Assembly (NCBI GenBank): GCA_027459505.1
Contig: DAIDIE010000029.1
Coordinates: forward strand, 1 to 64,000
DNA length: 64,000 nucleotides
Source: Acidobacteriota bacterium
GTDB lineage: Bacteria > Acidobacteriota > Terriglobia > Terriglobales > SCQP01
Direction: 5' to 3'
The notes beneath the pieces are model-generated. The model was not told the DNA's origin. It saw nothing but the letters and a program-made list of their open reading frames with translations, and ran no database searches. Made by a program: the position numbers and the translations under genes. Positions 1-64,000 of this stretch are shown one piece after another; positions within the stretch are counted from its first letter, which is position 1; each line of letters starts with the position of its first letter.

Positions 1-597
1 CGCATCGGGGCATGCGCCCCGATGCGGGGTTTCTAAGGGCCGGCGAACCGGGCATACGCTCGCTGCGCGAGCTATGCCCGGCTAGGGTTGCTGGCATCCC
101 GCGGAGCGGGATGCCCCGGAGAGCTGCGGATTACGCTTCGCTTGCGCTCGCTCTACGGGGCTCTTGTTTTGCGCCCTTACCAGCGACATTGTCGCTGGCT
201 ACTATCCCGGGGCGTGGCTCCGCCACGCGGCGGGTGGAGGCATTCGTTGCGAGCCCAGGCAGTGCGGCGGGCTGGCTGGCGCCGGGGCTCGGTCCTGGTG
301 GGGGATAGGAGTGTTGGCCTTGCTCGCATCGGGGCATGCGCCCCGATGCGGGGTTTCTGGGGGCGGGCGAACCGGGCATACGCTCGCTGCGCGAGCTATG
401 CCCGGCTAGGGTTGCTGGCATCCCGCGGAGCGGGATGCCTCGGAGAGCGGCGGGGCTGAGGATCTGACCTTGAGGGCGGGCGTGATCGGCCGACGTAGGG
501 CGGAGGAGGACAACGCACCAGCGCGCGAGGCGGAATATTTGGGCACGCATTCGGGACGCGGGCGAATTGGGCATATGCTCGCTTGATTCTATGCTTC
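1..597. repeat. Array of REP-like palindromes with a 124-bp direct repeat
   Basis: Bases 1-124 recur almost unchanged at 325-448 (offset 324 bp). Each copy carries three hairpins. In copy 1 these lie at 2-25 (arms GCATCGGGGC / GCCCCGATGC), 49-79 (GGGCAT...ATGCCC around a GCTCGC/GCGAGC core) and 93-115 (GGCATCCCGC / GCGGGATGCC). Two further hairpins lie between the copies, at 180-198 and 212-228. A decayed fragment of the second hairpin appears near 565-595. Open frames here follow the palindromes on both strands and look non-coding. The stretch is best described as an intergenic repeat cluster downstream of the dsrE-like gene. Confidence 0.85.
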
Positions 598-1068
598 TCA
601 GGTGAAGATGATCTGGCCGCCGGCGGCTTTTTCGTAGAACTGGCCTACCGAGATCACGCCGTCGAGTCCGGGCCAGAAGTCCTCCTTTTTCAAATGAAAC
701 ATGTCCACACTGGCTTTGCAGGCATAGAGCTCGCCGCCGGAGTCATGAATCATGGCGAGAAACTCGTCGACTGGAGGGATATCCAGCTTCTCCATCTCCT
801 TTTTCATCATGCGGGTGGCAAACGACGACATGCCCGGCAGGGCGCCGACCAGGGTGGGCATGTGCATGGCGGGGTTGCCCACCGTCGCCACCTTGAGGCG
901 CTGCATGCGGTTCTTGATAATCGCGTCCAGCCCGAAGAAGGTGAAAAAGAGAGACGCTTCCATGCCCTCCATGCGGGCGCCATTGGCCATGATCAGGCCG
1001 GGATAAACGCCTTCCAGCGAGCCGTGGGACACAATGATCGAAACCTTTTCGATTGCTTCAGTTGCCAT
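598..1068 (-). CDS. DsrE/DsrF/DrsH-like family protein
   Basis: 156-residue protein of the DsrE-like fold, a small cytoplasmic family of sulfur-carrier and peroxiredoxin-like proteins. The start has a clear GGAGGAA ribosome-binding site. The sequence opens with a beta strand (KVSIIVSHGSLEG) followed by a glycine-rich turn, a FFTFFGLDA strand and a Met-rich helix. Near the C-terminus, YACKASVDMF carries the only cysteine, at the place where DsrE-like proteins hold their active cysteine. It lies downstream of, and on the same strand as, sqr, DUF1641 and tusE, which supports a sulfane-sulfur relay role. It is separated from tusE by about 780 bp of repetitive DNA, so it may be transcribed on its own. 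Family call is good; the exact substrate is unknown. Confidence 0.85.
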   Translation of the reverse strand: MATEAIEKVSIIVSHGSLEGVYPGLIMANGARMEGMEASLFFTFFGLDAIIKNRMQRLKVATVGNPAMHMPTLVGALPGMSSFATRMMKKEMEKLDIPPVDEFLAMIHDSGGELYACKASVDMFHLKKEDFWPGLDGVISVGQFYEKAAGGQIIFT

Positions 1069-1852
1069 AACGTTCCTCCCCAGGAATGCGGCACACAGCC
1101 GCGTGTTCTTCCACTCGCTTCAGCGGCACGGCCGCTTTTATTCCATCCGCGTCGGTGTCCGGCCTCACCCCAACCCGCGCGGCGCGGCTCGGGGACCCCG
1201 GCCCCCACCCCAAGCCGCGCGGCGCGGCTCGGGGACCCCGGGCCGAAGCTCACGGATGGTGGCCGCGCTTTACTAGCCCAAGTTCGTCACAACACGGGGC
1301 TTCTGCGATCGAGCGGCCTGCGGCTTTTCCTGTTGAGAAAAGCCGCACTCTTCTCCGTCCCAACGACTCGCCTGGTAATGAACCCGGGCATCGCCAGCGG
1401 TGCGGGACCTAAACGGCAACCCCGGACCGTCGCTACGACTTCGGCCTGCGATTTCTGAACTCGAAAGCAGTTCGACTCGGCCCTGGCTCGTGTTGAGCCC
1501 TGACCCGTTTGGGGGCTGGGCGGAGGCACGGCCTCAGTTCCCGAGCCGCACGGCCGGCAATTCGCGGGCTCTCGACTGGCGATCTCCGCTGGCAATCTCC
1601 GCTGCCGCTCCTTGCTGGCGCTGCCTTCCAGCGATCTCCATTGGCGCTGTCGATTGGCGCTGTCTTGCGGCGCTGTCTTCCTGCGATCTCGACCGGCTAT
1701 CTCGACCGGCGATCTCGGTCGGCTATTTCGATCACGGCCGGCGCTCTCGGTCGGCGATTTCAACCGGCGCCGCCTTCCGGAGCTGTCTTCCGGAGCTCTC
1801 CGGATATCTCCTTGCAACGCCCGCGCCGGGGGCGCGCTCCAGACGCTCCCAT
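1069..1852. repeat. Repeat-filled intergenic region splitting the sulfur cluster
   Basis: No convincing gene. From about 1123 to 1495 the DNA matches a second copy at 58393-58555, but this copy carries two extra segments. One is a 40-bp tandem duplication (1162-1201 and 1202-1241, rich in GCGCGGCGCGGCTCGGGG). The other is an insert of roughly 115 bp (about 1276-1396) with a perfect 10-bp-arm hairpin at 1320-1346. From about 1560 to 1820 the sequence is a degenerate array of GCGATCTC, GGCGCTGTC and GACCGGC words. The open frames crossing it are low-complexity Arg/Ser/Pro/Ala translations of the repeat. Confidence 0.75.
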
Positions 1853-2170
1853 TCAGATACAGCCTTTCGGTTTGGGTAAGCCGGCGATGCGCGCGGCCTT
1901 CTTTGCCGGGCCTTTCGGGAAGAGCTTGTACAGCGTTTTCGTGTCCACGCCACTTTCGCGGGTCAGGCGGCGGATGGAGGGGGCATCGCCCTCCTTATGG
2001 AAGACCGCGCGCATGTAAGTGATGACCGCCCAGTGCTGAGGGGTGAGTTCATCCAATCCCTCCTGGGTGGCTAACTCGCAGGCGATGGCCTCATTCCAGT
2101 CGTTGCAGTTGGCAAGGTTGCCGTCATTGTCGAGGGTGAGGGTCTTACCGGCCAGGCAAATGGTTTCCAT
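1853..2170 (-). CDS. tusE: TusE/DsrC/DsvC family sulfur relay protein
   Basis: 105 residues, the usual length for TusE/DsrC. The C-terminal arm reads ARIAGLPKPKGCI, with the conserved penultimate cysteine (Cys104) that carries the persulfide. In DsrC proteins a second cysteine lies ten residues further in; here that position is Ala93, so the protein is TusE-like in cysteine content although the arm otherwise resembles DsrC. The central HWAVITYMRAVFHKEG and PSIRRLTRESG segments are typical of the helical core. GAGGTGA precedes the ATG. The start is 3 nt after the DUF1641 stop, so the two are co-transcribed. Probable role: accepting sulfur mobilised from SQR products. The family is clear; the choice between TusE and DsrC function is not. 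Confidence 0.9.
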   Translation of the reverse strand: METICLAGKTLTLDNDGNLANCNDWNEAIACELATQEGLDELTPQHWAVITYMRAVFHKEGDAPSIRRLTRESGVDTKTLYKLFPKGPAKKAARIAGLPKPKGCI

Positions 2171-2173
2171 AAG

Positions 2174-2881
2174 TCACCTCGGGGTTATAGATGGGGAAGG
2201 GTTGATGGCGGGATCAGGGGCGGCGTGGGCGCCCACCACTTTCAGGAATTCCACCAAAATGGCAATGCCGCGGCGCGCTGGGGAGGAGGCCAGGTCGCGG
2301 GCCAGCGCGGGAACGGACTTGTTGACGTTCATGGTGGCCTGCACGCGGCCAAAGCCGTGAACGATTTCTTCCAACGCGCGCAGCACCTCTGGTCTGGTCA
2401 GTTCGCGCAACAGGCCGACCAGTTGTGGAACGCTGCTTTCCAGCTGCTCCCAGTCGCCGGAGGAGTGGGAGCGCAGCAGGGCGTCGGCGACGCGCGCGCC
2501 GGCGCGCAGCGCGTCAAAGTAGCCGCGCTGCTGCGCCGCCTGGGTAAGTTCGATAAGGCGCTGGAAGGCGTCTCGCATGACCGGCTGCGCGTCGGCAACG
2601 AAGTCGGCGGCGCTGCGTAACTGCAGAACCGCTTCGCGCAGCAGCGAAGCGTTTGCCAGCACGGCGCCGAGCAGGGCGGCGACTTCCGCGGCGTTGCCAT
2701 TGGCGTCAGAAAGTTCCTGGCCGGGAGACCGCGGAAGATCTTTCACCACCTGCGCGAGGCGGCCGGCGAGATCGCTGGCGCTCTCGCGCTGACGGCGCAG
2801 ATGGGCCAGCTCGTCAATGATGAAGTCGAGCTTGCGCTCCAGGAGCGCCATGCGATCGGTTTCCAGCACCATATGTTTCAT
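2174..2881 (-). CDS. DUF1641 domain-containing protein
   Basis: 235 residues, almost entirely helical, with a coiled-coil-like N-terminus (ALLERKLDFIIDELAHLRRQ). The central and C-terminal part (LVGLLRELTRPEVLRALEEI, then GFGRVQATMN and SSPARRGIAILVEFLKVVGA) is typical of DUF1641, a family commonly found next to sulfide:quinone oxidoreductase and formate dehydrogenase genes. No enzymatic motif is visible. The ATG overlaps the sqr stop by 1 nt (TGATG); a GTG one codon earlier would give a 4-nt overlap. Either way it is translationally coupled to sqr, and it could be an accessory or scaffold protein for the SQR complex. Function is not established. Confidence 0.85.
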   Translation of the reverse strand: MKHMVLETDRMALLERKLDFIIDELAHLRRQRESASDLAGRLAQVVKDLPRSPGQELSDANGNAAEVAALLGAVLANASLLREAVLQLRSAADFVADAQPVMRDAFQRLIELTQAAQQRGYFDALRAGARVADALLRSHSSGDWEQLESSVPQLVGLLRELTRPEVLRALEEIVHGFGRVQATMNVNKSVPALARDLASSPARRGIAILVEFLKVVGAHAAPDPAINPSPSITPR

Positions 2882-4113
2882 CACGCTGCCACCTTTCCCG
2901 CCATGAGCATTTCATTGGCGATGGGTAACTCCACGCCGCGCAGGAGGAGGTTCCAGTAGACCCAGCGGAACATCAGCTTGCCGTAATGGTTGAGCGGGCT
3001 TTCCCGCAACAGGGCGAAGGGGCCGAGGCCGGGGAGCGGGAAGGTTCCCGGCAGGGGCTCGGTTTCGTAATTGAAGTCAATCAGCATGCCCTTGCCGAAT
3101 CCGGACTCGATAAAGCAGTTGGCGTGGCCGTCGAAGCGGGCGCGGGGAGGGCGGCCCTCGATGTGTTCGAGGATGTTGGCGAGCAGGATCTCCGACTGGA
3201 AATGCACCACGGAGCCGGCCTTGGAGGCGGGCAGGTTGGAGGCATCGCCGATGACGAAGACGTCTTCCAGGCCTTCCGCCAGGAGCGTTTCCTTGTTGGT
3301 GAGGACGAAGTTGAGTTCGTTGCCAATGCCGCTGCGCGCGATCCAGGGGTCGCCCATGTTGGTGGGGACCGAGACCAGGAGATCGTAGGGGACCTCGGTG
3401 TCGTCCCAAGCGACGAGCTTTTTCTCGCGGCTGTCGACCCGGGCCAGGCCGAAGTCGGGGGTGACACTGATGCCCTTGTCGCGCAGCATGTCGCCGAGGA
3501 TGCGGTTGGAGGTGGGGCGGGTGAAGGCGCCGGAAAGCGGGGTGGCAAGGTGGAGATCGACTTTGCCGCGCATGCCACGCTCGGTGAAGTAGGCGTCGGC
3601 GAGGAAAAGGAACTCGAGAGGGGCGACGGGGCACTTGATGGGCATTTCCGTGATGCTGACCACCAGCCGTCCGCCTTGCCATCCTTTTAGAAACTGCGCC
3701 AGGCGCTCGGCGCCCGTGGGGGTATAAAAGTCGAATTTGTTTTGGCCCCACTCGTCATCGAGGAGGCCTTCGGTTTGTTCGGGGTGAATGCCGGCGCCGG
3801 TGGCAATCAGCAGGCAGTCGTAGCGGAGCTGCTCACCGCTGGCCAGGACCACGGTTTTGATATCAGCATTCAGGTGCTCAATGCTGGAGCGGATGAGGCG
3901 CACGCCCTGCGGCAGGTATTGCTGGCGGGGGCGCACCAGGTCGCGCATGCGGTAGGCGCCGAAAGGGACAAGCAGGAAGCCGGGCTGGTAATAGTGTTCG
4001 CCGGTGGCGTCGACCACGGTAAGACGCCAGGTATTGAGGTCAAGGGCGTGGGCCAGCTTGTTGGCCATCATGGTGCCGCCAGTTCCTCCGCCAAGAATGA
4101 GCATGTGTCGCAT
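2881..4113 (-). CDS. sqr: Sulfide:quinone oxidoreductase (FAD/NAD(P)-binding oxidoreductase)
   Basis: 410 residues. The N-terminal Rossmann dinucleotide motif is LILGGGTGGTMMANKL. Cys161 lies in IKCPVAPLEF and Cys333 in HANCFIESG, matching the two redox cysteines conserved in SQR proteins. VFVIGDASNLPASKAGS is the second FAD-binding segment. The C-terminus has hydrophobic/aromatic stretches (LMFRWVYWNLLLRG) that would dock the enzyme to the membrane. Known role of the family: oxidising sulfide to polysulfide or persulfide with electrons going to quinone. It is the first gene of the cluster with DUF1641 and tusE, and is preceded by GGAGAGAG, a sigma-54-type promoter at 4195-4211 and a sigma-54 activator gene. 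The SQR subtype was not determined. Confidence 0.9.
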   Translation of the reverse strand: MRHMLILGGGTGGTMMANKLAHALDLNTWRLTVVDATGEHYYQPGFLLVPFGAYRMRDLVRPRQQYLPQGVRLIRSSIEHLNADIKTVVLASGEQLRYDCLLIATGAGIHPEQTEGLLDDEWGQNKFDFYTPTGAERLAQFLKGWQGGRLVVSITEMPIKCPVAPLEFLFLADAYFTERGMRGKVDLHLATPLSGAFTRPTSNRILGDMLRDKGISVTPDFGLARVDSREKKLVAWDDTEVPYDLLVSVPTNMGDPWIARSGIGNELNFVLTNKETLLAEGLEDVFVIGDASNLPASKAGSVVHFQSEILLANILEHIEGRPPRARFDGHANCFIESGFGKGMLIDFNYETEPLPGTFPLPGLGPFALLRESPLNHYGKLMFRWVYWNLLLRGVELPIANEMLMAGKVAA

Positions 4114-4194
4114 AGGCTCTCTCCCCCCGCGGACAGCGGCGGCGCTGAGCTTGTTGCAAGTCTGAGAAGCAACACCGCTGTCCGCTAAGGACGT

Positions 4195-4211
4195 TGCATG
4201 GGGAGGGCCAA
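4195..4211 (-). promoter_or_regulatory. Probable sigma-54 (-24/-12) promoter of the sqr operon
   Basis: On the minus strand the sequence reads TTGGCCCTCCCCATGCA. It has GG at -24 and GC at -12 with exactly 10 nt between, and resembles the TTGGCAC-N5-TTGCA consensus with few mismatches. Predicted transcription start is near 4184, about 70 nt upstream of the sqr ATG. A sigma-54 activator gene lies immediately upstream. Confidence 0.65.
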
Positions 4212-4259
4212 ACGGCGGGATGTGTGTTTTGAAGGGGTTAGCGGAGGGAAGGGGCGAGG

Positions 4260-4282
4260 CGTTGCAACGGCGCGTTGCAACG
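4260..4282. promoter_or_regulatory. Paired CGTTGCAACG palindromes, candidate activator binding sites
   Basis: Two perfect 10-bp palindromes CGTTGCAACG lie at 4260-4269 and 4273-4282, 13 bp centre to centre. They are about 75-100 bp upstream of the predicted sigma-54 transcription start of sqr. That is the usual place for an upstream activating sequence bound by a dimeric Fis-HTH activator such as the product of 4477-5955. A related TTGTTGCAA word occurs at 4151-4159. Confidence 0.55.
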
Positions 4283-4320
4283 TGGTGTTGCGGAGGCCGA
4301 GGCCGGGCCAGTTGCCATTT

Positions 4321-4370
4321 TTGTCAGTTGCCGGGTCAGTTGTCAGTTGTCGGTTGTCAGTTGTCGGTGG
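4321..4370. repeat. GTTGTCA/GTTGTCGG short tandem tract and adjacent ACTCAAC hairpin
   Basis: The heptamer GTTGTC(A/G)G is repeated several times. It is followed at 4412-4441 by a hairpin with arms GCCCACTCAAC and GTTGAGTGGGGC. Both motifs recur in this window: the tract at 6261-6296, 6486-6585, 8223-8300, 8362-8395 and 11983-12035, and the hairpin at 8437-8576. They lie in the gap between sqr and the activator gene. Confidence 0.8.
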
Positions 4371-4476
4371 GGCGTTGCTTGGGGTTGGCGGCGCGGTTGA
4401 CCTTTGGCGCTGCCCACTCAACAAAAAACGTTGAGTGGGGCAACCGAGTGTGGCGCGCACGATTGGGGTAGGGAAG

Positions 4477-5955
4477 TTAGCGGTCCAGGCGGAGTTCGCG
4501 CATGCGGCGCCAGAGGGTGGCGCGGCTGATGCCCAAGGCCTGGGCGGCTTTGGCGCGTTGCCAGTGGTACTGGTCAAGCACTGAGCGGAGGTGAGCCTGC
4601 TCGACCATATCAATATGGAAAGCACTACGGGGCTCACTACGGGGCTCACTATGGGGATCAATATGGGGATCACAATAGGACCCACTAGGGGACCCAATCG
4701 GGGGCTCAATAAGGGGCTTTACGGCGGCGGGAATTGCCGCGGGCGGTGAGGGCTGTTTGATTTCGGCGGGCAGGTCTTCCGGAAGAATGGTTTCCATGCG
4801 GGCCACCGCCACGGCGTACTCGATGACATTGGCTAATTGGCGGACGTTGCCTGGCCAGGTGTAGTCAAGCAGCACGCGCATGGCTTGAGGCGAGAGGCGC
4901 CGCACCAGTCCATGTTGCGCAGCGGTACGGCTCAAAAGCGTCTGGGAGAGTGGGGGGATGTCTTCTCTGCGGTCGCGCAGGGGCGGGACCTCGATGGGGA
5001 CAACGCAGAGGCGGTAATAGAGGTCTTCGCGCATGCGGCCCTGGCGCAGGGCGGCGCGCAAGTCCACATTGGTGGCGGCGATGATGCGGGCGTGGGTGGC
5101 GCGGGAGACGCTCTCGCCGACGCGCTGGTATTGGCGGTCCTGCAGGACGCGCAGGAGCTTGACCTGCAGGGAGGGCGGCAGGTCTCCAATCTCGTCGAGG
5201 AAGATGGTGCCGTGGGAGGCGAGTTCAAAGCGGCCCACACGGTCGCGAATGGCGCCGGTGAAGGCGCCGCGGACGTGTCCGAAGAGTTCGGCTTCGAGCA
5301 ACTCCGCCGGCAGGGCGCCACAGTTGACCGCCACGAAGGGGCCGCCGCTGCGCACTGAGTTCTGGTGAATGGCGCGGGCGACCACTTCTTTTCCAGTGCC
5401 GGTTTCGCCGCTGATCAGCACGGTGGCCTCGCTCTGCTGCAGGGTTTCGACCATGCGGAAGACGCGTTGCATGGCGGGCGAGCAGGCAATGGCGCCGGAG
5501 AAATAGACGGGGACGTTGGGGCAGGCCGGCTCCTCATCCGCGGGCCGGAGCAGGATCAGGTAGCGAACGTTGGGATCGCAGACGGCGGAATCATCCGGGA
5601 GCAGCGGTGCGGTGGTGACCGAGACCAGGCGCGGGGTGGAGTCACGGAAACTCAGGGTGGCGCGCCAGCCTTCACGCATTTGACCCTGGAGCAGGGCCTG
5701 GCGCAGCGGTCCGCTGGCGCCAAACAGATCCATGCCGAGGAGCTCTTCAACGGGACGGCCGGCGAGAGCGCGGGCAGCGCCTTCGCCGAGGAAGCGGTCG
5801 AGCAGATGAGAGGCGTGGACAACGATAAAGGAAGCGTCCAGGCAAACGATCGCCCGGCCCACCGAAGCCAGAGCGCGGGTGATGCCGTGCAGGCCGGCCT
5901 GGGTGAGGGCGCCCACATCCTCCAACGATGTGTGCGGGGCGGAGGCGGTGTTCAT
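4477..5955 (-). CDS. PAS-containing sigma-54-dependent Fis-family transcriptional regulator
   Basis: 492 residues. Residues about 25-140 form a PAS-like sensory domain. The AAA+ domain follows, with Walker A GETGTGKE (183-190), the sigma-54 contact loop GAFTGA (230-235) and [11 protein letters not shown] as Walker B. A C-terminal Fis-type helix-turn-helix ([19 protein letters not shown]) ends the protein. Between AAA+ and HTH is an unusual Pro/Ser/His-rich linker encoded by eight 12-bp repeats (4623-4718). The gene lies on the same strand just upstream of sqr, whose leader has a -24/-12 promoter and two palindromes. It is therefore the likely activator of the sulfur cluster, perhaps sensing a sulfur or redox signal through PAS. 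The signal is inference. Confidence 0.93.
4623..4718. repeat. Eight 12-bp tandem repeats inside the activator gene
   Basis: Eight consecutive 12-bp units related to CACTACGGGGCT. They vary mostly at positions 3-6 and 10-12. They encode tetrapeptides of the form S/E/D-P-x-x in the linker between the AAA+ domain and the HTH. All units are multiples of three, so copy-number change would alter linker length without breaking the frame. Confidence 0.9.
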
Positions 5956-6083
5956 GGGTGCAGGCCCTCTAAGTCCACAGTACGCGCAGTGAGGGGCGGG
6001 CGGAAGCGACGCGCATCACAGAAGAGTCGGATGGGGACCAGAGATCGGATGGGGACCAGAGAACTGCTTGGAAGAGGGGGTTT

Positions 6084-6160
6084 TGGGGTGAGTGATGGGG
6101 ATCGAACCCACGACCACTGGAGCCACAATCCAGCGCTCTACCAGCTGAGCTACACTCACC
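6084..6160 (-). tRNA. tRNA-His (GTG)
   Basis: Read on the minus strand this gives a full cloverleaf: acceptor GTGAGTG/CACTCAC, D arm GCTC...GAGC, anticodon stem-loop with GTG, and a GTTCGATCC T-loop. An extra G at position -1 (6160) faces C73, the identity element of tRNA-His. The CCA end is encoded (6086-6084). A TACAAT -10 box lies upstream at 6240-6245. Confidence 0.97.
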
Positions 6161-6572
6161 GCAACGGAGGACAAATCACTACGTCTTGCGTCCATGGGGA
6201 ATGGGCCGCAATGCTACGGACGCCCGTGATTTGAAAGCTATTGTAGCACGGGGAAGGGGAGTTGTCGGTTGTCAGTTGTCAGTTGTCAGTTGCGGAGTGG
6301 CGGTTGGTTTGGCGGCGCGCACGATTCGGGCGTGGGAGGGCGCCGGACACGTCTACCGGACGCGTGGACCGGACATGTGGACGGTTTATGGTGCGCCGGA
6401 CAGGTGGACAGTTAACAGTGCACAGTTCACCCTAGGGCTGGGTGGGCTGCGGCTTGGGGTGCTTGCCTCGGCGGTGGGCCGCTCAACGGTTGACCGTTGC
6501 CGGTTGTCAGTTGTCAGTTGCGGAGTGGCGGTTGCCGGTTGACGGTTCTCAGTTGCCGGTTCAGTTGCCGGT
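6161..6572. other. Intergenic region: tRNA-His promoter and GTTGTCA tracts
   Basis: No gene is supported. On the minus strand a TACAAT -10 (6240-6245) sits 17 bp from CCGACA (6263-6268), a reasonable sigma-70 promoter for tRNA-His whose -35 lies inside a GTTGTC(A/G)G tract (6261-6296). A longer degenerate tract of GTTGCCGGTT and GTTGTCAGTT words covers about 6486-6585 and runs into the end of the BON gene. The part between (6297-6485) has GGACAGGTGGACAGTT-like words but nothing else recognisable. Confidence 0.6.
6240..6268 (-). promoter_or_regulatory. Probable sigma-70 promoter of tRNA-His
   Basis: CCGACA at 6268-6263, a 17-bp spacer, then TACAAT at 6245-6240 (minus strand). The -35 hexamer is part of the GTTGTCGG repeat tract, so the repeat appears to supply promoter sequence. 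Predicted start is near 6233, giving a leader of about 70 nt. Confidence 0.5.
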
Positions 6573-7040
6573 TCAGTTGCCGGTGATGGTTTCCTGGTTA
6601 TTTACGTGGAAGTTGGTCCAGTGATCGTGTTCGACCAGGTCGCGCACCAGGCGGGTGGAGAGTCCTTTATTTTCCGGACGCTTCACCGAGCCGGTCAAGG
6701 TGATGACCTGGCCCTGAATGCTGGCGTGAATGGACTCGCTGGCGAAGCGCTGGCTGTGCAGCAGTTTGTTGATATCGTTCTGCACCTGCGCGACCGGCGC
6801 CGGTCCCTTGGGACGCTTGGGCTGGAGATGCTTCACGGCGGCGTGCTTTGCCGCGAGGCGCTTGCCGGCGGTATGGCGCACGACCGCGTGCTTCACGGGA
6901 CGCAGCGCCGCTTTGTGCACAACCTTCTTCGGCGTGGGCGTGGCAGTGTTGCTGGTGCTGGAAGCGCTGACAATTGTGCTGAAGCTGAGGGCGGCCGCGA
7001 TGGCGATGCCGCAGAAGGAAAGGGAACGCAGGGGCTGCAT
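6573..7040 (-). CDS. Secreted BON-domain protein
   Basis: 155 residues from the ATG at 7040. An N-terminal signal peptide (SLSFCGIAIAAALSFSTIVSA) is followed by a low-complexity Ala/Lys/His-rich segment (residues about 38-80). The C-terminal 70 residues are BON-like: helix VQNDINKLLHSQRF, then IHASIQGQVITLTGSVKRP, then a helix and VNNQETI. BON domains bind phospholipid or cell-envelope surfaces and occur in OsmY-type periplasmic proteins. The open frame continues upstream, but only this start yields a signal peptide. The gene stands alone between tRNA-His and the divergent ypdA. Confidence 0.75.
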   Translation of the reverse strand: MQPLRSLSFCGIAIAAALSFSTIVSASSTSNTATPTPKKVVHKAALRPVKHAVVRHTAGKRLAAKHAAVKHLQPKRPKGPAPVAQVQNDINKLLHSQRFASESIHASIQGQVITLTGSVKRPENKGLSTRLVRDLVEHDHWTNFHVNNQETITGN

Positions 7041-7238
7041 CAAGCGAAAAACTCCGAAGGCGGTATAGCCGCCTCTGTACCACACGCTTCGATTTCCGGC
7101 TGAAGCGCCTGGCTGGGAACTCCCATCAGAGTACCATCCCGGATCGCGGCTGCGGCGATTGGCCGCTAAAATTATTAGTGGTGGCTGGTGGTGTGCCGCG
7201 TTGAGCGGGTGGATGCGATTTCCGCAAGGAGCTGGGAC

Positions 7239-8234
7239 TTGGTAAACGACTACGATCTCCTGATTGTTGGGGCGGGTCCGACGGGGCTGGCATGCGCGAT
7301 TGCCGGCGGCCGGGCGGGGCTGAAGTGCGTGGTGCTGGAAAAGGGCTGCCTGGTTAACTCGATCTACAACTATCCGACGAACATGGTGTTTTTCACCACC
7401 ACGGAGCTGCTGGAGATCGGCAACGTGCCCATGACTTCCGCCTCGATCAAGCCCACACGGCTGGAGGCGATGGAGTACTACCGCAAGGTGGCCTCGCATT
7501 TCGAGTTGAACGTGCACACCTACGAGCGGGTAGACAGCGTGGAGCGGTTGGAAGACGGCTTCCGGGTGCGGTCGACCAAGATGGGGGGAGCGCCGCAGGA
7601 ATACCGCGCACAGTTTGTGGTGCTGGCCACCGGGTATTACGACATTCCCAATCAGCTGGGGGTTCCGGGCGAGGAACTGCCGCACGTATTTCATTACTAC
7701 AAGGAAGCGCACCCGTTCGCCGGGCACAAGGTGGTGGTGCTGGGGGGCAAGAATTCGTCGGTGGACGCGGCGCTAGACCTGTGGCGGCATGGAGCGGACG
7801 TTACCCTGGTCTATCGCGGCAAGGAGCTTTCGCCCAGCATTAAATATTGGGTGCGTCCGGATATTGAGAACCGCATCAAGGCGGGTGAGATCAAGGCACT
7901 GTTCCAAACCACCGTGCTCGCCATCGAGAGCAACCAGGTGCTGGTGAGGAACATTGCAAGCGGCGCCGAATCGGAGCTGCGCGCCGATTTCGTCTTCGCC
8001 CTGATCGGTTACCGCCCGGACTTCGAGTTCCTGCGCAGCGCGGGGGTGGAGTACGACCCCAAGAGCGGACGTCCCCTGATCAACCTGGAGACGTTTGAAA
8101 CCAATGTCCCGGGACTGTACCTGGGAGGGGTTGTGGTCGCCGGGCCCTATACGGGAGAGATCTTCATCGAGAATGGCCGGTTTCATGGGCAGGTGATTGT
8201 GGATGATGTGGTGAGGAAGAAAGTTGACAGTTGA
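7239..8234 (+). CDS. ypdA: YpdA family bacillithiol disulfide reductase
   Basis: 331 residues from a TTG start. This start is chosen because AAGGAG (7226-7231) lies 7 nt upstream and the Rossmann motif DLLIVGAGPTGLACAIAGG follows directly. An upstream frame start at 7188 would add 17 residues without family resemblance. A second nucleotide-binding motif (VVVLGGKNSSVDAALDLWRHG) is present, then FVFALIGYRPDFEFL and a C-terminal GLYLGGVV/EIFIENGRFHG as in YpdA. The family reduces bacillithiol disulfide with NADPH, so this predicts bacillithiol as the low-molecular-weight thiol of the organism. The last codons and stop lie within the first GTTGACAGTT repeat units. Confidence 0.9.
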   Translation: MVNDYDLLIVGAGPTGLACAIAGGRAGLKCVVLEKGCLVNSIYNYPTNMVFFTTTELLEIGNVPMTSASIKPTRLEAMEYYRKVASHFELNVHTYERVDSVERLEDGFRVRSTKMGGAPQEYRAQFVVLATGYYDIPNQLGVPGEELPHVFHYYKEAHPFAGHKVVVLGGKNSSVDAALDLWRHGADVTLVYRGKELSPSIKYWVRPDIENRIKAGEIKALFQTTVLAIESNQVLVRNIASGAESELRADFVFALIGYRPDFEFLRSAGVEYDPKSGRPLINLETFETNVPGLYLGGVVVAGPYTGEIFIENGRFHGQVIVDDVVRKKVDS

Positions 8235-8620
8235 CGGTTGACGGTTGTCCGTGGGGCTTGGAGTACGGCGGCGGACAGTTAACAGTTGTCAGTTGACAGT
8301 TTTCCGTGGGGCTGGGAGTACGTTGGCTTGGTTGCTCGAGTCGGCGGGGGGCGGACGGCGGACGGCGGACAGTTCACAGTTAACAGTTGACCGTGGGGAT
8401 TGGAGTACGTTGGCTTGGTTACTTGCCTTAGCGGTCGCCCACTCAACTAAAAACGTTGAGTGGGGCACCCGGCGGGCGCCAACTCAACCAAAAACGTTGA
8501 GTTGGACATCCGGAACGTTCAACGCGAAAGACGGTTGAGTGGACCCGGAACACTCAACGAAGGACGTTGAGTGGGGCATTCGGGGGAACGAACATTGGCG
8601 CGGAGAGTTTAAGGCGGAAC
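8235..8620. repeat. GTTGACAGTT tracts and three ACTCAAC hairpins between ypdA and larC
   Basis: Tracts of GTTGACAGTTG, GTTAACAGTT and GGCGGAC words occupy about 8223-8300 and 8345-8395. Three hairpins with arms CCACTCAAC-like and GTTGAGTGG-like follow at 8437-8466, 8479-8505 and 8551-8576, with a degenerate fourth at about 8517-8542. Arms covary (ACTCAAC/GTTGAGT or AACTCAAC/GTTGAGTT), which supports a folded RNA or DNA structure. No coding gene is supported. Confidence 0.8.
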
Positions 8621-9868
8621 ATGCGGGCGGTTCAGATCCAATTGGGGCTTGGCGGACGGGCGGTTGCCGTGATCGCGGCATTGCTCGCCGCGGAGCGGAT
8701 TAGCGCCGCGGAGCGGATTTCATTCGACCCGCTTTGGACCAGGTTGGGGCTGCGGGTGGAGTGGCGGAGCGGTTTTGTGGATTGCGAGGGCGTGCGGGCG
8801 CTGCAGTTGCAGTTGCAGGTTTCCGGCGCAGCGTTGCGGATGGAGCAGTTACGCACGGCGATCGCGGCGAGTGCTCTTCGTCCAGAGGCGCACCGGCTGG
8901 CGCTGGAGGCGTTGGAGCGGCTGCTGGATGCGGCAAACGGCCGGGGTTTGCCGGTGGAAGCAGCGCAGGATCAAAGTGGCGCCGTGCCGCTGCTGAGTGC
9001 GCGGCATGTGGTTGAGATTGTAAGTCTGGCAACGCTGCTGGGCGGCTATGCCGCGGTGCGTTGGGAAAGGATCCAGGTCAGCGCCAGTGTGGACGCGGAG
9101 CAGGCGCTGGCGTTGCGTTTACTGCAGGGCAGGGAAGTGACGCTCTGCGCGGAGGCCGCGATGAGCGCCAGCGTGGCGGCAATAATCAGCGCCGTGCCGG
9201 CGCAGGCGGAAGCGGCGCCACATGCGGTGAGCACGGAACACCGCGGCGGGGCGTCGGGCTGGACAGGGGTGGGTTCGCGGAGTGGGGGAGAAAGCGCGCC
9301 GCTGGAAATCGTGCTGGGCGGCGCGGGATGGGGCAGCGATGCGGAGCAGCCGCGGGCGCTCGCGGCAGTGGTCTGCGGCGAGGTGGCGAGCGAGGCGCGG
9401 GAAGCCGAGCAGGTGCTGGTGCTGGAGGCGAATGTCGACGACATGAATCCGCAGTGGTTTGGCGCGTTGATGGAGCAGGCGCTGGAAATGGGCGCGCTGG
9501 ACGTCTACGCCAATCCGGTGCACATGAAGAAGAACCGTCCCGGATTGCAGTTGACGCTGCTGGTGTCTCCGGAGCAGGAGAGGCGCTTCACCGAACTGCT
9601 TTTGCGGGAGACAACCAGCATTGGAGTGCGGCGGCGGCTGGAGCAGCGTATCGTGTTGCAGCGGCGCTTTGAATGCGTGGAGACGCCCTATGGGGTGATC
9701 CACATGAAGGTGGCGGAGCGCGGCGGCGAGGTCTGGAACGCGGCGCCGGAATATGAGGATTGCCGGGCGGCGGCGCGCGCGCATGGGGTGGCGGTCAAAG
9801 AGGTTTACCAAAGCGCGCTGGCGGCGTACCGGGCGGCCCATTCCAACGCCGCTCGCAGCCTCTTGTGA
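8621..9868 (+). CDS. larC: LarC-like nickel-insertion protein with divergent N-terminus
   Basis: 415 residues. The C-terminal half matches LarC (DUF111), which inserts nickel into the pincer nucleotide cofactor: VLVLEANVDDMNPQWFG, ALDVYANPVHMKKNRPG, LLRETTSIGVRRR and TPYGVIHMKVA are all recognisable. The N-terminal half is eroded. The family's FDCxSGISGDM opening is absent, and the HFHEVGAxDSIxD segment is replaced by AQDQSGAVPLLSARHVVEIV. Start at 8621 is preferred; an in-frame TTG at 8567 lies inside a hairpin repeat. No larA, larB or larE gene is visible nearby. It may be a paralogue with an altered role, or a decaying gene whose frame stays open. Confidence 0.75.
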   Translation: MRAVQIQLGLGGRAVAVIAALLAAERISAAERISFDPLWTRLGLRVEWRSGFVDCEGVRALQLQLQVSGAALRMEQLRTAIAASALRPEAHRLALEALERLLDAANGRGLPVEAAQDQSGAVPLLSARHVVEIVSLATLLGGYAAVRWERIQVSASVDAEQALALRLLQGREVTLCAEAAMSASVAAIISAVPAQAEAAPHAVSTEHRGGASGWTGVGSRSGGESAPLEIVLGGAGWGSDAEQPRALAAVVCGEVASEAREAEQVLVLEANVDDMNPQWFGALMEQALEMGALDVYANPVHMKKNRPGLQLTLLVSPEQERRFTELLLRETTSIGVRRRLEQRIVLQRRFECVETPYGVIHMKVAERGGEVWNAAPEYEDCRAAARAHGVAVKEVYQSALAAYRAAHSNAARSLL

Positions 9869-9929
9869 AATGCCATACTGAAAAGACGCACCGGGGACAA
9901 CCCGGTGGATCGCGGCAGAAAGCACAGCA

Positions 9930-11978
9930 ATGAGTGAATTTTTCCTCACCACACCGCTTTACTATGTGAACGCGCGTCCGCACCTGGGACACGCGTACTC
10001 GACGATTGTGGCCGACACGGTGACGCGTTTTCAGCGCCAGATGGGCGAGCAGGCGTCGTTTCTGACCGGCACCGACGAGCATGGGCAGAAGCTGCAGCGG
10101 GCCGCCGAGGCGGCGGGGATCTCGCCACAGCAGTTTACCGACGAGTACGCGGAGCGTTTCCGGCAGGAGTGGGACCGGCTGGGGCTGGAGTACTCCTATT
10201 TCATCCGCACCACCGAGGCGCGGCACGCGGCGGCGGTGCTGGAGATGTTCCAGCGGGTGAAGAAGGCGGGCTACATCTATAAAGGCAGCTACCAGGGCGC
10301 CTACTGCGTGTTTGACGAGCTGTACGTGAATGAGGCGGCTCCGGGGGCGCCGTGTCCGGAGTGCGGGCGTCCGACGGAGCTGGTGACGGAGGAGAACTAC
10401 TACTTCAAACTGTCGGCGTTTCAGGACAAGCTGCTGGCGCTTTATGAAGAGCAACCGGACTTCATCCGGCCGGAGACGCGGCGCAACGAGGTGATCTCGT
10501 TTGTGCAGAACGGGCTAAAAGACCTCTCCATCAGCCGCACGTCGATTCATTGGGGCATTCCGGTTCCGGGCGATGAGAAGCACGTGCTCTATGTGTGGTT
10601 TGACGCGCTGAGCGGTTACCTGAGCGGCATCGGGTTTGGCTCGAACAACGCGGAAGACCGACAACGTTATGAGCGGCTGTGGCCGGCCTGGCATCTGGTG
10701 GGCAAAGAGATTGTGCGTTTCCACGCGGTGTACTGGCCGGCGTTTCTGATGGCGGCGGGGCTGCCGCTGCCGCGCGGCATTATTGCTCACGGCTGGCTGT
10801 TGTTTGAAGAAGAGAAGATGTCGAAGTCGCGCGGCAACGTGGTGCGGGCGGAGCCGATCCGGCAGGTGCTGGGGGCGGATGGGCTGCGCTACTTCCTGCT
10901 GCGTGAAATCAGCTTTGGCAATGATGGCAGCTTCTCCTACGACTCCCTGGTGGGGCGATATAACAGCGATCTGGCCAACGACTGGGGCAACCTGGCGTCG
11001 CGGACGCTGAACATGATTTCGCGGTACTTTGGCGGCAAGATTCCTTACGCCGCGACGCCCGCGGGGTGGACGGCGGCCGACCAGGAGGTGATCCGGCTGG
11101 CCAACGCGGCGCGCGAAGGTTTGATCGAGGGCTTCCGGCAGTATCAGTTTTCGCGCGGCCTGGAGGCGGTGTGGCAGCTGATTGGGGGCGTGAACAAATA
11201 CATTGTGGAGAGTGAGCCGTGGGCGCTGGCCGACAAGAGTGACGGCGATTCGCGCAGCCGTCTGGCGACGGTGCTGCACTTCTCCGCCGAGGCGCTGCGC
11301 TACACGGCGGTGCTGCTGCATGCCGTGCTGCCGGAGAGCACGCGCAAGTTATGGCGGCAACTGGGATTCAGCGGCGAGCCCGATCTGCCGCTGACCACGC
11401 TGAGCTGGGGACAAATCCCCGTAGACCAACCGATCGGCGGGCTGGAGCCGATCTTCCCGAGACTGGAGAAAAACGCGACGGTGGAAAAGTTGAGAGAACT
11501 GGAACAACAGCAGAACGAGAATGCGGCGGCTAGCCCGGCGGCGACAGGTCCGGCGGCTAGCGCAGGAACAGCCAGCCCAGCGGCTCCCGTGCCGGGAGGG
11601 GCGCCCGCGGCTCATGCCGCGGTAAGCGCGCCCGCGGGCGAGGAGAGCGCCAAGATTGCCATCGACGATTTCGCGAAGGTCGATTTGCGGGTGGGCGAGG
11701 TGAAGACCGCCGAGCGGGTGAAAGGGGCGGACAAACTGTTGCGGCTCACCGTGGATATCGGCACGGAAGTGCGGCAGATCGTTGCGGGCATTGCCGAGGC
11801 CTATGATCCGGAGACGCTGCCGGGGCGCAAGGTGGTGATCGTGGCGAATCTGTTGCCGCGCAAGCTGCGCGGGCTGGAATCCAATGGGATGGTAGTGGCG
11901 GCGTCGGTCGGGGAGAAGGGCAAGCCGGTGCTGGTCAGCGTTCCCGACGATACGCCGAACGGAGCGCGGCTGCGGTAA
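9930..11978 (+). CDS. metG: Methionyl-tRNA synthetase
   Basis: 682 residues, full length. The class I HIGH-type signature is HLGHAYS near the N-terminus. A zinc-knuckle-like insertion contains CPECGRP. The KMSKS loop (EEEKMSKSRGNVV) is intact. After the anticodon-binding helices, an Ala/Pro-rich linker (about 515-570) leads to a C-terminal tRNA-binding OB-fold (IDDFAKVDLRVGEVKTAERV). It charges tRNA-Met in the cytoplasm. The next gene is tatD, a frequent neighbour. The ribosome-binding site is weak. Confidence 0.97.
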   Translation: MSEFFLTTPLYYVNARPHLGHAYSTIVADTVTRFQRQMGEQASFLTGTDEHGQKLQRAAEAAGISPQQFTDEYAERFRQEWDRLGLEYSYFIRTTEARHAAAVLEMFQRVKKAGYIYKGSYQGAYCVFDELYVNEAAPGAPCPECGRPTELVTEENYYFKLSAFQDKLLALYEEQPDFIRPETRRNEVISFVQNGLKDLSISRTSIHWGIPVPGDEKHVLYVWFDALSGYLSGIGFGSNNAEDRQRYERLWPAWHLVGKEIVRFHAVYWPAFLMAAGLPLPRGIIAHGWLLFEEEKMSKSRGNVVRAEPIRQVLGADGLRYFLLREISFGNDGSFSYDSLVGRYNSDLANDWGNLASRTLNMISRYFGGKIPYAATPAGWTAADQEVIRLANAAREGLIEGFRQYQFSRGLEAVWQLIGGVNKYIVESEPWALADKSDGDSRSRLATVLHFSAEALRYTAVLLHAVLPESTRKLWRQLGFSGEPDLPLTTLSWGQIPVDQPIGGLEPIFPRLEKNATVEKLRELEQQQNENAAASPAATGPAASAGTASPAAPVPGGAPAAHAAVSAPAGEESAKIAIDDFAKVDLRVGEVKTAERVKGADKLLRLTVDIGTEVRQIVAGIAEAYDPETLPGRKVVIVANLLPRKLRGLESNGMVVAASVGEKGKPVLVSVPDDTPNGARLR

Positions 11979-11982
11979 GGGG

Positions 11983-12035
11983 CCGTTGTCAGTTGTCAGT
12001 TGTCAGTTGCCGGTGATCAGTAATCAGTTGTCGGT
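11983..12035. repeat. GTTGTCAGTTGTCAGTT tract after metG
   Basis: Three perfect GTTGTCA units followed by degenerate ones (GTTGCCGG, ATCAGTAATCAGTT, GTTGTCGG). It begins directly after the metG stop, as similar tracts do elsewhere in the window. Confidence 0.85.
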
Positions 12036-12164
12036 TGGAGTCGCTGGTGCGGCTGGCTTGGGCGGGAAGGACGCGCCCTGGGCTGGAGCTGACGGGCGTG
12101 GTCAGCCGGGCGTTCCATCATTGCGGGACGGAAGCATAGCGCTCATGCATCGTTCATTACTCTC

Positions 12165-12941
12165 ATGCTGATTGATTCTCATTGTCATCCGGACAGCGAC
12201 GATTTCGATGCTGACCGCGAGCAGGTGTTGGCGCGGGCGCGAGAGGCGGGGGTCACCGAACTGGTTGCGATTGGCGGGGGGGCGGAGCCGGGAACCCTCG
12301 ATGTGGGATTGCGTCTGGCGGAGGGCCGTCCGGGCGTCTGGTGCACGGTCGGCATTCATCCTCATGAGGCGCAACGGGCCAGTGCGGCGAGTTATGAAGA
12401 GATGCGGCGGTTGGCTGCGCACCCGAAGGTGATCGCGGTGGGTGAGATTGGGCTGGACTACTACTACGATCACTCTCCGCGGGAGGCACAGCGGGAGACC
12501 TTCCGGCGGCAGATCGAATTGGCCATGGAGCTGGAGCTGCCCATCTCGATCCATTGCCGTGACGCCTGGGAAGACTGCATGGCGGAGTTGCGCCATGCCG
12601 GGCCGCGGTTGCGGGGCGTGTTCCACTGTTTTACCGGCACGCCGGCGCAGGCGGAAGCGGCGGTGGGGATTGGCTTTTACCTGTCTTTCTCCGGAATGCT
12701 GACGTTTCCCAAAGCGGAGGCGATCCGGGCGGCGGCGCAGGCGGCGCCGGCGGAGCGGATCTTGGTGGAGACGGACTCGCCCTATCTGGCACCGGTTCCC
12801 TATCGCGGCAAGCGCAACGAGCCAGCCTGGGTGGTTGCGGTGGCGGCCAAAATGGGCGAATTGCGCGGCTGGGAGGCGCAGGAAGTGGCCGAGCGCACAA
12901 GCGCGAACTTCCGCGCGCTGTTCCGGCGGACGGTGGCGTAG
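12165..12941 (+). CDS. tatD: TatD family metal-dependent hydrolase
   Basis: 258 residues with the metal-binding TIM-barrel signatures of TatD DNases: N-terminal MLIDSHCHPD, then GIHPHEA, AVGEIGLDYYYD, PISIHCRDAWED, GVFHCFTGT and ILVETDSPYLAPVPYRGKRN. All expected His/Asp/Glu ligands are visible. Members act as 3'-5' exonucleases or D-aminoacyl-tRNA deacylases in the cytoplasm. It is 186 bp after metG on the same strand, with a GTTGTCA tract between. Confidence 0.95.
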   Translation: MLIDSHCHPDSDDFDADREQVLARAREAGVTELVAIGGGAEPGTLDVGLRLAEGRPGVWCTVGIHPHEAQRASAASYEEMRRLAAHPKVIAVGEIGLDYYYDHSPREAQRETFRRQIELAMELELPISIHCRDAWEDCMAELRHAGPRLRGVFHCFTGTPAQAEAAVGIGFYLSFSGMLTFPKAEAIRAAAQAAPAERILVETDSPYLAPVPYRGKRNEPAWVVAVAAKMGELRGWEAQEVAERTSANFRALFRRTVA

Positions 12942-13085
12942 CGGCTAACCAAATTCAATTCCAACCCGCTGCGCGCGGGGCGGGCAGAGCCGTCTGCACT
13001 CCGCTTTTCATGGTTCAATGAATAGAAGAGTGCGGCGGGGTTTCCGGCGTGCTCGTGGAGAAAGCGGGGCGGGATCGTAACGACC

Positions 13086-13592
13086 ATGGCGACCAAAGAA
13101 AACTCATTCGACATTGTGAGCGAGGTCAACCTGCAGGAGGCTTCGAATGCGGTGCAGCAGGCGCTAAAAGAGGTAGGGACGCGCTATGACCTGAAGGATT
13201 CGCACAGCAGCATTGAACTCCAGGAGAAAGAGCACAAGCTGCTGCTGGCCAGCGCCGACGAGTACAAGCTGAAGGCGGTGACGGAAATCCTGGTGCAGAA
13301 GCTGGTCAAGCGCGGGGTGCCGGTGCGCTCGCTTTCCTACGGCAAGATCGAATCCGCCTCGGGCGGGAGCGTGCGCCAGGAGGTGACGATTCAGCAGGGC
13401 ATCAACAGCGACAAGGCGCGCGAGATCGTCAAGGTGATCAAGGATTCGAAGAAAAAGGTGCAGGCTGCCATTCAGGGGGATACGGTGCGTATCTCCGGCA
13501 AGGATCGCGATGAACTGCAGGCGGTGATCGCACTGCTGCGCGGGCACGATTTTGGCATTGACATGCAGTTCACCAACTATCGCAGCTCGTAA
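13086..13592 (+). CDS. yajQ: YajQ family cyclic di-GMP-binding protein
   Basis: 168 residues, full length. The start region SFDIVSEVNLQEASNAVQQ, the KEVGTRYDLKD segment and the C-terminal ISGKDRDELQAVIALLRGH are hallmarks of YajQ. The protein has two tandem alpha/beta domains. Family members bind c-di-GMP or nucleotides and can act as transcriptional co-regulators. The stop lies 4 bp upstream of the polyprenyl synthase ATG, so the two are likely co-transcribed. A receiver-PilZ gene elsewhere in the window (42395-43084) hints at c-di-GMP signalling in this organism. Confidence 0.95.
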   Translation: MATKENSFDIVSEVNLQEASNAVQQALKEVGTRYDLKDSHSSIELQEKEHKLLLASADEYKLKAVTEILVQKLVKRGVPVRSLSYGKIESASGGSVRQEVTIQQGINSDKAREIVKVIKDSKKKVQAAIQGDTVRISGKDRDELQAVIALLRGHDFGIDMQFTNYRSS

Positions 13593-13596
13593 TTCC

Positions 13597-14616
13597 ATGG
13601 CGCTGACACCCACGCAAAGCGGATTGCCGGAGAGCGAGACAGCTTTCAGCCTGGAGGCGATGCTGGAGCTGGTGCGGGAGCCGTTGCAGGCCGCAGAAGC
13701 CTGTTTCATGGAGAACACGCGGGCGCCGTTGAACGTGTTGCAGGACATCAGCCGGCACCTGCGGCTGAGCGGGGGTAAGCGCATCCGGCCCGCGCTGGTG
13801 CTGCTGATGGCGGGCGCCTGCGAGGCGGAGCATGACGGGCTGGTGCCGTTGGCCGCAGTGGTGGAGATGGTGCATTCGGCGACGCTGGTGCACGACGACA
13901 TCATTGACGGCGCGGAGACGCGCCGGGGACAGCCGTCGGCGAATACGCGCTGGGGAAATTCGCGTTGCGTGCTGGCGGGCGATTGGCTTTACATGCAGGC
14001 CTTCCGGGTGGCGCTGGCGCAGCGCGACCTGGAGGTGCTGGACGCGCTGATCGCGCTGACGCAACGCATGGTGGAGGGCGAGCTGCAGCAGCTGGAGATG
14101 GTGGGGCGGGTCGTCGGGCCGGCCGAACACGTGGAGTTGATGGCGCGCAAGACCGCCGACCTGTTCGCGTTTTCCTGCGGGGTTGGGCCGCTGCTGGCGC
14201 GCAAGGAGCGGGAGGTGCGCCAGGCGGCGGAGCGCTATGGCTACCACCTGGGGATGGCGTTCCAGATGGTGGACGATCTGCTGGACTTCACCTCGACGGC
14301 GGAGCGGCTGGGCAAGCCGGTGGGCAATGATCTGCGCGAGGGGAAAATGACCCTGCCCGCCCTTTATGCCTATGAGCGCGCCAGCGCGGACGAGCGGCGG
14401 CGTTTCGTGCAGGTCATGGAAGAGGGCGAGTACCGCGCGGTGGAGTTTGGCGAGATCCGCGCGATTCTGGAGCGCCACAACGCTTTGGAGCGGGCGCGCC
14501 AGGAGGCGGAACACCACGCCCGCCTGGCGGAGCGCTGTCTGGAATCCTTAACGGCGAGCCGGCAGCGCGCGGCGCTGGCTCATCTGCCGCAACTGCTGCT
14601 CGCGCGTCAGTATTAA
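13597..14616 (+). CDS. Polyprenyl synthetase (long-chain trans-prenyl diphosphate synthase)
   Basis: 339 residues with both Asp-rich motifs of trans-prenyltransferases: VHDDIIDGAETRRG (FARM) and FQMVDDLLDFT (SARM). GGKRIRPALVLLMAG near the N-terminus binds isopentenyl diphosphate, and EGKMTLPALYA follows the second motif. It likely elongates farnesyl diphosphate to a C35-C40 chain for the quinone side chain (ispB/hepT type). The residues before the first Asp motif are not bulky, in keeping with a long product. ATG 13597 is 4 bp after yajQ. Product length cannot be read from sequence. Confidence 0.93.
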   Translation: MALTPTQSGLPESETAFSLEAMLELVREPLQAAEACFMENTRAPLNVLQDISRHLRLSGGKRIRPALVLLMAGACEAEHDGLVPLAAVVEMVHSATLVHDDIIDGAETRRGQPSANTRWGNSRCVLAGDWLYMQAFRVALAQRDLEVLDALIALTQRMVEGELQQLEMVGRVVGPAEHVELMARKTADLFAFSCGVGPLLARKEREVRQAAERYGYHLGMAFQMVDDLLDFTSTAERLGKPVGNDLREGKMTLPALYAYERASADERRRFVQVMEEGEYRAVEFGEIRAILERHNALERARQEAEHHARLAERCLESLTASRQRAALAHLPQLLLARQY

Positions 14617-14625
14617 AGTAAGAAT

Positions 14626-15204
14626 ATGCCGGTGGCACCCGTCGAAATCGAGATCAAGCTTCCCGCGCGCAATGCGCAAGCGGTGATTGGGGAACTGCCC
14701 CGCCGCGGCTTTCAGCTTCACCGCTCGCGGCGGTTGGAAGTGAACTGGATGTTCGACGACGACAATGCCCGCATTCGCACGGGCGGCTGTCTGTTGCGGC
14801 TGCGGCACTCGGGCGAGGACTGGTTCGTGACGGCCAAAGGCCCCGCCTGCACGGGCAAGTACAAGGCGCGGGAAGAGCGGGAAACCCAGGTGGCGGATGG
14901 GGAAGCCTTCCGGGCAATCCTGAACCTGGTGGGGTTGCGCGAACGCTTCGTCTATGAACGCTACCGCACCACCTGGGAACGCGATGGAGGCGAACTGGCG
15001 TTGGACGAGACGCCGCTGGGGGACTTCTGGGAGTTGGAGGGGCGGGAGGAATGGATTGACGAGGTGGCGCGGGAGTTGGGCTGCACGCCCGCGGATTACC
15101 TTACCGCTTCTTATGCGCGTCTGTTCCGGGAACACGTGGCGGCCAACGGCCTGACGATCGACGCGTTTACCTTTGAGGCATTCGGCGCGCAGGCGCACAG
15201 GTAA
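14626..15204 (+). CDS. CYTH domain protein (class IV adenylate cyclase / triphosphatase-like)
   Basis: 192 residues. The N-terminal EIEIK (residues 7-11) is the ExExK motif that defines CYTH tunnel enzymes. Downstream, RTGGCLLRLR, WFVTAKGP, KAREERET, YERYRTTWE and ELALDETPLGDFWELEG supply the alternating charged strands that bind triphosphate and metal. Family activities include adenylate cyclase and inorganic or thiamine triphosphatase; these cannot be separated by eye. It starts 9 bp after the polyprenyl synthase stop and is likely in the same transcript. Confidence 0.88.
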   Translation: MPVAPVEIEIKLPARNAQAVIGELPRRGFQLHRSRRLEVNWMFDDDNARIRTGGCLLRLRHSGEDWFVTAKGPACTGKYKAREERETQVADGEAFRAILNLVGLRERFVYERYRTTWERDGGELALDETPLGDFWELEGREEWIDEVARELGCTPADYLTASYARLFREHVAANGLTIDAFTFEAFGAQAHR

Positions 15205-15252
15205 AACGCGGGCTGGCGGGGATGCAGTTCCGGCGGCGGCGGGGTCCGGGCG

Positions 15253-15311
15253 ATTGCTACCAATCACGGGCTACCAAGATTGACTGGCTACCAGGATTGA
15301 CTGGCTACCAA
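15253..15311. repeat. Short tandem repeat, unit about 17 bp (GATTGACTGGCTACCAA-like)
   Basis: Three to four degenerate copies of a 17-bp unit ending in GGCTACCAA, between the CYTH gene and the M48 protease gene. No gene is seen in this 225-bp gap. Confidence 0.7.
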
Positions 15312-15429
15312 CATTCGCTGCCAACGTTCGTCACTACCTACATTTATTTATCTGGGACGAGCATGTGGGACCACGGTTGGCTGAACGCCATCTCACAGGC
15401 AGCGGTTCCGCGTGCAGGAGATTCGCGAC

Positions 15430-16821
15430 ATGAATCCATTACGGAATTGGAGGCTGGCGCTTGCAGTTTGCGGCATTGTGCTGGGAATGAGTGGGGCCTT
15501 GCTGGGGCAGAATTATGGGTCCGGGGGCGAGAGTTACTACCACCCCGGCTGGAACCTGTTTTCGCCACAGCAGGATGTGCAGGTGGGGCAGCAGGCCGAA
15601 CAGCAGGAGATGCGCAAGCTCTCCATCAACCATGATGCCGTCGCGAACCGCTACATTACGGCGCTGGGCGGCAAACTGGCCCGGCATTTTCCCAGCAATG
15701 CGCCGCGGTTCCCATTCCGTTTCCACGTGGTGAATTCCAAAGAGATCAACGCCTTCGCGTTGCCGGGAGGAGCGGTGTTCATCAACAGCGGCGCGGTGTG
15801 CGCGGCCAGCAACGAGGCGCAACTGGCGGGAGTGATGGGACATGAGATGTCGCACGTGGAGTTGCGCCACTCGACCTCGGAAGCGTCCAAACAGCAGGCG
15901 GCCTCGATTCCGCTGGGCATTCTCGGCGCGCTGATGGGCAATGGGATGGCCGGACAGCTTGCGCGGGCGGGAACGCAATTCGCCGCCCAGGCGTACTTTC
16001 TGCATTATTCGCGGGGGATGGAGAGCCAGGCGGACGCGCTGGGAGCGCAGGTGATGGACAAGTCGGGTTATAACCCTGTGTACATGGCGCAGTTTTTCGA
16101 CAAATTGAAGCGGCAGGGAGGGCAGGGCAGCATTCAGTTTCTCTCCGATCACCCCGATCCCGGCAATCGCGAGGCGGCGATTGAGCGCGAGATTCCCACG
16201 CTGGGCTCGCATCCACCGTATGTCAATGACAGCCGCGAGTTCCACGTTGTGCGGCAGCGGCTGTGCGGGGCTGCTGGCAGCGGTCCGGGGGCGGCGGCTG
16301 GCCAGCGTCTAAGCGGCAGCCAGTACGCGTCGCCATCGGCAAGGGTCGCAGGCTGGCAGAGTGTCGCGTTCCAGAATTTACAGCTTGCTTACCCGCGAGG
16401 ATGGAGCTTGCGAGGACAGCGGACCTCGGAGCTGGCCTTAACGCCGGGCAATGGAATTTCCAATGCGGGTGGCCAGCCGACGATTGTGCGCGGGGTGATC
16501 GTAAGCAGCTACCAGCCACCCCACGCCGCGAATGTGGACCAGGCGACGGCGGACCTGATCGCGCAACTGCGGCAAGCAAATCCGGAGCTGCGCGAGAGCT
16601 ATGAGCGCCACCAGAGCGTCACGGTGGATGGCGTGACCGGGGACGCGGCGATTCTTACCAACCGGAATGCCGAAAACCAGCCTGAGGTGGACCGGCTGGT
16701 CAGTTTTCCGCGCAATGACGGCAGCATTTTGTACCTGATCTTTATCGCCCCGCAGACGGAATTTGGCGGCTATGAGGGGGTGTTCAACCATATGCTGTAC
16801 TCGCTGCGCGTGGGCGGCTGA
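15430..16821 (+). CDS. Secreted M48 family metalloprotease
   Basis: 463 residues. ATG 15430 has GCAGGAG 9 nt upstream and opens with a signal peptide (LALAVCGIVLGMSGALLGQ). The zinc motif is HEMSH (138-142), with the third ligand in RGMESQADALG as in BepA/Oma1-type peptidases. The metalloprotease domain ends near residue 260 (LSDHPDPGNREAAIE). A second C-terminal domain (about 300-463) begins FQNLQLAYPRGWSL and looks like a beta-rich unit often found behind M48 domains in acidobacteria. Likely periplasmic, in envelope protein quality control. It lies in a run of plus-strand genes but has its own intergenic region. Confidence 0.9.
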   Translation: MNPLRNWRLALAVCGIVLGMSGALLGQNYGSGGESYYHPGWNLFSPQQDVQVGQQAEQQEMRKLSINHDAVANRYITALGGKLARHFPSNAPRFPFRFHVVNSKEINAFALPGGAVFINSGAVCAASNEAQLAGVMGHEMSHVELRHSTSEASKQQAASIPLGILGALMGNGMAGQLARAGTQFAAQAYFLHYSRGMESQADALGAQVMDKSGYNPVYMAQFFDKLKRQGGQGSIQFLSDHPDPGNREAAIEREIPTLGSHPPYVNDSREFHVVRQRLCGAAGSGPGAAAGQRLSGSQYASPSARVAGWQSVAFQNLQLAYPRGWSLRGQRTSELALTPGNGISNAGGQPTIVRGVIVSSYQPPHAANVDQATADLIAQLRQANPELRESYERHQSVTVDGVTGDAAILTNRNAENQPEVDRLVSFPRNDGSILYLIFIAPQTEFGGYEGVFNHMLYSLRVGG

Positions 16822-16944
16822 AGGCGGGAAGCGCTTAGGCAGCTAGTGCCGGGCGGACCGGAGCGCCAAGCGGCGTGAGGCTTCCCCGCGTCAGCTTGCT
16901 GGGCCCGTTTTCCGGCGGTTTGTTAAAATAAGGCCTACTCCTTT

Positions 16945-18189
16945 ATGCCTTCCTGTCCCCGTCGCAACTGTGTTCCGGTGAATGTTGGTGGTGTGTGGCT
17001 GGGTGCCGGTCATCCCGTGGTCGTCCAGTCGATGACCAATACCGACACCGCCGACGTAAACGCGACCATCGCGCAAGTGCTGCATCTGGCGCGCGCCGGC
17101 TCGGAACTGGTGCGGGTGACGGTCAATACCGATGCCGCGGCACGCGCCGTGCCGGCCATCGTGGAAGGGGTGGGGCGGGCCGGGTTCACTACTCCCATCG
17201 TTGGCGATTTTCACTACAACGGGCATCTGCTTCTCAAGAAATATCCCGCGTGCGCGCAAGCGCTGTCCAAGTACCGTATTAACCCCGGCAACGTCAGCAT
17301 CGGGCGCAAAGACGACGACAACTTTCGGGCCATGGTCGAGGTTGCGGCCGAACAGAACAAGCCGGTGCGGATTGGTGTGAACTGGGGTTCGCTCGACCAG
17401 GTGCTTTTGACGCGGCTGATGGATGAAAACGCGCGGGCGGAGCAGCCGCGCGAAACGCGTGAAGTGATGCTGGAAGCGATTGTGCAATCGGCGCTGCTCT
17501 CCGCCGCCGCCGCCGAACGCTACGGGTTGCGGCGCGAGCAGATTATTTTGAGCGCCAAGGTTTCGGGCGTGCAGGACCTGATCGCCGTCTACCGCGCGCT
17601 GGGAAAGAGTCCTTATGCCTTGCATCTCGGCTTGACGGAAGCGGGTTTGGGCATGAAGGGGACGGTGGCCAGCACGGCCGCCTTGGCGGTGCTGTTGCAG
17701 GAAGGCATTGGCGACACCATTCGCGTCTCTTTGACACCGACGCCGGGCGGGGATCGCGCGGAAGAAGTGCGGATCGCGCAGCAAATCCTGCAGTCGCTGG
17801 AACTGCGCAGCTTTACGCCCCAGGTAACTGCGTGCCCAGGCTGCGGCCGAACCACCAGCACCTTCTTTCAGGAGATGGCGCAACAGATCGAAGGGCACAT
17901 CCGCGAGCGCATGCCAGCCTGGCGCAGTCAATACAGCGGGGTGGAAGAGCTGAAAGTAGCAGTGATGGGCTGTGTGGTCAACGGTCCCGGGGAGAGCCGC
18001 CACGCCAATATCGGGATCTCTCTGCCGGGGACGTTTGAAGAGCCCAAGGCGCCGGTCTTCATCGATGGCCGCCTGTTCCGTACCTTGCACGGTGAAGGGC
18101 TGGTGCAGGAGTTCATCGCGCTACTGGAGAACTACGTCGCCAGCCATTACGTGCGCAGTGAAGAGGTTGCGGGGACGCTGAGCTATTGA
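16945..18189 (+). CDS. ispG: 4-hydroxy-3-methylbut-2-enyl diphosphate synthase (IspG/GcpE)
   Basis: 414 residues, the usual bacterial two-domain form. The N-terminal TIM barrel contains [18 protein letters not shown] and [10 protein letters not shown]. The C-terminal [4Fe-4S] domain has TACPGCGRT and [18 protein letters not shown], giving the cluster cysteines. It catalyses the penultimate step of the MEP isoprenoid pathway, feeding the polyprenyl synthase encoded 2.5 kb upstream. The stop is only 11 bp from the end of a decayed IS630 transposase gene read from the opposite strand. Confidence 0.97.
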
Positions 18190-18199
18190 GTGTCGCATA

Positions 18200-19038
18200 T
18201 TATACTGAAGGCTCAAAGAGTCCGGCCTGACGCCAGAAGGCAGCCAGCAGTGTTGGCCGGCGGCGCATACGCCGGAGGGAGCGGATCGCGACGGTCCTGG
18301 GCTGGGCGAGGCTGCGGGGCAGAAGTTCGGGATCTCGTGTTGCTTGCGGTGGCCCCAGCTGTATTCGGACGGGTTCAGCTCGGGAGCGTAGGCGGGCAGG
18401 AACTGAAGTTCGATGCGCCCGTTCTGGCTGGCGGCGAACTCACGCACGACGCGGCTGCGATGGACCCGCAGACCGTCCCAGATCACCATGAGATCGCCCG
18501 AGAACTTGGCGCAGCAGATGCTGCAAGAACTTGATGGCCTGCGGCGCTCGCACCGCTCCGGCGAACAACCGGAAATAGAACCGGAACCAGGTGATGCCAG
18601 CTATCGCGCTCAGCGTCATCCAGCCGAAGTGGCCTGCAGCAGCGGCGTCTGCCCGCTGCGGCGCCCAGGTGCGGCAGCGGTGTGGGCGCTCGGTCAGTCG
18701 GCTCACGTCGATGAAAACAATGGTTTGGCCCTGCGCGGCAGCTTTTTTTTAGGGTCGGCCACACCTTGCGCTGCCAGCGCCGGATGGCCGCCTCGTCGCG
18801 CTCGGCCCAGCGCCCCGCTGGGCGCTGGCAGCTGCAGCCGAATTCGCGCAGGATTTTCCAGACGTGGCCGGAGTGGTAGCGCACTCCGCAGTCGCGCTCG
18901 ATCAGATCGGCCAAGAATGCCAAACTGCCTCGCTTTGTTGGCTTCTAGCCTGTGTTGGGGTTGGGCCTCGGCCCCGCCGGACTCGCCAGTTGTGCTCTTG
19001 GAGACCGCTTCAAGCGCTACGCTGCGGCCGCAGCACAT
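18200..19038 (-). pseudogene. IS630 family transposase remnant, multiply frameshifted
   Basis: Read on the minus strand, pieces of an IS630 transposase appear in order but in different frames: GVRYHSGHVWKILREFG and RRWQRKVWPTLKK (18923-18745), IVFIDVSRLTERPHRCRTWAP (from about 18725), MVIWDGLRVHRSRVV with FLPAYAPELNPSEYSWG (18489-18340), and AAFWRQAGLFEPSV ending at the TAA 18202-18200. The first shift coincides with a run of eight A (18750-18743); removing one A would restore the frame. The N-terminal HTH region is missing or unrecognisable. A full IS630 transposase is about 340 residues, so this is a degraded copy. Confidence 0.8.
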
Positions 19039-19068
19039 TTGTCGAGTGATGTAAATCTCAGGTATACT
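19039..19068 (+). promoter_or_regulatory. Sigma-70-like promoter at the IS630 edge
   Basis: TTGTCG (19039-19044), an 18-bp spacer and TATACT (19063-19068). The predicted start near 19075 lies about 60 bp upstream of the GTG start of the secreted protein gene. It sits at or just beyond the end of the decayed insertion sequence. Confidence 0.5.
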
Positions 19069-19133
19069 CTAACCGAACGTTGGCCTTAGGGCAGGACTTA
19101 TCCGGTCTTGCCGCCGCTGGGAGGTGTCAATCG

Positions 19134-21005
19134 GTGCGGACTACACTGCTGCGGTTACGCGTAACGCTACCATTCCGCCTTTGCCTCTGCGTTATACTCT
19201 TCGGACGGGCTCTCTTTGGCCAAACTTTCGCCGCTGGCGTTGTAACCCTTGTTAGCGGTACAGGAAGTGCGCCGTCGGCAATCACATCCGACAACTCCGG
19301 CGATCTTTACTTTGCTACTTATGACGTGCGCACCGCTTCCCATGATTTGCTCTACGAGGCGAATGAATCGACCGGAGAGATGACATTAATCGGCGGCGGA
19401 GGGGCTGTGGCACCGAGCGCGACGCCGACCAATGCCCTGAGCGTTAGCTTTCAAGGAATTGGTGGATTGGCGCTGGACGGGGCCGGGAATCTGTACTTAA
19501 CAGAGGGCGCTGATCTGGACAAGCTCGACCTCGCCACCGGTGATGTTGTTGTCGTCAACAACCAACTCTTTGGGTCGGCTCTATCCTTTTCTGGAGGGAA
19601 TCTCTACTTCGCAACTCAGGATTCCACCGGAAATCACATCGATCAAGTTCCGGTGGATCAGCCGACCCAAGTGACCGTTTTGTCGAGCGGGGGCGCCGAC
19701 AGTTGCCCCACATTCGGACCGATACGGGGCATTGCGGCGTACGACGCGGGCGGCGGGAGTGTCGATCTTTTTATCGCCGATACCAGTAACCATATTATCC
19801 AACTCCTGCAGTACCCTGGCGGCCAGGAATCGATCATCGCTGGCGGTGGCACCGCTGTGCCAAGCTCCATACCTGACGGCGCCACGCAGGTGCTGTTAAA
19901 GGCGGCGAGCGGGCTCTCCGTCTCAGGGCCGTGGGGCAGCAACAACGATATCTATATTGACATCACCGACGACTATGGTCTTGTCGAACGCGTCAGGTAC
20001 AACGAAGGGGACATCCGCGTTATCGCGGGCGGCGGCACGGAGGACCCATCCCAGACTCCCATCGCCCCTTTGGACGCGCTCTTCTGGCTGCCAGGGCCCA
20101 TCGTTTCGGATGGTTCGGCCCTTTTTGTTGCTGACGATCAGGCTTACAAGATTTACCGTGTCAGTTTCGTAGGCCTTGGCGTAAGCCTTTCTCCCTCCTC
20201 GCTTAGCTTCCCCGGCGAGCCCGTGGGCGGATCAGCAACTTCGCAAAATGTCAATCTGACCGTTTTTGGCGACGAGCCCTTGGCCATTTCCAGCATCAAG
20301 GCGAGTTCGGGCTTTGAAAGCAGCACTACGTGCCAGAGCCCGGTGCCGGCCGGGTCTCAGTGTTCCGTCGCCCTATCGTTTGCGCCCATCTCGGCGGGCA
20401 ATCAAGCCGGCGTGCTTACGATCACGGATAACGCTCCTGACAGTCCTCAATCGGTGATATTGAGCGGGACCGGTCAGGACTTCTCCTTGCTCGCGGCCAC
20501 CAGCGCCGCGAGCGTCACTGCGGGGCAGACCGCCAGCTACACGCTGGTCCTTCAAAGCGTGGGCGGGTTCAATCAAACCGTTAGCCTGAGCTGCAGTGGG
20601 GCGCCGGCGAAGTCCGCTTGCGGGGTGCCGGCGTCGGTAGCGATGCCGGGCAATGTAAGTGTCCCGTTCGCCGTTTCGGTGGTCACAACCGCGAGCACAT
20701 CGGCAACGCCGCTGGCTCCGGGGAGCGGGCCGGATTCACCCTCGTCCGAAAATACGTTGTGGTTGCTGACCGCCGCCCTCGTGGCGTCGATCCTCATTTT
20801 GATGACGGCAACGCGGCGCTTGCGCATCGCTTCTATCGCCATTCTCGCCGCCTCTTTTCTCGGCTGCGGGGGCGGGACAACTGTTAGCGGCACAAGCGTT
20901 AGCGGCACACCGCCGGGTGCCTACACGCTGACCGTGACCGCCGTCTATTCGAGCGGGCAGACAACGCTGACCCACAGCACGACGTTAACCCTAAACGTCA
21001 AATGA
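19134..21005 (+). CDS. Secreted beta-propeller / choice-of-anchor D protein with C-terminal membrane segment
   Basis: 623 residues from a GTG start preceded by GGAGG (19120-19124). A signal peptide is followed by an NHL-like beta-propeller up to about residue 360, with repeated DGAGNLY, SGDLYFA, SNHIIQL and GG(G)TA blocks. Next comes a choice-of-anchor D/ASH-type domain (SPSSLSFPGEPVGG ... LSGTGQDF), then an Ig-like unit (ASVTAGQTASYTLVL). A transmembrane helix (WLLTAALVASILILMTA) with basic residues, a second hydrophobic segment and an LGCGGG stretch precede a short final strand region (YTLTVTAVYSSGQTTLTHST). This order is common in acidobacterial surface proteins. Adhesion or polysaccharide binding is inference. 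Confidence 0.8.
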   Translation: MRTTLLRLRVTLPFRLCLCVILFGRALFGQTFAAGVVTLVSGTGSAPSAITSDNSGDLYFATYDVRTASHDLLYEANESTGEMTLIGGGGAVAPSATPTNALSVSFQGIGGLALDGAGNLYLTEGADLDKLDLATGDVVVVNNQLFGSALSFSGGNLYFATQDSTGNHIDQVPVDQPTQVTVLSSGGADSCPTFGPIRGIAAYDAGGGSVDLFIADTSNHIIQLLQYPGGQESIIAGGGTAVPSSIPDGATQVLLKAASGLSVSGPWGSNNDIYIDITDDYGLVERVRYNEGDIRVIAGGGTEDPSQTPIAPLDALFWLPGPIVSDGSALFVADDQAYKIYRVSFVGLGVSLSPSSLSFPGEPVGGSATSQNVNLTVFGDEPLAISSIKASSGFESSTTCQSPVPAGSQCSVALSFAPISAGNQAGVLTITDNAPDSPQSVILSGTGQDFSLLAATSAASVTAGQTASYTLVLQSVGGFNQTVSLSCSGAPAKSACGVPASVAMPGNVSVPFAVSVVTTASTSATPLAPGSGPDSPSSENTLWLLTAALVASILILMTATRRLRIASIAILAASFLGCGGGTTVSGTSVSGTPPGAYTLTVTAVYSSGQTTLTHSTTLTLNVK

Positions 21006-21537
21006 GATTTAGGTGTGTTGGTCCGGTCTCGGGCGGCTGGTTTCATAGCTCTACGCTATGTGGCGGGTAGCTGCCGCGTGAAGGACGCGACGGGCCGTGA
21101 CATCGCCATGAGCAGCTTCCGGTTCGAGGGAGTTCAAGTAGAGTCGAGAGTGGGGGGAGAGCCCTTGGGCGTGATGTTGAAAATAGGACGGATTGAAGTA
21201 GCCGCTGAGGAAATGCCGGAAGGAGAGCGCCTCGATGCTTGTTCCTGCTTGCTGGGCGAGCTGTGAGATCTGCCGGATGTTGTCTGGAGCCGAGAGCGCA
21301 CGAAAGAAGGCGGTGCGGGCGCGTCCGTCGCTGTCTCTTGCACGGTTGTTCCCTTCCCAAAATGGGACGTCGGGTTCGTTTTTGCCCATACCAGTAGGCT
21401 GGAGCTGGGCCGGATAGCCGGCCGGGTGCGCCGTCACCGCCTTTGCCCCAGCGCTTTAGTCGAGTTCCACGTTCTCCTCTGGCCAGCATACCTCTTCTGG
21501 CCATCCCCAGTTAGTTCGCCAGCGTCGAACGCAGCGT
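21006..21537. other. Intergenic region of 532 bp with one doubtful minus-strand ORF
   Basis: The only frame resembling protein is on the minus strand (21437-21051, 128 codons). Its final 70 residues (SAPDNIRQISQLAQQAGTSI, then FRHFLSGYFNPSYFQHHAQG) have normal composition, while the first 50 are Arg-rich and less convincing. No ribosome-binding site, family or neighbour supports it. It could be the tail of a decayed gene. No promoter or repeat was recognised. Confidence 0.4.
21051..21437 (-). CDS. Doubtful hypothetical protein or gene remnant
   Basis: 128 codons, not recognised. Residues about 48-115 look protein-like (helical ISQLAQQAGTSIEALSFRHF, then an aromatic-rich stretch). It lacks a credible start signal and lies convergent with the preceding secreted-protein gene. 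It may be the 3' remnant of a lost gene. Confidence 0.25.
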   Translation of the reverse strand: MTAHPAGYPAQLQPTGMGKNEPDVPFWEGNNRARDSDGRARTAFFRALSAPDNIRQISQLAQQAGTSIEALSFRHFLSGYFNPSYFQHHAQGLSPHSRLYLNSLEPEAAHGDVTARRVLHAAATRHIA

Positions 21538-23448
21538 ATGTGTGGTATCTACGGTGCGGCGGGCAAAGATGTGCAGGCGTTGCGGCTGCGTCCGGTAGGG
21601 CGGCGACTGAAGCATCGCGGGCCGGACGAAACGGGTAGTTATGTCGGCCGGAACGTGATGCTGGGCAACGAACGCCTCAGCATTGTGGACATTGCCGGTG
21701 GGCAGCAGCCGGTGCGCAATGAGACCGAAGAGGTCATCGCAGTCCTTAACGGAGAAATCTATAACTACTCTGAACTGCGCCAAGGTCTTGCGGCGCGTGG
21801 TCATGAGCTGCGCAGCCAGACGGATACGGAAGTATTAGTCCACCTCTATGAAGAGGAGGGGGAGCGGTTTGTGCAACGGCTGGAGGGCATGTTTGCCCTG
21901 GCGCTTTGGGACGAGCGCAGCCAGAGTTTGCTGTTGGCGCGGGATCGTTGTGGGGTGAAGCCGCTCTATTACTGTCAGCAGCCGGAGCGCATGCTGTTTG
22001 CCTCCGAACTCGGCGCCTTGATGGCGGAGCCCAGTGTGAGTTCGGAAGCGGATCTGAGCGCGCTGGACCTTTATCTGCAGTTGAACTACATTCCAGCCCC
22101 CTGGTCGGCTTATCGCGAGGTGCGGAAGCTGCCGGCCGGTCATCTGCTGCGATGGCGCCGGGGGGAAACGCGTCTGATGCGCTACTGGCTGCTGCCGACG
22201 CGCGGTGGGGAGACGCCGGCGATTCCGGCGGCGATGCCGGAGCGGGCCCAGGTGCTGGAACAGAAATTGCGTGCGGCGGTGCGCAGCCGCTTGACGGGGG
22301 ACGTGCGGATTGGCTTGTTTCTGAGCGGGGGACTGGACTCGGCCACGGTGTTGTCGTTTATGGCGGAGTTGCAGAGCCGTCCGGTGGCGACGTTTTCCGC
22401 CGGTTTTGCCGAGAGCGCCTATTCCGAGTTGCCGCAGGCGCGTCTGCTGGCCAGGCGATTCGGCGCCGAACACCACGAAATGTTATTGGGGGCGGAAGCG
22501 GTCTACCAGCTTCCCGCTTTGCTGGAACACTTTCACGAACCGTTTGGGGATTCTTCCGCGCTCCCCACCTATTACGTTTCCAAGCTGGCGGCGCGGAATG
22601 TGAAGGTGGTGCTGGGAGGAGATGGGGGCGACGAGTTGCTGGCTGGCTATCCCAGCTATCAGGCGTTGGCGCTGTGGAGGGGTATGGAGCGGGTGATGGG
22701 GCGGCACGCCGGAAGCGCGTTGCGGCGGGTCAGCGAGATGGCCGCGCACCTGCCGGTGAGCGATGGCAAGCTGCCCTGGGAATACCGTCTGAAGAAGTTT
22801 CGCGCCGGCGTGGATTGTCCGGCGGAGCAGCGCGCGCTGGCCTGGCGGGGGATCTTTGGAGACGAGCAGCGGCGGCAACTGTGGCAGGCCGAGCCGGAAA
22901 ACGCTCTTTCCCGGTTAGTGAGTGATCACCTCAATAACTGCGACGATACGCATTGGCTTGGGCAGGCGCAGTTTTTGGATTTCTCGCTGTACCTGGCTGA
23001 CGATATTTTGGTGAAGCTGGACCGCATGAGCATGGCGCACGGGCTGGAGGCGCGCGAGCCGTTGTTGTGCAGTGATCTGGTGGAGTATTGTTTCGCCTTA
23101 CCGCCGGAGGACAAGCTGCGGCGCTGGCAACGCAAGTATCTGCTGCGGCAGGTGCAACGGCAGAGGCTGCCGGCGGCGATCCTGCACGCCCCCAAGCGGG
23201 GGTTCAGTATTCCTTTGGCGAGTTGGCTGCGCGGGCCATTGCGGCGCTTGAGTGAGGAGTGGCTGCTGGATGCGCCGCCGGTGCTGTATGAGTGGCTGCG
23301 GCGGGAAGCGGTTGCGGAACTCCTGTCCCGGCATCAGCGGCGCGAAGAGAATCTGGGGCGGCAGATATGGAATCTGCTGGCGCTGGTGCACTGGCTGAAG
23401 GCGCGCGAACAGCGCAATTGCCAGTGGCGCGCGGCGGAAGCTGCCTGA
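21538..23448 (+). CDS. asnB: Asparagine synthase (glutamine-hydrolysing), exopolysaccharide-type amidotransferase
   Basis: 636 residues. It begins MCGIYGAAG, so Cys2 is the class II glutaminase nucleophile once Met is removed. HRGPDETGSYV and LNGEIYNYSEL complete the glutaminase site. The synthetase domain has the PP-loop IGLFLSGGLDSATVLSF and VVLGGDGGDELLAGYPSY. The C-terminus (RMSMAHGLEAREPLL, then APKRGFSIPLASWLR) fits the AsnB homologues found in XrtA/exosortase-linked polysaccharide clusters. Placed at the head of a glycosyltransferase operon, it probably amidates a sugar or precursor rather than making bulk asparagine. No exosortase gene is visible in the window. Confidence 0.9.
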   Translation: MCGIYGAAGKDVQALRLRPVGRRLKHRGPDETGSYVGRNVMLGNERLSIVDIAGGQQPVRNETEEVIAVLNGEIYNYSELRQGLAARGHELRSQTDTEVLVHLYEEEGERFVQRLEGMFALALWDERSQSLLLARDRCGVKPLYYCQQPERMLFASELGALMAEPSVSSEADLSALDLYLQLNYIPAPWSAYREVRKLPAGHLLRWRRGETRLMRYWLLPTRGGETPAIPAAMPERAQVLEQKLRAAVRSRLTGDVRIGLFLSGGLDSATVLSFMAELQSRPVATFSAGFAESAYSELPQARLLARRFGAEHHEMLLGAEAVYQLPALLEHFHEPFGDSSALPTYYVSKLAARNVKVVLGGDGGDELLAGYPSYQALALWRGMERVMGRHAGSALRRVSEMAAHLPVSDGKLPWEYRLKKFRAGVDCPAEQRALAWRGIFGDEQRRQLWQAEPENALSRLVSDHLNNCDDTHWLGQAQFLDFSLYLADDILVKLDRMSMAHGLEAREPLLCSDLVEYCFALPPEDKLRRWQRKYLLRQVQRQRLPAAILHAPKRGFSIPLASWLRGPLRRLSEEWLLDAPPVLYEWLRREAVAELLSRHQRREENLGRQIWNLLALVHWLKAREQRNCQWRAAEAA

Positions 23449-23710
23449 GGGAGCTGGGCGGGCAGACATCACAAGGCGTGCAACGAGAGGCGGGCGACCG
23501 TAACAATGCGGCTCTGCGGCAACTCGCCAGGGGCGCCGAGCAACGTGGGTTCCAGGCTGCCGCTGCATGGTTTGCCGCAGCCCGCGCGGACTTTGGGTGC
23601 AAAGCCATGTTGCCGGACGGTTTTTTTTCCTGGTTCGCATCAGAGCGTAAGTGTCTGTCCAGCAATGCCGTCTGGCGGCGGAGCGTTGCGCGGGCAGGCG
23701 GCACGCTGCC

Positions 23711-25021
23711 ATGCATCTGGGCTACATTTTTTCCCGCTACCCGCTGGTGAGTGAGACCTTCATCCTGCGCGAAATGGACGAGTTGCAGCGGCGCGGACAT
23801 TGCTTGAGCATTGCGCCGTTGTACCGGCAGCCGGGAGGGAACGGGCATCCGCGGGGGCGTGGGTTAGAGGCGGCGATCGAGTTTCCCCCCTGGGTATCGG
23901 CGGGGCTGGCGCGCCGCTATTTTGGCGAGCGGCGGGTACGCGCCTGTCTGCGCGAGGCGCGCGCGCTGTGCCGGGGGGATGGCCGCTTGTGGCTGGGGGC
24001 GGTGGCGGCCTCTGGCGCCGCGTTGGCCATTGCGCAGCGCTTTGAACGCGTTGGTGTGGAACATGTGCATGCGCATTACGCCACGCATCCAGCCCTGGTT
24101 GCCTGGATCGTGCACCAGCTGACCGGCATTCCCTTCAGTTTTACCGCTCATGCTCACGATCTTTACGTGCATCCCGCCGGCCTAGCGGAGAAGGCGGGAG
24201 CGGCGAGCTTTGTCGTCACCATTAGCGAGTTCAACCGGCGCTGGATTTTGGAGCGGTCGCCGCAGCTGCCACCCGGGAAGGTGCATGTGGTGCATTGCGG
24301 AGTGGAGTTGGAGCGCTACGCCGGGCTGCGCGGCGCGCCAGCATTGAACGAAACAGGGGAAGAGTTTGATACCAGTACGCTGCGCGATCGCCGGTTGCGT
24401 CTGCTGACGGTGGCGTCGCTGCAGCCCTATAAGGGGCACCGTGTGTTGCTGGCCGCCTGCCGGCTGCTGCAAGCGGAAGCGGGTTGTGAGCCGCACTGCC
24501 GCTGGGTAGGGGATGGGGAACTGCGGCGGTCCCTGCAGCGCGCCATTGCGGAGGCTGGGTTGGGGCAGCGCATTGAATTGTTGGGGGCGCTCAACGAGGA
24601 GCAGGTGCTGGAGCAGTTGCGGTGGGCCGACGTGTTCGTGCTGCCGAGCGTGCGGCAGCGTTCGGGAAAGATGGAAGGCATTCCGGTGGCGCTGATGGAG
24701 GCGATGGCGGCGGGTTTGCCGGTGATTGCAAGCCAGCTTTCCGGGGTTGGCGAGCTGGTTTCGGCCTGGCAGGGCAGAGCCGCTGGGGTGTTGACGCCAC
24801 CGGGGGATGCGCGGGCGTTAGCGGAGGCGATCAGCGGCATGCGCGAGCGGGGGTGGCGGGCGGCGCTGGGGGCCGCCGGGCAGCGGCGGGTGGCGGACGG
24901 TTTCTCGCTGCAGAGCGAGGTGCAGCGGCTGGAGGGGCTGTTTTTGGCTCAGGCAGGGCAGCCACGGGGGCAAGCGGCGGGGATGGGAGGCGGGGCAAGG
25001 AGTGAAGACAGGCGGCTATGA
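23711..25021 (+). CDS. Glycosyltransferase family 4 (GT-B) protein
   Basis: 436 residues from ATG 23711. It opens HLGYIFSRYPLVSETFILRE, typical of colanic-acid-type GT4 enzymes. HVHAHYATHPALVAW and FSFTAHAHDLYV form the acceptor side. The donor-binding half has LLTVASLQPYKGHRVLL, VGDGELRRSL, IELLGALNEEQ and the EGIPVALMEAMAAGLPVIAS signature with the conserved Glu pair region. It should transfer a sugar to a lipid-linked intermediate at the cytoplasmic face. Its TGA overlaps the next ATG by 4 nt (ATGA). The gap to asnB (262 bp) holds no gene. Confidence 0.93.
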   Translation: MHLGYIFSRYPLVSETFILREMDELQRRGHCLSIAPLYRQPGGNGHPRGRGLEAAIEFPPWVSAGLARRYFGERRVRACLREARALCRGDGRLWLGAVAASGAALAIAQRFERVGVEHVHAHYATHPALVAWIVHQLTGIPFSFTAHAHDLYVHPAGLAEKAGAASFVVTISEFNRRWILERSPQLPPGKVHVVHCGVELERYAGLRGAPALNETGEEFDTSTLRDRRLRLLTVASLQPYKGHRVLLAACRLLQAEAGCEPHCRWVGDGELRRSLQRAIAEAGLGQRIELLGALNEEQVLEQLRWADVFVLPSVRQRSGKMEGIPVALMEAMAAGLPVIASQLSGVGELVSAWQGRAAGVLTPPGDARALAEAISGMRERGWRAALGAAGQRRVADGFSLQSEVQRLEGLFLAQAGQPRGQAAGMGGGARSEDRRL

Positions 25022-27933
25022 ACGCACTGGCAAGCACATTTTGGGACGCTTCGATCGGCGTCGTCGTTGGGTGGGCAGTGCTGCTGTTTTTTGGCGGCGT
25101 TTTGTTTCTGACCTGGATTGGTTATCCGCTGCTGTTGGCGTTATGGGCATGGGTGAAGCCGCCAGCGGAAACCGGGAAAGAGGCGAGGTCGCCGGCAGCG
25201 CTGCCGCGGTTGACGCTGATTGTGGCGGCGCACAACGAGGCGAGCAGCATTGCGGCGCGCCTGGAGAACGCTCTGCAACTGCGCTACCCGGCGGAGCGAT
25301 GGGAAATTGTCGTCGCCGAGGACGGGTCCAATGACGCGACCGCGGAAATTGTGCGGAGCGTGATTACGGCCCAGCCGGCGAGCGGGACCCCGCGCGTGCG
25401 GCTGTTTAGCTGGCCGGAACGGTTGGGCAAGGCCGAGGCCCTAAACCGCGCGGTGGCGCTTAGCGTTGGCGAGGTGTTGGTGTTTTCCGACGCCAACAAT
25501 CTCTATCAGGCCGACGTACTGCTCAAGCTGGTGGAACAACTGAAGAACCCGCGGGTGGGAGGGGTTTTTGGGCAGAAGACGGTGGCGGAGCGGGCCGGGG
25601 TGGGAGCTGGCGAAAGCGTGTACTGGCGCTATCAGCGCTGGGTGCTGCGCCAGGAGCACCGCACCGGCGCGCTGGTGAGCGGGCCGGGAGAGATCTTTGC
25701 CATGCGGCGCAGGGCGTTCCGTCCGTTGCCCTCGAACTGTCTGGTGAACGACGATTTATATCTTTTGCTGGAACTGTTGTGCCAAGGCTATCAGACCGGT
25801 TTTGCGGAAGGGGCCTTGTCGTGGGAGCTTCCCTCCAGCGACGGGATGGAAGAGGGCAAGCGGCGCGTGCGGATGACGATTGGGCGGCTGAACGCGCTGC
25901 GGCTGCTGTGGCCGCAATTACGGCAAACCAGTTTGGGGGTGCAGTGGAAGCTGCTCTGCCACGAAGTGTTGCGGGTGTTTTCCTGGCTGTGTATGGGAGC
26001 GGTGTTGGTGAGCGGCGCGGGCTTGTTATGGGTGCTGCCAGATGGTGCGGCGGAACGTTGGTGGCTGTGGGCCTTGTTGCTGGGACAGCTGGTCTTTTAC
26101 CTGCTGGCGGGGGGAGCAGCACTGCTGCGGCGTCTGGCGCCGCAACGTTGCTGGGGGCCGCTGGAGGCGCCGTACTTTTTTTGTCTGGCGCAGAACAGTT
26201 GCCGGAAAGGCTTTTGGCAGGTGCTGCGGGCCCACTGGAGCAGCGGCAACAGTGATCCGCGTTGGCACCGGGTGCGGCGCGCGACTCCGGCGAAGGCGGT
26301 ACTGGAGAACGGGAACGGTTTCGGGCTGGGCGCGACGGCGCTGGCCGAGGCCGGGGCGAGTGGCGCGGAGAGCAACGCGAGCGTGCTGCCGGAGGGCGGC
26401 GCGCCGAGGTTGGAGACTGGCGAGATCAGTCCCAACCTGATCGTGGGTGGTGTGGCCTGGGCCTATGGATCGTTCGCGCTTGGCAAGGTGCTGGTGCTGG
26501 GCTCGGTTGTGTTGCTGGCGCGGCTGCTGACGCCCAGTGATTTCGGTGTGGTCACGCTGGCGATGACCACGATGGCGTTTCTGGAAATTCTGGGTTCCCT
26601 GGGCCTGCACTCGGCGTTGATTTACCGTCAGCAGTCGGTGGAGCGTGCCGCCCAAACGTGTTTTGAGGCGGGGTTGATCTCCGCGCTGGGGCAGTCGGCG
26701 ATTGCCTGGTGGGGCGCGCCCTGGCTGGCACAGTTTTTCCACGAGCCACGCGAGGTGGCGCTGCTGCGGGCGCTGATTCCGCTGCTGTGGTTCAACTGGC
26801 TTTACAGCACCCATGACACGCTGCTGCGGCGGCGGCTCTCATTTCAGAAGAAGATCATTCCCGACCTGGGTCAGGCCTTTAGCAAGGCGGTGGCCAGCAT
26901 TGTGTTCGCCCTGCTGCATTTCGGGGCCTGGAGTCTGGTGTGGGGGACGCTGGTGGGGGCGGCTTTCAATACGGCGTTGCTGTGGAAAGTGACCGGATGG
27001 CGGCCAGCGCGGCTGTTTTCGCAGAGTCGCGGGGGCGCGGTGTTCCGGCAGATGTTTCAGTATGCCCGCCACGTGTACCTGATGGACGTGAGTGGGACGG
27101 TGCTGGCCAATTTTGATTTTCTGGCGGTGGGCCGCATCTTAGGCGCCTCCCTGCTGGGGTTTTACACGATTGCGTTCCGGCTGCCGGACGTGTTGCTGAT
27201 GAGTTTGCTGAACGTCCTGACGCGGGTGATGTTTCCCGCCTTGAGCCGCTTGCAGGACAACCGCGAGGCGCTGCAGGCGGCGTTGCTGCAGACGATTCGC
27301 TATTCGGCGGTATTTGCCGTCAACGTGGCGCTGGCCATCGCGCTCCTGGCGCGCGGGTTGATGCTCACCCTCTATGGACCGCGGTGGCTGCCCAGTGTTC
27401 CGGTGATGCGGGTGCTGGCCCTCTATGCCGGATTGCGGTGCCTGACGCATCACCTGGGAGACGCTTACAAGGCGACGGGGCGGCCGCATGTGCTGAGCAT
27501 GCTCACCGTGGCCTGGTGGGCGCTGCTGCCGGCGGCGCTCATTCTGGGGGCACATTGGGGCGGCATTGTGGGAGTGGCCTGGGCGCAACTGGTAGTGCGT
27601 TTGTTCATGACGCTGGTCCACCTCTATTTGGCGGTGCGCCTGCTGAAGATACCGTTTTACAAGTTATGGGCGGCGTTTACTCCAAGTCTGGAGACGGCGG
27701 CGGTATTGGCGCTCACGTTGTGGAGCATGCAGCATGTCGCACCGGCTTTGACGCCAGATCTGCATCTAGCGCTGAGCATGTTCTGTGGCGCGGGGGTGTT
27801 TCTGGTATGGACGCAACTTCGCTACCCGGCGTTATGGCTGGATGCGCGAGCCATGTTGCGCAAGCGTCCGGCGGCACGAGCGGGAGAGGCGGTGCTCAAG
27901 CCCAGCGCGGCGGGAATTCGGGAGGCCTCCTGA
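25018..27933 (+). CDS. Fusion of a family 2 glycosyltransferase and a Wzx-like flippase
   Basis: 971 residues in one frame. Residues 1-45 include a membrane helix. About 64-290 is a GT2 domain: LTLIVAAHNEASSIAARL, EDGSNDATAEIV, SDANN (DxD-like, 158-161), GPGEIFAMRRRAF, NDDLYLLLEL and KRRVRM. Two further helices lie at about 315-372. After a linker (420-472) rich in Ala/Gly/Glu, residues 473-930 form a polytopic MOP-superfamily oligosaccharide flippase beginning NLIVGGVAWAYGSFALGKVL, with LLTPSDFGVVTLAMTTMAFL and many helices. These are normally separate proteins. It overlaps GT4 by ATGA and the next gene by 1 nt. Coupling of sugar addition to export is inference. Confidence 0.9.
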   Translation: MNALASTFWDASIGVVVGWAVLLFFGGVLFLTWIGYPLLLALWAWVKPPAETGKEARSPAALPRLTLIVAAHNEASSIAARLENALQLRYPAERWEIVVAEDGSNDATAEIVRSVITAQPASGTPRVRLFSWPERLGKAEALNRAVALSVGEVLVFSDANNLYQADVLLKLVEQLKNPRVGGVFGQKTVAERAGVGAGESVYWRYQRWVLRQEHRTGALVSGPGEIFAMRRRAFRPLPSNCLVNDDLYLLLELLCQGYQTGFAEGALSWELPSSDGMEEGKRRVRMTIGRLNALRLLWPQLRQTSLGVQWKLLCHEVLRVFSWLCMGAVLVSGAGLLWVLPDGAAERWWLWALLLGQLVFYLLAGGAALLRRLAPQRCWGPLEAPYFFCLAQNSCRKGFWQVLRAHWSSGNSDPRWHRVRRATPAKAVLENGNGFGLGATALAEAGASGAESNASVLPEGGAPRLETGEISPNLIVGGVAWAYGSFALGKVLVLGSVVLLARLLTPSDFGVVTLAMTTMAFLEILGSLGLHSALIYRQQSVERAAQTCFEAGLISALGQSAIAWWGAPWLAQFFHEPREVALLRALIPLLWFNWLYSTHDTLLRRRLSFQKKIIPDLGQAFSKAVASIVFALLHFGAWSLVWGTLVGAAFNTALLWKVTGWRPARLFSQSRGGAVFRQMFQYARHVYLMDVSGTVLANFDFLAVGRILGASLLGFYTIAFRLPDVLLMSLLNVLTRVMFPALSRLQDNREALQAALLQTIRYSAVFAVNVALAIALLARGLMLTLYGPRWLPSVPVMRVLALYAGLRCLTHHLGDAYKATGRPHVLSMLTVAWWALLPAALILGAHWGGIVGVAWAQLVVRLFMTLVHLYLAVRLLKIPFYKLWAAFTPSLETAAVLALTLWSMQHVAPALTPDLHLALSMFCGAGVFLVWTQLRYPALWLDARAMLRKRPAARAGEAVLKPSAAGIREAS

Positions 27934-29234
27934 TGAGCGGAATGCAAACGCGACCGGTGCTGGCAAGTGGGGCCGCAGCTGCCGCGGCGACCGGCGGCGC
28001 GGGGGCGCAACAATCGCTCCACGTGGTGTGGGGCGGGGAAGCGCTGGAGGGGGCGGAGGGGCGGTGGCGGGAATTGTTTGCCAGCGCGCATGGCAACAAC
28101 CCGTTTCTCAGTTGGGAATGGCAGGCGACCTGGTGGCGGACGCAAGAACAGCAGCGCGGCTGGCGGCCAGCGACGCTGCCTTACCTGATTCTGGAGCGCT
28201 TTGCGGACCGGCGATGGGCAGGGTTGCTGGCGCTGCAGTGGCGCACGGGAATGCCGGGGCGCTGGGAGATGCTGGGGCAGGAGAATGGGGGGGATGAGCT
28301 GGACCTGCTGGTGCACCCGCAGGCGGACGCGGGGACGGCGGCACGGCTTTTGCGGGAGTGGCGCCGGCAGTGGCGCTTGCGCCCGGCCTTTTGTCATTTT
28401 CTGGCGCGCTTGCGCGGGGTGCGCGCCGGGGGTGCGCTGGATACGGGCCTGGGTGAGATGGCAGGAAGGGGTGGGCTGCAATTGAGGCGGCGAAGTTGCG
28501 ATTCGTTGCCGCTGCTGCGCCTGCCAGCCAGCTTTGAGGAGTACCTGGCGCAACGGAGCTCGAACTTCCGCGGTGAAACGCGCCGGCGGCGGCGGGCGCT
28601 GTGGCGGGCATTTCCGCAAGCCGAGTTCCGGGTCATTGAGCCGGGAGTCGACATGGCCTCCGCGCTGGAGAGCCTTTTCGAACTGCACAACCTGCGGCGG
28701 CGGCAAAAGGGAGGGCGGGGACTGTTTGAGGAGGCGAGGCAGAGATTGTTTCACCTGCAGCTTTGCGAGAGCAGCCGCTCGCCAGTGCTGCCACGCGTTT
28801 ACCTGCTCGAAAATGAAGGGCAGGCCCTGGCGGCGCTTTATGGGTTTCAGGTTGGAGGACGCTTTGCGTTTTATCAGAGCGGGATGGATCCGGCGGTAGC
28901 GGAGCACAGTCCGGGTGGGGTGCTGATGGGGCTGATCGTGGAAGACTGCATCCGGCGGGGATTGACGGAATTCGACTACCTGCGTGGCGAGGAGGCTTAC
29001 AAATCGCGCTGGACCGGGGAGGTCCGGAGCACGGTGGATTGGCAACTGACGCGGGGGTGGGCTGGGACGCTGTATCGCGGAGCGCAGCAGACGAGGCGTT
29101 TGGCTACGCGGTGGAAACCATCCTGGGCAGGTCACTCCGGGGCGAACCACACTCCGGCGCCGGGGCTTGAACAAGGGTCAAAACAGACCTCGGCGGATGG
29201 TCCACTGACCAGACGCGAGGAGGAGGCGACATGA
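27933..29234 (+). CDS. GNAT/FemAB-like (BioF2/CelD-type) acyltransferase
   Basis: 433 residues; ATG 27933 overlaps the preceding TGA by one base (TGATG). PFLSWEWQATWWRT near residue 55 is the opening signature of CelD/BcsL-type and FemAB-like proteins in polysaccharide clusters. The second half carries SSNFRGETRRRRRALWRAF, the central LESLFELHNLRR helix, and the GNAT core LAALYGFQVGGRFAFYQSGMD followed by SPGGVLMGLIVEDCIRRGLTEFDYLRGEEAYKSRW. Likely role: transferring an acyl or aminoacyl group to the nascent polysaccharide or its precursor. Its 3' end overlaps the deacetylase gene by 4 nt. The acyl donor cannot be read from sequence. Confidence 0.85.
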   Translation: MSGMQTRPVLASGAAAAAATGGAGAQQSLHVVWGGEALEGAEGRWRELFASAHGNNPFLSWEWQATWWRTQEQQRGWRPATLPYLILERFADRRWAGLLALQWRTGMPGRWEMLGQENGGDELDLLVHPQADAGTAARLLREWRRQWRLRPAFCHFLARLRGVRAGGALDTGLGEMAGRGGLQLRRRSCDSLPLLRLPASFEEYLAQRSSNFRGETRRRRRALWRAFPQAEFRVIEPGVDMASALESLFELHNLRRRQKGGRGLFEEARQRLFHLQLCESSRSPVLPRVYLLENEGQALAALYGFQVGGRFAFYQSGMDPAVAEHSPGGVLMGLIVEDCIRRGLTEFDYLRGEEAYKSRWTGEVRSTVDWQLTRGWAGTLYRGAQQTRRLATRWKPSWAGHSGANHTPAPGLEQGSKQTSADGPLTRREEEAT

Positions 29235-30136
29235 GGCCGGCCGGCTGGATCAAGAAGCGGCTGGCGGCGCCACTTGCCGGAGCGCTTCCGGGAGGGTTAT
29301 GGCGGCGTGCTCTTTCCTCTACGGACACGGACCGGGTGCTGGCTACCATCGTGGCTCTTCACCGCGTCAGCCCGCGGGTGGAAGACGAGCTGAGTGTCAC
29401 GCCCCGGCAGTTGAAAGCCCTCTGCGAATACTGGCGGAGGGAGTACCGTGTGGTTTCCCTGGGACAGCTGCTGCAGATGTTGTCCACTGGCCCCGGCGCC
29501 GGTATTAGCGAGCGTCCGCGCCTGGTGATTACCTTTGACGATGGTTATGCCGACAACGCCGAAGTTGCCGCGCCGATCCTGAAAGCCGCTGGTTTGACGG
29601 CAACGTTCTTTCTGGCCAGTGGCTTCGTCGGCACGCAGCGGCGCTTTGCCTGGGACGTTCCGTTAAGCTTTGTGCCGGCAATCATGAGTTGGGCACAGGC
29701 GCGGGAGCTGGTCCAGGCCGGATTTAGCGTAGGTTCGCATACGCGCAACCACGTGCGCGTATCCCAGTGCTCCACCGGTGAACTCTCCGCGGAGCTGGTC
29801 TATTCGCGAATGGAGATTGAAGACCGCGTAGGGCAGCCGGTACTGGATTTCGCTTACCCGTTTGGGGCGGCCAGCGACTGTCTCGCGGAGCAGCGGGCCA
29901 CGATTGCGGCCGCCGGCTACCGGAGCTGTTTGAGTTGTCATGGCGGGGCGGTCTTCGCCGGGGATGATGCGTACTGGCTGGAGCGTATCGCGATCAGCCC
30001 GCGTTATCACGCCACTCCGGGTGCGTGGGAGAGGCAGCGCCTTTTGACGATCAGGAGAAGCGTGGATGCGCGTGAGGGTGTGCAGCCGCGGACTGCGGCC
30101 AGTCCCAGCGCGCCGGACAAGGCGAAGGTGCATTGA
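29231..30136 (+). CDS. Polysaccharide deacetylase (NodB/CE4) family protein
   Basis: 301 residues. TFDDGYADN (101 onward) gives the catalytic base and metal Asp. SHTRNH supplies the two metal His ligands (His170 and His174). LDFAYPFG is the third CE4 motif. The N-terminal 35 residues are basic and Ala-rich without a clear cleavable signal, so the enzyme may act on cytoplasmic or membrane-bound intermediates. The ATG overlaps the preceding stop (ATGA), making it the last gene of the coupled exopolysaccharide operon. Expected reaction: N- or O-deacetylation of the polysaccharide. Confidence 0.92.
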   Translation: MRPAGWIKKRLAAPLAGALPGGLWRRALSSTDTDRVLATIVALHRVSPRVEDELSVTPRQLKALCEYWRREYRVVSLGQLLQMLSTGPGAGISERPRLVITFDDGYADNAEVAAPILKAAGLTATFFLASGFVGTQRRFAWDVPLSFVPAIMSWAQARELVQAGFSVGSHTRNHVRVSQCSTGELSAELVYSRMEIEDRVGQPVLDFAYPFGAASDCLAEQRATIAAAGYRSCLSCHGGAVFAGDDAYWLERIAISPRYHATPGAWERQRLLTIRRSVDAREGVQPRTAASPSAPDKAKVH

Positions 30137-30312
30137 AGCGGGTTTGTTCCGGTCAGGTCTTCCGCGGCGTTTCGTGGGCGCGCGCTGAACCATCGTTTTC
30201 GCCCCGGCGCCCAAGGCGGCCGCGGCCCGGCATGGTGGCTTCATTCCAGGATCAACACTCTAAAAGCAAGCCGCAGGCCTATGAGCGTGGGCTGTGCAGT
30301 GGCGGCCGTGAG

Positions 30313-31014
30313 TCAGGAACCGCTTTCACTGGACGGAGCGACCTTGACAATCTTCCCTTTTCTGAAGGTCACATCCAGGGGCTGGTGGTCGCCGGGGAAA
30401 TAGTAGGTTCGGGAGCTGCCGTTGTCGTCTTCGAGCTGCGCGGTGCCGCCGGAGAGATTGGCCTGCATGATGGTCATACCTGGTAGCAGTTGGTGCAGGT
30501 TGACCTCCTGCCAGACCTTCGGACCCCAGAAGGCAAAAAGCTTGTGTGGGTCGTCGAGAAAGAACTCGCTATCGACGAGCATGTGGGCATTGCCACCCTG
30601 GGCATCGGAGCTGCCAATGAGGACGGCCCTTTCGGTAGCTCCGTCTTTATAAGTCAGGAAAATCGCGTGTCCGCCTGCCCAGGGTTGCAGCAGACGTCCA
30701 GAGACATTGATGGGCTGCAACGGTGGCAGCAGGCGTGCTCCAGTTTTAACGGCGCGTCCTGCCCGGACCGGATAGGACCAGTAGCCGTAGCCGACCTTAA
30801 TCCAAAGGGTTTTCCCGACCAGGGTCTTGGCGCTGTAGTAGTCGTAGACGTAGCTGCTACGGATGAACACGGAATCGTCGGCGCTGAGCGCCGGCTCGGT
30901 GGGGGCGGCCGCGGGCCGTGAATCGAGATAGCGCTGCCGCATCACCCACGCAACGCGAATCCCGACGAGCAGCACGCCCAGGGCGGTAAACACCTGCAAT
31001 TTGCGCCAGTCCAT
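30313..31014 (-). CDS. Membrane-anchored hypothetical protein
   Basis: 233 residues. A single N-terminal helix (LQVFTALGVLLVGIRVAWVM) with an early Arg/Lys anchors an extracytoplasmic domain. That domain is beta-rich with many aromatic residues (SSYVYDYYSAKTLVGKTLWI, GYGYWSYPVRAG) and ends near FRKGKIVKVAPSSESGS. No known family was recognised. Composition and codon use are normal, and the frame is free of repeats, so it is likely real. It converges with the exopolysaccharide operon across a 176-bp gap in which nothing else was seen. Confidence 0.7.
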   Translation of the reverse strand: MDWRKLQVFTALGVLLVGIRVAWVMRQRYLDSRPAAAPTEPALSADDSVFIRSSYVYDYYSAKTLVGKTLWIKVGYGYWSYPVRAGRAVKTGARLLPPLQPINVSGRLLQPWAGGHAIFLTYKDGATERAVLIGSSDAQGGNAHMLVDSEFFLDDPHKLFAFWGPKVWQEVNLHQLLPGMTIMQANLSGGTAQLEDDNGSSRTYYFPGDHQPLDVTFRKGKIVKVAPSSESGS

Positions 31015-31161
31015 ACGGTGCCATTAGAGCACGATCGTCGCGCGCGCGGGAAGAGGGAGGAGCTTGCGGTGAGCGCCGGCGGCGCGCGGCGGCGAGATCT
31101 GGCGTCAAGGTGATTGAGCTGTCTGGTCCGAGTTCAAGGGTTCACGAGGTCAGGGGTTCAA

Positions 31162-31191
31162 TTGTTTGCGGCCCGTGCGAGGTGCTAAACT
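31162..31191 (+). promoter_or_regulatory. Probable sigma-70 promoter of tRNA-Gly
   Basis: TTGTTT (31162-31167), an 18-bp spacer and TAAACT (31186-31191), about 19 bp upstream of the tRNA 5' end. Confidence 0.5.
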
Positions 31192-31209
31192 CAAGACTGC
31201 CTACCGTGA

Positions 31210-31284
31210 GCGGGAGTAGTTCAGCGGTAGAACGCAAGCTTCCCAAGCTTGATGTCGCGGGTTCGATCCCCGTCTCCCGCTCCA
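31210..31284 (+). tRNA. tRNA-Gly (CCC)
   Basis: Complete cloverleaf: acceptor GCGGGAG/CTCCCGC, D arm GTTC...GAAC, anticodon stem CAAGC/GCTTG with loop TTCCCAA (anticodon CCC), T-loop GTTCGATCC, discriminator T and an encoded CCA end. Confidence 0.96.
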
Positions 31285-31517
31285 AGCCTTTCTGTTTAGC
31301 CCATTATCCGCATCGTCCCAAACGCGTCCAAACCGCCTCAGTGCGCCAATGGGAGCGCCGCTCGTTAGGGTCTTGCACCGCGTCACGTTGCGCCTTGGGC
31401 TCGCCGGCGGTCACGCGCTTAAACCCTTCAACCACGACCGCAGCCACGGCAGCCGGGCGGGAACGAGCTATATATCGACCGCCATCTTCCCAATAGCGCT
31501 ATAAAGGAGGTATGGAA

Positions 31518-33053
31518 TTGATTCACATCGATCCGGCGGTGCGGCCGGAGACGGCGGCGTTGCGCCTGAGCGAGCGGGACAATATAGCGATTGCGCGTGC
31601 GGCGCTGCCGGAGGGGCAGGAGGTTGAACTTGACGGCCAGCATCTACGGACGCGGCAGGCCATTGCCGCCGGACACAAGCTGGCGATTCGGCCCATTGCG
31701 GCCGGTGAGGCGGTGCTGCGCTATGGTCAGCCGATTGGGCGTGCCCGGAGGGCCATTGCTCCGGGCGAGCATGTGCATAGCCACAACCTGGAGTTTGCCG
31801 AGTTGCAAGTGAATGCGGGGCTTGCCGATGCGCGCCTGACGGGGGTGGGCGCATCGCGGCCGGCACAGGCCACCTTCGACGGCTATGCTCGCGATGATGG
31901 CCGGGTGGGAACGCGCAATTACGTTGCGGTGGCCGCGGCGAGCAACTGCGCCGCGCATGTGGTGCAAATGCTGGAGGAGGAGTTTCGCGGGCTGGCGTTG
32001 CCCGAGGGGGTGGATGGCGTGGTCGCCTTCCCGCATGGGGAAGGGTGCGGCCACAGCGAGGGTCCCGATACGGCGCAACTGCGCCGGACGCTGTCGGGGG
32101 TGATCAATCATCCTAACGTCGGTGCCGCGCTGCTGATTGGTTTGGGCTGCGAAGTCAACCAGATTGACGCCTATTTTCCGCCGGGCACGCGCCGCACGGA
32201 TCATGTGGTGGGCATGACCGTGCAGGAGAGCGGAGGCACGCGGGCTTCCGTGCAGGAGGGCGTCAAGCACGTCCACCAACTGCTGGAGCGCGCCGCGGCG
32301 GAGAAGCGCAGCCGGCAGAGCGCGGCGCATATCGTGCTTGGGCTGAACTGCGGCGGCTCGGACTCGTTCTCCGGCGTCAGCGCCAATCCCGCGCTGGGAA
32401 TTTGTTCCGATCTATTGGTCGAGCAGGGCGGCACGGCGGTGCTGGCCGAGACGACGGAGATCGTTGGCGCGGAACACCTGCTGCTGCTGCGCGCCCAGTC
32501 GCCGCAGGTGGCCGAGCAGTTACGCGGGGTTGTGAACCGCTACAAGGATTACCTGCGGCAATTTGGCGCCAGCTTTGACGACAATCCCTCGCCGGGAAAC
32601 AAGGCTGGTGGCATCACCACCATTTTGGAAAAGTCGCTGGGCGCGGTGGCGAAGGGTGGAAGCTCACCGCTGGTTGACGTGGTGGATTACGCGGCGCCGG
32701 TGCGGGCGCACGGGTTTGTCTTCATGAACACGCCTGGATACGATCCGGTATCGCTGACCGGTCTGGCGGCGGGAGGCGTGAATGTCATTGCGTTTACCAC
32801 GGGGCGGGGAAGCGGCATTGGGTTCCCAACCATCCCCGTGCTGAAAATTGCCAGCAATTCCCGCGTCTTTCAATCCATGCGCGACAACATCGATGTGAAC
32901 GCCGGCAAGGTGATTGATGGGGAGAGCACGCTGGAGGAGATGGGCCGAGAGATCTTCGAAGCGATGCTGGAGACCGCCTCGGGACGCCACACCGCCAGCG
33001 AACGGCTGGGGCATCGCGAGTTCGTGCCCTGGCGGATTGGGCCGGTGTTATAG
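31518..33053 (+). CDS. uxaA: UxaA/GarD family dehydratase (altronate or galactarate dehydratase)
   Basis: 511 residues from a TTG start; an ATG at 31512 would add two residues but lies only 1 nt after the AAGGAGG (31504-31510), whereas the TTG has a 7-nt spacing. The N-terminal SAF domain (NIAIARAALPEGQEVEL ... AGEAVLRYGQPIG) is followed by the catalytic region: GYARDDGRVGTRNYVAV, HGEGCGHSEGPD, GLGCEVNQID, LGLNCGGSDSFSGVSANPA, NPSPGNKAGGITTILEKSLG and FTTGRGSGIGFPTIPVLKI. These enzymes dehydrate altronate, galactarate or related sugar acids and bind metal. It stands alone, so the substrate is not indicated by context. Confidence 0.9.
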   Translation: MIHIDPAVRPETAALRLSERDNIAIARAALPEGQEVELDGQHLRTRQAIAAGHKLAIRPIAAGEAVLRYGQPIGRARRAIAPGEHVHSHNLEFAELQVNAGLADARLTGVGASRPAQATFDGYARDDGRVGTRNYVAVAAASNCAAHVVQMLEEEFRGLALPEGVDGVVAFPHGEGCGHSEGPDTAQLRRTLSGVINHPNVGAALLIGLGCEVNQIDAYFPPGTRRTDHVVGMTVQESGGTRASVQEGVKHVHQLLERAAAEKRSRQSAAHIVLGLNCGGSDSFSGVSANPALGICSDLLVEQGGTAVLAETTEIVGAEHLLLLRAQSPQVAEQLRGVVNRYKDYLRQFGASFDDNPSPGNKAGGITTILEKSLGAVAKGGSSPLVDVVDYAAPVRAHGFVFMNTPGYDPVSLTGLAAGGVNVIAFTTGRGSGIGFPTIPVLKIASNSRVFQSMRDNIDVNAGKVIDGESTLEEMGREIFEAMLETASGRHTASERLGHREFVPWRIGPVL

Positions 33054-33054
33054 C

Positions 33055-33423
33055 TCATACCATTAATAGTCGCTTGGCGGCGGAGCGCGGAATGACGCCG
33101 GAGAGCAGCAACGGGCAACGCCGCGCTCGGCGTGGGGATCCGGAGGAATAAACCGCGCGGCAGCGGTCTTGCCGCCGCCGTAACTCACCTTCTACCGCGG
33201 CGAATCCGGTTCGAGGATAGGTGAGGCGCGACTTCAGCCACTCCAGCAAGGGGCGCAACCGCAGCGCCAGAATCAGGTATAGGCTCGCCAGCACCATCAG
33301 AAGGGTGAAGGCACGGTCGATCTACGCTCGCCGCAAGATCTGAGCCGCCATTTTCGGGATGAAGTGGTCAGAACCGCCGAGGTTCAGTATGCCGCCCAAT
33401 GATGTGAGCCGTCTGCGTCCCAT
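33055..33423 (-). pseudogene. Small membrane-protein gene broken by a TAG stop
   Basis: Read from ATG 33423 on the minus strand, the frame runs [20 protein letters not shown]..., [13 protein letters not shown], then TAG (33324-33322), then continues [39 protein letters not shown]. The two halves are in the same frame and read as one protein with a transmembrane helix. A TGG-to-TAG change would explain the break. The far 3' part becomes Arg-rich and may be beyond the original end. The protein family was not identified. Confidence 0.55.
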
Positions 33424-33446
33424 GATGGAGTACGCGGAGATGGTGG

Positions 33447-33959
33447 TTACCGTTTTTTACCGGTGGAGTCGGGGGTCAAGATGGCGTCTGGGGGGAGTTC
33501 GCCGGCGAGGTAGCGGAAGATATGGTCATGGCAGATGAAGCCGTCTTCAAGCAGTTCGGGGAGTGCCGCCAGGCGCGTAACGCCCTCCCAGGAACTGTGG
33601 AGCTCCCCTTCCGCCTCGACTTCATAAACGGACATCATCGACGGCAGGTAATGATCGTCGTTCTTGCGGTAGACAAAGCGGAAGCCTGTAACCCTTAGGC
33701 CCGTCTCCTCCTGAACCTCCCGGACCAGGGTTTTCTCCGCCGGTTCCCAAGGGGGCCACGACATTCCCCCCGGCAAGCACAGGCCGTGACCATCATTGCG
33801 CTCCATAATGACAAACTGATCGCCCCTGCGGATGATGGCGACGGCGCTTCGTAGCCTTCCCAGCACGGGAAACCAGCCATAGAGCGTGACGCACACCTTG
33901 GATATCCAGTAGAAGACATTGCCGCGTTTTGCGGGGTCGAGCTTGGTGCGTGGACTCAT
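33447..33959 (-). CDS. Nudix hydrolase
   Basis: 170 residues. The Nudix box starts GGMSWPPWEPAEKTLVREV and continues QEETGL, with the metal-binding REVQEE core intact. SAVAIIRRGDQFVIMERND precedes it as the first strands. The N-terminal 35 residues (VFYWISKVCVTLYGWFPVLG) are hydrophobic, so the protein may associate with the membrane. It hydrolyses a nucleoside diphosphate linked to another group; the substrate is unknown. The start overlaps the stop of the upstream 92-residue gene by 4 nt, so they are co-translated. Confidence 0.9.
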   Translation of the reverse strand: MSPRTKLDPAKRGNVFYWISKVCVTLYGWFPVLGRLRSAVAIIRRGDQFVIMERNDGHGLCLPGGMSWPPWEPAEKTLVREVQEETGLRVTGFRFVYRKNDDHYLPSMMSVYEVEAEGELHSSWEGVTRLAALPELLEDGFICHDHIFRYLAGELPPDAILTPDSTGKKR

Positions 33960-34234
33960 GAAGACGACTGGGAACCAGATGTGGGTTGAAGAGAAACCTG
34001 TTCGCCGGGTTGGAGATAGCTTTTGCGCCGGAACCAGTCCTCTAAGGCGTCGCGCAGTTCCGGCAGGGGGACCTGGAAGCTGGCCTCCAACAGACCCTCT
34101 TCGACCGGGAGCAGTTCGTCAAAGCGGGTCTCGCCGGTGAAGGAGCGCATGGCGAAGTTATCGAGGTATTTAAGCGGGCAGGCCCGTTCTCCCTCGGCGC
34201 TCTGCAAGACGACGCGAATTTTTCGAGCGAACAT
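33956..34234 (-). CDS. Hypothetical protein between gatB and Nudix
   Basis: 92 residues, not recognised. It has mixed alpha/beta character (KIRVVLQSAEGERACPLKYL, then LEDWFRRKSYLQPGEQVSL) and no membrane segment. It begins 21 bp after the gatB stop and overlaps the Nudix start by 4 nt. The three genes therefore form one transcript on the minus strand. Confidence 0.65.
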   Translation of the reverse strand: MFARKIRVVLQSAEGERACPLKYLDNFAMRSFTGETRFDELLPVEEGLLEASFQVPLPELRDALEDWFRRKSYLQPGEQVSLQPTSGSQSSS

Positions 34235-34255
34235 TCCCTTGCAATGGCTCCAGGG

Positions 34256-35737
34256 TCAGCCCAGTTTTGCCTTGAGCAGGTCGTTGACCAGGGCGGGGTT
34301 GGCCTGTCCTTTGGTCGCCTTCATGACCTGGCCGACGAAGAAGGCGAACAGAGGGGTTTTGCCGCCGCGGTACTGCTCCAGTTGTTTGGGGTTGGCGGCC
34401 ATGATCTCGTCAATGATCTTCTCCAGGGCGGCGGGATCGCTGACCTGTTGCAGGCCCATGCTGGCGACCAGGGAGCGGGGCGGCTCGCCGCTCTCGGCCA
34501 TTTTGGCGAAAACGTCCTTGGCCATCTTGCCGGAGATGGCGCCCTCGTCGATCAGCGCGGCCAACTCGGCAATCTGGTTGGGGCGCACCTTGGTGTCGGC
34601 CAGGGTGGTGTTGGTGGCTTTCATGTGGGCGGTGAGGTCGCCCATGATCCAATTGGCTACGGCCTTGGGATTTTTAGAGCCTTTGGCGGCAGCTTCGAAA
34701 TAATCCGCCAGCTCCTGGCTGACGGTAAGCACGTCGGCGTCGTAGGCAGTCAGGCCGTATTCGTTCATCAGCCGATTCCGCTTCTGCCGTGGCAGTTCCG
34801 GCAGGGTGGCGGCCAGCTCATCGCGCCAGGCGGAGGAGACGATCAAGGGCGCCAGATCGGGCTCGGGGAAGTAGCGGTAGTCGTGGGCCTGCTCTTTGGA
34901 GCGCATGGGGAAGGTCTTGCCTTCCGAGACGTTGAAGAGACGAGTCTCCTGGACGACCCTTCCGCCGCTCTCCAGAACTCCAATCTGCCGCTCGATTTCA
35001 TACTCCAGCGCGCGCTGCAGGTAACGGAAGGAGTTGAGGTTTTTGATTTCGGCTTTGGTGCCGAACTTCTCCGCGCCGCGCAGGCGGACGCTGACGTTGG
35101 CGTCGCAACGCAAGCTGCCCTCCTCCATGTTGCAGTCGGAGACGCCGAGGTAGAGCATGATCTCTTTCAGACGGGTGAGATATTCATAGGCTTCTTCCGG
35201 GGAACGCATATCCGGTTCGGAGACGATCTCGACCAAGGGCACCCCGGCGCGGTTTAAATCCACGTAGGAGAACTGATGGGAGTCGGCAAAGCCCTCGTGC
35301 ATGTTCTTGCCGGCGTCCTCTTCCATATGCAGGCGGGTGATGCCGATCTTGTGCGTGCCACCGTTTTTGGCGTCAACTTCCAACCAGCCGTGTTCGGCAA
35401 TAGGCTTATCGTACTGACTGATCTGGTAGCCCTTGGGCAGGTCGGGATAGAAGTAATTTTTGCGAGCAAACACCGAGCGCTCGTTGATTTGGCAATTCAG
35501 CGCCAGCGAGGCGCGAACCGCTTTGACCACGGCTTCGCGATTGAGAACCGGCAGCGCGCCGGGCAGTCCCAGACAAACCGGACAGGTCTGGCTATTGGCG
35601 GGGGCGCCAAAACGGGTCGAGCAGCCACAAAAAATCTTGGTGGCGGTATTGAGCTGAACGTGGACTTCAAGGCCAATGACCGGCTCGTATTTCTCAGCGG
35701 CCGCAGTCAAGGAGGTTTGCGCAATAGTGGTCGACAT
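34256..35737 (-). CDS. gatB: Asp-tRNA(Asn)/Glu-tRNA(Gln) amidotransferase subunit B
   Basis: 493 residues, full length. [23 protein letters not shown] and [15 protein letters not shown] carry the zinc cysteines of Gat[11 protein letters not shown]-type and [23 protein letters not shown] segments are intact, followed by the helical and YqeY-like tail domains ([21 protein letters not shown]). With GatA and GatC it converts misacylated Glu-tRNA(Gln) or Asp-tRNA(Asn). gatA and gatC are not in the window. It is the first gene of a minus-strand trio with the hypothetical and Nudix genes. Confidence 0.97.
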
Positions 35738-35900
35738 GTTGGAACCGAGGCGGAAGGACCGGTGGAGCGCGGTCCGATCGCGGGAAGTTCTAGTTTAATC
35801 CACCCGGTGGGGAGCTAGCTGGCACCCGGGAATGTTCGGGGACGGCTAAAAAGTATTGCGCAGCAACCAAAACCCGGTCCACTCCGTTCTGAACCAAGGT

Positions 35901-36434
35901 ATGTGTCGCGTTTGCCCTTCCACCAGTGCTGGCATCCGATGGGCGCTCTGTTTCGCCGGCGCCCTGGTTGCGCTGACGACGGCAGGTTGTGGTCACCCGG
36001 CTGGACTTCCGGGAGCGCAACTTGCGTTGCGGCGCCTGCAGCGGGGTGAGTTTCCTACCGTGCCTTTACGATGGCAAAAAGCGCATCGGGAGTCAGTGGC
36101 GGAGAACTCGCCGTCCGCTACGTCCATGCCGCATGTGCAACAGGTTGCAGACGAGACGCCGGCAGGCAGCGACGCAGCCGCCATTTCCCCGAGCGAGGCC
36201 GGGCAAAACCGGCCAGCGCGGGGTGACGCTGCCCGGACGGTACGCAGCCCGGGCCTGACCGCCCCCTCCCGTCGTTTTGCCCGGCATTACCATCCGCGTT
36301 CGGGCGATGCCGTAACCTTCTCGGTTGTGCGGCGCGAGCCGGACTTCCGCGTGACCTATACCGCGCCGGTGGTGGCGAGCCGTAACAGCGGCCGCCGCCG
36401 CCCCGATGGGCACGTCATCTACGTGCAGAACTGA
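35901..36434 (+). CDS. Putative lipoprotein
   Basis: 177 residues from ATG 35901. A signal peptide with a lipobox (ALVALTTAGC, Cys30) suggests an outer- or inner-membrane lipoprotein. The mature part is Pro/Ala/Arg-rich and probably disordered up to residue 125. It ends in a short beta-like stretch (DAVTFSVVRREPDFRVTYTA). A longer reading from TTG 35856 is possible but has no ribosome-binding site. No family was recognised. The gene is divergent from gatB and convergent with murJ. Confidence 0.6.
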   Translation: MCRVCPSTSAGIRWALCFAGALVALTTAGCGHPAGLPGAQLALRRLQRGEFPTVPLRWQKAHRESVAENSPSATSMPHVQQVADETPAGSDAAAISPSEAGQNRPARGDAARTVRSPGLTAPSRRFARHYHPRSGDAVTFSVVRREPDFRVTYTAPVVASRNSGRRRPDGHVIYVQN

Positions 36435-36466
36435 GGGCCGTAGCGCCTGTGCGCGGGCGGCGGTAT

Positions 36467-38119
36467 TCACTCTCCGCCGGTGCGCGTTTCGCCCGAAGCG
36501 GTCAAGAACCCAACCCGCAGCCCAGCTTTGTTGAGGACGCGCGCGATCAGGCGTTGCGCCTCCGCAATGAGCTCGCCTACTCCAAACAACCGGGCGCATA
36601 AAGCGACCAGCAGCGTCCAGAACAGCGAGCCCAGCACAAACAGGGCTATTTCCTTGCGCCAGTGATAATGTGCCGGCTCAACGCGACGCAGTACAGAAGC
36701 CACAATTCCGCCGGGTAAGGCGGCGCAGAGCACGAGTTTGGGCAAAGCGCGCCAGCGGCGCGGTTTGAACGCCAACCATTGCTTGCGCTTCAGCAGCACC
36801 GCCAACACGACGGTCTGCGTCACGATTCCGGTATCGGAGGCGATGACCAGCCCGGTAACGCCCCACTGATGGGCGCACCAGACATAGAAGGGAATCATCA
36901 AGAGCGTGATCAGAGTGCCGGCCACCATGGGCGTCAGGGTGTCCTGGGTAGCGTAAAAGGCGCGAGCGTACAAACCCTGCACGCTCCAGAACACGAGGGA
37001 GAGCATGAAGATAGCGAAATACAGTGCGGTGGCATGGGCCTGGGCGGCGCCGAAGCGGCCACGTTCATAAACCAGCCGCACCACTGGGAGGGCTAGCGCC
37101 GCCAGCCAACTGGTGGCCAGCAGGGCGCCCGTTGCCGTGCGGAACACGGAACGGTCAACCGTTTCTCGAAACTGGTCCCACTTTTGCTCCGCCACCAGCC
37201 AGGTGTAAAACGGCATACTGGCCTGCCCGACGGCTTGCCCAAGAACGGCAATGGGAACGCGGGTCAGTTTCTTGGCAAAGTTGAGTTGCGCGATGGCTCC
37301 GGGAAAGGCGGCGCCCAGGTGGCGGATGATCCAGTCATCAGCCGTTACCAGGCTCACCCCGATCATGAGCGGCAAGGTCAGGTGCAGCCATTTGCGAAAG
37401 GCGGGATCGCCCCAGGCGAAATTGGGGCGGTAGCGCAATCCGGAACGCGCGGCCGCCCAAATGGGGGCGAGAAAGGGCCCCACCAGGGCGCCAGCCAGAG
37501 CGCCCACGGCCATGCCGGCAATTCCCAGCCAATGGCCGAAAACAACGCCCCCGGCGATCATGCAGAGGTTATAGATAAGCGGCGTCAGCGCCGGAATCAG
37601 GAATGAGCCGCGCGCATACAGTACCGCCATGGCCAGGCTGCCGACACAAAAAAACAACTGCGCGGGTAGCAGCACGCGCGTCATCCAGACGCAGGAGGCA
37701 AGTTGAGCGGCCGTGAACTGGGGCACATACCAGCGCAATACGGCCGGCGTCCATAGCTCGCCAGCGGCCACGCCCACAATGAGCAACACGGATAGGAACG
37801 TCGCCACAGTGGAAAAGACACGGTACCCCTCCTGCTCTTCCTTGGCGACAATGTAATCGCTGAAAAGGGTGATGAACGTAATCGAGAGCGCGCCGCCAGC
37901 AACCAGATAGTTCAACCAGTCGGGAATGGTGAAGGCGGTAACGAAGGCGTCCGTGGCGCGCCCGGCGCCAAAGGCGTAAGCCACGTAGGCATCGCGGAAA
38001 TAGCCGACGAAGCGCGAAGCCAGGACCGCGGCCATCATCAGCAGCGCGGTGCCGCCGAGGGTGGGGCGGCGGTGCGGTGTGGAGGTGGAAGCGGTGGGGG
38101 AAGACGGCGGCTGCGGCAT
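36467..38119 (-). CDS. murJ: Lipid II flippase MurJ (MviN)
   Basis: 550 residues, about 14 transmembrane helices, MOP superfamily. The family opening appears as ALLMMAAVLASRFVGYFRDAYVAYAFGAG followed by AFTIPDWLNYLVAGGALSITFITLFS. Later segments such as LFFCVGSLAMAVLYARGSF, TRVPIAVLGQAVGQASMPFY, FWSVQGLYARAFYATQDT and GVTGLVIASDTGI are typical of MurJ rather than of sugar-repeat flippases. It moves lipid-linked peptidoglycan precursor across the inner membrane. It is monocistronic between the lipoprotein gene and a GNAT gene. Confidence 0.93.
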   Translation of the reverse strand: MPQPPSSPTASTSTPHRRPTLGGTALLMMAAVLASRFVGYFRDAYVAYAFGAGRATDAFVTAFTIPDWLNYLVAGGALSITFITLFSDYIVAKEEQEGYRVFSTVATFLSVLLIVGVAAGELWTPAVLRWYVPQFTAAQLASCVWMTRVLLPAQLFFCVGSLAMAVLYARGSFLIPALTPLIYNLCMIAGGVVFGHWLGIAGMAVGALAGALVGPFLAPIWAAARSGLRYRPNFAWGDPAFRKWLHLTLPLMIGVSLVTADDWIIRHLGAAFPGAIAQLNFAKKLTRVPIAVLGQAVGQASMPFYTWLVAEQKWDQFRETVDRSVFRTATGALLATSWLAALALPVVRLVYERGRFGAAQAHATALYFAIFMLSLVFWSVQGLYARAFYATQDTLTPMVAGTLITLLMIPFYVWCAHQWGVTGLVIASDTGIVTQTVVLAVLLKRKQWLAFKPRRWRALPKLVLCAALPGGIVASVLRRVEPAHYHWRKEIALFVLGSLFWTLLVALCARLFGVGELIAEAQRLIARVLNKAGLRVGFLTASGETRTGGE

Positions 38120-38218
38120 GCTGTGGCAATGTTAGCAGCAGCCGCCCGCGGCCTCGCAGGGGAGATGGCCGCACTGCAGGAGCGGATCGCGAGCAGGTTC
38201 GCTGATCCGCAAGCGCAC

Positions 38219-38749
38219 TCAGGCGGGGCTTACGTTCATCTTGTACACCGCTTGGCGCACGCGCTCTTGCCCAATCGTCGTATCGGCCGGTCCATCGTAG
38301 ACAAAGCCCTGCTTTTCATACCAGCGCCGCGCCGCCGTGAGCCCTTCATGCACGGCCACCCAGAGAATTGGAATCCCGGCTTCGCGGGCCGCTCCCACCA
38401 CCGCCGCCAGCAAATGCTGGCCGTAGCCTTTGCTTTGCGTCTCGGGCAGCAGGTAAAGGCTGCGCAAAACCGCGCCCGGAGGATCGTCAGCCGGCGTGCC
38501 CAGAGACATCATCGCGAATCCCACCGGCCGTTGCCCTTCCAGCGCAAGGAATCCACGCACTTCGGGACGGGCATGCAACTTGCGGAGCCAGTCGGCGTTG
38601 TAGGCGCGGCGCAAATGCTCATCGCGTGAAGCGGGCGGGATCAGGCCCTGATAGGTGGCAATCCAGGCATCGCGCGCCAGTTGCTCGATGGCGGCGCTGT
38701 CCTCGGCAGTACTGGGGCGGATGGTGACCGCGGCGTTCTCGGTTGTCAT
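38219..38749 (-). CDS. GNAT family N-acetyltransferase
   Basis: 176 residues from ATG 38749, with another ATG at 38761 also possible. TIRPSTAEDSAAIEQLARDAW is the usual GNAT opening. The acetyl-CoA loop is LRSLYLLPETQSKGYGQHLL (the Q-x-x-G-x-G element), and the last strand has RRWYEKQGFVYDG. The substrate is unknown; the context gives no help. The predicted size is normal for the family. Confidence 0.88.
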   Translation of the reverse strand: MTTENAAVTIRPSTAEDSAAIEQLARDAWIATYQGLIPPASRDEHLRRAYNADWLRKLHARPEVRGFLALEGQRPVGFAMMSLGTPADDPPGAVLRSLYLLPETQSKGYGQHLLAAVVGAAREAGIPILWVAVHEGLTAARRWYEKQGFVYDGPADTTIGQERVRQAVYKMNVSPA

Positions 38750-38835
38750 CCCTTCCAGCATACCTCGCCCGGCGAATGTCAGTGTCGCAGTAAAGCAGCA
38801 GGAGCGGCGCAGCCGAATGTGCGCTGGAGCACAAA

Positions 38836-39375
38836 TCAGGCGGCGCGGGGGACGCCTGAGCTTTCGGCAACTGGGCTGGCCGTGAGCTTGCTGAGCCCTT
38901 CCAGGGTGAGCCACACCCCAGCCCCATAAACAAGGTGAGCGCCCAGGGCTTTTGCGTGCAGGCTGGTGGGGTACTCACGCGGATGTTTCGCGAAGCCCAG
39001 CTTGTAGAGCATCCAGAGATCGCCGAAGGCCCACAAGGCGGCTCCCAAGGGTTGGCCAGCAAAGGCATCGAGGGGAACAGGGGTCAAGCGGCTTAACCCG
39101 GCAATGGCGCCCCAGGTGATGCCGTATCCCCAGTGCACAGCGTTGCCGCCGGAGAGCAACAACTCGCGCGAGGGCTGCTTGATCCCAGCGGTTTTGATAA
39201 CTTTCTCGGCGACCTTGGCGGTGGTGGGAAGGCCGCTCTGCCCTGAGGAGGGCTGAGGCTTGAAGAGCCGTTTCACGAGACCAAAGTAGCCGTTCATGAG
39301 CAGAGTCCCTGCAATTCCGGCCAGCAGTCCAGTTGCCAGATTCGCCTGCCAATTCGCCGCTGCTTGTTGCGCCAT
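38836..39375 (-). CDS. Integral membrane hypothetical protein (DUF1440-like)
   Basis: 179 residues from ATG 39375, which has AGGAG 7 nt upstream. Helices are visible at NLATGLLAGIAGTLLMNGYF, WGYGITWGAIAGLSRL, PLGAALWAFGDLWMLYKLG and AHLVYGAGVWLTLEGL. The pattern of a soluble loop after the first helix followed by helices with WG/GxxxG motifs resembles YagU/DUF1440 inner-membrane proteins. Function unknown. It is on the same strand as, and 86 bp upstream of, the GNAT gene. Confidence 0.7.
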   Translation of the reverse strand: MAQQAAANWQANLATGLLAGIAGTLLMNGYFGLVKRLFKPQPSSGQSGLPTTAKVAEKVIKTAGIKQPSRELLLSGGNAVHWGYGITWGAIAGLSRLTPVPLDAFAGQPLGAALWAFGDLWMLYKLGFAKHPREYPTSLHAKALGAHLVYGAGVWLTLEGLSKLTASPVAESSGVPRAA

Positions 39376-39598
39376 TGTCTCGCTCCTGAGTTGTATCGCG
39401 AAGTGAGAGCCCTGGCAAACGCGTGCCGTTGCATCTGAGTTGGCGGTGGAGAGCGATCTCCAGGGTGGGCTGCGCGCGGTGGCGTGGTCTGTTGCCGCCG
39501 GTAGGGATGCTAAGGGGCTGGCGCGGGAGGGCACTAAACTAGAGAAAGAGTCCCCGCATCGAAAGAGTCCCCGCATCAAGCGACAAGGAACCCCGCCA

Positions 39599-41758
39599 AT
39601 GGAAGTGAACGCCAGCAATGCCCTTGCTCAATGCCAGAGTGCATATCTGAAGAGCGCCGCTCACCAGCCCGTGCACTGGTTTGCGTGGGGCGAGCAGGCA
39701 TTTGCCGCCGCCCGCCAGGAAGACAAGCCGATTCTGCTGGATGTGGGCGCCGTCTGGTGCCACTGGTGTCACGTGATGGACCGGGAGAGCTACGAAGATG
39801 CGGCGCTGGCGGAGGTGATTAACCGGCACTTTGTCGCGGTGAAGGTGGACCGGGATGAGCGGCCCGATGTGGACAGCCGCTACCAGGCGGCGGTGAGCGC
39901 TTTGTCGGGGCAAGGCGGTTGGCCCTTAACGGTGTTTCTAACGCCACAGGGCGAGCCGTTTTACGGCGGCACGTATTTTCCGCCGCACGACGGCATGGGC
40001 AGACCAAGCTTCCGCCGGGTTCTGGAGAGCGTGGCGCAGGCTTACCGGGAGCAGCACGAGAAGGTATTGGAAACCGCGGCCAAGCTGATGCAGGTGCTGC
40101 AATCGGCGGAAGACCACACGGAAGAGGGAGGCGCGGCGCCGCACAGTTTACCGGACGATGTTCTCGACAGCGCGGTCAAGATGTTTGACTTTCGCCATGG
40201 CGGATTTGGCAGCGCTCCCAAGTTTCCGCATCCCGCCATCCTCGATCTCATGCTGGACCGCTATGCGCACGGCAACGATCAGACGCTGGGCAGCATGGCG
40301 ACGGCAACGCTGGAAAAAATGGCACAGGGAGGCGTTTACGACCAACTCGGGGGAGGTTTCCACCGTTACAGCGTTGATGAGCGCTGGTGCGTTCCGCACT
40401 TCGAGAAGATGTCGTACGACAACTCCGAGCTGCTGAAGAACTACGTTCACGGCTGGCAGGTGACGGGCGCGAAGCTGGCCTGGGACACCAGCATAGATAT
40501 TGTGCGTTGGGTGGATGGATGGATGACGGACCGCGCCGACGGTGGTTTTTTCGCCAGTCAGGACGCCGATGTTTCCCTGGACGATGATGGCGACTACTTC
40601 ACCTGGACGCGGGCCGAGGCGGAAGCGGTGCTCACCGGCGAGCAGTTCCGTCTGGTCAGCGAGTATTTCGATATCGGCGAAACCGGCGAGATGCACCACA
40701 ATCACGCCAGGAACGTTTTATGGATTGGCGCCTCATTAGAGCAGGTGGCGCGGCGGATTGGAATTCCAGTGGAGGGGGCGGCTGAACTTCTGGGTGACGC
40801 GAAGCGCCGCATGTATGAGGCACGTTGCCGCCGCCCCACACCCTATATCGATCAAACCCTTTACACCAGTTGGAACGCGATGTTCGTCAGCGCCTACCTG
40901 CAGGCGGCCACTGCGATGGCGGCTCATGCGCAGGGCCAGGACCGGGTCCGGCTGAATGAAGCGCGGCGTTTTGCGCTGCGCACGCTGGACCGTTTCCTCG
41001 ACCGCATGGCCGAAGGGAAGGGGATTACGCATGCCCCCTTCAGAGGTGGTGATGGGGTAACCGATTCGGAAGGACTTTTCCCGCTTGATGACCAGGTATT
41101 CACCGCCTTGGCCTGCCTGGACGCCTTTGAGGCAACCGCCGATGCTGGTTATTACGCGAAGGCGGTGGAACTCTGTGAAGTTTGCCTGCACAGGTATTGG
41201 GACGAGAGGCAGGGCGGGTTTTATGATCTGCCCAGGGAACCAGAGGAGGGCGATTCGGACCGACGGCGCCCTGGAGTATTGAGCGTGCCCCGCAAGCCTC
41301 TGCAGGACTCGCCCACGCCGTCGGGTAATGGATCGGCACTGATCCTGTCACAGCGTCTCTACGCTCTCTCACACGACGAGCGCCTTGCCGGAATCTCCGA
41401 TCATTTGCTGCGCGTTTTCGGCAAACGGGTCAGCGAGTATGGTTTGTCTGCGGCAAGCTTTGCCATTGGCGCACAGCTACGGCTGCAACCCCCGCTGCAG
41501 ATCCTGATCATTGGGAATGATCTGCCGCACACCAACGAGCTGGAGCGCGCTGCGCGCCGGCCGTTCCGGTTAGGCAAGGCGGTGTTCCGCTTTGTTCCGG
41601 GAGCGGCGACAGAGGCACTGCCCCAGTTGCTGCAACAGACGCTCGACGGTTTTCCGGCGCATCTGGCGCCGGCTGCTCTGGTCTGCGAAGGGTACACGTG
41701 CCGTGCGCCGGTACAGGACCCGGAGCAGTTAACTCGTCTGCTCCATGAAGTGATCTGA
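39599..41758 (+). CDS. DUF255 thioredoxin-domain protein (YyaL/SSP411 type)
   Basis: 719 residues. The N-terminal thioredoxin-like domain carries VWCHWCHVMDRESYED with Cys54 and Cys57, then GWPLTVFLTPQGEPFYGGTYFPP. From about residue 170 onwards an alpha/alpha barrel resembling sugar epimerases follows, with HGGFGSAPKFPHP, GGGFHRYSVDERWCVPHFEKM, TLYTSWNAMFVSAYL and PSGNGSALILSQRLY, all family landmarks. Biochemical role is not established for the family; a redox or sugar-related function is proposed. It is transcribed alone; a dispersed repeat lies directly downstream. Confidence 0.93.
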   Translation: MEVNASNALAQCQSAYLKSAAHQPVHWFAWGEQAFAAARQEDKPILLDVGAVWCHWCHVMDRESYEDAALAEVINRHFVAVKVDRDERPDVDSRYQAAVSALSGQGGWPLTVFLTPQGEPFYGGTYFPPHDGMGRPSFRRVLESVAQAYREQHEKVLETAAKLMQVLQSAEDHTEEGGAAPHSLPDDVLDSAVKMFDFRHGGFGSAPKFPHPAILDLMLDRYAHGNDQTLGSMATATLEKMAQGGVYDQLGGGFHRYSVDERWCVPHFEKMSYDNSELLKNYVHGWQVTGAKLAWDTSIDIVRWVDGWMTDRADGGFFASQDADVSLDDDGDYFTWTRAEAEAVLTGEQFRLVSEYFDIGETGEMHHNHARNVLWIGASLEQVARRIGIPVEGAAELLGDAKRRMYEARCRRPTPYIDQTLYTSWNAMFVSAYLQAATAMAAHAQGQDRVRLNEARRFALRTLDRFLDRMAEGKGITHAPFRGGDGVTDSEGLFPLDDQVFTALACLDAFEATADAGYYAKAVELCEVCLHRYWDERQGGFYDLPREPEEGDSDRRRPGVLSVPRKPLQDSPTPSGNGSALILSQRLYALSHDERLAGISDHLLRVFGKRVSEYGLSAASFAIGAQLRLQPPLQILIIGNDLPHTNELERAARRPFRLGKAVFRFVPGAATEALPQLLQQTLDGFPAHLAPAALVCEGYTCRAPVQDPEQLTRLLHEVI

Positions 41759-42013
41759 CGAGAGGCACGGCCTCGTCTCCTGAGCCGCCCGCCGGCATTG
41801 CTCTCCGTTGGGTCGCTGGCACGTTCTCCAGTGAGAACGTGAAGCCGCCGATGCCGGGCTCCTCTCCCGCGCGGGGGGCCGCCCTTCGGAATTTCGCGGC
41901 CCTCCACTGGCGATCTCCTCCGGCGATCTCTCCCGCCGGGAGGACTCGGTGGCTCGCTCCTGTAGATGTCTCGTGCCGGCCGCAATACATTAAATTTGCC
42001 TGAACCTGGACCT
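41759..42013. repeat. Dispersed repeat resembling 1519-1620
   Basis: GAGGCACGGCCTC-(N)-GAGCCG near 41762 and CACTGGCGATCTCC / GGCGATCTC words at 41900-41935 match the order of words at 1519-1620 (GGAGGCACGGCCTC, CCGAGCCGCACGGCC, GACTGGCGATCTCC). A hairpin ACGTTCTCCAGTGAGAACGT lies at 41821-41840. No gene is supported. Confidence 0.55.
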
Positions 42014-42229
42014 TCAGGCAGCTTCTGTTCCGCGGTTTCGATCAGGCGAGGCCAATTCGCCGCGGGAGCTTAAAGTGAGGGCGTTCAGTTCGTCGAGCGC
42101 CTCGATGGCGTGCTGCACCATCCGCACATGACGCGGGGTTCGTGCTAAAGCCAGCAGGCTGTCCAGTGTGGCCTGCACGCTGTCCAGCCGTTCACGGATC
42201 TTTTCGTCCCGGGTTTGTGTGAGTCCCAT
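42014..42229 (-). CDS. Small hypothetical protein
   Basis: 71 residues, helical and charged (KIRERLDSVQATLDSLLALA, then VQHAIEALDELNALTL). No family was recognised. ATG 42229 is used; an upstream ATG at 42259 adds ten residues. It is divergent from the receiver-PilZ gene, which begins 165 bp away. Confidence 0.5.
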   Translation of the reverse strand: MGLTQTRDEKIRERLDSVQATLDSLLALARTPRHVRMVQHAIEALDELNALTLSSRGELASPDRNRGTEAA

Positions 42230-42394
42230 AAGCCTGTATAGGCGGAATTCAAAGTGCAATCAAGAGCGGCCGGGCAGGTGCTTGACGGATGCGTGTTGAA
42301 CCGCCAAACTGTGCCATAACTCTGCTTGCAGTCTCGCTGGCCAAATCCAGCTTGCCAAAGTGGAGGAGTGTGGTGGCACACTGGACAGCGAAGA

Positions 42395-43084
42395 ATGCCC
42401 TTTCGACTCATGCTGGTTGACGATGATGCCGCGGTGCTGGATGTGGTGCAATCCATTGTGCAGGACCTGGACTGCGAGATCCTCGCCTACACCGATAGCC
42501 GCGAGGCGGCGGAGAGCATCAGCCGGCAGAAGCTGCACGCCGCCTTTGTGGACCTGCGCATGCCGCACATCGACGGATTGGAACTGACGCGGCGGATCCG
42601 CCGCTCGCCCTCCAACAGCAAGATTCCGGTGGTCATGATCACAGGGCAGGGGGACGCCAACACGCTGCGCGAAGGCTTCGCCGCCGGCGTCAGCTTTTTT
42701 CTCAACAAACCCATCAGCCGGGTGCGTGTGCGTGGATTGGTGAACGCGCTGCTGACCTCCATGTTGAGCGAGCAGATCGGCTATACGCGTCTGCCATTCT
42801 GCGCTGTCGTGGAATGCAGCGTGAATGAAAAGAAGTTTCCGGCCGTGAGTGTTGATCTGAGTCGCAGTGGCATGTTGCTGGAGCGTGCCACCGGATTGCA
42901 ACAGGGGGCGACGCTGCAAATGGAGTTTGAGCTGCCCAACACTGGCCAAGTGCTCAAAATCCGGGCTCGCGTAGTACGGGTGGCCAACCCTGATCGCGTT
43001 GGGGTGGAATTCATGTCGCTGTCGTCCAAAGACCGTGATTTGCTGTACAACTACATCCGGCAGCGCATGAAAGTACAGGCCTAG
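42395..43084 (+). CDS. Response regulator: receiver plus PilZ domain
   Basis: 229 residues. Residues 1-120 form a CheY-like receiver: LMLVDDDAAVLDVV, phospho-acceptor Asp53 in AAFVDLRMP, Thr in VVMITGQGD and Lys in FFLNKPIS. Residues about 135-225 are PilZ-like, with SVDLSRSGMLLE (the DxSxxG motif) and VGVEFMSLS. The upstream RxxxR motif is reduced to one arginine (TRLPFCAVVE), so c-di-GMP binding is uncertain. It could relay a histidine kinase signal to motility or exopolysaccharide output. No kinase gene is adjacent. Confidence 0.9.
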   Translation: MPFRLMLVDDDAAVLDVVQSIVQDLDCEILAYTDSREAAESISRQKLHAAFVDLRMPHIDGLELTRRIRRSPSNSKIPVVMITGQGDANTLREGFAAGVSFFLNKPISRVRVRGLVNALLTSMLSEQIGYTRLPFCAVVECSVNEKKFPAVSVDLSRSGMLLERATGLQQGATLQMEFELPNTGQVLKIRARVVRVANPDRVGVEFMSLSSKDRDLLYNYIRQRMKVQA

Positions 43085-43090
43085 TGGGAG

Positions 43091-44329
43091 CTATTCCACT
43101 GTCCGATGCGCGTTCGAGGCTGAGCGCGCGACCAGCAATCCCAAGAGCAGCACCGGCAATAGGCCCAATGCCGGCACCCAGACAAAACGCAGGGCGTTTT
43201 TAGCCGCCAGCAGTGGTGTCAGCAGAGGCACTAGAACGCTGCCAAACAGCGATAGGGTGAGCGCGGCGCCAAAGACGGTGCCGGTTTCATTGGGAAAACA
43301 ATCCCCGGCAAAGCCCAGCATGATCGGAAAGATTGGCGCCATCCCGATGCCGATGGCAAAGACGCCCCAGAAGACGGCGCCGTAGCTTTGGGCGAAGCGG
43401 GTAAAGGCGCAACCTGCCAGAGCAAGCGGGACTACCAGCAGAAAGAGTGTGCGGGGCGAGAGCCGGCGTAGCAGGGCGGCGGCGCCCCAACGGCCAATCG
43501 CAAAGCTCAGGCCAAAGCTGGTCAGGACCCAATCAGCGCGTGCGAGGGTGGTGTGCAGGGCATTCTGGGCGATTTTTCCCGACCAGATCAGCATTGTGGT
43601 TTCGATTCCGGCTTCGAAGAACATGAGCAGGCCGAAAACCCAAACCAGCGGATGCCGCAACACCCCGAGGAGTTCACTGAGCGGGGTTTCGGCGCGTCCG
43701 CCCGGGGGGAAGCGCAGCAACCCCAAAACCACCGCCAAAACTAATCCGGCGGCTGCCAAAATCAGCAAAAACAGGCCGATTTGGCGAGCGCTGCCCAGCA
43801 GCGAAAGCAGGGCGGGGGCCAGCAGCGCGCCGAGGCCGAAATAGCCGCCCACTTTACTGATCATTTGTGCCCGGCCGCCGCTGCCGCCCAAATGCGCCGC
43901 CAAAGCGTTGCCGCCGGTATTGAGGACCCCTCCGGCCATGCCGTACAACAGAGCCGAGATCAGCAGGGATGCAAAGCCGTGCACCAGCGCTAGTCCGGCC
44001 AGGGCGGCGCTGGCGGCCAGGACCGAGCCGCTCAAAAGCAAACGGAAACCCAACCGGTCGAGCAACGGTCCCACCAGCACGGTCGAGATCAAAATTCCTA
44101 GCGGCGGAACCACTCCAAGTATGGCGGCGCGTTGCAGGTCGAGGTGGAGAGCGGGCAGGAGTGCTCCCATGAGGATGGCCAACACGCCATAAACGGTCAT
44201 GGTGGAGTAGGCCACAAACCGCAGGCTGGCGCCGGGCGCCAAGTTTGCGGATCCAGAAGCGGAAGGATTGGTGAAGGGCGGAGCAGGGGATGGGGACATG
44301 GAGGCTGCGGCCGTGAGGCAAGAATTCAT
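43091..44329 (-). CDS. Major facilitator superfamily transporter
   Basis: 412 residues with about 12 transmembrane helices in two halves. The loop-2 signature is GPLLDRLGFRLLLSGS, and GGVLNTGGNALAAHLGG sits in helix 5. The second half contains GRWGAAALLRRLSPR, the equivalent loop, and GIGMAPIFPIMLGFAGD. The layout resembles FucP/Fuc-type and Bsc-like sugar transporters, but the substrate cannot be assigned. The ATG 44329 is used; 44299 is an alternative. It converges with the receiver-PilZ gene and is divergent from the EF-G-like gene. Confidence 0.88.
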   Translation of the reverse strand: MNSCLTAAASMSPSPAPPFTNPSASGSANLAPGASLRFVAYSTMTVYGVLAILMGALLPALHLDLQRAAILGVVPPLGILISTVLVGPLLDRLGFRLLLSGSVLAASAALAGLALVHGFASLLISALLYGMAGGVLNTGGNALAAHLGGSGGRAQMISKVGGYFGLGALLAPALLSLLGSARQIGLFLLILAAAGLVLAVVLGLLRFPPGGRAETPLSELLGVLRHPLVWVFGLLMFFEAGIETTMLIWSGKIAQNALHTTLARADWVLTSFGLSFAIGRWGAAALLRRLSPRTLFLLVVPLALAGCAFTRFAQSYGAVFWGVFAIGIGMAPIFPIMLGFAGDCFPNETGTVFGAALTLSLFGSVLVPLLTPLLAAKNALRFVWVPALGLLPVLLLGLLVARSASNAHRTVE

Positions 44330-44603
44330 TCTCGCATGCCGACCGCGTGCGCCGGGTCGCTTTGTCTGCCAACGAAAGTGGTACGATGACGCAGAAGCGC
44401 ACTGCCCTCCGGCTGCGGCGTGGACCGGCGGGCGGGCGGATTGCATCGTGCACACTGTTCGGGGCTTGAGAGCGGCCCCTGGTGGGCCACTTTCCGGCCG
44501 TGGGTCGCGGCACCTGCAGGCGTGCTCTGCCCTTGACACGACCTTCGTCCGGCGTCTCAATCGAGACCAGGCCATCCTTCTCTGTGCCGGAAGGAGAGCG
44601 GTT

Positions 44604-46697
44604 ATGAAGGCCTACGAAAGCGCATTCCTGCGCAACCTTGTGGTCGCCGGACATGGCGGCTGCGGAAAAACCACTTTAACTGCCACCGCTCTGTTCAACG
44701 CTGGCGCGCTTGCGCGCCCTGCCAGCGTTGAAGAGGGCAACACCCCTACCGATTTCGACGAGGAAGAAATCCACCGGCGCTTCAGCATCAGCGCCGCCGT
44801 CGCGTTTGCCGAATGGAATCAGCACAAGCTCAACTTTATTGATTCGCCCGGGCTGAATATGTTCATCCACGAAGCCGCTTTGGCCATGGCGGCGGCCGAA
44901 GCGGTGTTGCTGGTCGTGGATGCCGCCGCGGGTGTGGAAGTGCAGACCGAAAAGGTTTGGGAGTTTGCCGCGGAACGCAATCTGCCAGTCCTGATTGCCG
45001 TGAATCGCCTGGATCGCGATCGCGCCGATGCGGAAACGGTGCTGACCGAACTGAAAGAGCGTTTTGGACGCGGCATTGTTGCCGCGCAACTGCCTCTCGG
45101 CTCGGCGGCCGATTTTAATGGCGTCATCGACCTGGTCACCATGAAAGCCCGCCAGGGAGAAGGAAAGACCCGCGAAGCGGACATTCCTTCCGCACATGCC
45201 GAAGCCGCAAAAACCGCTCACGAGGCGCTGGTGGAACTCGTCGCCGAAGGCGATGACGCATTGATGGAAGAGTTTTTTGATCGCGGGACCATCGGCATTG
45301 AGCACCTGGAGAGTGGATTGCGCAGCGCTACCGGGCAGCGCCGGCTTTTTCCTGTGTTTTTTACCTCCAGTGCGGAGAACATCGCGATCGACGCGCTGCT
45401 GGATGGATTGGTCAAATTCGCGCCCTCTCCCCTGGACGCCGGAGCGGTCCGCGGCGCGTCGCAGCCAGACGGCGAACTGACCGTCGAACGGCCGGTCGAT
45501 GATCATCAGCCGCTATCGCTGTATGTGTTTAAGACCATCGCCGATCCCTTCGCTGGGCGCGTCAGCCTGTTCAAAGTGAAAACTGGATGCGTCAAAAATG
45601 ACGCCATGGTGATCAACTTCAACAAGCAAGCCCCGGAAAAGCTGGCCCATCTGAGTGTTATGCAGGGCAAACAGGCGGTGGCGGTGACCGAGCTTCACGC
45701 CGGCGATATTGGCGGGGTGGCGAAATTGAAGGACACGGTGACGGGTGAGACGCTGGGGGACAAGAGCGCTGCAATTTTCTATAGCCGCCCGCGAGTTCCG
45801 GAGGCGGCCATTCAGTTCGCCATTGAAGCCAAGTCGCGCGGCGATGAGGACAAGCTGGGGGCGGCGCTGCACAAAATGCTGGAAGAAGATCTGGCCCTCA
45901 GTTTCAACCGCGACGCGCAGACGCGCGAGTTCTTGTTGGGAGGCACGGGCCAGCAGCACGTCGAGATCGCGGTGGCCAAGCTGAAAAACCGCCATCACGT
46001 CGAAGTCGCGCTGAAAGCGCCGAAGGTGGCTTATCGCGAAACCATTGTGGGCAAAGCCGATGTCCAGGGACGCTACAAGAAACAGACCGGGGGGCATGGG
46101 CAATTTGGCGACTGCAAGATCCGTATGGAGCCGCTGCCGCGGGGCGCCGGTTTCGAATTTGTGAACGAGGTATTTGGCGGCGCCATTCCCAAAAACTTCA
46201 TTCCCGCGGTGGAAAAAGGCATTCAGGAGGCGGCGCAGCGCGGCTACCTGGCAGGCTATCCCGTGGTCGACTTCCGTGTGATCCTTTACGACGGTTCCTA
46301 CCACGACGTCGATTCCAGTGAAATGGCTTTCAAGGTGGCTGGTTCGCTGGCTTTCAAGAACGCCATGGAACAGGCGCGCCCTACGCTTTTAGAACCCGTC
46401 ATGAGGGTCGAGGTGCAGGCTCCGGCGGAGTTTGCCGGCGACCTGATCGGGGACCTGAACGGGCGACGTGGCCGGATCGAGGGCCTGGACGCACGCGAAC
46501 ACACCGAGGTCATTCGCGCCTTGGTCCCTTTGGCCGAAATGCTCAACTATCAGTCGGATCTGACCTCGAAGACACAAGGGCGGGGAACGTTCCACATGGA
46601 GTTTTCCCATTACGATGTGGTGCCCCAACAGGCAGCCGCAAAGATTGTGGCCAGTGCCAAAATCGATCACTCCGAAATGGCTGCCGAGGCATCCTGA
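44604..46697 (+). CDS. EF-G-like translational GTPase paralogue
   Basis: 697 residues; ATG 44604 follows AAGGAGAG. All five EF-G domains are present by length. Domain I: P-loop GHGGCGKTTL (16-25) in place of the canonical AHIDAGKTT; FIDSPGLNMF in place of DTPGHVDF; and VNRLD in place of NKMD. Later, GGTGQQHVEIAVAKLK, KKQTGGHGQFGDCKIRMEP, FVNEVFGGAIPKNFIPAVEKG and the C-terminal RRGRIEGLD are standard. This pattern matches the FusA2-like group rather than the housekeeping EF-G. GTP hydrolysis looks feasible, but tRNA translocation is not assured. It may act in ribosome protection or stress. Confidence 0.9.
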   Translation: MKAYESAFLRNLVVAGHGGCGKTTLTATALFNAGALARPASVEEGNTPTDFDEEEIHRRFSISAAVAFAEWNQHKLNFIDSPGLNMFIHEAALAMAAAEAVLLVVDAAAGVEVQTEKVWEFAAERNLPVLIAVNRLDRDRADAETVLTELKERFGRGIVAAQLPLGSAADFNGVIDLVTMKARQGEGKTREADIPSAHAEAAKTAHEALVELVAEGDDALMEEFFDRGTIGIEHLESGLRSATGQRRLFPVFFTSSAENIAIDALLDGLVKFAPSPLDAGAVRGASQPDGELTVERPVDDHQPLSLYVFKTIADPFAGRVSLFKVKTGCVKNDAMVINFNKQAPEKLAHLSVMQGKQAVAVTELHAGDIGGVAKLKDTVTGETLGDKSAAIFYSRPRVPEAAIQFAIEAKSRGDEDKLGAALHKMLEEDLALSFNRDAQTREFLLGGTGQQHVEIAVAKLKNRHHVEVALKAPKVAYRETIVGKADVQGRYKKQTGGHGQFGDCKIRMEPLPRGAGFEFVNEVFGGAIPKNFIPAVEKGIQEAAQRGYLAGYPVVDFRVILYDGSYHDVDSSEMAFKVAGSLAFKNAMEQARPTLLEPVMRVEVQAPAEFAGDLIGDLNGRRGRIEGLDAREHTEVIRALVPLAEMLNYQSDLTSKTQGRGTFHMEFSHYDVVPQQAAAKIVASAKIDHSEMAAEAS

Positions 46698-47026
46698 GGA
46701 GAATGCACGGAGGCTGAAACCGGCAACACGGAACCCGCTTTGGCGGGTTCCGTGCATTTCCGGGCAGCAATATTCCGGGTGACCCGCCGCTGGTGCACGG
46801 GCAGAGCTTGCCGGCGCTGGCCCCGCTTGATGTGAACGATTGGACTGCTAGTTCCACTTCAACGGTCAAGCCATCTCGCCGAGCATTCCTTCTCCACTCT
46901 TGAGGCATCCAACCGCGTCAAGGAGATCCAAAAGGCTGTCGAGGGTTGGTTGGGAGGGGTGTGCCGAATAGCCTGAGGCGGTACAACCGTTCCGCTGCGG
47001 GTTATGGGCTCGCAAGAGAGGACGTT
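46698..47026. other. Intergenic region: terminator of the EF-G-like gene, otherwise empty
   Basis: A strong hairpin follows the EF-G-like stop (see 46728-46760). The rest of the 329 bp shows no credible gene; short open frames lack start signals. No repeat was recognised. Confidence 0.6.
46728..46760 (+). terminator. Hairpin terminator after the EF-G-like gene
   Basis: Perfect 12-bp stem CACGGAACCCGC / GCGGGTTCCGTG around TTTG, followed by CATTTCC. The T tract is short, so termination may be partial. Confidence 0.6.
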
Positions 47027-47296
47027 ATGAGCATGAAAAGCGACCCGATCATGATGCCGGTGCGAGATGATTCGGAGCTGATCCGCACAGGACACGACAT
47101 CGGCTGGCAGTTGGGGCTGCTGGTTCGAAACGTGCGCCACATCGGAAAGCATTCCCAAAACCTGGGTGGGGGAGTGCAGGCGGTTTTCGCGGAACTCCGG
47201 ACTCCGGAGGGCCGGCGGCGCCATCTTTATACGCTCATGGGAGTAGCCGCCGCCGCCGGGCTTGTTGCCGGATTGCTGCTGGGAAAGGCGGACTGA
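47027..47296 (+). CDS. Small membrane protein with C-terminal helix
   Basis: 89 residues; ATG 47027 follows AGAGAGG. The first two thirds are polar (DSELIRTGHDIGWQLGLLVR), and a single C-terminal helix (LMGVAAAAGLVAGLLLGKAD) anchors it in the membrane. This topology resembles YqjD/ElaB-like ribosome- or envelope-associated small proteins. It is co-transcribed with the next gene, which starts 31 bp later. Confidence 0.65.
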   Translation: MSMKSDPIMMPVRDDSELIRTGHDIGWQLGLLVRNVRHIGKHSQNLGGGVQAVFAELRTPEGRRRHLYTLMGVAAAAGLVAGLLLGKAD

Positions 47297-47327
47297 GCCG
47301 CAACGGAACACTGCGAGGAGACCTGCA

Positions 47328-47537
47328 ATGGCTACATCATCTTCTTCACCCCGCGAGTTGGAGGCCCAACTCGGGTACGACCGGCAGCGCGTGGGCACCA
47401 CGCTTGATGAACTGCGCATGCGGCTGCGCAACAGCACCAATGTGCGACTGCAGATGCGACGTCACCCGGATGCGATGGTCGGAGGGGCGGCGCTGGCCGG
47501 TCTGGTCATGGGGCGTCTGTTGCGCCGGTTCTTTTAG
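47328..47537 (+). CDS. DUF3618-like small membrane protein
   Basis: 69 residues. The N-terminal ELEAQLGYDRQRVGTTLDEL has the R-x-x-(V/L)-x-x-T-x-(D/E)-E-L pattern of DUF3618. A C-terminal helix (MVGGAALAGLVMGRLLRRF) follows. GAGGAG lies 8-10 nt upstream. It pairs with the 89-residue gene before it; similar pairs occur as small envelope-stress proteins, but the role is unknown. Confidence 0.7.
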   Translation: MATSSSSPRELEAQLGYDRQRVGTTLDELRMRLRNSTNVRLQMRRHPDAMVGGAALAGLVMGRLLRRFF

Positions 47538-47853
47538 CACTGACAGCTGGTGCCGAGAACGCCGCGATGCTGCGGGGAGCGGAGCGACGTGCCTTTGCAG
47601 CCGGGCGCCCTCGCCGTGGCTTGCGCCGCACTGCGCCACCCGCATCGAGCAGCAGCGACAGCGCGGGCACTGGATCGAGTAGCCCTTCACGCCGCCGCCT
47701 CCACGGAAAGCCCACGAAGTAGGCTCCCGTGTCCGGCGCTCGCGCGCCGCTAGCGCCTCTTTGAGGAGAACCTCTAGTGTAATTGCCGAGGGACCTGCGC
47801 TCTTCCGCCGCGTCGGCGCGGAGTTGGGAGTGAAGTTCGGACGGCAGCGTCAT
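47506..47853 (-). CDS. Possible ribbon-helix-helix remnant
   Basis: The first 30 codons (MTLPSELHSQLRADAAEERR, then SLGNYTRG) closely resemble the strand and first helix of an Arc/CopG ribbon-helix-helix protein. The rest of the frame is Arg/Pro/Ala-rich and reads like non-coding GC-rich DNA. The likely interpretation is a broken antitoxin- or plasmid-type regulator at the left edge of the accessory island. A complete functional protein is unlikely. Confidence 0.3.
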   Translation of the reverse strand: MTLPSELHSQLRADAAEERRSLGNYTRGSPQRGASGARAPDTGAYFVGFPWRRRREGLLDPVPALSLLLDAGGAVRRKPRRGRPAAKARRSAPRSIAAFSAPAVSAKRTGATDAP

Positions 47854-47962
47854 CGAGACGTGGATCTTTTACTCGTATCGTGTTCGGCTATAATTGGGAT
47901 TATTGGGAACGTTGGGAATAAAGTCGCCAGAAATTATTACGCGGTGTTTAAACTTGGCAACA
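47538..47962. other. Left boundary of the accessory island
   Basis: 425 bp without a secure gene. It contains the possible ribbon-helix-helix remnant on the minus strand. From about 47870 onward the composition becomes more AT-rich (TATAATTGGGATTATTGGGAA), in contrast to the GC-rich flanks. TATAAT at 47889-47894 could serve as a -10 box for the next gene, but no -35 was clear. Confidence 0.5.
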
Positions 47963-48358
47963 GTGAACCAGTCGAAGCCAAAACAGCGCGGGAAGCCGGT
48001 TACCGGCTCCGTCAACGAAGAAAACATTGAGCAGTTCCGCGCAATGGCGGCTCAGGCCACTGCAGGTCGCGACGGCTCGTTCGCGAGCGAAATCATCAAC
48101 CTGATCGTCGAAGGCTGCGCGGGGCTCGGCCTCGACTGGAATGACTACAAGCGCCAGCTCCCCGGCTACGAGTCAGCCATGAAAGTCCGGCGGCTTCGCG
48201 CTGCGGCGTCCGAGTGGAACCGGTCGGCGCTGGGCGCCGATCTTGAGTCCTTCGCCGCAGGCCTTGCGGCACTGAGCCCGGAACAGCGGAGCCAGGTCCT
48301 TAAGAAAGCGGAGGCTCTCCACCAGGAACAACACCCACCCAAAAGCAGGGCAGGGTAA
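47963..48358 (+). CDS. Hypothetical protein of the accessory island
   Basis: 131 residues from GTG 47963 (MNQSKPKQRGKPVTGSVNEE). The frame continues upstream to a TTG at 47894. Mostly helical: NIEQFRAMAAQATAGRDGSF is followed by ASEIINLIVEGCAGLG and a C-terminal ALSPEQRSQVLKKAEALHQE. No family was recognised. The small basic N-terminus and helical body are consistent with a plasmid- or phage-derived DNA-binding or assembly protein, which is speculation. It lies 69 bp upstream of the coupled four-gene set. Confidence 0.55.
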   Translation: MNQSKPKQRGKPVTGSVNEENIEQFRAMAAQATAGRDGSFASEIINLIVEGCAGLGLDWNDYKRQLPGYESAMKVRRLRAAASEWNRSALGADLESFAAGLAALSPEQRSQVLKKAEALHQEQHPPKSRAG

Positions 48359-48427
48359 TCCAGTTTCCGCCTGACGGCGAGGAGCTCGCTTAGCTTCGAC
48401 CACCGGCGCCTGAGAGGAGCAACAGCA

Positions 48428-48718
48428 ATGGCCTTTCAGAAACAGTTCAAAATCGACGAAATCACGTTCGTCGTAACGCTCGAAATAAATGAAGACGGGT
48501 ACGAGGTCTGCGTGGAACGCTTTCGGGGCAACGGCGACGCGGTACGGCTAAGGAGCCACTACAGCTCGCAGCCGGCCGTGCCGGAACAGGAAGCCCGCGA
48601 CGCGGCCGACGCGATCGCGGCCTCGGTCGTCGGCTCTACGCTCTATCCGGCCGTCCGATCCGCAGACTGGGTTAGCACCTCAAGACAAAAGGAGAATCGG
48701 AATGGAAACAAAAGCTAA
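48428..48718 (+). CDS. Hypothetical protein, first gene of the coupled island operon
   Basis: 96 residues with a GAGGAG ribosome-binding site. Its N-terminal half is beta-rich (KIDEITFVVTLEINEDGYEV), followed by a helix (EARDAADAIAASVVGS). No family was recognised. Its 3' end overlaps the DUF3467 gene by 17 nt, and the AAGGAG for that gene lies within this frame. Confidence 0.65.
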   Translation: MAFQKQFKIDEITFVVTLEINEDGYEVCVERFRGNGDAVRLRSHYSSQPAVPEQEARDAADAIAASVVGSTLYPAVRSADWVSTSRQKENRNGNKS

Positions 48719-48998
48719 AGCCAAAGCCGCCCTTCATGACGTGGATTTTTCAAACGCGCCCTCCCTCTACGTCAACTGGAGCCAGATTCTCTTGGGGCCG
48801 TGGGACGCCAGGATGCTACTTGGTGAATTCGTTCCTAGTTCCAGCGAAACCGCCGCCATTCTTCCCCGCGTGTCGGTCACAATGGCGCTTCCGCACCTCA
48901 AAGCGTTTGTAGAGGCCGCTACTGCGGCAATCGAGCGCCACGAGAAGGACCACGGCAAGATTCCGGTCTCTCCGGCCGAAAAGGACGCCAAAAAGTGA
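48702..48998 (+). CDS. DUF3467-like protein
   Basis: 98 residues. The order APSLYVNWSQILLGPWDARM, then a short FVPSSSET loop, then PRVSVTMALPHLKAFVEAATAAIERHEKDHG-K-IP matches the DUF3467 plan: strand with Y-x-N, strand, Pro-led helix and E-x-x-x-G-x-I end. The family is uncharacterised and frequent on plasmids and phages. The stop overlaps the next GTG by 4 nt (GTGA). Confidence 0.7.
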   Translation: METKAKAKAALHDVDFSNAPSLYVNWSQILLGPWDARMLLGEFVPSSSETAAILPRVSVTMALPHLKAFVEAATAAIERHEKDHGKIPVSPAEKDAKK

Positions 48999-49342
48999 GC
49001 TTCAAAACAAAGGACCGCCACGGGAACACGGTGGTCCTAACGTCCATCGCGTGGGAGCACATCCGGACCGGTCATCCCGAGATGGAGAACCTACACCGGC
49101 AGGTTCGTGAGACAATAGAATCTCCCTATGGGTACCGAAAGAGCACCACGCACGGAAATCGCTACGTGTGGGAATCCCGCCAGCCCGTTTCGACATCTGA
49201 AATTAAGGTAGTGAGAGTGGTGGTTTCGTACAAAAGCCCCAATATTACCCAGGGAGGCACCTCGGGAAGCGTCACCACGGCGTACATTGACGATGACGCC
49301 TACAATTCCAAGGTTGGGCCTCTCACCCGGGTGACACCGTGA
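48995..49342 (+). CDS. Putative BECR-fold RNase (DUF4258/PBECR-like)
   Basis: 115 residues from a GTG that overlaps the preceding stop (GTGA). The signature AWEHIRTGHPEMENLHRQVRE followed by ETIESPYG and HGNRYVWES has the W/H-x-x-H-P and E-x-(V/I)-x-x-(T/A)-(I/L)-x-x-P pattern of small BECR-type nucleases that pair with DUF2283 partners. A late strand VVRVVVSYKS fits the fold. Predicted activity is RNA cleavage, which is inference. It is followed by a DUF2283 gene with another GTGA overlap, an arrangement like a toxin-antitoxin pair. Confidence 0.6.
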   Translation: MSFKTKDRHGNTVVLTSIAWEHIRTGHPEMENLHRQVRETIESPYGYRKSTTHGNRYVWESRQPVSTSEIKVVRVVVSYKSPNITQGGTSGSVTTAYIDDDAYNSKVGPLTRVTP

Positions 49343-49608
49343 AGCTCTCATACGACCACGAAAACGACGTGCTGTACTTGACGTTCGACTCGTCAAAGGA
49401 GCCGTGCCGCTACATCGAGATCGGCCAGGGAGATCTCGTCCGAATCGGCCGCGAGAGTGGTGAGGTCCACGGTGTCACGATCCTGTCGTTCAAGGAACGC
49501 GAGGGCTCGATCGAGATCCCGACCGCCCAGTCTGCCCTCGAAGCCACACTAAACGCCGCGCCCGCGTACGGGTCACTCCACGCCTGTCGCCCAGTTACAA
49601 AGCGCTAG
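49339..49608 (+). CDS. DUF2283 domain protein (putative antitoxin partner)
   Basis: 89 residues. KLSYDHENDVLYLTFDSSKE is the diagnostic DUF2283 opening (Y-D-x-E-x-D-x-L-Y-(I/L)). It continues with VRIGRESGEVHGVTILSFKE. DUF2283 proteins are small beta-rich partners often encoded after a BECR/DUF4258-type gene. The GTG start overlaps the upstream stop (GTGA), so the two proteins are produced together. The last 25 residues are not family-typical. Confidence 0.8.
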   Translation: MKLSYDHENDVLYLTFDSSKEPCRYIEIGQGDLVRIGRESGEVHGVTILSFKEREGSIEIPTAQSALEATLNAAPAYGSLHACRPVTKR

Positions 49609-49808
49609 GCGCGCCCCTTCGGGTCCACCAGTAGGGCCCCCACGACCGCCAGCGTGCTGCCAAGCACCTCCAGAATGGGGTGGTTCCGCGCCATCCCGCG
49701 GATAGCCGCCGCCACCTGCGGATTACTGGCCAGGCTCGCCGCGAGCGTTCCGACCGCCGCCAGAATTCCGGCCGCGGCTTTCACCGTCGCCGTTCGTTTT
49801 GGGTTCAC
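49605..49808 (-). CDS. Small two-helix membrane protein
   Basis: 67 residues from GTG 49808, chosen because AGGGAGG lies 5-6 nt upstream; an in-frame ATG at 49823 precedes that ribosome-binding site. Helices are TVKAAAGILAAVGTLAASLA and ILEVLGSTLAVVGALLVDP with an Asn/Pro turn between. The plan is holin-like, but there is no lysis gene nearby. It is convergent with the DUF2283 gene (4-nt overlap of ends). Confidence 0.5.
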   Translation of the reverse strand: MNPKRTATVKAAAGILAAVGTLAASLASNPQVAAAIRGMARNHPILEVLGSTLAVVGALLVDPKGRA

Positions 49809-49828
49809 GAATTCCTCCCTCATAGCAA

Positions 49829-49853
49829 AGAGAGCCGGCGGCGCCGGCTCTCT
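49829..49853 (-). terminator. Hairpin between the truncated frame and the small membrane gene
   Basis: Stem AGAGAGCCGGC / GCCGGCTCTCT. On the minus strand it is followed by TTTGCT, so it would end transcription coming from the truncated frame at 49872-49958. Confidence 0.55.
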
Positions 49854-49871
49854 GACTTTCGCCAGCCGCGC

Positions 49872-49958
49872 TCAGTTGGCTATTTGGTAGCTGAAGCAGG
49901 CCGGGTTTGTCGTGGGCGCCGAGCCGACGGTGATCGTGAAGCTCGTTCCCGCCGCCCG
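49872..49958 (-). pseudogene. C-terminal fragment of a truncated gene at the island edge
   Basis: The minus strand encodes RAAGTSFTITVGSAPTTNPA followed by CFSYQIAN and a TGA (49874-49872). It has the look of a secreted or phage surface-protein tail. The frame stays open into the GNAT gene on the other strand, but no start is found before a TAG near 50036, so the 5' part is missing. A hairpin with a T-rich end lies just downstream. Confidence 0.35.
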
Positions 49959-49985
49959 ATGAAAGGCCGCATACTGGTTTGCGAT

Positions 49986-50528
49986 ATGGAACCAGTCCGC
50001 GTGCGGCCCGCCCTGAGCGAAGAGCTGGACCTGCTATGGAGCATCGATCAGTCCTGTTTTCAAGCTGAGATCGCCTATTCGCGCCAGGAACTAGCGGCTT
50101 TTATGGCGATCCGCGATGCGGTCACGCTGGTTGCTGAAGCTGGGGGCGTGTCCGACGCCGCCGAAGCGGCGGGCTCGCGTTTTCCTACGGCGGCGGCGCC
50201 GCTTCCCCATACCGCATCCGGGCGGGTCAACATTCCGGCCCAGGTTCTGGGCTTCATCATCTTTGAAGGGCCACGCAGTGGTCGTGGTCATGTCACCACT
50301 ATTGACGTCCTCGCTCATGGGCGCGGCCGCGGCGTTGGGTTGGCGCTGATGCACGCCTGTGAGCGCATCCTGCGCGAGCGCGGGGCTCACTTCATCGTGC
50401 TGGAAGCGGCAGTTAACAACGCTCCTGCGCTGCGCTTTTATCAGAAGCTGGGCTACACCATCCTGCGCGAATTACCGCACTACTACCCTGGCGGGCTGAA
50501 TGGGCTCCTGCTGCGCAAGCCGCTCTAG
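49986..50528 (+). CDS. GNAT family acetyltransferase (RimI-like)
   Basis: 180 residues from ATG 49986; an ATG at 49959 is possible. The opening VRVRPALSEELDLLWSIDQS and the acetyl-CoA loop VLAHGRGRGVGLALMHACE (G-R-G-x-G) are intact. FIVLEAAVNNAPALRFYQKLGYTIL is the RimI-type last motif. A Gly/Ala/Pro-rich insertion (about residues 60-85) is unusual and sits between strands 2 and 4. Possible role: N-terminal protein acetylation; the substrate is unproven. It marks return to the GC-rich chromosome after the island. Confidence 0.85.
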   Translation: MEPVRVRPALSEELDLLWSIDQSCFQAEIAYSRQELAAFMAIRDAVTLVAEAGGVSDAAEAAGSRFPTAAAPLPHTASGRVNIPAQVLGFIIFEGPRSGRGHVTTIDVLAHGRGRGVGLALMHACERILRERGAHFIVLEAAVNNAPALRFYQKLGYTILRELPHYYPGGLNGLLLRKPL

Positions 50529-50741
50529 ACGCCGGCGCAGAGGCTCTGCTGGCCGGCGTTGTGGAACGGCCCTCTGGCGGACCGGAAAACAGAAGCCGTT
50601 CCGTTTCCTTGCCGGAGAGCATAAAAGCAGTACTGCTATATATCTATCGTGGAACGCGGGAGAGGGCTTGAACCACAAAACGAAGGGAAAACAACGACAA
50701 AAACCTCCTGGTGCAGGGCTTCCAATGTGCTACGTTGTGCA

Positions 50742-50770
50742 TCGTAGTGCGCTATAGCACTATGCTATGG
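50742..50770. promoter_or_regulatory. Palindromic site upstream of the GH18-like gene
   Basis: AGTGCGCTATAGCACT forms an inverted repeat (AGTGC-N6-GCACT) about 35 bp upstream of the start codon, followed by TATGCTATGG. It could be an operator or overlap a -10 element. No regulator was identified. Confidence 0.35.
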
Positions 50771-50797
50771 ACGTTGCACCCTGCTTCCGGAGGAAAG

Positions 50798-51853
50798 ATG
50801 AAGCGACTCTATCTACATCTACTGTTCGCTCTGTCGGCCTTGCTGCTGTTGCCCGTGCGGTCGTTCGCCCAAATGCAGGTATACGGCGCCTGGCTCTGCT
50901 CCAATGACTACTGCACCTGGGGTACGGTGCGAAACATGACTGATTTCGACAACGCCAATCACTGGCTGATTGATCGCGGTGATGGGTCTCCTTCGGTCAA
51001 TCTGGTGGTGCTGGCCTTTGTCGATCCTTTGAAACTCATGAACCTGACCACCGATTCCGGCGACAGCAATGGCATTCCGGTGGGGATGAATTCTCAGGTA
51101 GTCAGCTATTTCAACTCCCATAACGTGCGCGTGATGCTGGCGATTGGGGGCGCCACCTATACCTCCAACTGGGATAGCGCCTTGTCCACGAATCCTACCC
51201 AACTTGGACTCAATGCCGCCGCGGCGGCGAAGAGTCTGGGCGTGGGAATAGAAATCGATTACGAAAACACATCCAGCCCGAACCTGAACGGGCTGCAGGC
51301 GTTTGTGAGCGCCTATCGGTCGCAGATTCCGTACGACGCAACGGGAAGCAATCCGGCGGCGCGGCTAACCATTGATCTGGGCGCAGGAGACCGCTATCTG
51401 ACCATCCTGGCGAAGTACGCCGGGCAAAACTGGCTGACGACTTCCAACCCGGTGCTGGACTACGCCAACGCCATGGTTCCCAATAAGCAGCCGACGACCT
51501 CAGACGCGGAGACCGACTGGTCGCAGCACATCGACGGCTACAATGGGGTTCCGCCCTTGGCGCCGGCCAAATTGACGGGCTCGCTGTACATCGTGACCGG
51601 GCAAAGTCCGGCACCGGAGTGCAACGATTTCAGTGCCTCGCTGGAAGATTCCACTGGAAGCTTTGTGCAGAGCGTGGCGCCGGCCGGTGCTGGGACAACG
51701 GTGGGCATGCTGGGCTACATGTTTTGGGCGGCGGAGTGTCCCGCGGCGCACAAGATTTGTACCACGCCGCCGAATACCTGCGAGGGAGGGGTTGGCGTGG
51801 GCTCCAGCACCTATGCCATCCCTTACCCCATGCCCGCGCTGCGCCAGCAGTAG
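50798..51853 (+). CDS. Secreted GH18-like (chitinase-fold) protein
   Basis: 351 residues; ATG 50798 follows CCGGAGGAAAG. A signal peptide (LLFALSALLLLPVRSFA) leads into a TIM-barrel-like sequence: VNLVVLAFVDPLKL, NVRVMLAIGGATYTSNW (the SxGG-like strand 3) and GVGIEIDYEN (149-157), which corresponds to the GH18 DxxDxDxE motif with the general acid Glu156 and Asp154 kept but the first Asp replaced by Val and the second by Glu. Hydrolysis of chitin-like polymers is plausible but the substitutions reduce certainty. A strong terminator follows at 51869-51899. Confidence 0.75.
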   Translation: MKRLYLHLLFALSALLLLPVRSFAQMQVYGAWLCSNDYCTWGTVRNMTDFDNANHWLIDRGDGSPSVNLVVLAFVDPLKLMNLTTDSGDSNGIPVGMNSQVVSYFNSHNVRVMLAIGGATYTSNWDSALSTNPTQLGLNAAAAAKSLGVGIEIDYENTSSPNLNGLQAFVSAYRSQIPYDATGSNPAARLTIDLGAGDRYLTILAKYAGQNWLTTSNPVLDYANAMVPNKQPTTSDAETDWSQHIDGYNGVPPLAPAKLTGSLYIVTGQSPAPECNDFSASLEDSTGSFVQSVAPAGAGTTVGMLGYMFWAAECPAAHKICTTPPNTCEGGVGVGSSTYAIPYPMPALRQQ

Positions 51854-51868
51854 GCGATCAGCAATGCC

Positions 51869-51899
51869 AGAGGGCGGCTTGCGCCGCCCTCTTCTTTCT
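51869..51899 (+). terminator. Rho-independent terminator of the GH18-like gene
   Basis: Stem AGAGGGCGGC / GCCGCCCTCT with loop TTGC, followed by TCTTTCT. It lies between two convergent genes. Confidence 0.85.
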
Positions 51900-54129
51900 A
51901 TCGGGCGGCCGCCGTCCTGCGCAATGCGAGGTGGTAGATGTGGCGGTAGGCCAGTTCATTGCGCAGCACCGCCTGCACGTAAGCGCGCGTCTGTTGAAAC
52001 GGGATCGACTCGGTGAATTCGGCCGGGCTGGTGAAGTTGTTTTGCGCTAGCCACTGCTGCACGCGGTTGCCGCCGGCGTTGTAACCGGCAACGGCGTATT
52101 CGGGCGCGCGCGGGAACTGCACCATCAGGCTTTGCAACTCCGCCACCCCGAGCGGAATATTCATCTCCGGCCGCCTTAAGTCAGCGACTGAAACCCGTCG
52201 TACGTCGATAACGCGGCGGTGAAACTGCGCCGTGCCCAACAGCAACTGCATCAGGCCGATAGCGTGTGCCCGGGAAATTTCGGTCCGGTTGAAGAGCGAT
52301 TCCTGGCGTATGAGGCCGCCAATTAGGGCGGGATCAACGTCATTCTGTTGCGCCGCTCGCTCAATCAATTGGCGATAGGGAAAGGGATAGAGCAGGCGCC
52401 AGTCCCGGGTGGAGAGCGCAGAGTAGGGGAGACGCAGAAAATCGGGAACAGCACGCTCCATGAGCACAGCGCTCTCCGGGTAATTGCCCAAGGCGCGCTC
52501 CAATTCCGCCAGCGGGCGGGCCTCGGTCAGGCTGAGGCGATAGGGAAGCTGGCGCAATAATGGGAGCAGCACCACGCGGCCCTGTTGCCGCAAATAAGCG
52601 CTGGCGAACAGCCGAGCCCGGCTCAGCGTGGGGGCAAAACGCGCTGGCAACGGACGGCCGTGACTGGGCCCCGGGGCGGCGCGGAGACCCGCGGCGAAAG
52701 CCGGCAAGGTTTTCACGGCTGGGAGCCCATGCTGCAGGCGCGAGCGCGCCGCCAACTCGCCGAAGTAGGAGCCCGGGAACAAACGGGCCGCGGCTGACCA
52801 GCATTGAGCCGCCAAGTCATGTTCTCCGTGTCCATAGGCCCAAAGGCCACGCCAAAACAGGGCGTCGGGAACCGCTCCTCCATTTGGGTGATCGCTGATG
52901 TAGCGCTCCATGCGTGTCGGCGCGTCGGGCTGGTCGAGACGGTAGCTGAACCAGGCGGCACGCCATTCCGCAGTCGCGCCGGCGCTGGTGTCTGGAAACC
53001 AATCCGCCATTCGGTCAAAGTGCGCCTGAGCAAGCAGCAAGTCATTTTGCAGGAGGGCGTTGTCGGCCGCCTCCAATAAGCCATCCAGAAGCCAGCGGCT
53101 GTGCGGAGCCGTTTCCTGTAAGCGAACCAGGGAGCGCTGTACCTGTCCGAGATCGTTCAGGCGGCGGGCAATCCGCACCTGCAACTCCAAGGCCTGGGCG
53201 CGCTCTCCGCGCGTAAGCTCGTTGGCCGCCAGCAGCGCCTTCAGGCGAGCCGCTGGTTGGGCGCCGCCACCGGCGAGGAATTCCGCCCGCGCCTGCGCCA
53301 GGGTCAGCATGGCCTGTTCACCCGGCCAGAGTTGCGCGGCACGGTCAAAGCTGGCAGCGGCGTCGGCGTAGCGGCCGGCGCGCATAAACCCTTCCGCACG
53401 CTCTCGCCACTGCGTGCCGCTGGCTTGGGATAACGGATCGCTTCCAGTGAGTACGGTGATCCAGCGCTGTGCATCCGGAGCGCCCCAGGACGCGGGAAAC
53501 TCCCAGAACAGGCGCCGGTAGTACTGCAGAGCAAGTTGCTTTTGGCCCAACTGCCGCTCGGCTTCCGCAGCCATAAAAAGCGGTTCTGGACCGCTGATTC
53601 CGTTGCGATGCAGCGCGCTCAGCTCAACAGCCCAGTTCTTATTTGCCTGGGCGGCGCGGGCCAGCGTCCAAATGGCGCTGGTGATAAAAGGGCTTTCGGG
53701 ATAACGTCGGCCGAATGCGGTCAGCGTTTGTTCGGCCTCGGTCGTGTCGTGTGCCGCAAACTGCGCTTGTCCTAGCGTCCATGTGGCCGCGTCCGCGAGT
53801 GAGGCGCAGCGGCGCGCCGTATGCAACTCGCCGGCTATCGCACTCAGCCAACCGGGGGCATGGCTGACCCGCCGTGTCTCGCCTACCGCGAGAACGAAAT
53901 TGGCGAGACACTTGCGGGTGGGATTGTGGTCGTGTTTGGCGGAGGCCTGCAGCTGTGCCTTCGCCTGGGAAGAGCCGTTCTTGATCCAGGCACGCGCATC
54001 CGTGCGCGTCCAGGCAGGTGCGGAAGCGGCAATGGCGGGTGTGCAGGGACAAGTCGACCAGACCAGGATCAGGGCCGAACACAAAACGAAAGGGGTGGAC
54101 AAAGCATGACGGCGAAGCACTGGATTCAT
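51898..54129 (-). CDS. slt: Soluble lytic murein transglycosylase (Slt70-like)
   Basis: 743 residues from ATG 54129, with a signal peptide (TPFVLCSALILVWSTCPCTPAIA). Residues 40-540 are a superhelix of TPR-like helical repeats (for example RAEGFMRAGRYADAAASFDRAAQL). The C-terminal catalytic domain has NDVDPALIGGLIRQESLFN with the catalytic Glu in ES, HAIGLMQLLLGTAQ, and YAVAGYNAGGNRVQQWL. It cleaves peptidoglycan in the periplasm to 1,6-anhydro products. The first motif reads GLMQLL, as in the Slt family. It converges with the GH18-like gene. Confidence 0.93.
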   Translation of the reverse strand: MNPVLRRHALSTPFVLCSALILVWSTCPCTPAIAASAPAWTRTDARAWIKNGSSQAKAQLQASAKHDHNPTRKCLANFVLAVGETRRVSHAPGWLSAIAGELHTARRCASLADAATWTLGQAQFAAHDTTEAEQTLTAFGRRYPESPFITSAIWTLARAAQANKNWAVELSALHRNGISGPEPLFMAAEAERQLGQKQLALQYYRRLFWEFPASWGAPDAQRWITVLTGSDPLSQASGTQWRERAEGFMRAGRYADAAASFDRAAQLWPGEQAMLTLAQARAEFLAGGGAQPAARLKALLAANELTRGERAQALELQVRIARRLNDLGQVQRSLVRLQETAPHSRWLLDGLLEAADNALLQNDLLLAQAHFDRMADWFPDTSAGATAEWRAAWFSYRLDQPDAPTRMERYISDHPNGGAVPDALFWRGLWAYGHGEHDLAAQCWSAAARLFPGSYFGELAARSRLQHGLPAVKTLPAFAAGLRAAPGPSHGRPLPARFAPTLSRARLFASAYLRQQGRVVLLPLLRQLPYRLSLTEARPLAELERALGNYPESAVLMERAVPDFLRLPYSALSTRDWRLLYPFPYRQLIERAAQQNDVDPALIGGLIRQESLFNRTEISRAHAIGLMQLLLGTAQFHRRVIDVRRVSVADLRRPEMNIPLGVAELQSLMVQFPRAPEYAVAGYNAGGNRVQQWLAQNNFTSPAEFTESIPFQQTRAYVQAVLRNELAYRHIYHLALRRTAAAR

Positions 54130-54353
54130 GGTAGCGCGTTCCGGCATGAACCCCAAAAGGAGTGCTTGCTCGGCGGCTCGCGAACGGTAACGGGCCACTC
54201 CAGCCCAGGCACGCAAGCCGCTCCCGCGGGTGCCTGTCCCGGGGCGCCGCAAGCAGCATCTCGGCGGCGCTTGGCGTCTAATCGTCGGGCGGCCGGCGCT
54301 TGAGCTGCGGGGCGCACCGCTCGGTCCGGCTGATTCTGTTGGCCACGATCACC

Positions 54354-55463
54354 ATGCGCTTCGTCATTTTTGGACTCTCGTTGAGCTCATCCTGGGGCAA
54401 TGGGCATGCCACCACCCACCGCGCCCTGCTGCCGGCCCTGGCGGCGCGCGGGCATCGCATCGTCTTCTATGAAAAAGATGTGGACTACTACGCCCGCCGG
54501 CGCGATTTCGACCAAGTGTCTTACGCGGAGCTGCGCCTCTATCGCGCCTGGGAGGATATACGCCAACAAGCATTGGAGGAGGCTGCGAACGCCGACGTGG
54601 TTATCACCACATCTTTTTGTCCGTCGGGGTCGCGAATCCAGGAGGAATTGCTGTTGTTGCGTGAACGCCAGGGTGCGGCGGCCGGATTCCTCAACGCCTT
54701 TTACGATTTGGACACGCCGGTGACCATCGAAGGGCTGTCGGCGCGCAGCCCGGCCGTGCTCGACTACCTGCTGCCGCAGCACATCCCCCGCTTTGATCTC
54801 TATTTGAGCTTTACGGGCGGTCCCTTTCTGGAGAAAGTACGGCAACGCTGGGGAGCGCGGCGTGTGGCGCCGCTTTACCTTTGCATCGATCCGGAGGCTT
54901 ACCACACGGTTCAGCCCAGCCAGGAGTTCTACGCCGATCTCAGCTATCTCGGAACATATTCGCCAGACCGGCAGGAACGGCTGCAAGAATTTTTGTTGGG
55001 GCCGGCGGCTCTGCTGCCTGATCTGCGGTTTACGATCGCTGGATCCATGTATCCGCCAGACCTCTCGTGGCCGGATAACCTGCGGCGCTTTGATCACCTG
55101 AGCCCCACGCAACATCCGGCCTTTTATTGTTCTTCACGCTTTACTTTAAACATTACGCGCTCGCCGATGATCCGGGCGGGCTGGTCCCCGCAGGGGAGGT
55201 TGTTTGAAGCGGCACTTTGCGGTACGCCGATCGTCACCGATGGGTGGCCGGGGCTGGAGCAGTTCTTTGTTCCGGGACAAGAGATCGTTGTTGCCAGCAG
55301 CCATGAAGACGTGGTGCACTGCCTGCGCGAGATGACCGAGAGCAAGAGACGGGAGATGGCCAGGCGAGCCCGCCAAAAGGTGATCGAACGGCACACTGGC
55401 ACGCAGCGGGCGCGAGAACTGGAGGCGCTGGTGACGCAAACGGCCGCTGCACTGGCCAGCTAA
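54354..55463 (+). CDS. CgeB-like glycosyltransferase (GT-B)
   Basis: 369 residues from ATG 54354. RFVIFGLSLSSSWGNGHATT is a glycine-rich first strand and loop. The N-terminal half has ADVVITTSFCPSGSRIQEEL and FYDLDTPVTI. The C-terminal half has YADLSYLGTYSPDRQERLQE, PTQHPAFYCSSRFTLNITRS, GWSPQGRLFEAALCGTPIVT and EIVVASSHEDVVHCLREM, which is the CgeB/DUF3880-plus-GT1 pattern. The acceptor is unknown; no other sugar genes adjoin it. The 225 bp upstream hold no gene. Confidence 0.82.
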   Translation: MRFVIFGLSLSSSWGNGHATTHRALLPALAARGHRIVFYEKDVDYYARRRDFDQVSYAELRLYRAWEDIRQQALEEAANADVVITTSFCPSGSRIQEELLLLRERQGAAAGFLNAFYDLDTPVTIEGLSARSPAVLDYLLPQHIPRFDLYLSFTGGPFLEKVRQRWGARRVAPLYLCIDPEAYHTVQPSQEFYADLSYLGTYSPDRQERLQEFLLGPAALLPDLRFTIAGSMYPPDLSWPDNLRRFDHLSPTQHPAFYCSSRFTLNITRSPMIRAGWSPQGRLFEAALCGTPIVTDGWPGLEQFFVPGQEIVVASSHEDVVHCLREMTESKRREMARRARQKVIERHTGTQRARELEALVTQTAAALAS

Positions 55464-55702
55464 ACTCATCGGAGAACGACTCCACTGGCTGGCAATCTTC
55501 CGTACGCTGCTTTGACTCGATGCGTCGCTGGTGCTAAGGGGCGAACTATCCACCATAAGGCGAGCGCTAGGGTGAAAGGGCATGGGGCAGTCGCAAGCGT
55601 TGGCCGCGCTGGTAGCGTTGGCAGCCGCTGGTTTTGCGCCCCCCTCCCCTTGCAATGGACCCCGTTTGCAGTAGGATAAAGGCAAGCCGGGTGGGAGAGT
55701 TT

Positions 55703-57580
55703 ATGTTTTCAGGCACGCTTCGCTTCGCGGTCTGCCTTGCCCTGTCCGCTTTTTGCCTTTCGTGGCTGTGCGCACAATCGCCAGCCCCGCCTGCCGTCTT
55801 TCACGCCCAAACCACGTTGATTCAGGTTCCGGTATCGGTGCATGCGAAAAACGGGAGGACCGTACGCGGACTGCGAGCCGCCGATTTTCATGTGACTGTC
55901 GATGGGCGTCCGGTCAAGCTGGCGGCCGTGGACTTCGTGCAAAGTAGCGCTTCTGCCGACCCGCCTAGATTACCCGCGGGTTTTCATACCAATCTCTCCG
56001 CTGGGGCAGCGGCTGGCGATCATGTCATTTTGTTATTCGACTTTATGAATCTGGGCATGTCCCAGACGGGTGACGCGCTGTACGTGCAGCGTGCACTGCT
56101 GCGCCTGGTGAATTCGAGGCTGCCCCGCGACCAGGCCATCGCGATTTACGGGTTCATGCCATCGCTGACGCTCTTGCAACCGTTCACGACTGACCATGCC
56201 CTCATCTCCAGTCGCATAAAGGAATTAACGGAATGGTTGCTGCACCCGAACGTATTTTCCGTCGCCAACGATATGCGATCTCCAGTGCGCTCCAGTGTTG
56301 TACTGGGCGGAACGCCCAACACCCACTTCCTTAGTAGTGATGACGACGAGTGGCTGACCCACGGCTATTCCGAATATGACGTTTATCTGAACGAACGCGA
56401 CAGCACGTCACGCATGCAGGGGATCGAGACCCTGATCGCTCTGAAATCGCTGGCGCGGTTGTTTCGCGATGTGCCGGGTCATAAGACGGTGATCTGGTTG
56501 ACCGGAAATTTGCGGCCCTTGGGATTATCGCTGCGGTTGCTGCAGCCACCCCCCCCGGCGTACCTGATGGCCTTACCGGTTGCCAAGATGATTGCGGCGG
56601 AGAATAGTCCTCTGGCCAACAATCCAGCGCAGGGGCCGCATGCGCTGCCCTCTCCCGACTCGCCGAAGACCAGCCGTATGGAGCAGGTGATCGCCATGCT
56701 CAACGACGCCGACGTGAGTCTCTATCCGATGGACCTGCGGGGAGTGCAGGCCCCGGCGCCGGAAAAAATGGCGGTGAGTACCGTACGGGAAATGGTGAAA
56801 AGCAGCGCCAAGATGGCCAGTCTGAATGTGATGCAGATGATGGGGGATCGAACCGGTGGCGCCGCTTTGGTCGACAACGACTTTGGTCCCGAGACGATGC
56901 GCGCCATCCGTGACTGGTCGTCCTATTACATTTTGAGCTTTCCGCCTCCCGGCGGGAATCACGCAAAGAAGCCCAAACGGCACTCCATCCGGGTGAAAGT
57001 GGCGGCGAAAGATGTCCGGGTGCTGGCTCGCCACGAATATATCTACCGTCCAGAAACATACCTGCGAGATGACAAGACAGTAGCCAAAGACCTGAACTGG
57101 TCAGTTCAGACGCCAGTGGAAATCAACGCAATTCCTCTGGCGGTAACGACTGGTCAGGCTGAGGCGCCGCATGAGGCGACTTTGGGCAAGGCGAAGGCGA
57201 TGCTGAGCGACGTACCCTTTCAACTCCTGATTCCCCCTGATGCGCTTCTTCATGAGGGGCCAAACGGCGCCATCGTTGATTTCTCTATTCAGGTCGTTTT
57301 ACTGAACGCAAACCCTCTGTTGCCCAGCGAAGCCTACCGGCCTACACGATTCAAATTCCCCTTGAACTCCAGGCAGCTTGCGGTGTTTCGTAGTCAGGAC
57401 GTGGCTTACAAGGGAAAATTTCAGGGAGTTCCGGGTCAGGAATATTTTGCCCGTATTGCCGTGCGGGATAACCTCACCGGCAAAATGGGGACCATCTCAC
57501 AACGCGTTCGCATTTCCGGCTCGCAGCCAATGCGTAACCCGCTCCCGCAAAAGGTACTGCGCGATCAACCGGGGGATTGA
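55703..57580 (+). CDS. VWFA-related Acidobacterial domain protein
   Basis: 625 residues; ATG 55703 follows GGGAGAG. After a signal peptide (FAVCLALSAFCLSWLCAQ), VFHAQTTLIQVPVSVHAKNG and LRAADFHVTVDGRPVKLAAV form the beta-sandwich that precedes the VWA-like core (VILLFDFMNLGMSQTGDALY, HKTVIWLTGNLRPLGLSL, DVSLYPMDLRGV). This order defines the VWFA-related Acidobacterial domain. Residues 400-455 (SSYYILSFPPPGGNHAKKPKRHSIRV) close the core, and the last 150 residues form an extra beta-rich domain. Likely a cell-surface or periplasmic binding protein. It is a taxonomic marker for the phylum. Confidence 0.92.
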   Translation: MFSGTLRFAVCLALSAFCLSWLCAQSPAPPAVFHAQTTLIQVPVSVHAKNGRTVRGLRAADFHVTVDGRPVKLAAVDFVQSSASADPPRLPAGFHTNLSAGAAAGDHVILLFDFMNLGMSQTGDALYVQRALLRLVNSRLPRDQAIAIYGFMPSLTLLQPFTTDHALISSRIKELTEWLLHPNVFSVANDMRSPVRSSVVLGGTPNTHFLSSDDDEWLTHGYSEYDVYLNERDSTSRMQGIETLIALKSLARLFRDVPGHKTVIWLTGNLRPLGLSLRLLQPPPPAYLMALPVAKMIAAENSPLANNPAQGPHALPSPDSPKTSRMEQVIAMLNDADVSLYPMDLRGVQAPAPEKMAVSTVREMVKSSAKMASLNVMQMMGDRTGGAALVDNDFGPETMRAIRDWSSYYILSFPPPGGNHAKKPKRHSIRVKVAAKDVRVLARHEYIYRPETYLRDDKTVAKDLNWSVQTPVEINAIPLAVTTGQAEAPHEATLGKAKAMLSDVPFQLLIPPDALLHEGPNGAIVDFSIQVVLLNANPLLPSEAYRPTRFKFPLNSRQLAVFRSQDVAYKGKFQGVPGQEYFARIAVRDNLTGKMGTISQRVRISGSQPMRNPLPQKVLRDQPGD

Positions 57581-57610
57581 AGGGCTTTGGCCACCGGCAG
57601 GCGTCGAACT

Positions 57611-58279
57611 TCAGATCAATTTGCGTTGCAGGGCGTGCATGACCGCCTCCAGGCGGTTATGGGTGCGCAGTTTGCGATTGACGTGATGCAGGTGATTGCG
57701 CAGCGTCTGTAGACTGATGTTCAGCGAACCGGCAATGTGCTCGGCGGTTTTGCCCTCCGCGAATAGCCGCAAAATGTGGCGTTCACGTTGCGAAAGGGGC
57801 GACACGGGCGCTGGCTTGATCACAGGCAGGTGAGCTAACGGTTGCTCCAAGTTCCCGAGTTGCTGGGATAGTTCAAACATCTTGCGTGTCAGCTCTTCCG
57901 TCCGCTTCTGTTCACTAATATCGCGCGCCAGGTGGATGACCAGCGTGGATGCGTTGCGTTTATTTCTGCTGACCAGGGTGGATATATTCACCCAGCGTCG
58001 CTGGCCGGAGCGGGTCATGACGTTCATGTCGAAGTTGGGGATGGGCGTTTGCTGCCCGGCGCATTCCAGCACGCTGCAACCCTGATGGCAGACACGCGTT
58101 CCCAGCGTACCGGTCCCGCGTAGAACTTGCGCACAGCTTTTTCCGATGACCTGGTCCGCGCGATAGCCAAACAGCTGTTCTGCCGCCTTATTCCAGGAGC
58201 GGATCTCGCCCTGCTCGGAGAGGGCAAAGGCCGCGTCGGCGGTAGCATCCAGCAGCGCAAAGAGTTCGCGGTCAAGCAT
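57611..58279 (-). CDS. PAS domain LuxR-family regulator
   Basis: 222 residues. Residues 1-125 are a PAS domain (LFALLDATADAAFALSEQGE, IRSWNKAAEQLFGYRADQ, then VIHLARDISEQKR). A short coiled-coil (ELTRKMFELSQQLGNLEQ) leads to a C-terminal LuxR HTH: LSQRERHILRLFAEGKTAEH, then SLNISLQTLRNHLHHVNRKL. There is no receiver domain. CHQGCSVLEC gives three closely spaced Cys within PAS, which could sense redox state or bind metal. It faces the cupin, hemerythrin and sigma-like genes encoded further right on the same strand. Confidence 0.9.
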   Translation of the reverse strand: MLDRELFALLDATADAAFALSEQGEIRSWNKAAEQLFGYRADQVIGKSCAQVLRGTGTLGTRVCHQGCSVLECAGQQTPIPNFDMNVMTRSGQRRWVNISTLVSRNKRNASTLVIHLARDISEQKRTEELTRKMFELSQQLGNLEQPLAHLPVIKPAPVSPLSQRERHILRLFAEGKTAEHIAGSLNISLQTLRNHLHHVNRKLRTHNRLEAVMHALQRKLI

Positions 58280-58592
58280 GGCGGCAGGGCGCCAGTTGAT
58301 CGGGGGGCGTCCTCGACAGCCAGCATGACGCGAGGGCAGGGTACTTTGGAACGACTTATGTCACAAGGGCGAGGCTGGGTGGGAGGAAAGGAGCGGCACG
58401 GCCGCTTATATTCCACCCGCTTCGGTGTCCGGCCGAAGCTCACGGATGGTGGCCGCGCTTTACTAGTCGCCAGCGGTGCGGGACCTAGTAGGCAACCCCG
58501 CACTTCGGCCTGCGATCTCGAACTCGAAAGCAGTTCGACTCGGCACTGGCTCGTGAGGAGAGGGATCCCAGCGCCAGCCTCGGCGGGGAAAA
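58280..58592. repeat. Dispersed repeat, shorter copy of 1123-1495
   Basis: 58393-58555 matches the 1123-1495 region piecewise: CGGCACGGCCGCTT, TTCGGTGTCCGG, GAAGCTCACGGATGGTGGCC, CCAGCGGTGCGGGACCTA and GAACTCGAAAGCAGTTCGAC occur in the same order. It lacks the 40-bp tandem duplication and the hairpin-bearing insert found in the other copy. No gene is supported. Confidence 0.85.
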
Positions 58593-59108
58593 CTAATTCC
58601 AGACCGATTCGTCGCTACGCCAGTTCTCCGCCACCCGGGCGGAGAACTGTTTGGGGGGCTCGGGTGGCCAGGCAATGCTTAACAGGAAGGCGCTTTCCTC
58701 CAGGGCCTCGACGCGATGAGACAAGCGCGGATCCAACGCCAGGAGTTGGCCCACCTGCAGATCAAAGCTCTCACCGCTGAGCTGGACACGGAGGCTCCCT
58801 TGAATGCACTGGATGAACAGCGTTCCGCGGGTGCTGTGGGGGTGCAGGCATTCGCCTTTCCGCATCAAGGTCAGGACGAGCCGCAGGTCGTCATGTTTGA
58901 GCAGGGTCTTCGCGTTACGGCCATACTGCCAGGCAGGTTCGCGTCGCAGGCCCGCAATTTCCTCCTGCAAATCCAGAAGCATGAGGGAGGCCGTATTGGA
59001 GACCGGAATGCGTTGCGGGTGCCAGTGCTGAACTTGCGTCCCGGGTGACGGGAGCGTGCTCGGCGGCTGAAGAGTGGGAAATGGAAACAGGTTGGCATGT
59101 GCGCTCAT
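58593..59108 (-). CDS. Cupin-like protein
   Basis: 171 residues from ATG 59108, preceded by AAAGGAG 8 nt upstream. A cupin fold is suggested by LVLTLMRKGECLHPHSTRGT, IQCIQGSLRVQLSGESFDLQ, VGQLLALDPRLSHRVEALEE and FLLSIAWP. The metal-binding His pair (HPHS) and a later His (SHRVEA) are retained. The first 50 residues are Pro-rich and likely disordered. It is on the same strand as, and 48 bp downstream of, the hemerythrin gene, so co-expression is likely. Ligand unknown. Confidence 0.8.
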   Translation of the reverse strand: MSAHANLFPFPTLQPPSTLPSPGTQVQHWHPQRIPVSNTASLMLLDLQEEIAGLRREPAWQYGRNAKTLLKHDDLRLVLTLMRKGECLHPHSTRGTLFIQCIQGSLRVQLSGESFDLQVGQLLALDPRLSHRVEALEESAFLLSIAWPPEPPKQFSARVAENWRSDESVWN

Positions 59109-59156
59109 GGCGAAATCTCTCCTTTCATTCAAGAAACCGGATAGCGGGAGGCCGTA

Positions 59157-59732
59157 CTAAGCCAGGTGGAGTTGCGGCTCAGTACCGCACTGGGGGCACC
59201 CCTTCATGGCCTGTGTCAAATCTTCCAGAACCCGATGGGCTTCAATTCCTTTGCTGGCGGCGGCGTTCTGAATGCGGCTGGCGAGCAGTTGCTGGTCGCC
59301 GTCGGTGAGCAGCTTATCCGCCATAGGAAGCAGCAGGAAGTCTTCTTTCCAGATGTGCTCCGCGTAGGCTTCCGCAATGATATGTAAATATTCACGCAGA
59401 GTGTGTGTGACGCCGGCTGGGTTATTGGAATAAAGTTCAACTGCGCGCGCCAGATGGGTGACAAGGATATTAAGGCGGTGGGTTTCGTTCTCCAGCGCGC
59501 TGATCGGGCAACCCCCGGAGGGAACGCCGCGCGCGCGTAACAGGTTCAGCAGCCACTCTTCCTGTTCACGATGGTAGTCATGGTCGTAAACCTGCAGGAA
59601 GGCGACTACGCTTTGCAGGGCGGAAGCCGGCAGGAGTGTCCCGTTGTCCAACATTTCGGCAAACACCTCACAGGCCTTGGCCACGCGGCCAATGGTTTGG
59701 TGCTGATGCTCCAGTTCAGTTGTTGCTCTCAT
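59157..59732 (-). CDS. Hemerythrin/HHE cation-binding domain protein
   Basis: 191 residues. Helix-bundle His/Glu ligands are seen in ELEHQHQTIG, YDHDYHREQEEWLLNLL, ENETHRLNILVTHLARAVE and AYAEHIWKEDFLLLPMADKL, as in the HHE domain with a di-iron site. The C-terminus adds GCPQCGTEP, a CxxC that could bind zinc or sense redox. Such proteins bind oxygen, nitric oxide or repair iron-sulfur clusters. Likely in one transcript with the cupin gene. Ligand identity is inferred from pattern. Confidence 0.88.
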   Translation of the reverse strand: MRATTELEHQHQTIGRVAKACEVFAEMLDNGTLLPASALQSVVAFLQVYDHDYHREQEEWLLNLLRARGVPSGGCPISALENETHRLNILVTHLARAVELYSNNPAGVTHTLREYLHIIAEAYAEHIWKEDFLLLPMADKLLTDGDQQLLASRIQNAAASKGIEAHRVLEDLTQAMKGCPQCGTEPQLHLA

Positions 59733-59962
59733 CGCTTTACCCCCGATGTTCGACTTCTATTGCAGCGCCAAGCGGGTGGCGGCGCAATCCGCCATGTGTA
59801 CCAGTGCATGGCAGTTTTGTACCGGAAGCAAAGAGGCCGTCTGGGGTTTGCCGGAGCGGGGTTAATCGCCGGTGCGTTTGACGAGTTTTATCCTGACGCC
59901 ATCGCCAGCTTCAGCGGGAGGGTGGACGATGACCGCGTTTGGTGTTTGCCGAATGATACAGC

Positions 59963-60508
59963 TCAGGCGGCTTGCGCCAGCGGAGTTGAAATCGGTTCGG
60001 AGGAGAGCGTTATCAGTTCGTTGCGCAGTTGCATGCGCGCACAACCCAGGTGACGTTGGCAGACGGCAAGATCCAACCCGAGCCATTGGCTGATCTGCAG
60101 CAAGGGTGTCTGGTGAACTTCATAAAGAATGTAGACCAGCCGCCGCAATGGGTTCAGTGTGCGCAGTGCGGCCTGCCACTCGCCGGCCTGGAAGCTATCG
60201 TCAACCACCCCGGGCGCCGGTTCGCAGCAGCATCGCTGTTTCGGGCTCTTGATTTGCGGCAGCAAGAGATCGACAAAGGTGGTGTAGACGAGTGGCGCCA
60301 GCGTTGAGACGGGCTGCTTCGGAGTTTGGAAGTAAAGTACCCGGAGCACACGAACGATGGCCATCATCGTCAGCAGTTGAGCGGCCTTGGAATCCCCCAG
60401 TACCCAATAGGCGGTTTGCTGGAGCCGCTGCTGGTAGGCTGCGCAGAGAGCTCGTGCATATTCGGACTGGCCCAGGAGCAAACGTTCGGCAAAGAAAACG
60501 AGATGCAT
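59963..60508 (-). CDS. Sigma-70 (ECF-like) region 2/4-type protein
   Basis: 181 residues from ATG 60508, which follows a GGGGGA run. Residues about 15-65 (QSEYARALCAAYQQRLQQTA, then YWVLGDSKAAQLLTMMAIVRVL) resemble sigma region 2. Residues 125-175 (LRTLNPLRRLVYILYEVHQT, then LLQISQWLGLDLAVCQRHLG) resemble region 4 with its HTH. Conserved residues for -10 binding are not obvious, so it may be a degenerate or specialised sigma factor. It lies upstream of the hemerythrin gene with a 230-bp gap in which nothing else was recognised. Confidence 0.55.
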   Translation of the reverse strand: MHLVFFAERLLLGQSEYARALCAAYQQRLQQTAYWVLGDSKAAQLLTMMAIVRVLRVLYFQTPKQPVSTLAPLVYTTFVDLLLPQIKSPKQRCCCEPAPGVVDDSFQAGEWQAALRTLNPLRRLVYILYEVHQTPLLQISQWLGLDLAVCQRHLGCARMQLRNELITLSSEPISTPLAQAA

Positions 60509-60641
60509 GCTTCCCCCTGCCCAAGAACCAGAATGGTACTGCACTGGGCGTGCGGCAGTGAGCGTCGTCATGTGCGGCAAACGGATGTGCGGCGCTCACG
60601 CTGTGGACGTGACGTGTGAATCTGGCGTGGCGAATACAACG

Positions 60642-60674
60642 AAAAAGGGGACGGCGCCCGGTCGCGCCGCCCCC
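60642..60674 (-). terminator. Rho-independent terminator of the GH81-like gene
   Basis: On the minus strand, stem GGGGCGGCGC / GCGCCGTCCCC (one bulge) is followed by TTTTT. It is about 18 bp past the stop at 60692. Confidence 0.85.
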
Positions 60675-60691
60675 GCCAGTACCCTTTGACT

Positions 60692-61949
60692 CTAGTGAGT
60701 CAGGGACGAGAACGGAATGGTGATGCTGGACAGCGCCGTGTTGCCGCTCGGTGCTCCCACACTGAGGTATGAGGAATTTGTGCCGATCGCGTTCCAGACC
60801 TTGATCTCAATGGTTCCATTGTTCATGTTCTGGAAGGCGGCAGGACTGTTTTCCAGACCAGCGGACTGGGAATACAACTGCCAGCCGCTGAGGTTGTCGG
60901 TTGGCGAAGTAGTGATAGGTTTCGATGCCGGTAGGAGGCAGGAACGGCAGAATGCCCGGGTACTCATAAGCGGTGGTAAAGCCGCTGCCGCTCAATACCT
61001 TCATGGCGCCGCGCGGGCTGGCATAGGTGTAGCTGGTATGGATCGAGGTGCCCGACAACGCCGTGTACTGATGAGGGTAAAGCGCCATCAGGGTGCCCGT
61101 TTGCGTGCCCTCCATGGCCTGCGTGGTCACGGCAAACTTGGTGGAGAGCTGCGAGGTCGACTGGTTGTAGCTCCAGGTCACCTTGGTATTGGTGGGGAAG
61201 GAGAAGGCGTAACTGGCGTAAGTGCTCAGCGCCGCCTGGCTCGGCAGGATGGCGAGTGAGAAGTAGTTGTGTCCGGAGGGCAAATTGCAGGTCAGGGTTG
61301 CCGGCCCGATGCCGCTCCAGGTGCCGCCGCTGGGGCAGAACAAGCCGTAGTTGCTGCTGCCAATGCTGACGCCAAGAACGTTGCCGTTGTTGGCGAAGAC
61401 GGTGGGTGTGCCGGAAAACGAAACCTGGGGCAGGCTGCCGTTGGTGTACATGTAGACGAAAGGCATGCCGCGGCCGAGCCGCAGAGTCATCGGACCCCAG
61501 CTGAAGTCGACGGTCCAGTCGGAGAAAGCGGAAACTTTCACGGTCGAGGCGCTTAATCCCACCACGCCCAGCGTGAGGTCGTTCTGGAAAGGCTTGTTGA
61601 ACCACGATCCGTTATTGTTGACACCGTTGAAGTAGCCCAGTTCCAGACCGTTGCCATTGGTCTGCACCGAAAGCGGTTCGGGAAACATGTAATAGGGACC
61701 GCCGTTGGAGGTGACTACGCCCAACGGGTTCCAGTTCTTCGCGGTCCAAAATTTATGGGTGGCCACCGGGCCGCTATAGCTGACGTAGACATTGGACTGG
61801 GGGGCGCTGTCTCCAGAGGGCAGGGCAGTGGTATAGCTGCCCGCGCCGACTGAAACCGTTTGAGCGGAAAGCACTGCGCAAGAGACGGTGGGAAGCAAGG
61901 CAATCAGACCTCGCCGCAGGCTTCCTCGAACGACTCTTAGAATGCTCAC
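60692..61949 (-). pseudogene. GH81-like secreted protein, frameshifted and lacking the catalytic domain
   Basis: From ATG 61949 a signal peptide (LIALLPTVSCAVLSAQ) and then VSVGAGSYTTALPSGDSAPQ, KFWTAKNWNPLGVV, MFPEPLSVQTNGNGLELGYF, SDWTVDFSWGPMTL and GMPFVYMYTNGS match the N-terminal beta-sandwich of GH81 endo-beta-1,3-glucanases. The frame ends early at 60807, but the other frame continues NLSGWQLYSQSAGLENSPAA to the stop at 60692. The break is at about 60910, where one extra C in AACCGACAACC would restore TYHYFAN-DNLSGWQ. The (alpha/alpha)6 catalytic domain is not present in either part. A binding or decayed protein is likelier than an active glucanase. Confidence 0.7.
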
Positions 61950-62317
61950 TTGTTCCTCTCTCTCCTTTTCCCCTCGCGAGCCGGGAAACTTCGATAAACC
62001 GGCATCGCGTCGGCGCCTAAGGGAATTGGCTAGATCGATACGAAAGGCGTAGACGTTTGGCGAATGTAGTCGCGAACGGTGAGCGCTTCAACGTAATGGC
62101 TCGTAAACTTTACGGCAGTTGGGGTAAAGACCTGCTGTGTCAAGCACTTGCGAGAGGGATGCGGGGTAAACAGGGGCTGCTTACCTAGCCCGTAACGCCG
62201 TAGAGGACGGACCTCGACGCGGCTGGCAGCAACCTCCACGCCCGGAAAAGCGATGCTGTGCTGGCCGCTGCAGCAAACCCTTGCCTTCGGCCAGCATCGC
62301 AATCTGAGGAGGGTCCT
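61950..62317. other. Intergenic region of 368 bp
   Basis: Divergent promoter region of the GH81-like and DUF2892 genes. No gene, repeat or riboswitch could be recognised. GAGGAGGG just before 62318 is the ribosome-binding site of the DUF2892 gene. Confidence 0.5.
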
Positions 62318-62554
62318 ATGGAACTGGAATTGAGGTGCAATGTCGGCGGGAATGAGCGGACGGCCCGTCTAGCGGGAGGGATTGCGGCAGGCGTTTTGGC
62401 GGCCACGCTGCCACTGCCAGGCGTGCTGCGTTGGATCATGGCAGTGGCAGCGGGCGTCAGCATTGCCACTGGGGCAACCCAATACTGTCCCTTGAACCAA
62501 GCTTTGGGCCGGAATAGCTGTCGCCGCAAGAAGGTGTTGCGGTTCGCCGCCTGA
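62318..62554 (+). CDS. DUF2892 (YgaP-like) small membrane protein
   Basis: 78 residues, ATG after GAGGAGGG. NVGGNERTARLAGGIAAGVL is the DUF2892 opening; ARL-x-x-G is typical. Two transmembrane helices (IAAGVLAATLPLPGV and MAVAAGVSIATGATQYCP) are followed by CPLNQALGRNSC, the C-P-x-x-x-x-x-G segment common in the family. Such proteins are often fused to or next to rhodanese domains, but none is present here. Function unknown. Confidence 0.85.
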   Translation: MELELRCNVGGNERTARLAGGIAAGVLAATLPLPGVLRWIMAVAAGVSIATGATQYCPLNQALGRNSCRRKKVLRFAA

Positions 62555-62576
62555 TTCCGCAACATGCACCGGAAAG

Positions 62577-62610
62577 AGGGCGGCCTGGCATCAACCTTGG
62601 CCGCCCTTTG
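62577..62610. terminator. Bidirectional hairpin between DUF2892 and the PQQ-like gene
   Basis: Stem AGGGCGGCC / GGCCGCCCT with a 13-nt loop, followed by TTGG on the plus strand and by CTCTTTCC on the minus strand. It lies between two convergent genes. Confidence 0.7.
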
Positions 62611-62624
62611 GCATTGCGGCCAGG

Positions 62625-64000
62625 TTAGGGCAGCCGCCAGATGTTCAAAACCCCACTTTGATCGAGGTCATTGGCGTTGCCCACCGGAAGCACAATCATG
62701 CCCGGAGCGACGATGGGGCTGTTCCAGTGGCCATGGCCGCAAGGCAGGCTGCCCAGCAGTTTGCCAGTCTGAGGCTGGAACACGCGCAATGCGCCTCTGG
62801 GGTCATAAACGTATAGAAGACCTCCCGCGATAACCGGGCTGGTGCCTCCCTGCTGCACGCGCCAGCGGGAAGTCAACTTTCCCTGCGAAAAAGTCCACGC
62901 CTCGGTCGCGTTCTGGTCGGCGGCAATCAGCCAAGTGGCGCCCTGGTGACGCCAGACCACCGGGGCGGTAAACAGCATGTTGTGAGAGGGAGTCGGCACG
63001 CGCTGCAGCGCGCCTCCACGATGAGGCGCGGTGCCCTGAATTTGTTTGAGCTGGAGAAGGCGGATGAAGCCATCCTTGCCGCCTTGGGCAAGGTATCCGT
63101 TGCCGAGCAGCGCCGGTGATGTCGAGCCGACGTCGAGATCGCGCTTGTTGAGTTCGGCGGTGTTGGCCGGGGTGTAGTTGGCCAGCAGGCGAGTGGCATC
63201 GGGAGACAGTTGCAGCACCGCATCCCCCCAGTTGTTCTTCCCGTTCCAGGGACCGTTGCCGGTGGCCACGAAGATGTTGCCCGCCGGATCGAGAACCGCG
63301 CCTGCACGCCCCCAAATGGCGGAATCGCTGGCGGCACAGCTTTTCGGGTCCATTAACTGTTGGCGATCGCTGCAGAGGGAGTTCCAGACATGCAGCAGGC
63401 GTCCACTGCCCGCGTCCAGGATGGCCACATGCCCCTGATAAGGAGGGCGGTCGCCGATGTAACCCGCCGTGACTACGATGACATGGCCTTGATTGATGGT
63501 CAGCGGCGACGCGATCTTTTCGCGTAAGGGCAGTCTGGTGACCGCGGTGCGCCACAGCGCGTGACCATCGGAGACCGCAAGCTTTTGAACTTGTCCGTCG
63601 GGAGAGGCGGCATAGATCGCTTGCCGGCTGGGATCGGCCGCCGGCGTGGCATTGGTAATCTGCCGCGTGCCCGCCCATGTTTTGAAGCCTGGCGGCGTGT
63701 ATTCCCACAGCAATGCGCCGTTGCGGGCGTCAATCGCGATCGTTTTTCCAAATGTGGTCGTGACGAACAGGGCATCATGCGTGCCGCCTTTGACGCTGAC
63801 GCCGTGAAGGTAGATCGCGGAGGCGTCTACCGTTCCATCCAGCTTGATCTGCTGCAGTTTCAGTTTAGAGAGATTGGCGGCGGTGATCCCAGTGGTCTGT
63901 TGCAGCACACCAGTGCGCTGGGCATTCACGTTGAAGGTCGGCCAATCGTAGGGCTGCGGCTTTTGTGCCGTGCAGGAAACCGACCCTGCCGCGATGAGCG
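62625..64000 (-). CDS. PQQ-like beta-propeller protein, 5' end outside the window
   Basis: At least 458 residues; the frame runs off the right edge. Near the edge it reads LIAAGSVSCTAQKPQPYDWP, which looks like the end of a signal peptide. The W-motif blades of quinoprotein-type propellers recur: TIAIDARNGALLWEYTPPG, SDGHALWRTAVTRLP, HVAILDAGSGRLLHVWNSL, AGNIFVATGNGPWNGKNNWG and LRVFQPQTGKLLGSLPCG. Many related secreted dehydrogenase-like proteins in acidobacteria lack PQQ ligands, so enzyme activity is uncertain. The C-terminus is complete (VLNIWRLP). Confidence 0.85.
   Translation of the reverse strand, partial: LIAAGSVSCTAQKPQPYDWPTFNVNAQRTGVLQQTTGITAANLSKLKLQQIKLDGTVDASAIYLHGVSVKGGTHDALFVTTTFGKTIAIDARNGALLWEYTPPGFKTWAGTRQITNATPAADPSRQAIYAASPDGQVQKLAVSDGHALWRTAVTRLPLREKIASPLTINQGHVIVVTAGYIGDRPPYQGHVAILDAGSGRLLHVWNSLCSDRQQLMDPKSCAASDSAIWGRAGAVLDPAGNIFVATGNGPWNGKNNWGDAVLQLSPDATRLLANYTPANTAELNKRDLDVGSTSPALLGNGYLAQGGKDGFIRLLQLKQIQGTAPHRGGALQRVPTPSHNMLFTAPVVWRHQGATWLIAADQNATEAWTFSQGKLTSRWRVQQGGTSPVIAGGLLYVYDPRGALRVFQPQTGKLLGSLPCGHGHWNSPIVAPGMIVLPVGNANDLDQSGVLNIWRLP

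Follow-up and report, generated by a model that had tools for sequence, protein, structure and literature searches.

One-protein synthase-flippase systems are known in AglD, a glycosyltransferase (GT) of archaeal N-glycosylation, and in MprF (PMC5898192). On how flippases are kept from exporting unfinished lipid-linked sugars, a pneumococcal study raised metabolic channelling and enzyme complexes as a possibility needing research (PMC8561386), and a paper on an O-antigen model gave only Wzy and Wzz as confirmed to interact (PMC4863624). None of the papers listed by our literature searches described fusion between a MOP-type flippase and a glycosyltransferase, which is no proof of absence. The window, the whole stretch of 64,000 nucleotides of Acidobacteriota DNA analysed here, encoded such a protein, a chain of 971 residues that starts with a membrane GT2 (residues ~1-420) and continues through a disordered linker (~421-470) into a flippase of the MOP/PST type (~471-950). 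The frame ran on the plus strand from an ATG at 25018 to a TGA at 27933, 971 codons without an internal stop, as the initial annotation of this DNA had described with correct coordinates and linker position. It comprised:

25018..26280, plus strand: GT2 half, residues ~1-421 (Pfam PF00535/PF13641; AlphaFold2 match to PcManGT 6yv7; transmembrane peaks)
26281..26427, plus strand: Ala/Gly-rich linker, residues ~422-470, predicted to be disordered and cytosolic (pLDDT ~30; GC3 0.90)
26428..27930, plus strand: MOP/PST-type (Wzx-like) flippase half, residues 471-971, with the fold aligned to ~946 (PF13440, 1.3e-61; MurJ and WzxE matches)

The Ala/Gly-rich linker had also been recognized correctly. 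Its GC3, compared with 0.77-0.79 in the two halves, is in keeping with coding sequence, and a search for a missed stop at 26280-26430 found none. In a first survey of 59 related genomes, the fusion was found within the window's own GTDB family, where it was complete and in frame in nine of 14 genomes, the window genome counted; the domain pair, which the initial annotation had proposed to seek elsewhere, was thus present in eight further genomes. That the junction is an artefact of sequencing or assembly, an idea with no positive support beyond the window coming from a multi-contig assembly, is refuted by the ten complete homologous fusions in these nine genomes (window, G001, G003, G004, G005, G006, G009, G011 with two copies, and G013), which come from different assemblies, and we give it practically no credence. 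The relatives' fusions were 40-46% identical to the window protein along their whole length and spanned five genera of the family, across which no re-split was seen. Named MAG records with the fusion include JAKASR010000007, JANWLQ010000012, JANWJU010000029 and 061, JAJYIU010000003, JAKAZV010000025 and DAIDIF010000040. In G008 the fusion was cut by a contig end, and in G012 the GT2 and flippase halves lay at the ends of different contigs; it was absent from G002, G007 and G010, which all belong to a single genus within the family. The two copies in G011 belonged to paralogous fusion clusters (L037:7737-10829 and L038:2325-5081).

Homologues were found when contigs were scanned with an alignment as query, whereas a single-sequence query returned no matches. 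In a scan of the order (249 genomes), flippases fused in this family reached 695-767 bits, with 325 in the truncated G008; all other flippases stayed at 236 bits or less and were mostly in frames of ~500 residues. Across the phylum (347 genomes), the best outsiders (G493, G310, G476 and G266) reached 390-477 bits and were all stand-alone. A class-wide scan of 299 genomes with a full-length profile gave end-to-end matches only in the window's family, and the other matches listed were confined to one part, either GT2 or flippase. Several further candidates were rejected as fusions. A 984-residue Williamsia flippase frame (L071) had an N-terminal part that matched no query gene and close relatives of 588-681 residues, pointing to an over-long frame; L123 had both halves nearby as separate genes; L081 had no flippase ORF in the ORF comparison; and L064, the nearest stand-alone GT2, considered as a hidden fusion at a contig end, ended normally at 383 aa.

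That one protein unites a GT2 with a Wzx-like flippase, each of them complete, as first annotated, was supported by Pfam, in which both domains were complete and above their cut-offs. In the GT2 half, Glycos_transf_2 was complete at residues 67-234 (E 2.6e-23). The half consisted of one N-terminal transmembrane helix, a cytosolic GT-A domain, interface helices and two more transmembrane helices, with only three hydrophobic peaks (13-31, 322-340 and 352-370). The following motifs were conserved among the ten fusions:

25318..25329, plus strand: E101-D102-G-S donor-binding motif (D102, G103 and S104 invariant in 10/10)
25489..25497, plus strand: D158-A159-N160, the DxD equivalent (DAN; D158 and A159 invariant in 10/10)
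25750..25755, plus strand: D245-D246 (NDDL), putative catalytic base region (invariant in 10/10)
25861..25875, plus strand: RRVRM (R282-M286), the QxxRW counterpart (R282, R283 and R285 invariant in 10/10)

The initial annotation had assigned this half an acidic base, RRVRM and a DxD motif; the first two stood, while the strict DxD gave way to D-A-N. Stand-alone GT2 relatives carried D-A-N/S/D at this position, D-A-N/S being usual for the subfamily, and the conserved catalytic acidic residues were D102, D158, D245 and D246, with N/S for the second D of DxD as in most subfamily members. The GT-A fold and the Glycos_transf_2 profile placed this half among PcManGT-like membrane GT2 enzymes, and among proteins of known structure PcManGT was the closest to it in sequence (E 2.3e-19). 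A processive synthase of the PgaC/HasA/NodC kind, making and extruding its own polymer, might be suspected because TIGR03937 PgaC_IcaA was the best NCBIfam match and Foldseek listed hyaluronan and cellulose synthases. However, the PgaC match reached 64.5 bits against a cut-off of 422, the QxxRW motif of processive synthases (HasA/BcsA/PgaC/NodC) was absent from the GT2 half, where RRxRM took its place, and there were only the three transmembrane peaks. The AlphaFold2 model of this half also matched PcManGT 6yv7 far better than the synthases (Z 35.7 over 342 residues versus ~23), and we consider a processive enzyme very improbable.

In the flippase half, Polysacc_synt_3 (PF13440) was complete at residues 499-795 (E 1.3e-61), and PF01943 was also above its cut-off. 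The modelled half matched MurJ 7wax (Z 30.9 over 469 residues) and WzxE 9g9n (Z 30.2 over 397), so that both the Polysacc_synt profile and the MOP fold of a Wzx-like MOP/PST flippase were present, and it is predicted from sequence and model to translocate a polyprenyl-PP-linked glycan. The AlphaFold2 model of the whole fusion, built on a 14-row alignment, had a mean pLDDT of 82, a pTM of 0.59 and a disordered stretch at 409-470; with these values each half is reliable and their relative placement is not. MOP flippases begin on the cytosolic side. As the three hydrophobic peaks and a GT domain in the cytosol place the linker on that same side, the membrane topologies of the two halves are compatible. 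Among the fusion relatives the linker ranged from ~15 to 90 residues, with neither length nor sequence conserved. It contained in-frame GTG (26383) and TTG (26410) codons with weak Shine-Dalgarno-like sequence upstream, from which an internal start might release a separate flippase, as might proteolysis, giving two products from one gene; because the linker is not conserved among homologues, this seems to us quite improbable.

The fusion lay in an operon with the following genes:

21538..23448, plus strand: asparagine-synthase-like amidotransferase (PF00733, 1e-94; also adjoins the GT4-fusion pair in G005)
23651..25021, plus strand: GT4 glycosyltransferase (PF00534; overlaps the fusion start by ATGA; adjacent wherever the flank is present)
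27927..29234, plus strand: GNAT/FemAB-like acetyltransferase, start codon not fixed (PF13480, 2.2e-26; conserved neighbour)
29231..30136, plus strand: polysaccharide deacetylase (PF01522, 9e-22; conserved neighbour)

Wherever flanks were present, relatives kept the order GT4, GT2-flippase fusion, GNAT, deacetylase. On the same strand, ~5-9 kb upstream of the fusion, G001, G004, G005, G006 and G011 carried genes for a phosphoglycosyl transferase and Wzy, and further GTs were also found upstream in relatives. In the window genome, Wza-like, Wzz/Wzc-like, phosphoglycosyl transferase, Wzy and double GT4 genes stood together on contig C17, where the phosphoglycosyl transferase was 61%, Wzy 39% and the GT4s 36-46% identical to G006 orthologues. 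The genes expected alongside the flippase in a Wzx/Wzy-dependent pathway, for Wza-like and Wzz/Wzc-like proteins, Wzy and a phosphoglycosyl transferase, were thus present, occupying one locus in relatives and contigs C43 and C17 in the window genome, which makes this a Wzx/Wzy-type exopolysaccharide pathway, split in two in the latter. Transposase debris (window 18121-18923, minus strand; HTH_33 and DDE_3 in two overlapping frames) lay upstream of the operon at a distance of ~2.6 kb, at the flank where the fusion cluster is parted from its upstream half. It was followed by a large ORF (window 19080-21005) that probably encodes a secreted protein with repeats and that contained an NF058595 'invert_tail' anchoring domain and a choice-of-anchor-D-like domain, and just downstream of the operon was a 233-residue ORF (window 30313-31014, minus strand) without a Pfam match. 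An XrtA/PEP-CTERM (exosortase) EPS locus was rejected: the amidotransferase scored 508 bits against TIGR03108, under the cut-off of 817, and neither C43 nor C17 had an exosortase gene beside the fusion cluster, the exosortases of this genome being on C34 and C35. The exosortase-linked cluster was on C34, where a GT2 paralogue that is not fused was found together with Wzy and a phosphoglycosyl transferase.

The unfused state of the fusion cluster is represented by a Chloroflexota locus (L058, Ardenticatenaceae), in which GT4, GT2 (391 residues) and flippase (487 residues) each have a gene of their own, arranged as in the fusion cluster; the gene after them resembles a Wzy polymerase by eye. This counterpart and the stand-alone relatives agree with the initial annotation that the halves are normally separate. 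The four Acidobacteriota outsiders closest to the family also had GT4, GT2 and flippase in one cluster, though in varying order; since the GT2 partner of the nearest stand-alone flippases occupies other positions or orders, adjacency is not required for function. All fusions formed one clade in the flippase tree (100/100), nested in a larger clade whose other members were stand-alone flippases from Chloroflexota, Acidobacteriota and Actinomycetota, and their GT2 halves formed one clade in the GT2 tree (100/100). Both trees point to a single origin of the GT2-first fusion in one Acidobacteriota family. Its rise is most simply read as the loss of a stop codon separating two coupled genes, and a particular mechanism for that loss can only be conjectured. 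Fusions with the flippase first (Polysacc_synt_3 followed by GT2) were found in other Acidobacteriota families:

L151:3218-5941, flippase-first fusion
L152:2960-5644, flippase-first fusion
L153:3135-5771, flippase-first fusion
L179:8453-10858, flippase-first fusion

The first three were 56-61% identical to each other across genera, and L179 was distant. Like the window protein, all have both domain types in one frame, but their order is opposite, their GT2 part is only weakly similar and in the flippase tree they branch separately from the window clade, which together indicates an independent origin. The flippase part of L150:3808-7209, a 1133-aa protein with a pectate-lyase/epimerase-like C-terminal domain, was 56-60% identical to those of the flippase-first GT2 fusions. 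Other proteins of such pathways were fused as well: L184:8182-10953 and L185:5476-7890 joined two GT4 domains of the same pathway whose halves were separate neighbouring genes in L053, and in L173:3289-5607, L174:7749-10661 and L176:9184-11544 a GT4 was fused to an APH-type phosphotransferase, adjoining a stand-alone flippase.

The fusion might be neutral or merely regulatory, a small indel having joined two ATGA-coupled genes and fixed their stoichiometry while the halves work independently with no functional hand-over. Operon junctions around the fusion overlap by ATGA or TGATG, as the GT2 and flippase genes of L058 do by ATGA, the linker is disordered and not conserved, and GT4-GT4 and GT4-APH fusions occur in such pathways. 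Nevertheless, the fused state was retained over five genera at 40-46% identity to the window protein with no re-split seen, and the repeated joining of GT2 and flippase, in either order, speaks for some benefit rather than chance alone; we hold a neutral fusion to be rather unlikely. Our preferred reading, which we consider probable, is of a single inner-membrane protein of a Wzx/Wzy pathway, with one origin, in which a non-processive GT2 is tethered to a MOP-type flippase and the likely benefit is prompt flipping. The N-terminal PcManGT-like GT2 would add one sugar to a polyprenyl-linked repeat unit at the cytosolic face, presumably late in its assembly, and the C-terminal flippase would turn the unit to the periplasm, where Wzy would polymerise it, with the flexible cytosolic linker holding the two together. 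Two neighbouring genes coupled in translation would have given rise to the fusion, a single time, within one family of Acidobacteriota, and a late GT kept beside the flippase at 1:1 may allow finished units to be flipped promptly and unfinished ones less often. The activities of the two halves, the place of the GT2 in the repeat unit and this benefit are predictions from homology, fold and gene context.

Fusion tethers the GT2 to the flippase. With a disordered, unconserved linker and halves that lack a confident relative placement, the analysis establishes tethering but not channelling, although direct hand-over of substrate from GT2 to flippase, which the initial annotation had raised as a possibility, is plausible. 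True channelling, in which the GT2 would finish the repeat unit and deliver it straight to the flippase tethered to it, so that the protein itself checks completeness, is an idea we entertain as doubtful. If correct, this would to our knowledge be the first fusion of a MOP flippase and a glycosyltransferase shown to channel, and Acidobacteriota would have come to this solution repeatedly, with the domains in either order. The protein bears on how cells keep flippases from exporting unfinished lipid-linked sugars; together with its unfused relatives it forms a natural test of coupling, and the idea could be tested by cutting the linker.

Set against known systems, the GT2 half is like PcManGT (6YV7) of Pyrobaculum calidifontis, which has three transmembrane helices (PMC10569066), in sequence and fold, but PcManGT is a stand-alone crenarchaeal mannosyltransferase and the window GT2 is fused to a flippase. 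The flippase half shares its fold and Pfam family with Wzx/PST flippases (WzxE, TuaB, WzxC-like) and MurJ, all of which stand alone, whereas here a GT2 is carried at the N-terminus. AglD resembles the window protein in having an N-terminal GT domain and a C-terminal flippase-like membrane domain in one chain, and MprF in uniting synthase and flippase of one lipid product (PMC5898192). MprF differs in its flippase-first order, its lysyl-phosphatidylglycerol product and its other domain families. In AglD, which serves archaeal protein N-glycosylation and not a Wzx/Wzy polysaccharide, the C-terminal domain is PF03706/COG0392 (MprF-type); Pfam found only MOP-type Polysacc_synt domains, and no PF03706/COG0392, in the window's flippase half. 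AglD and MprF are thus known analogues of the fusion, built on a transporter superfamily other than its own.
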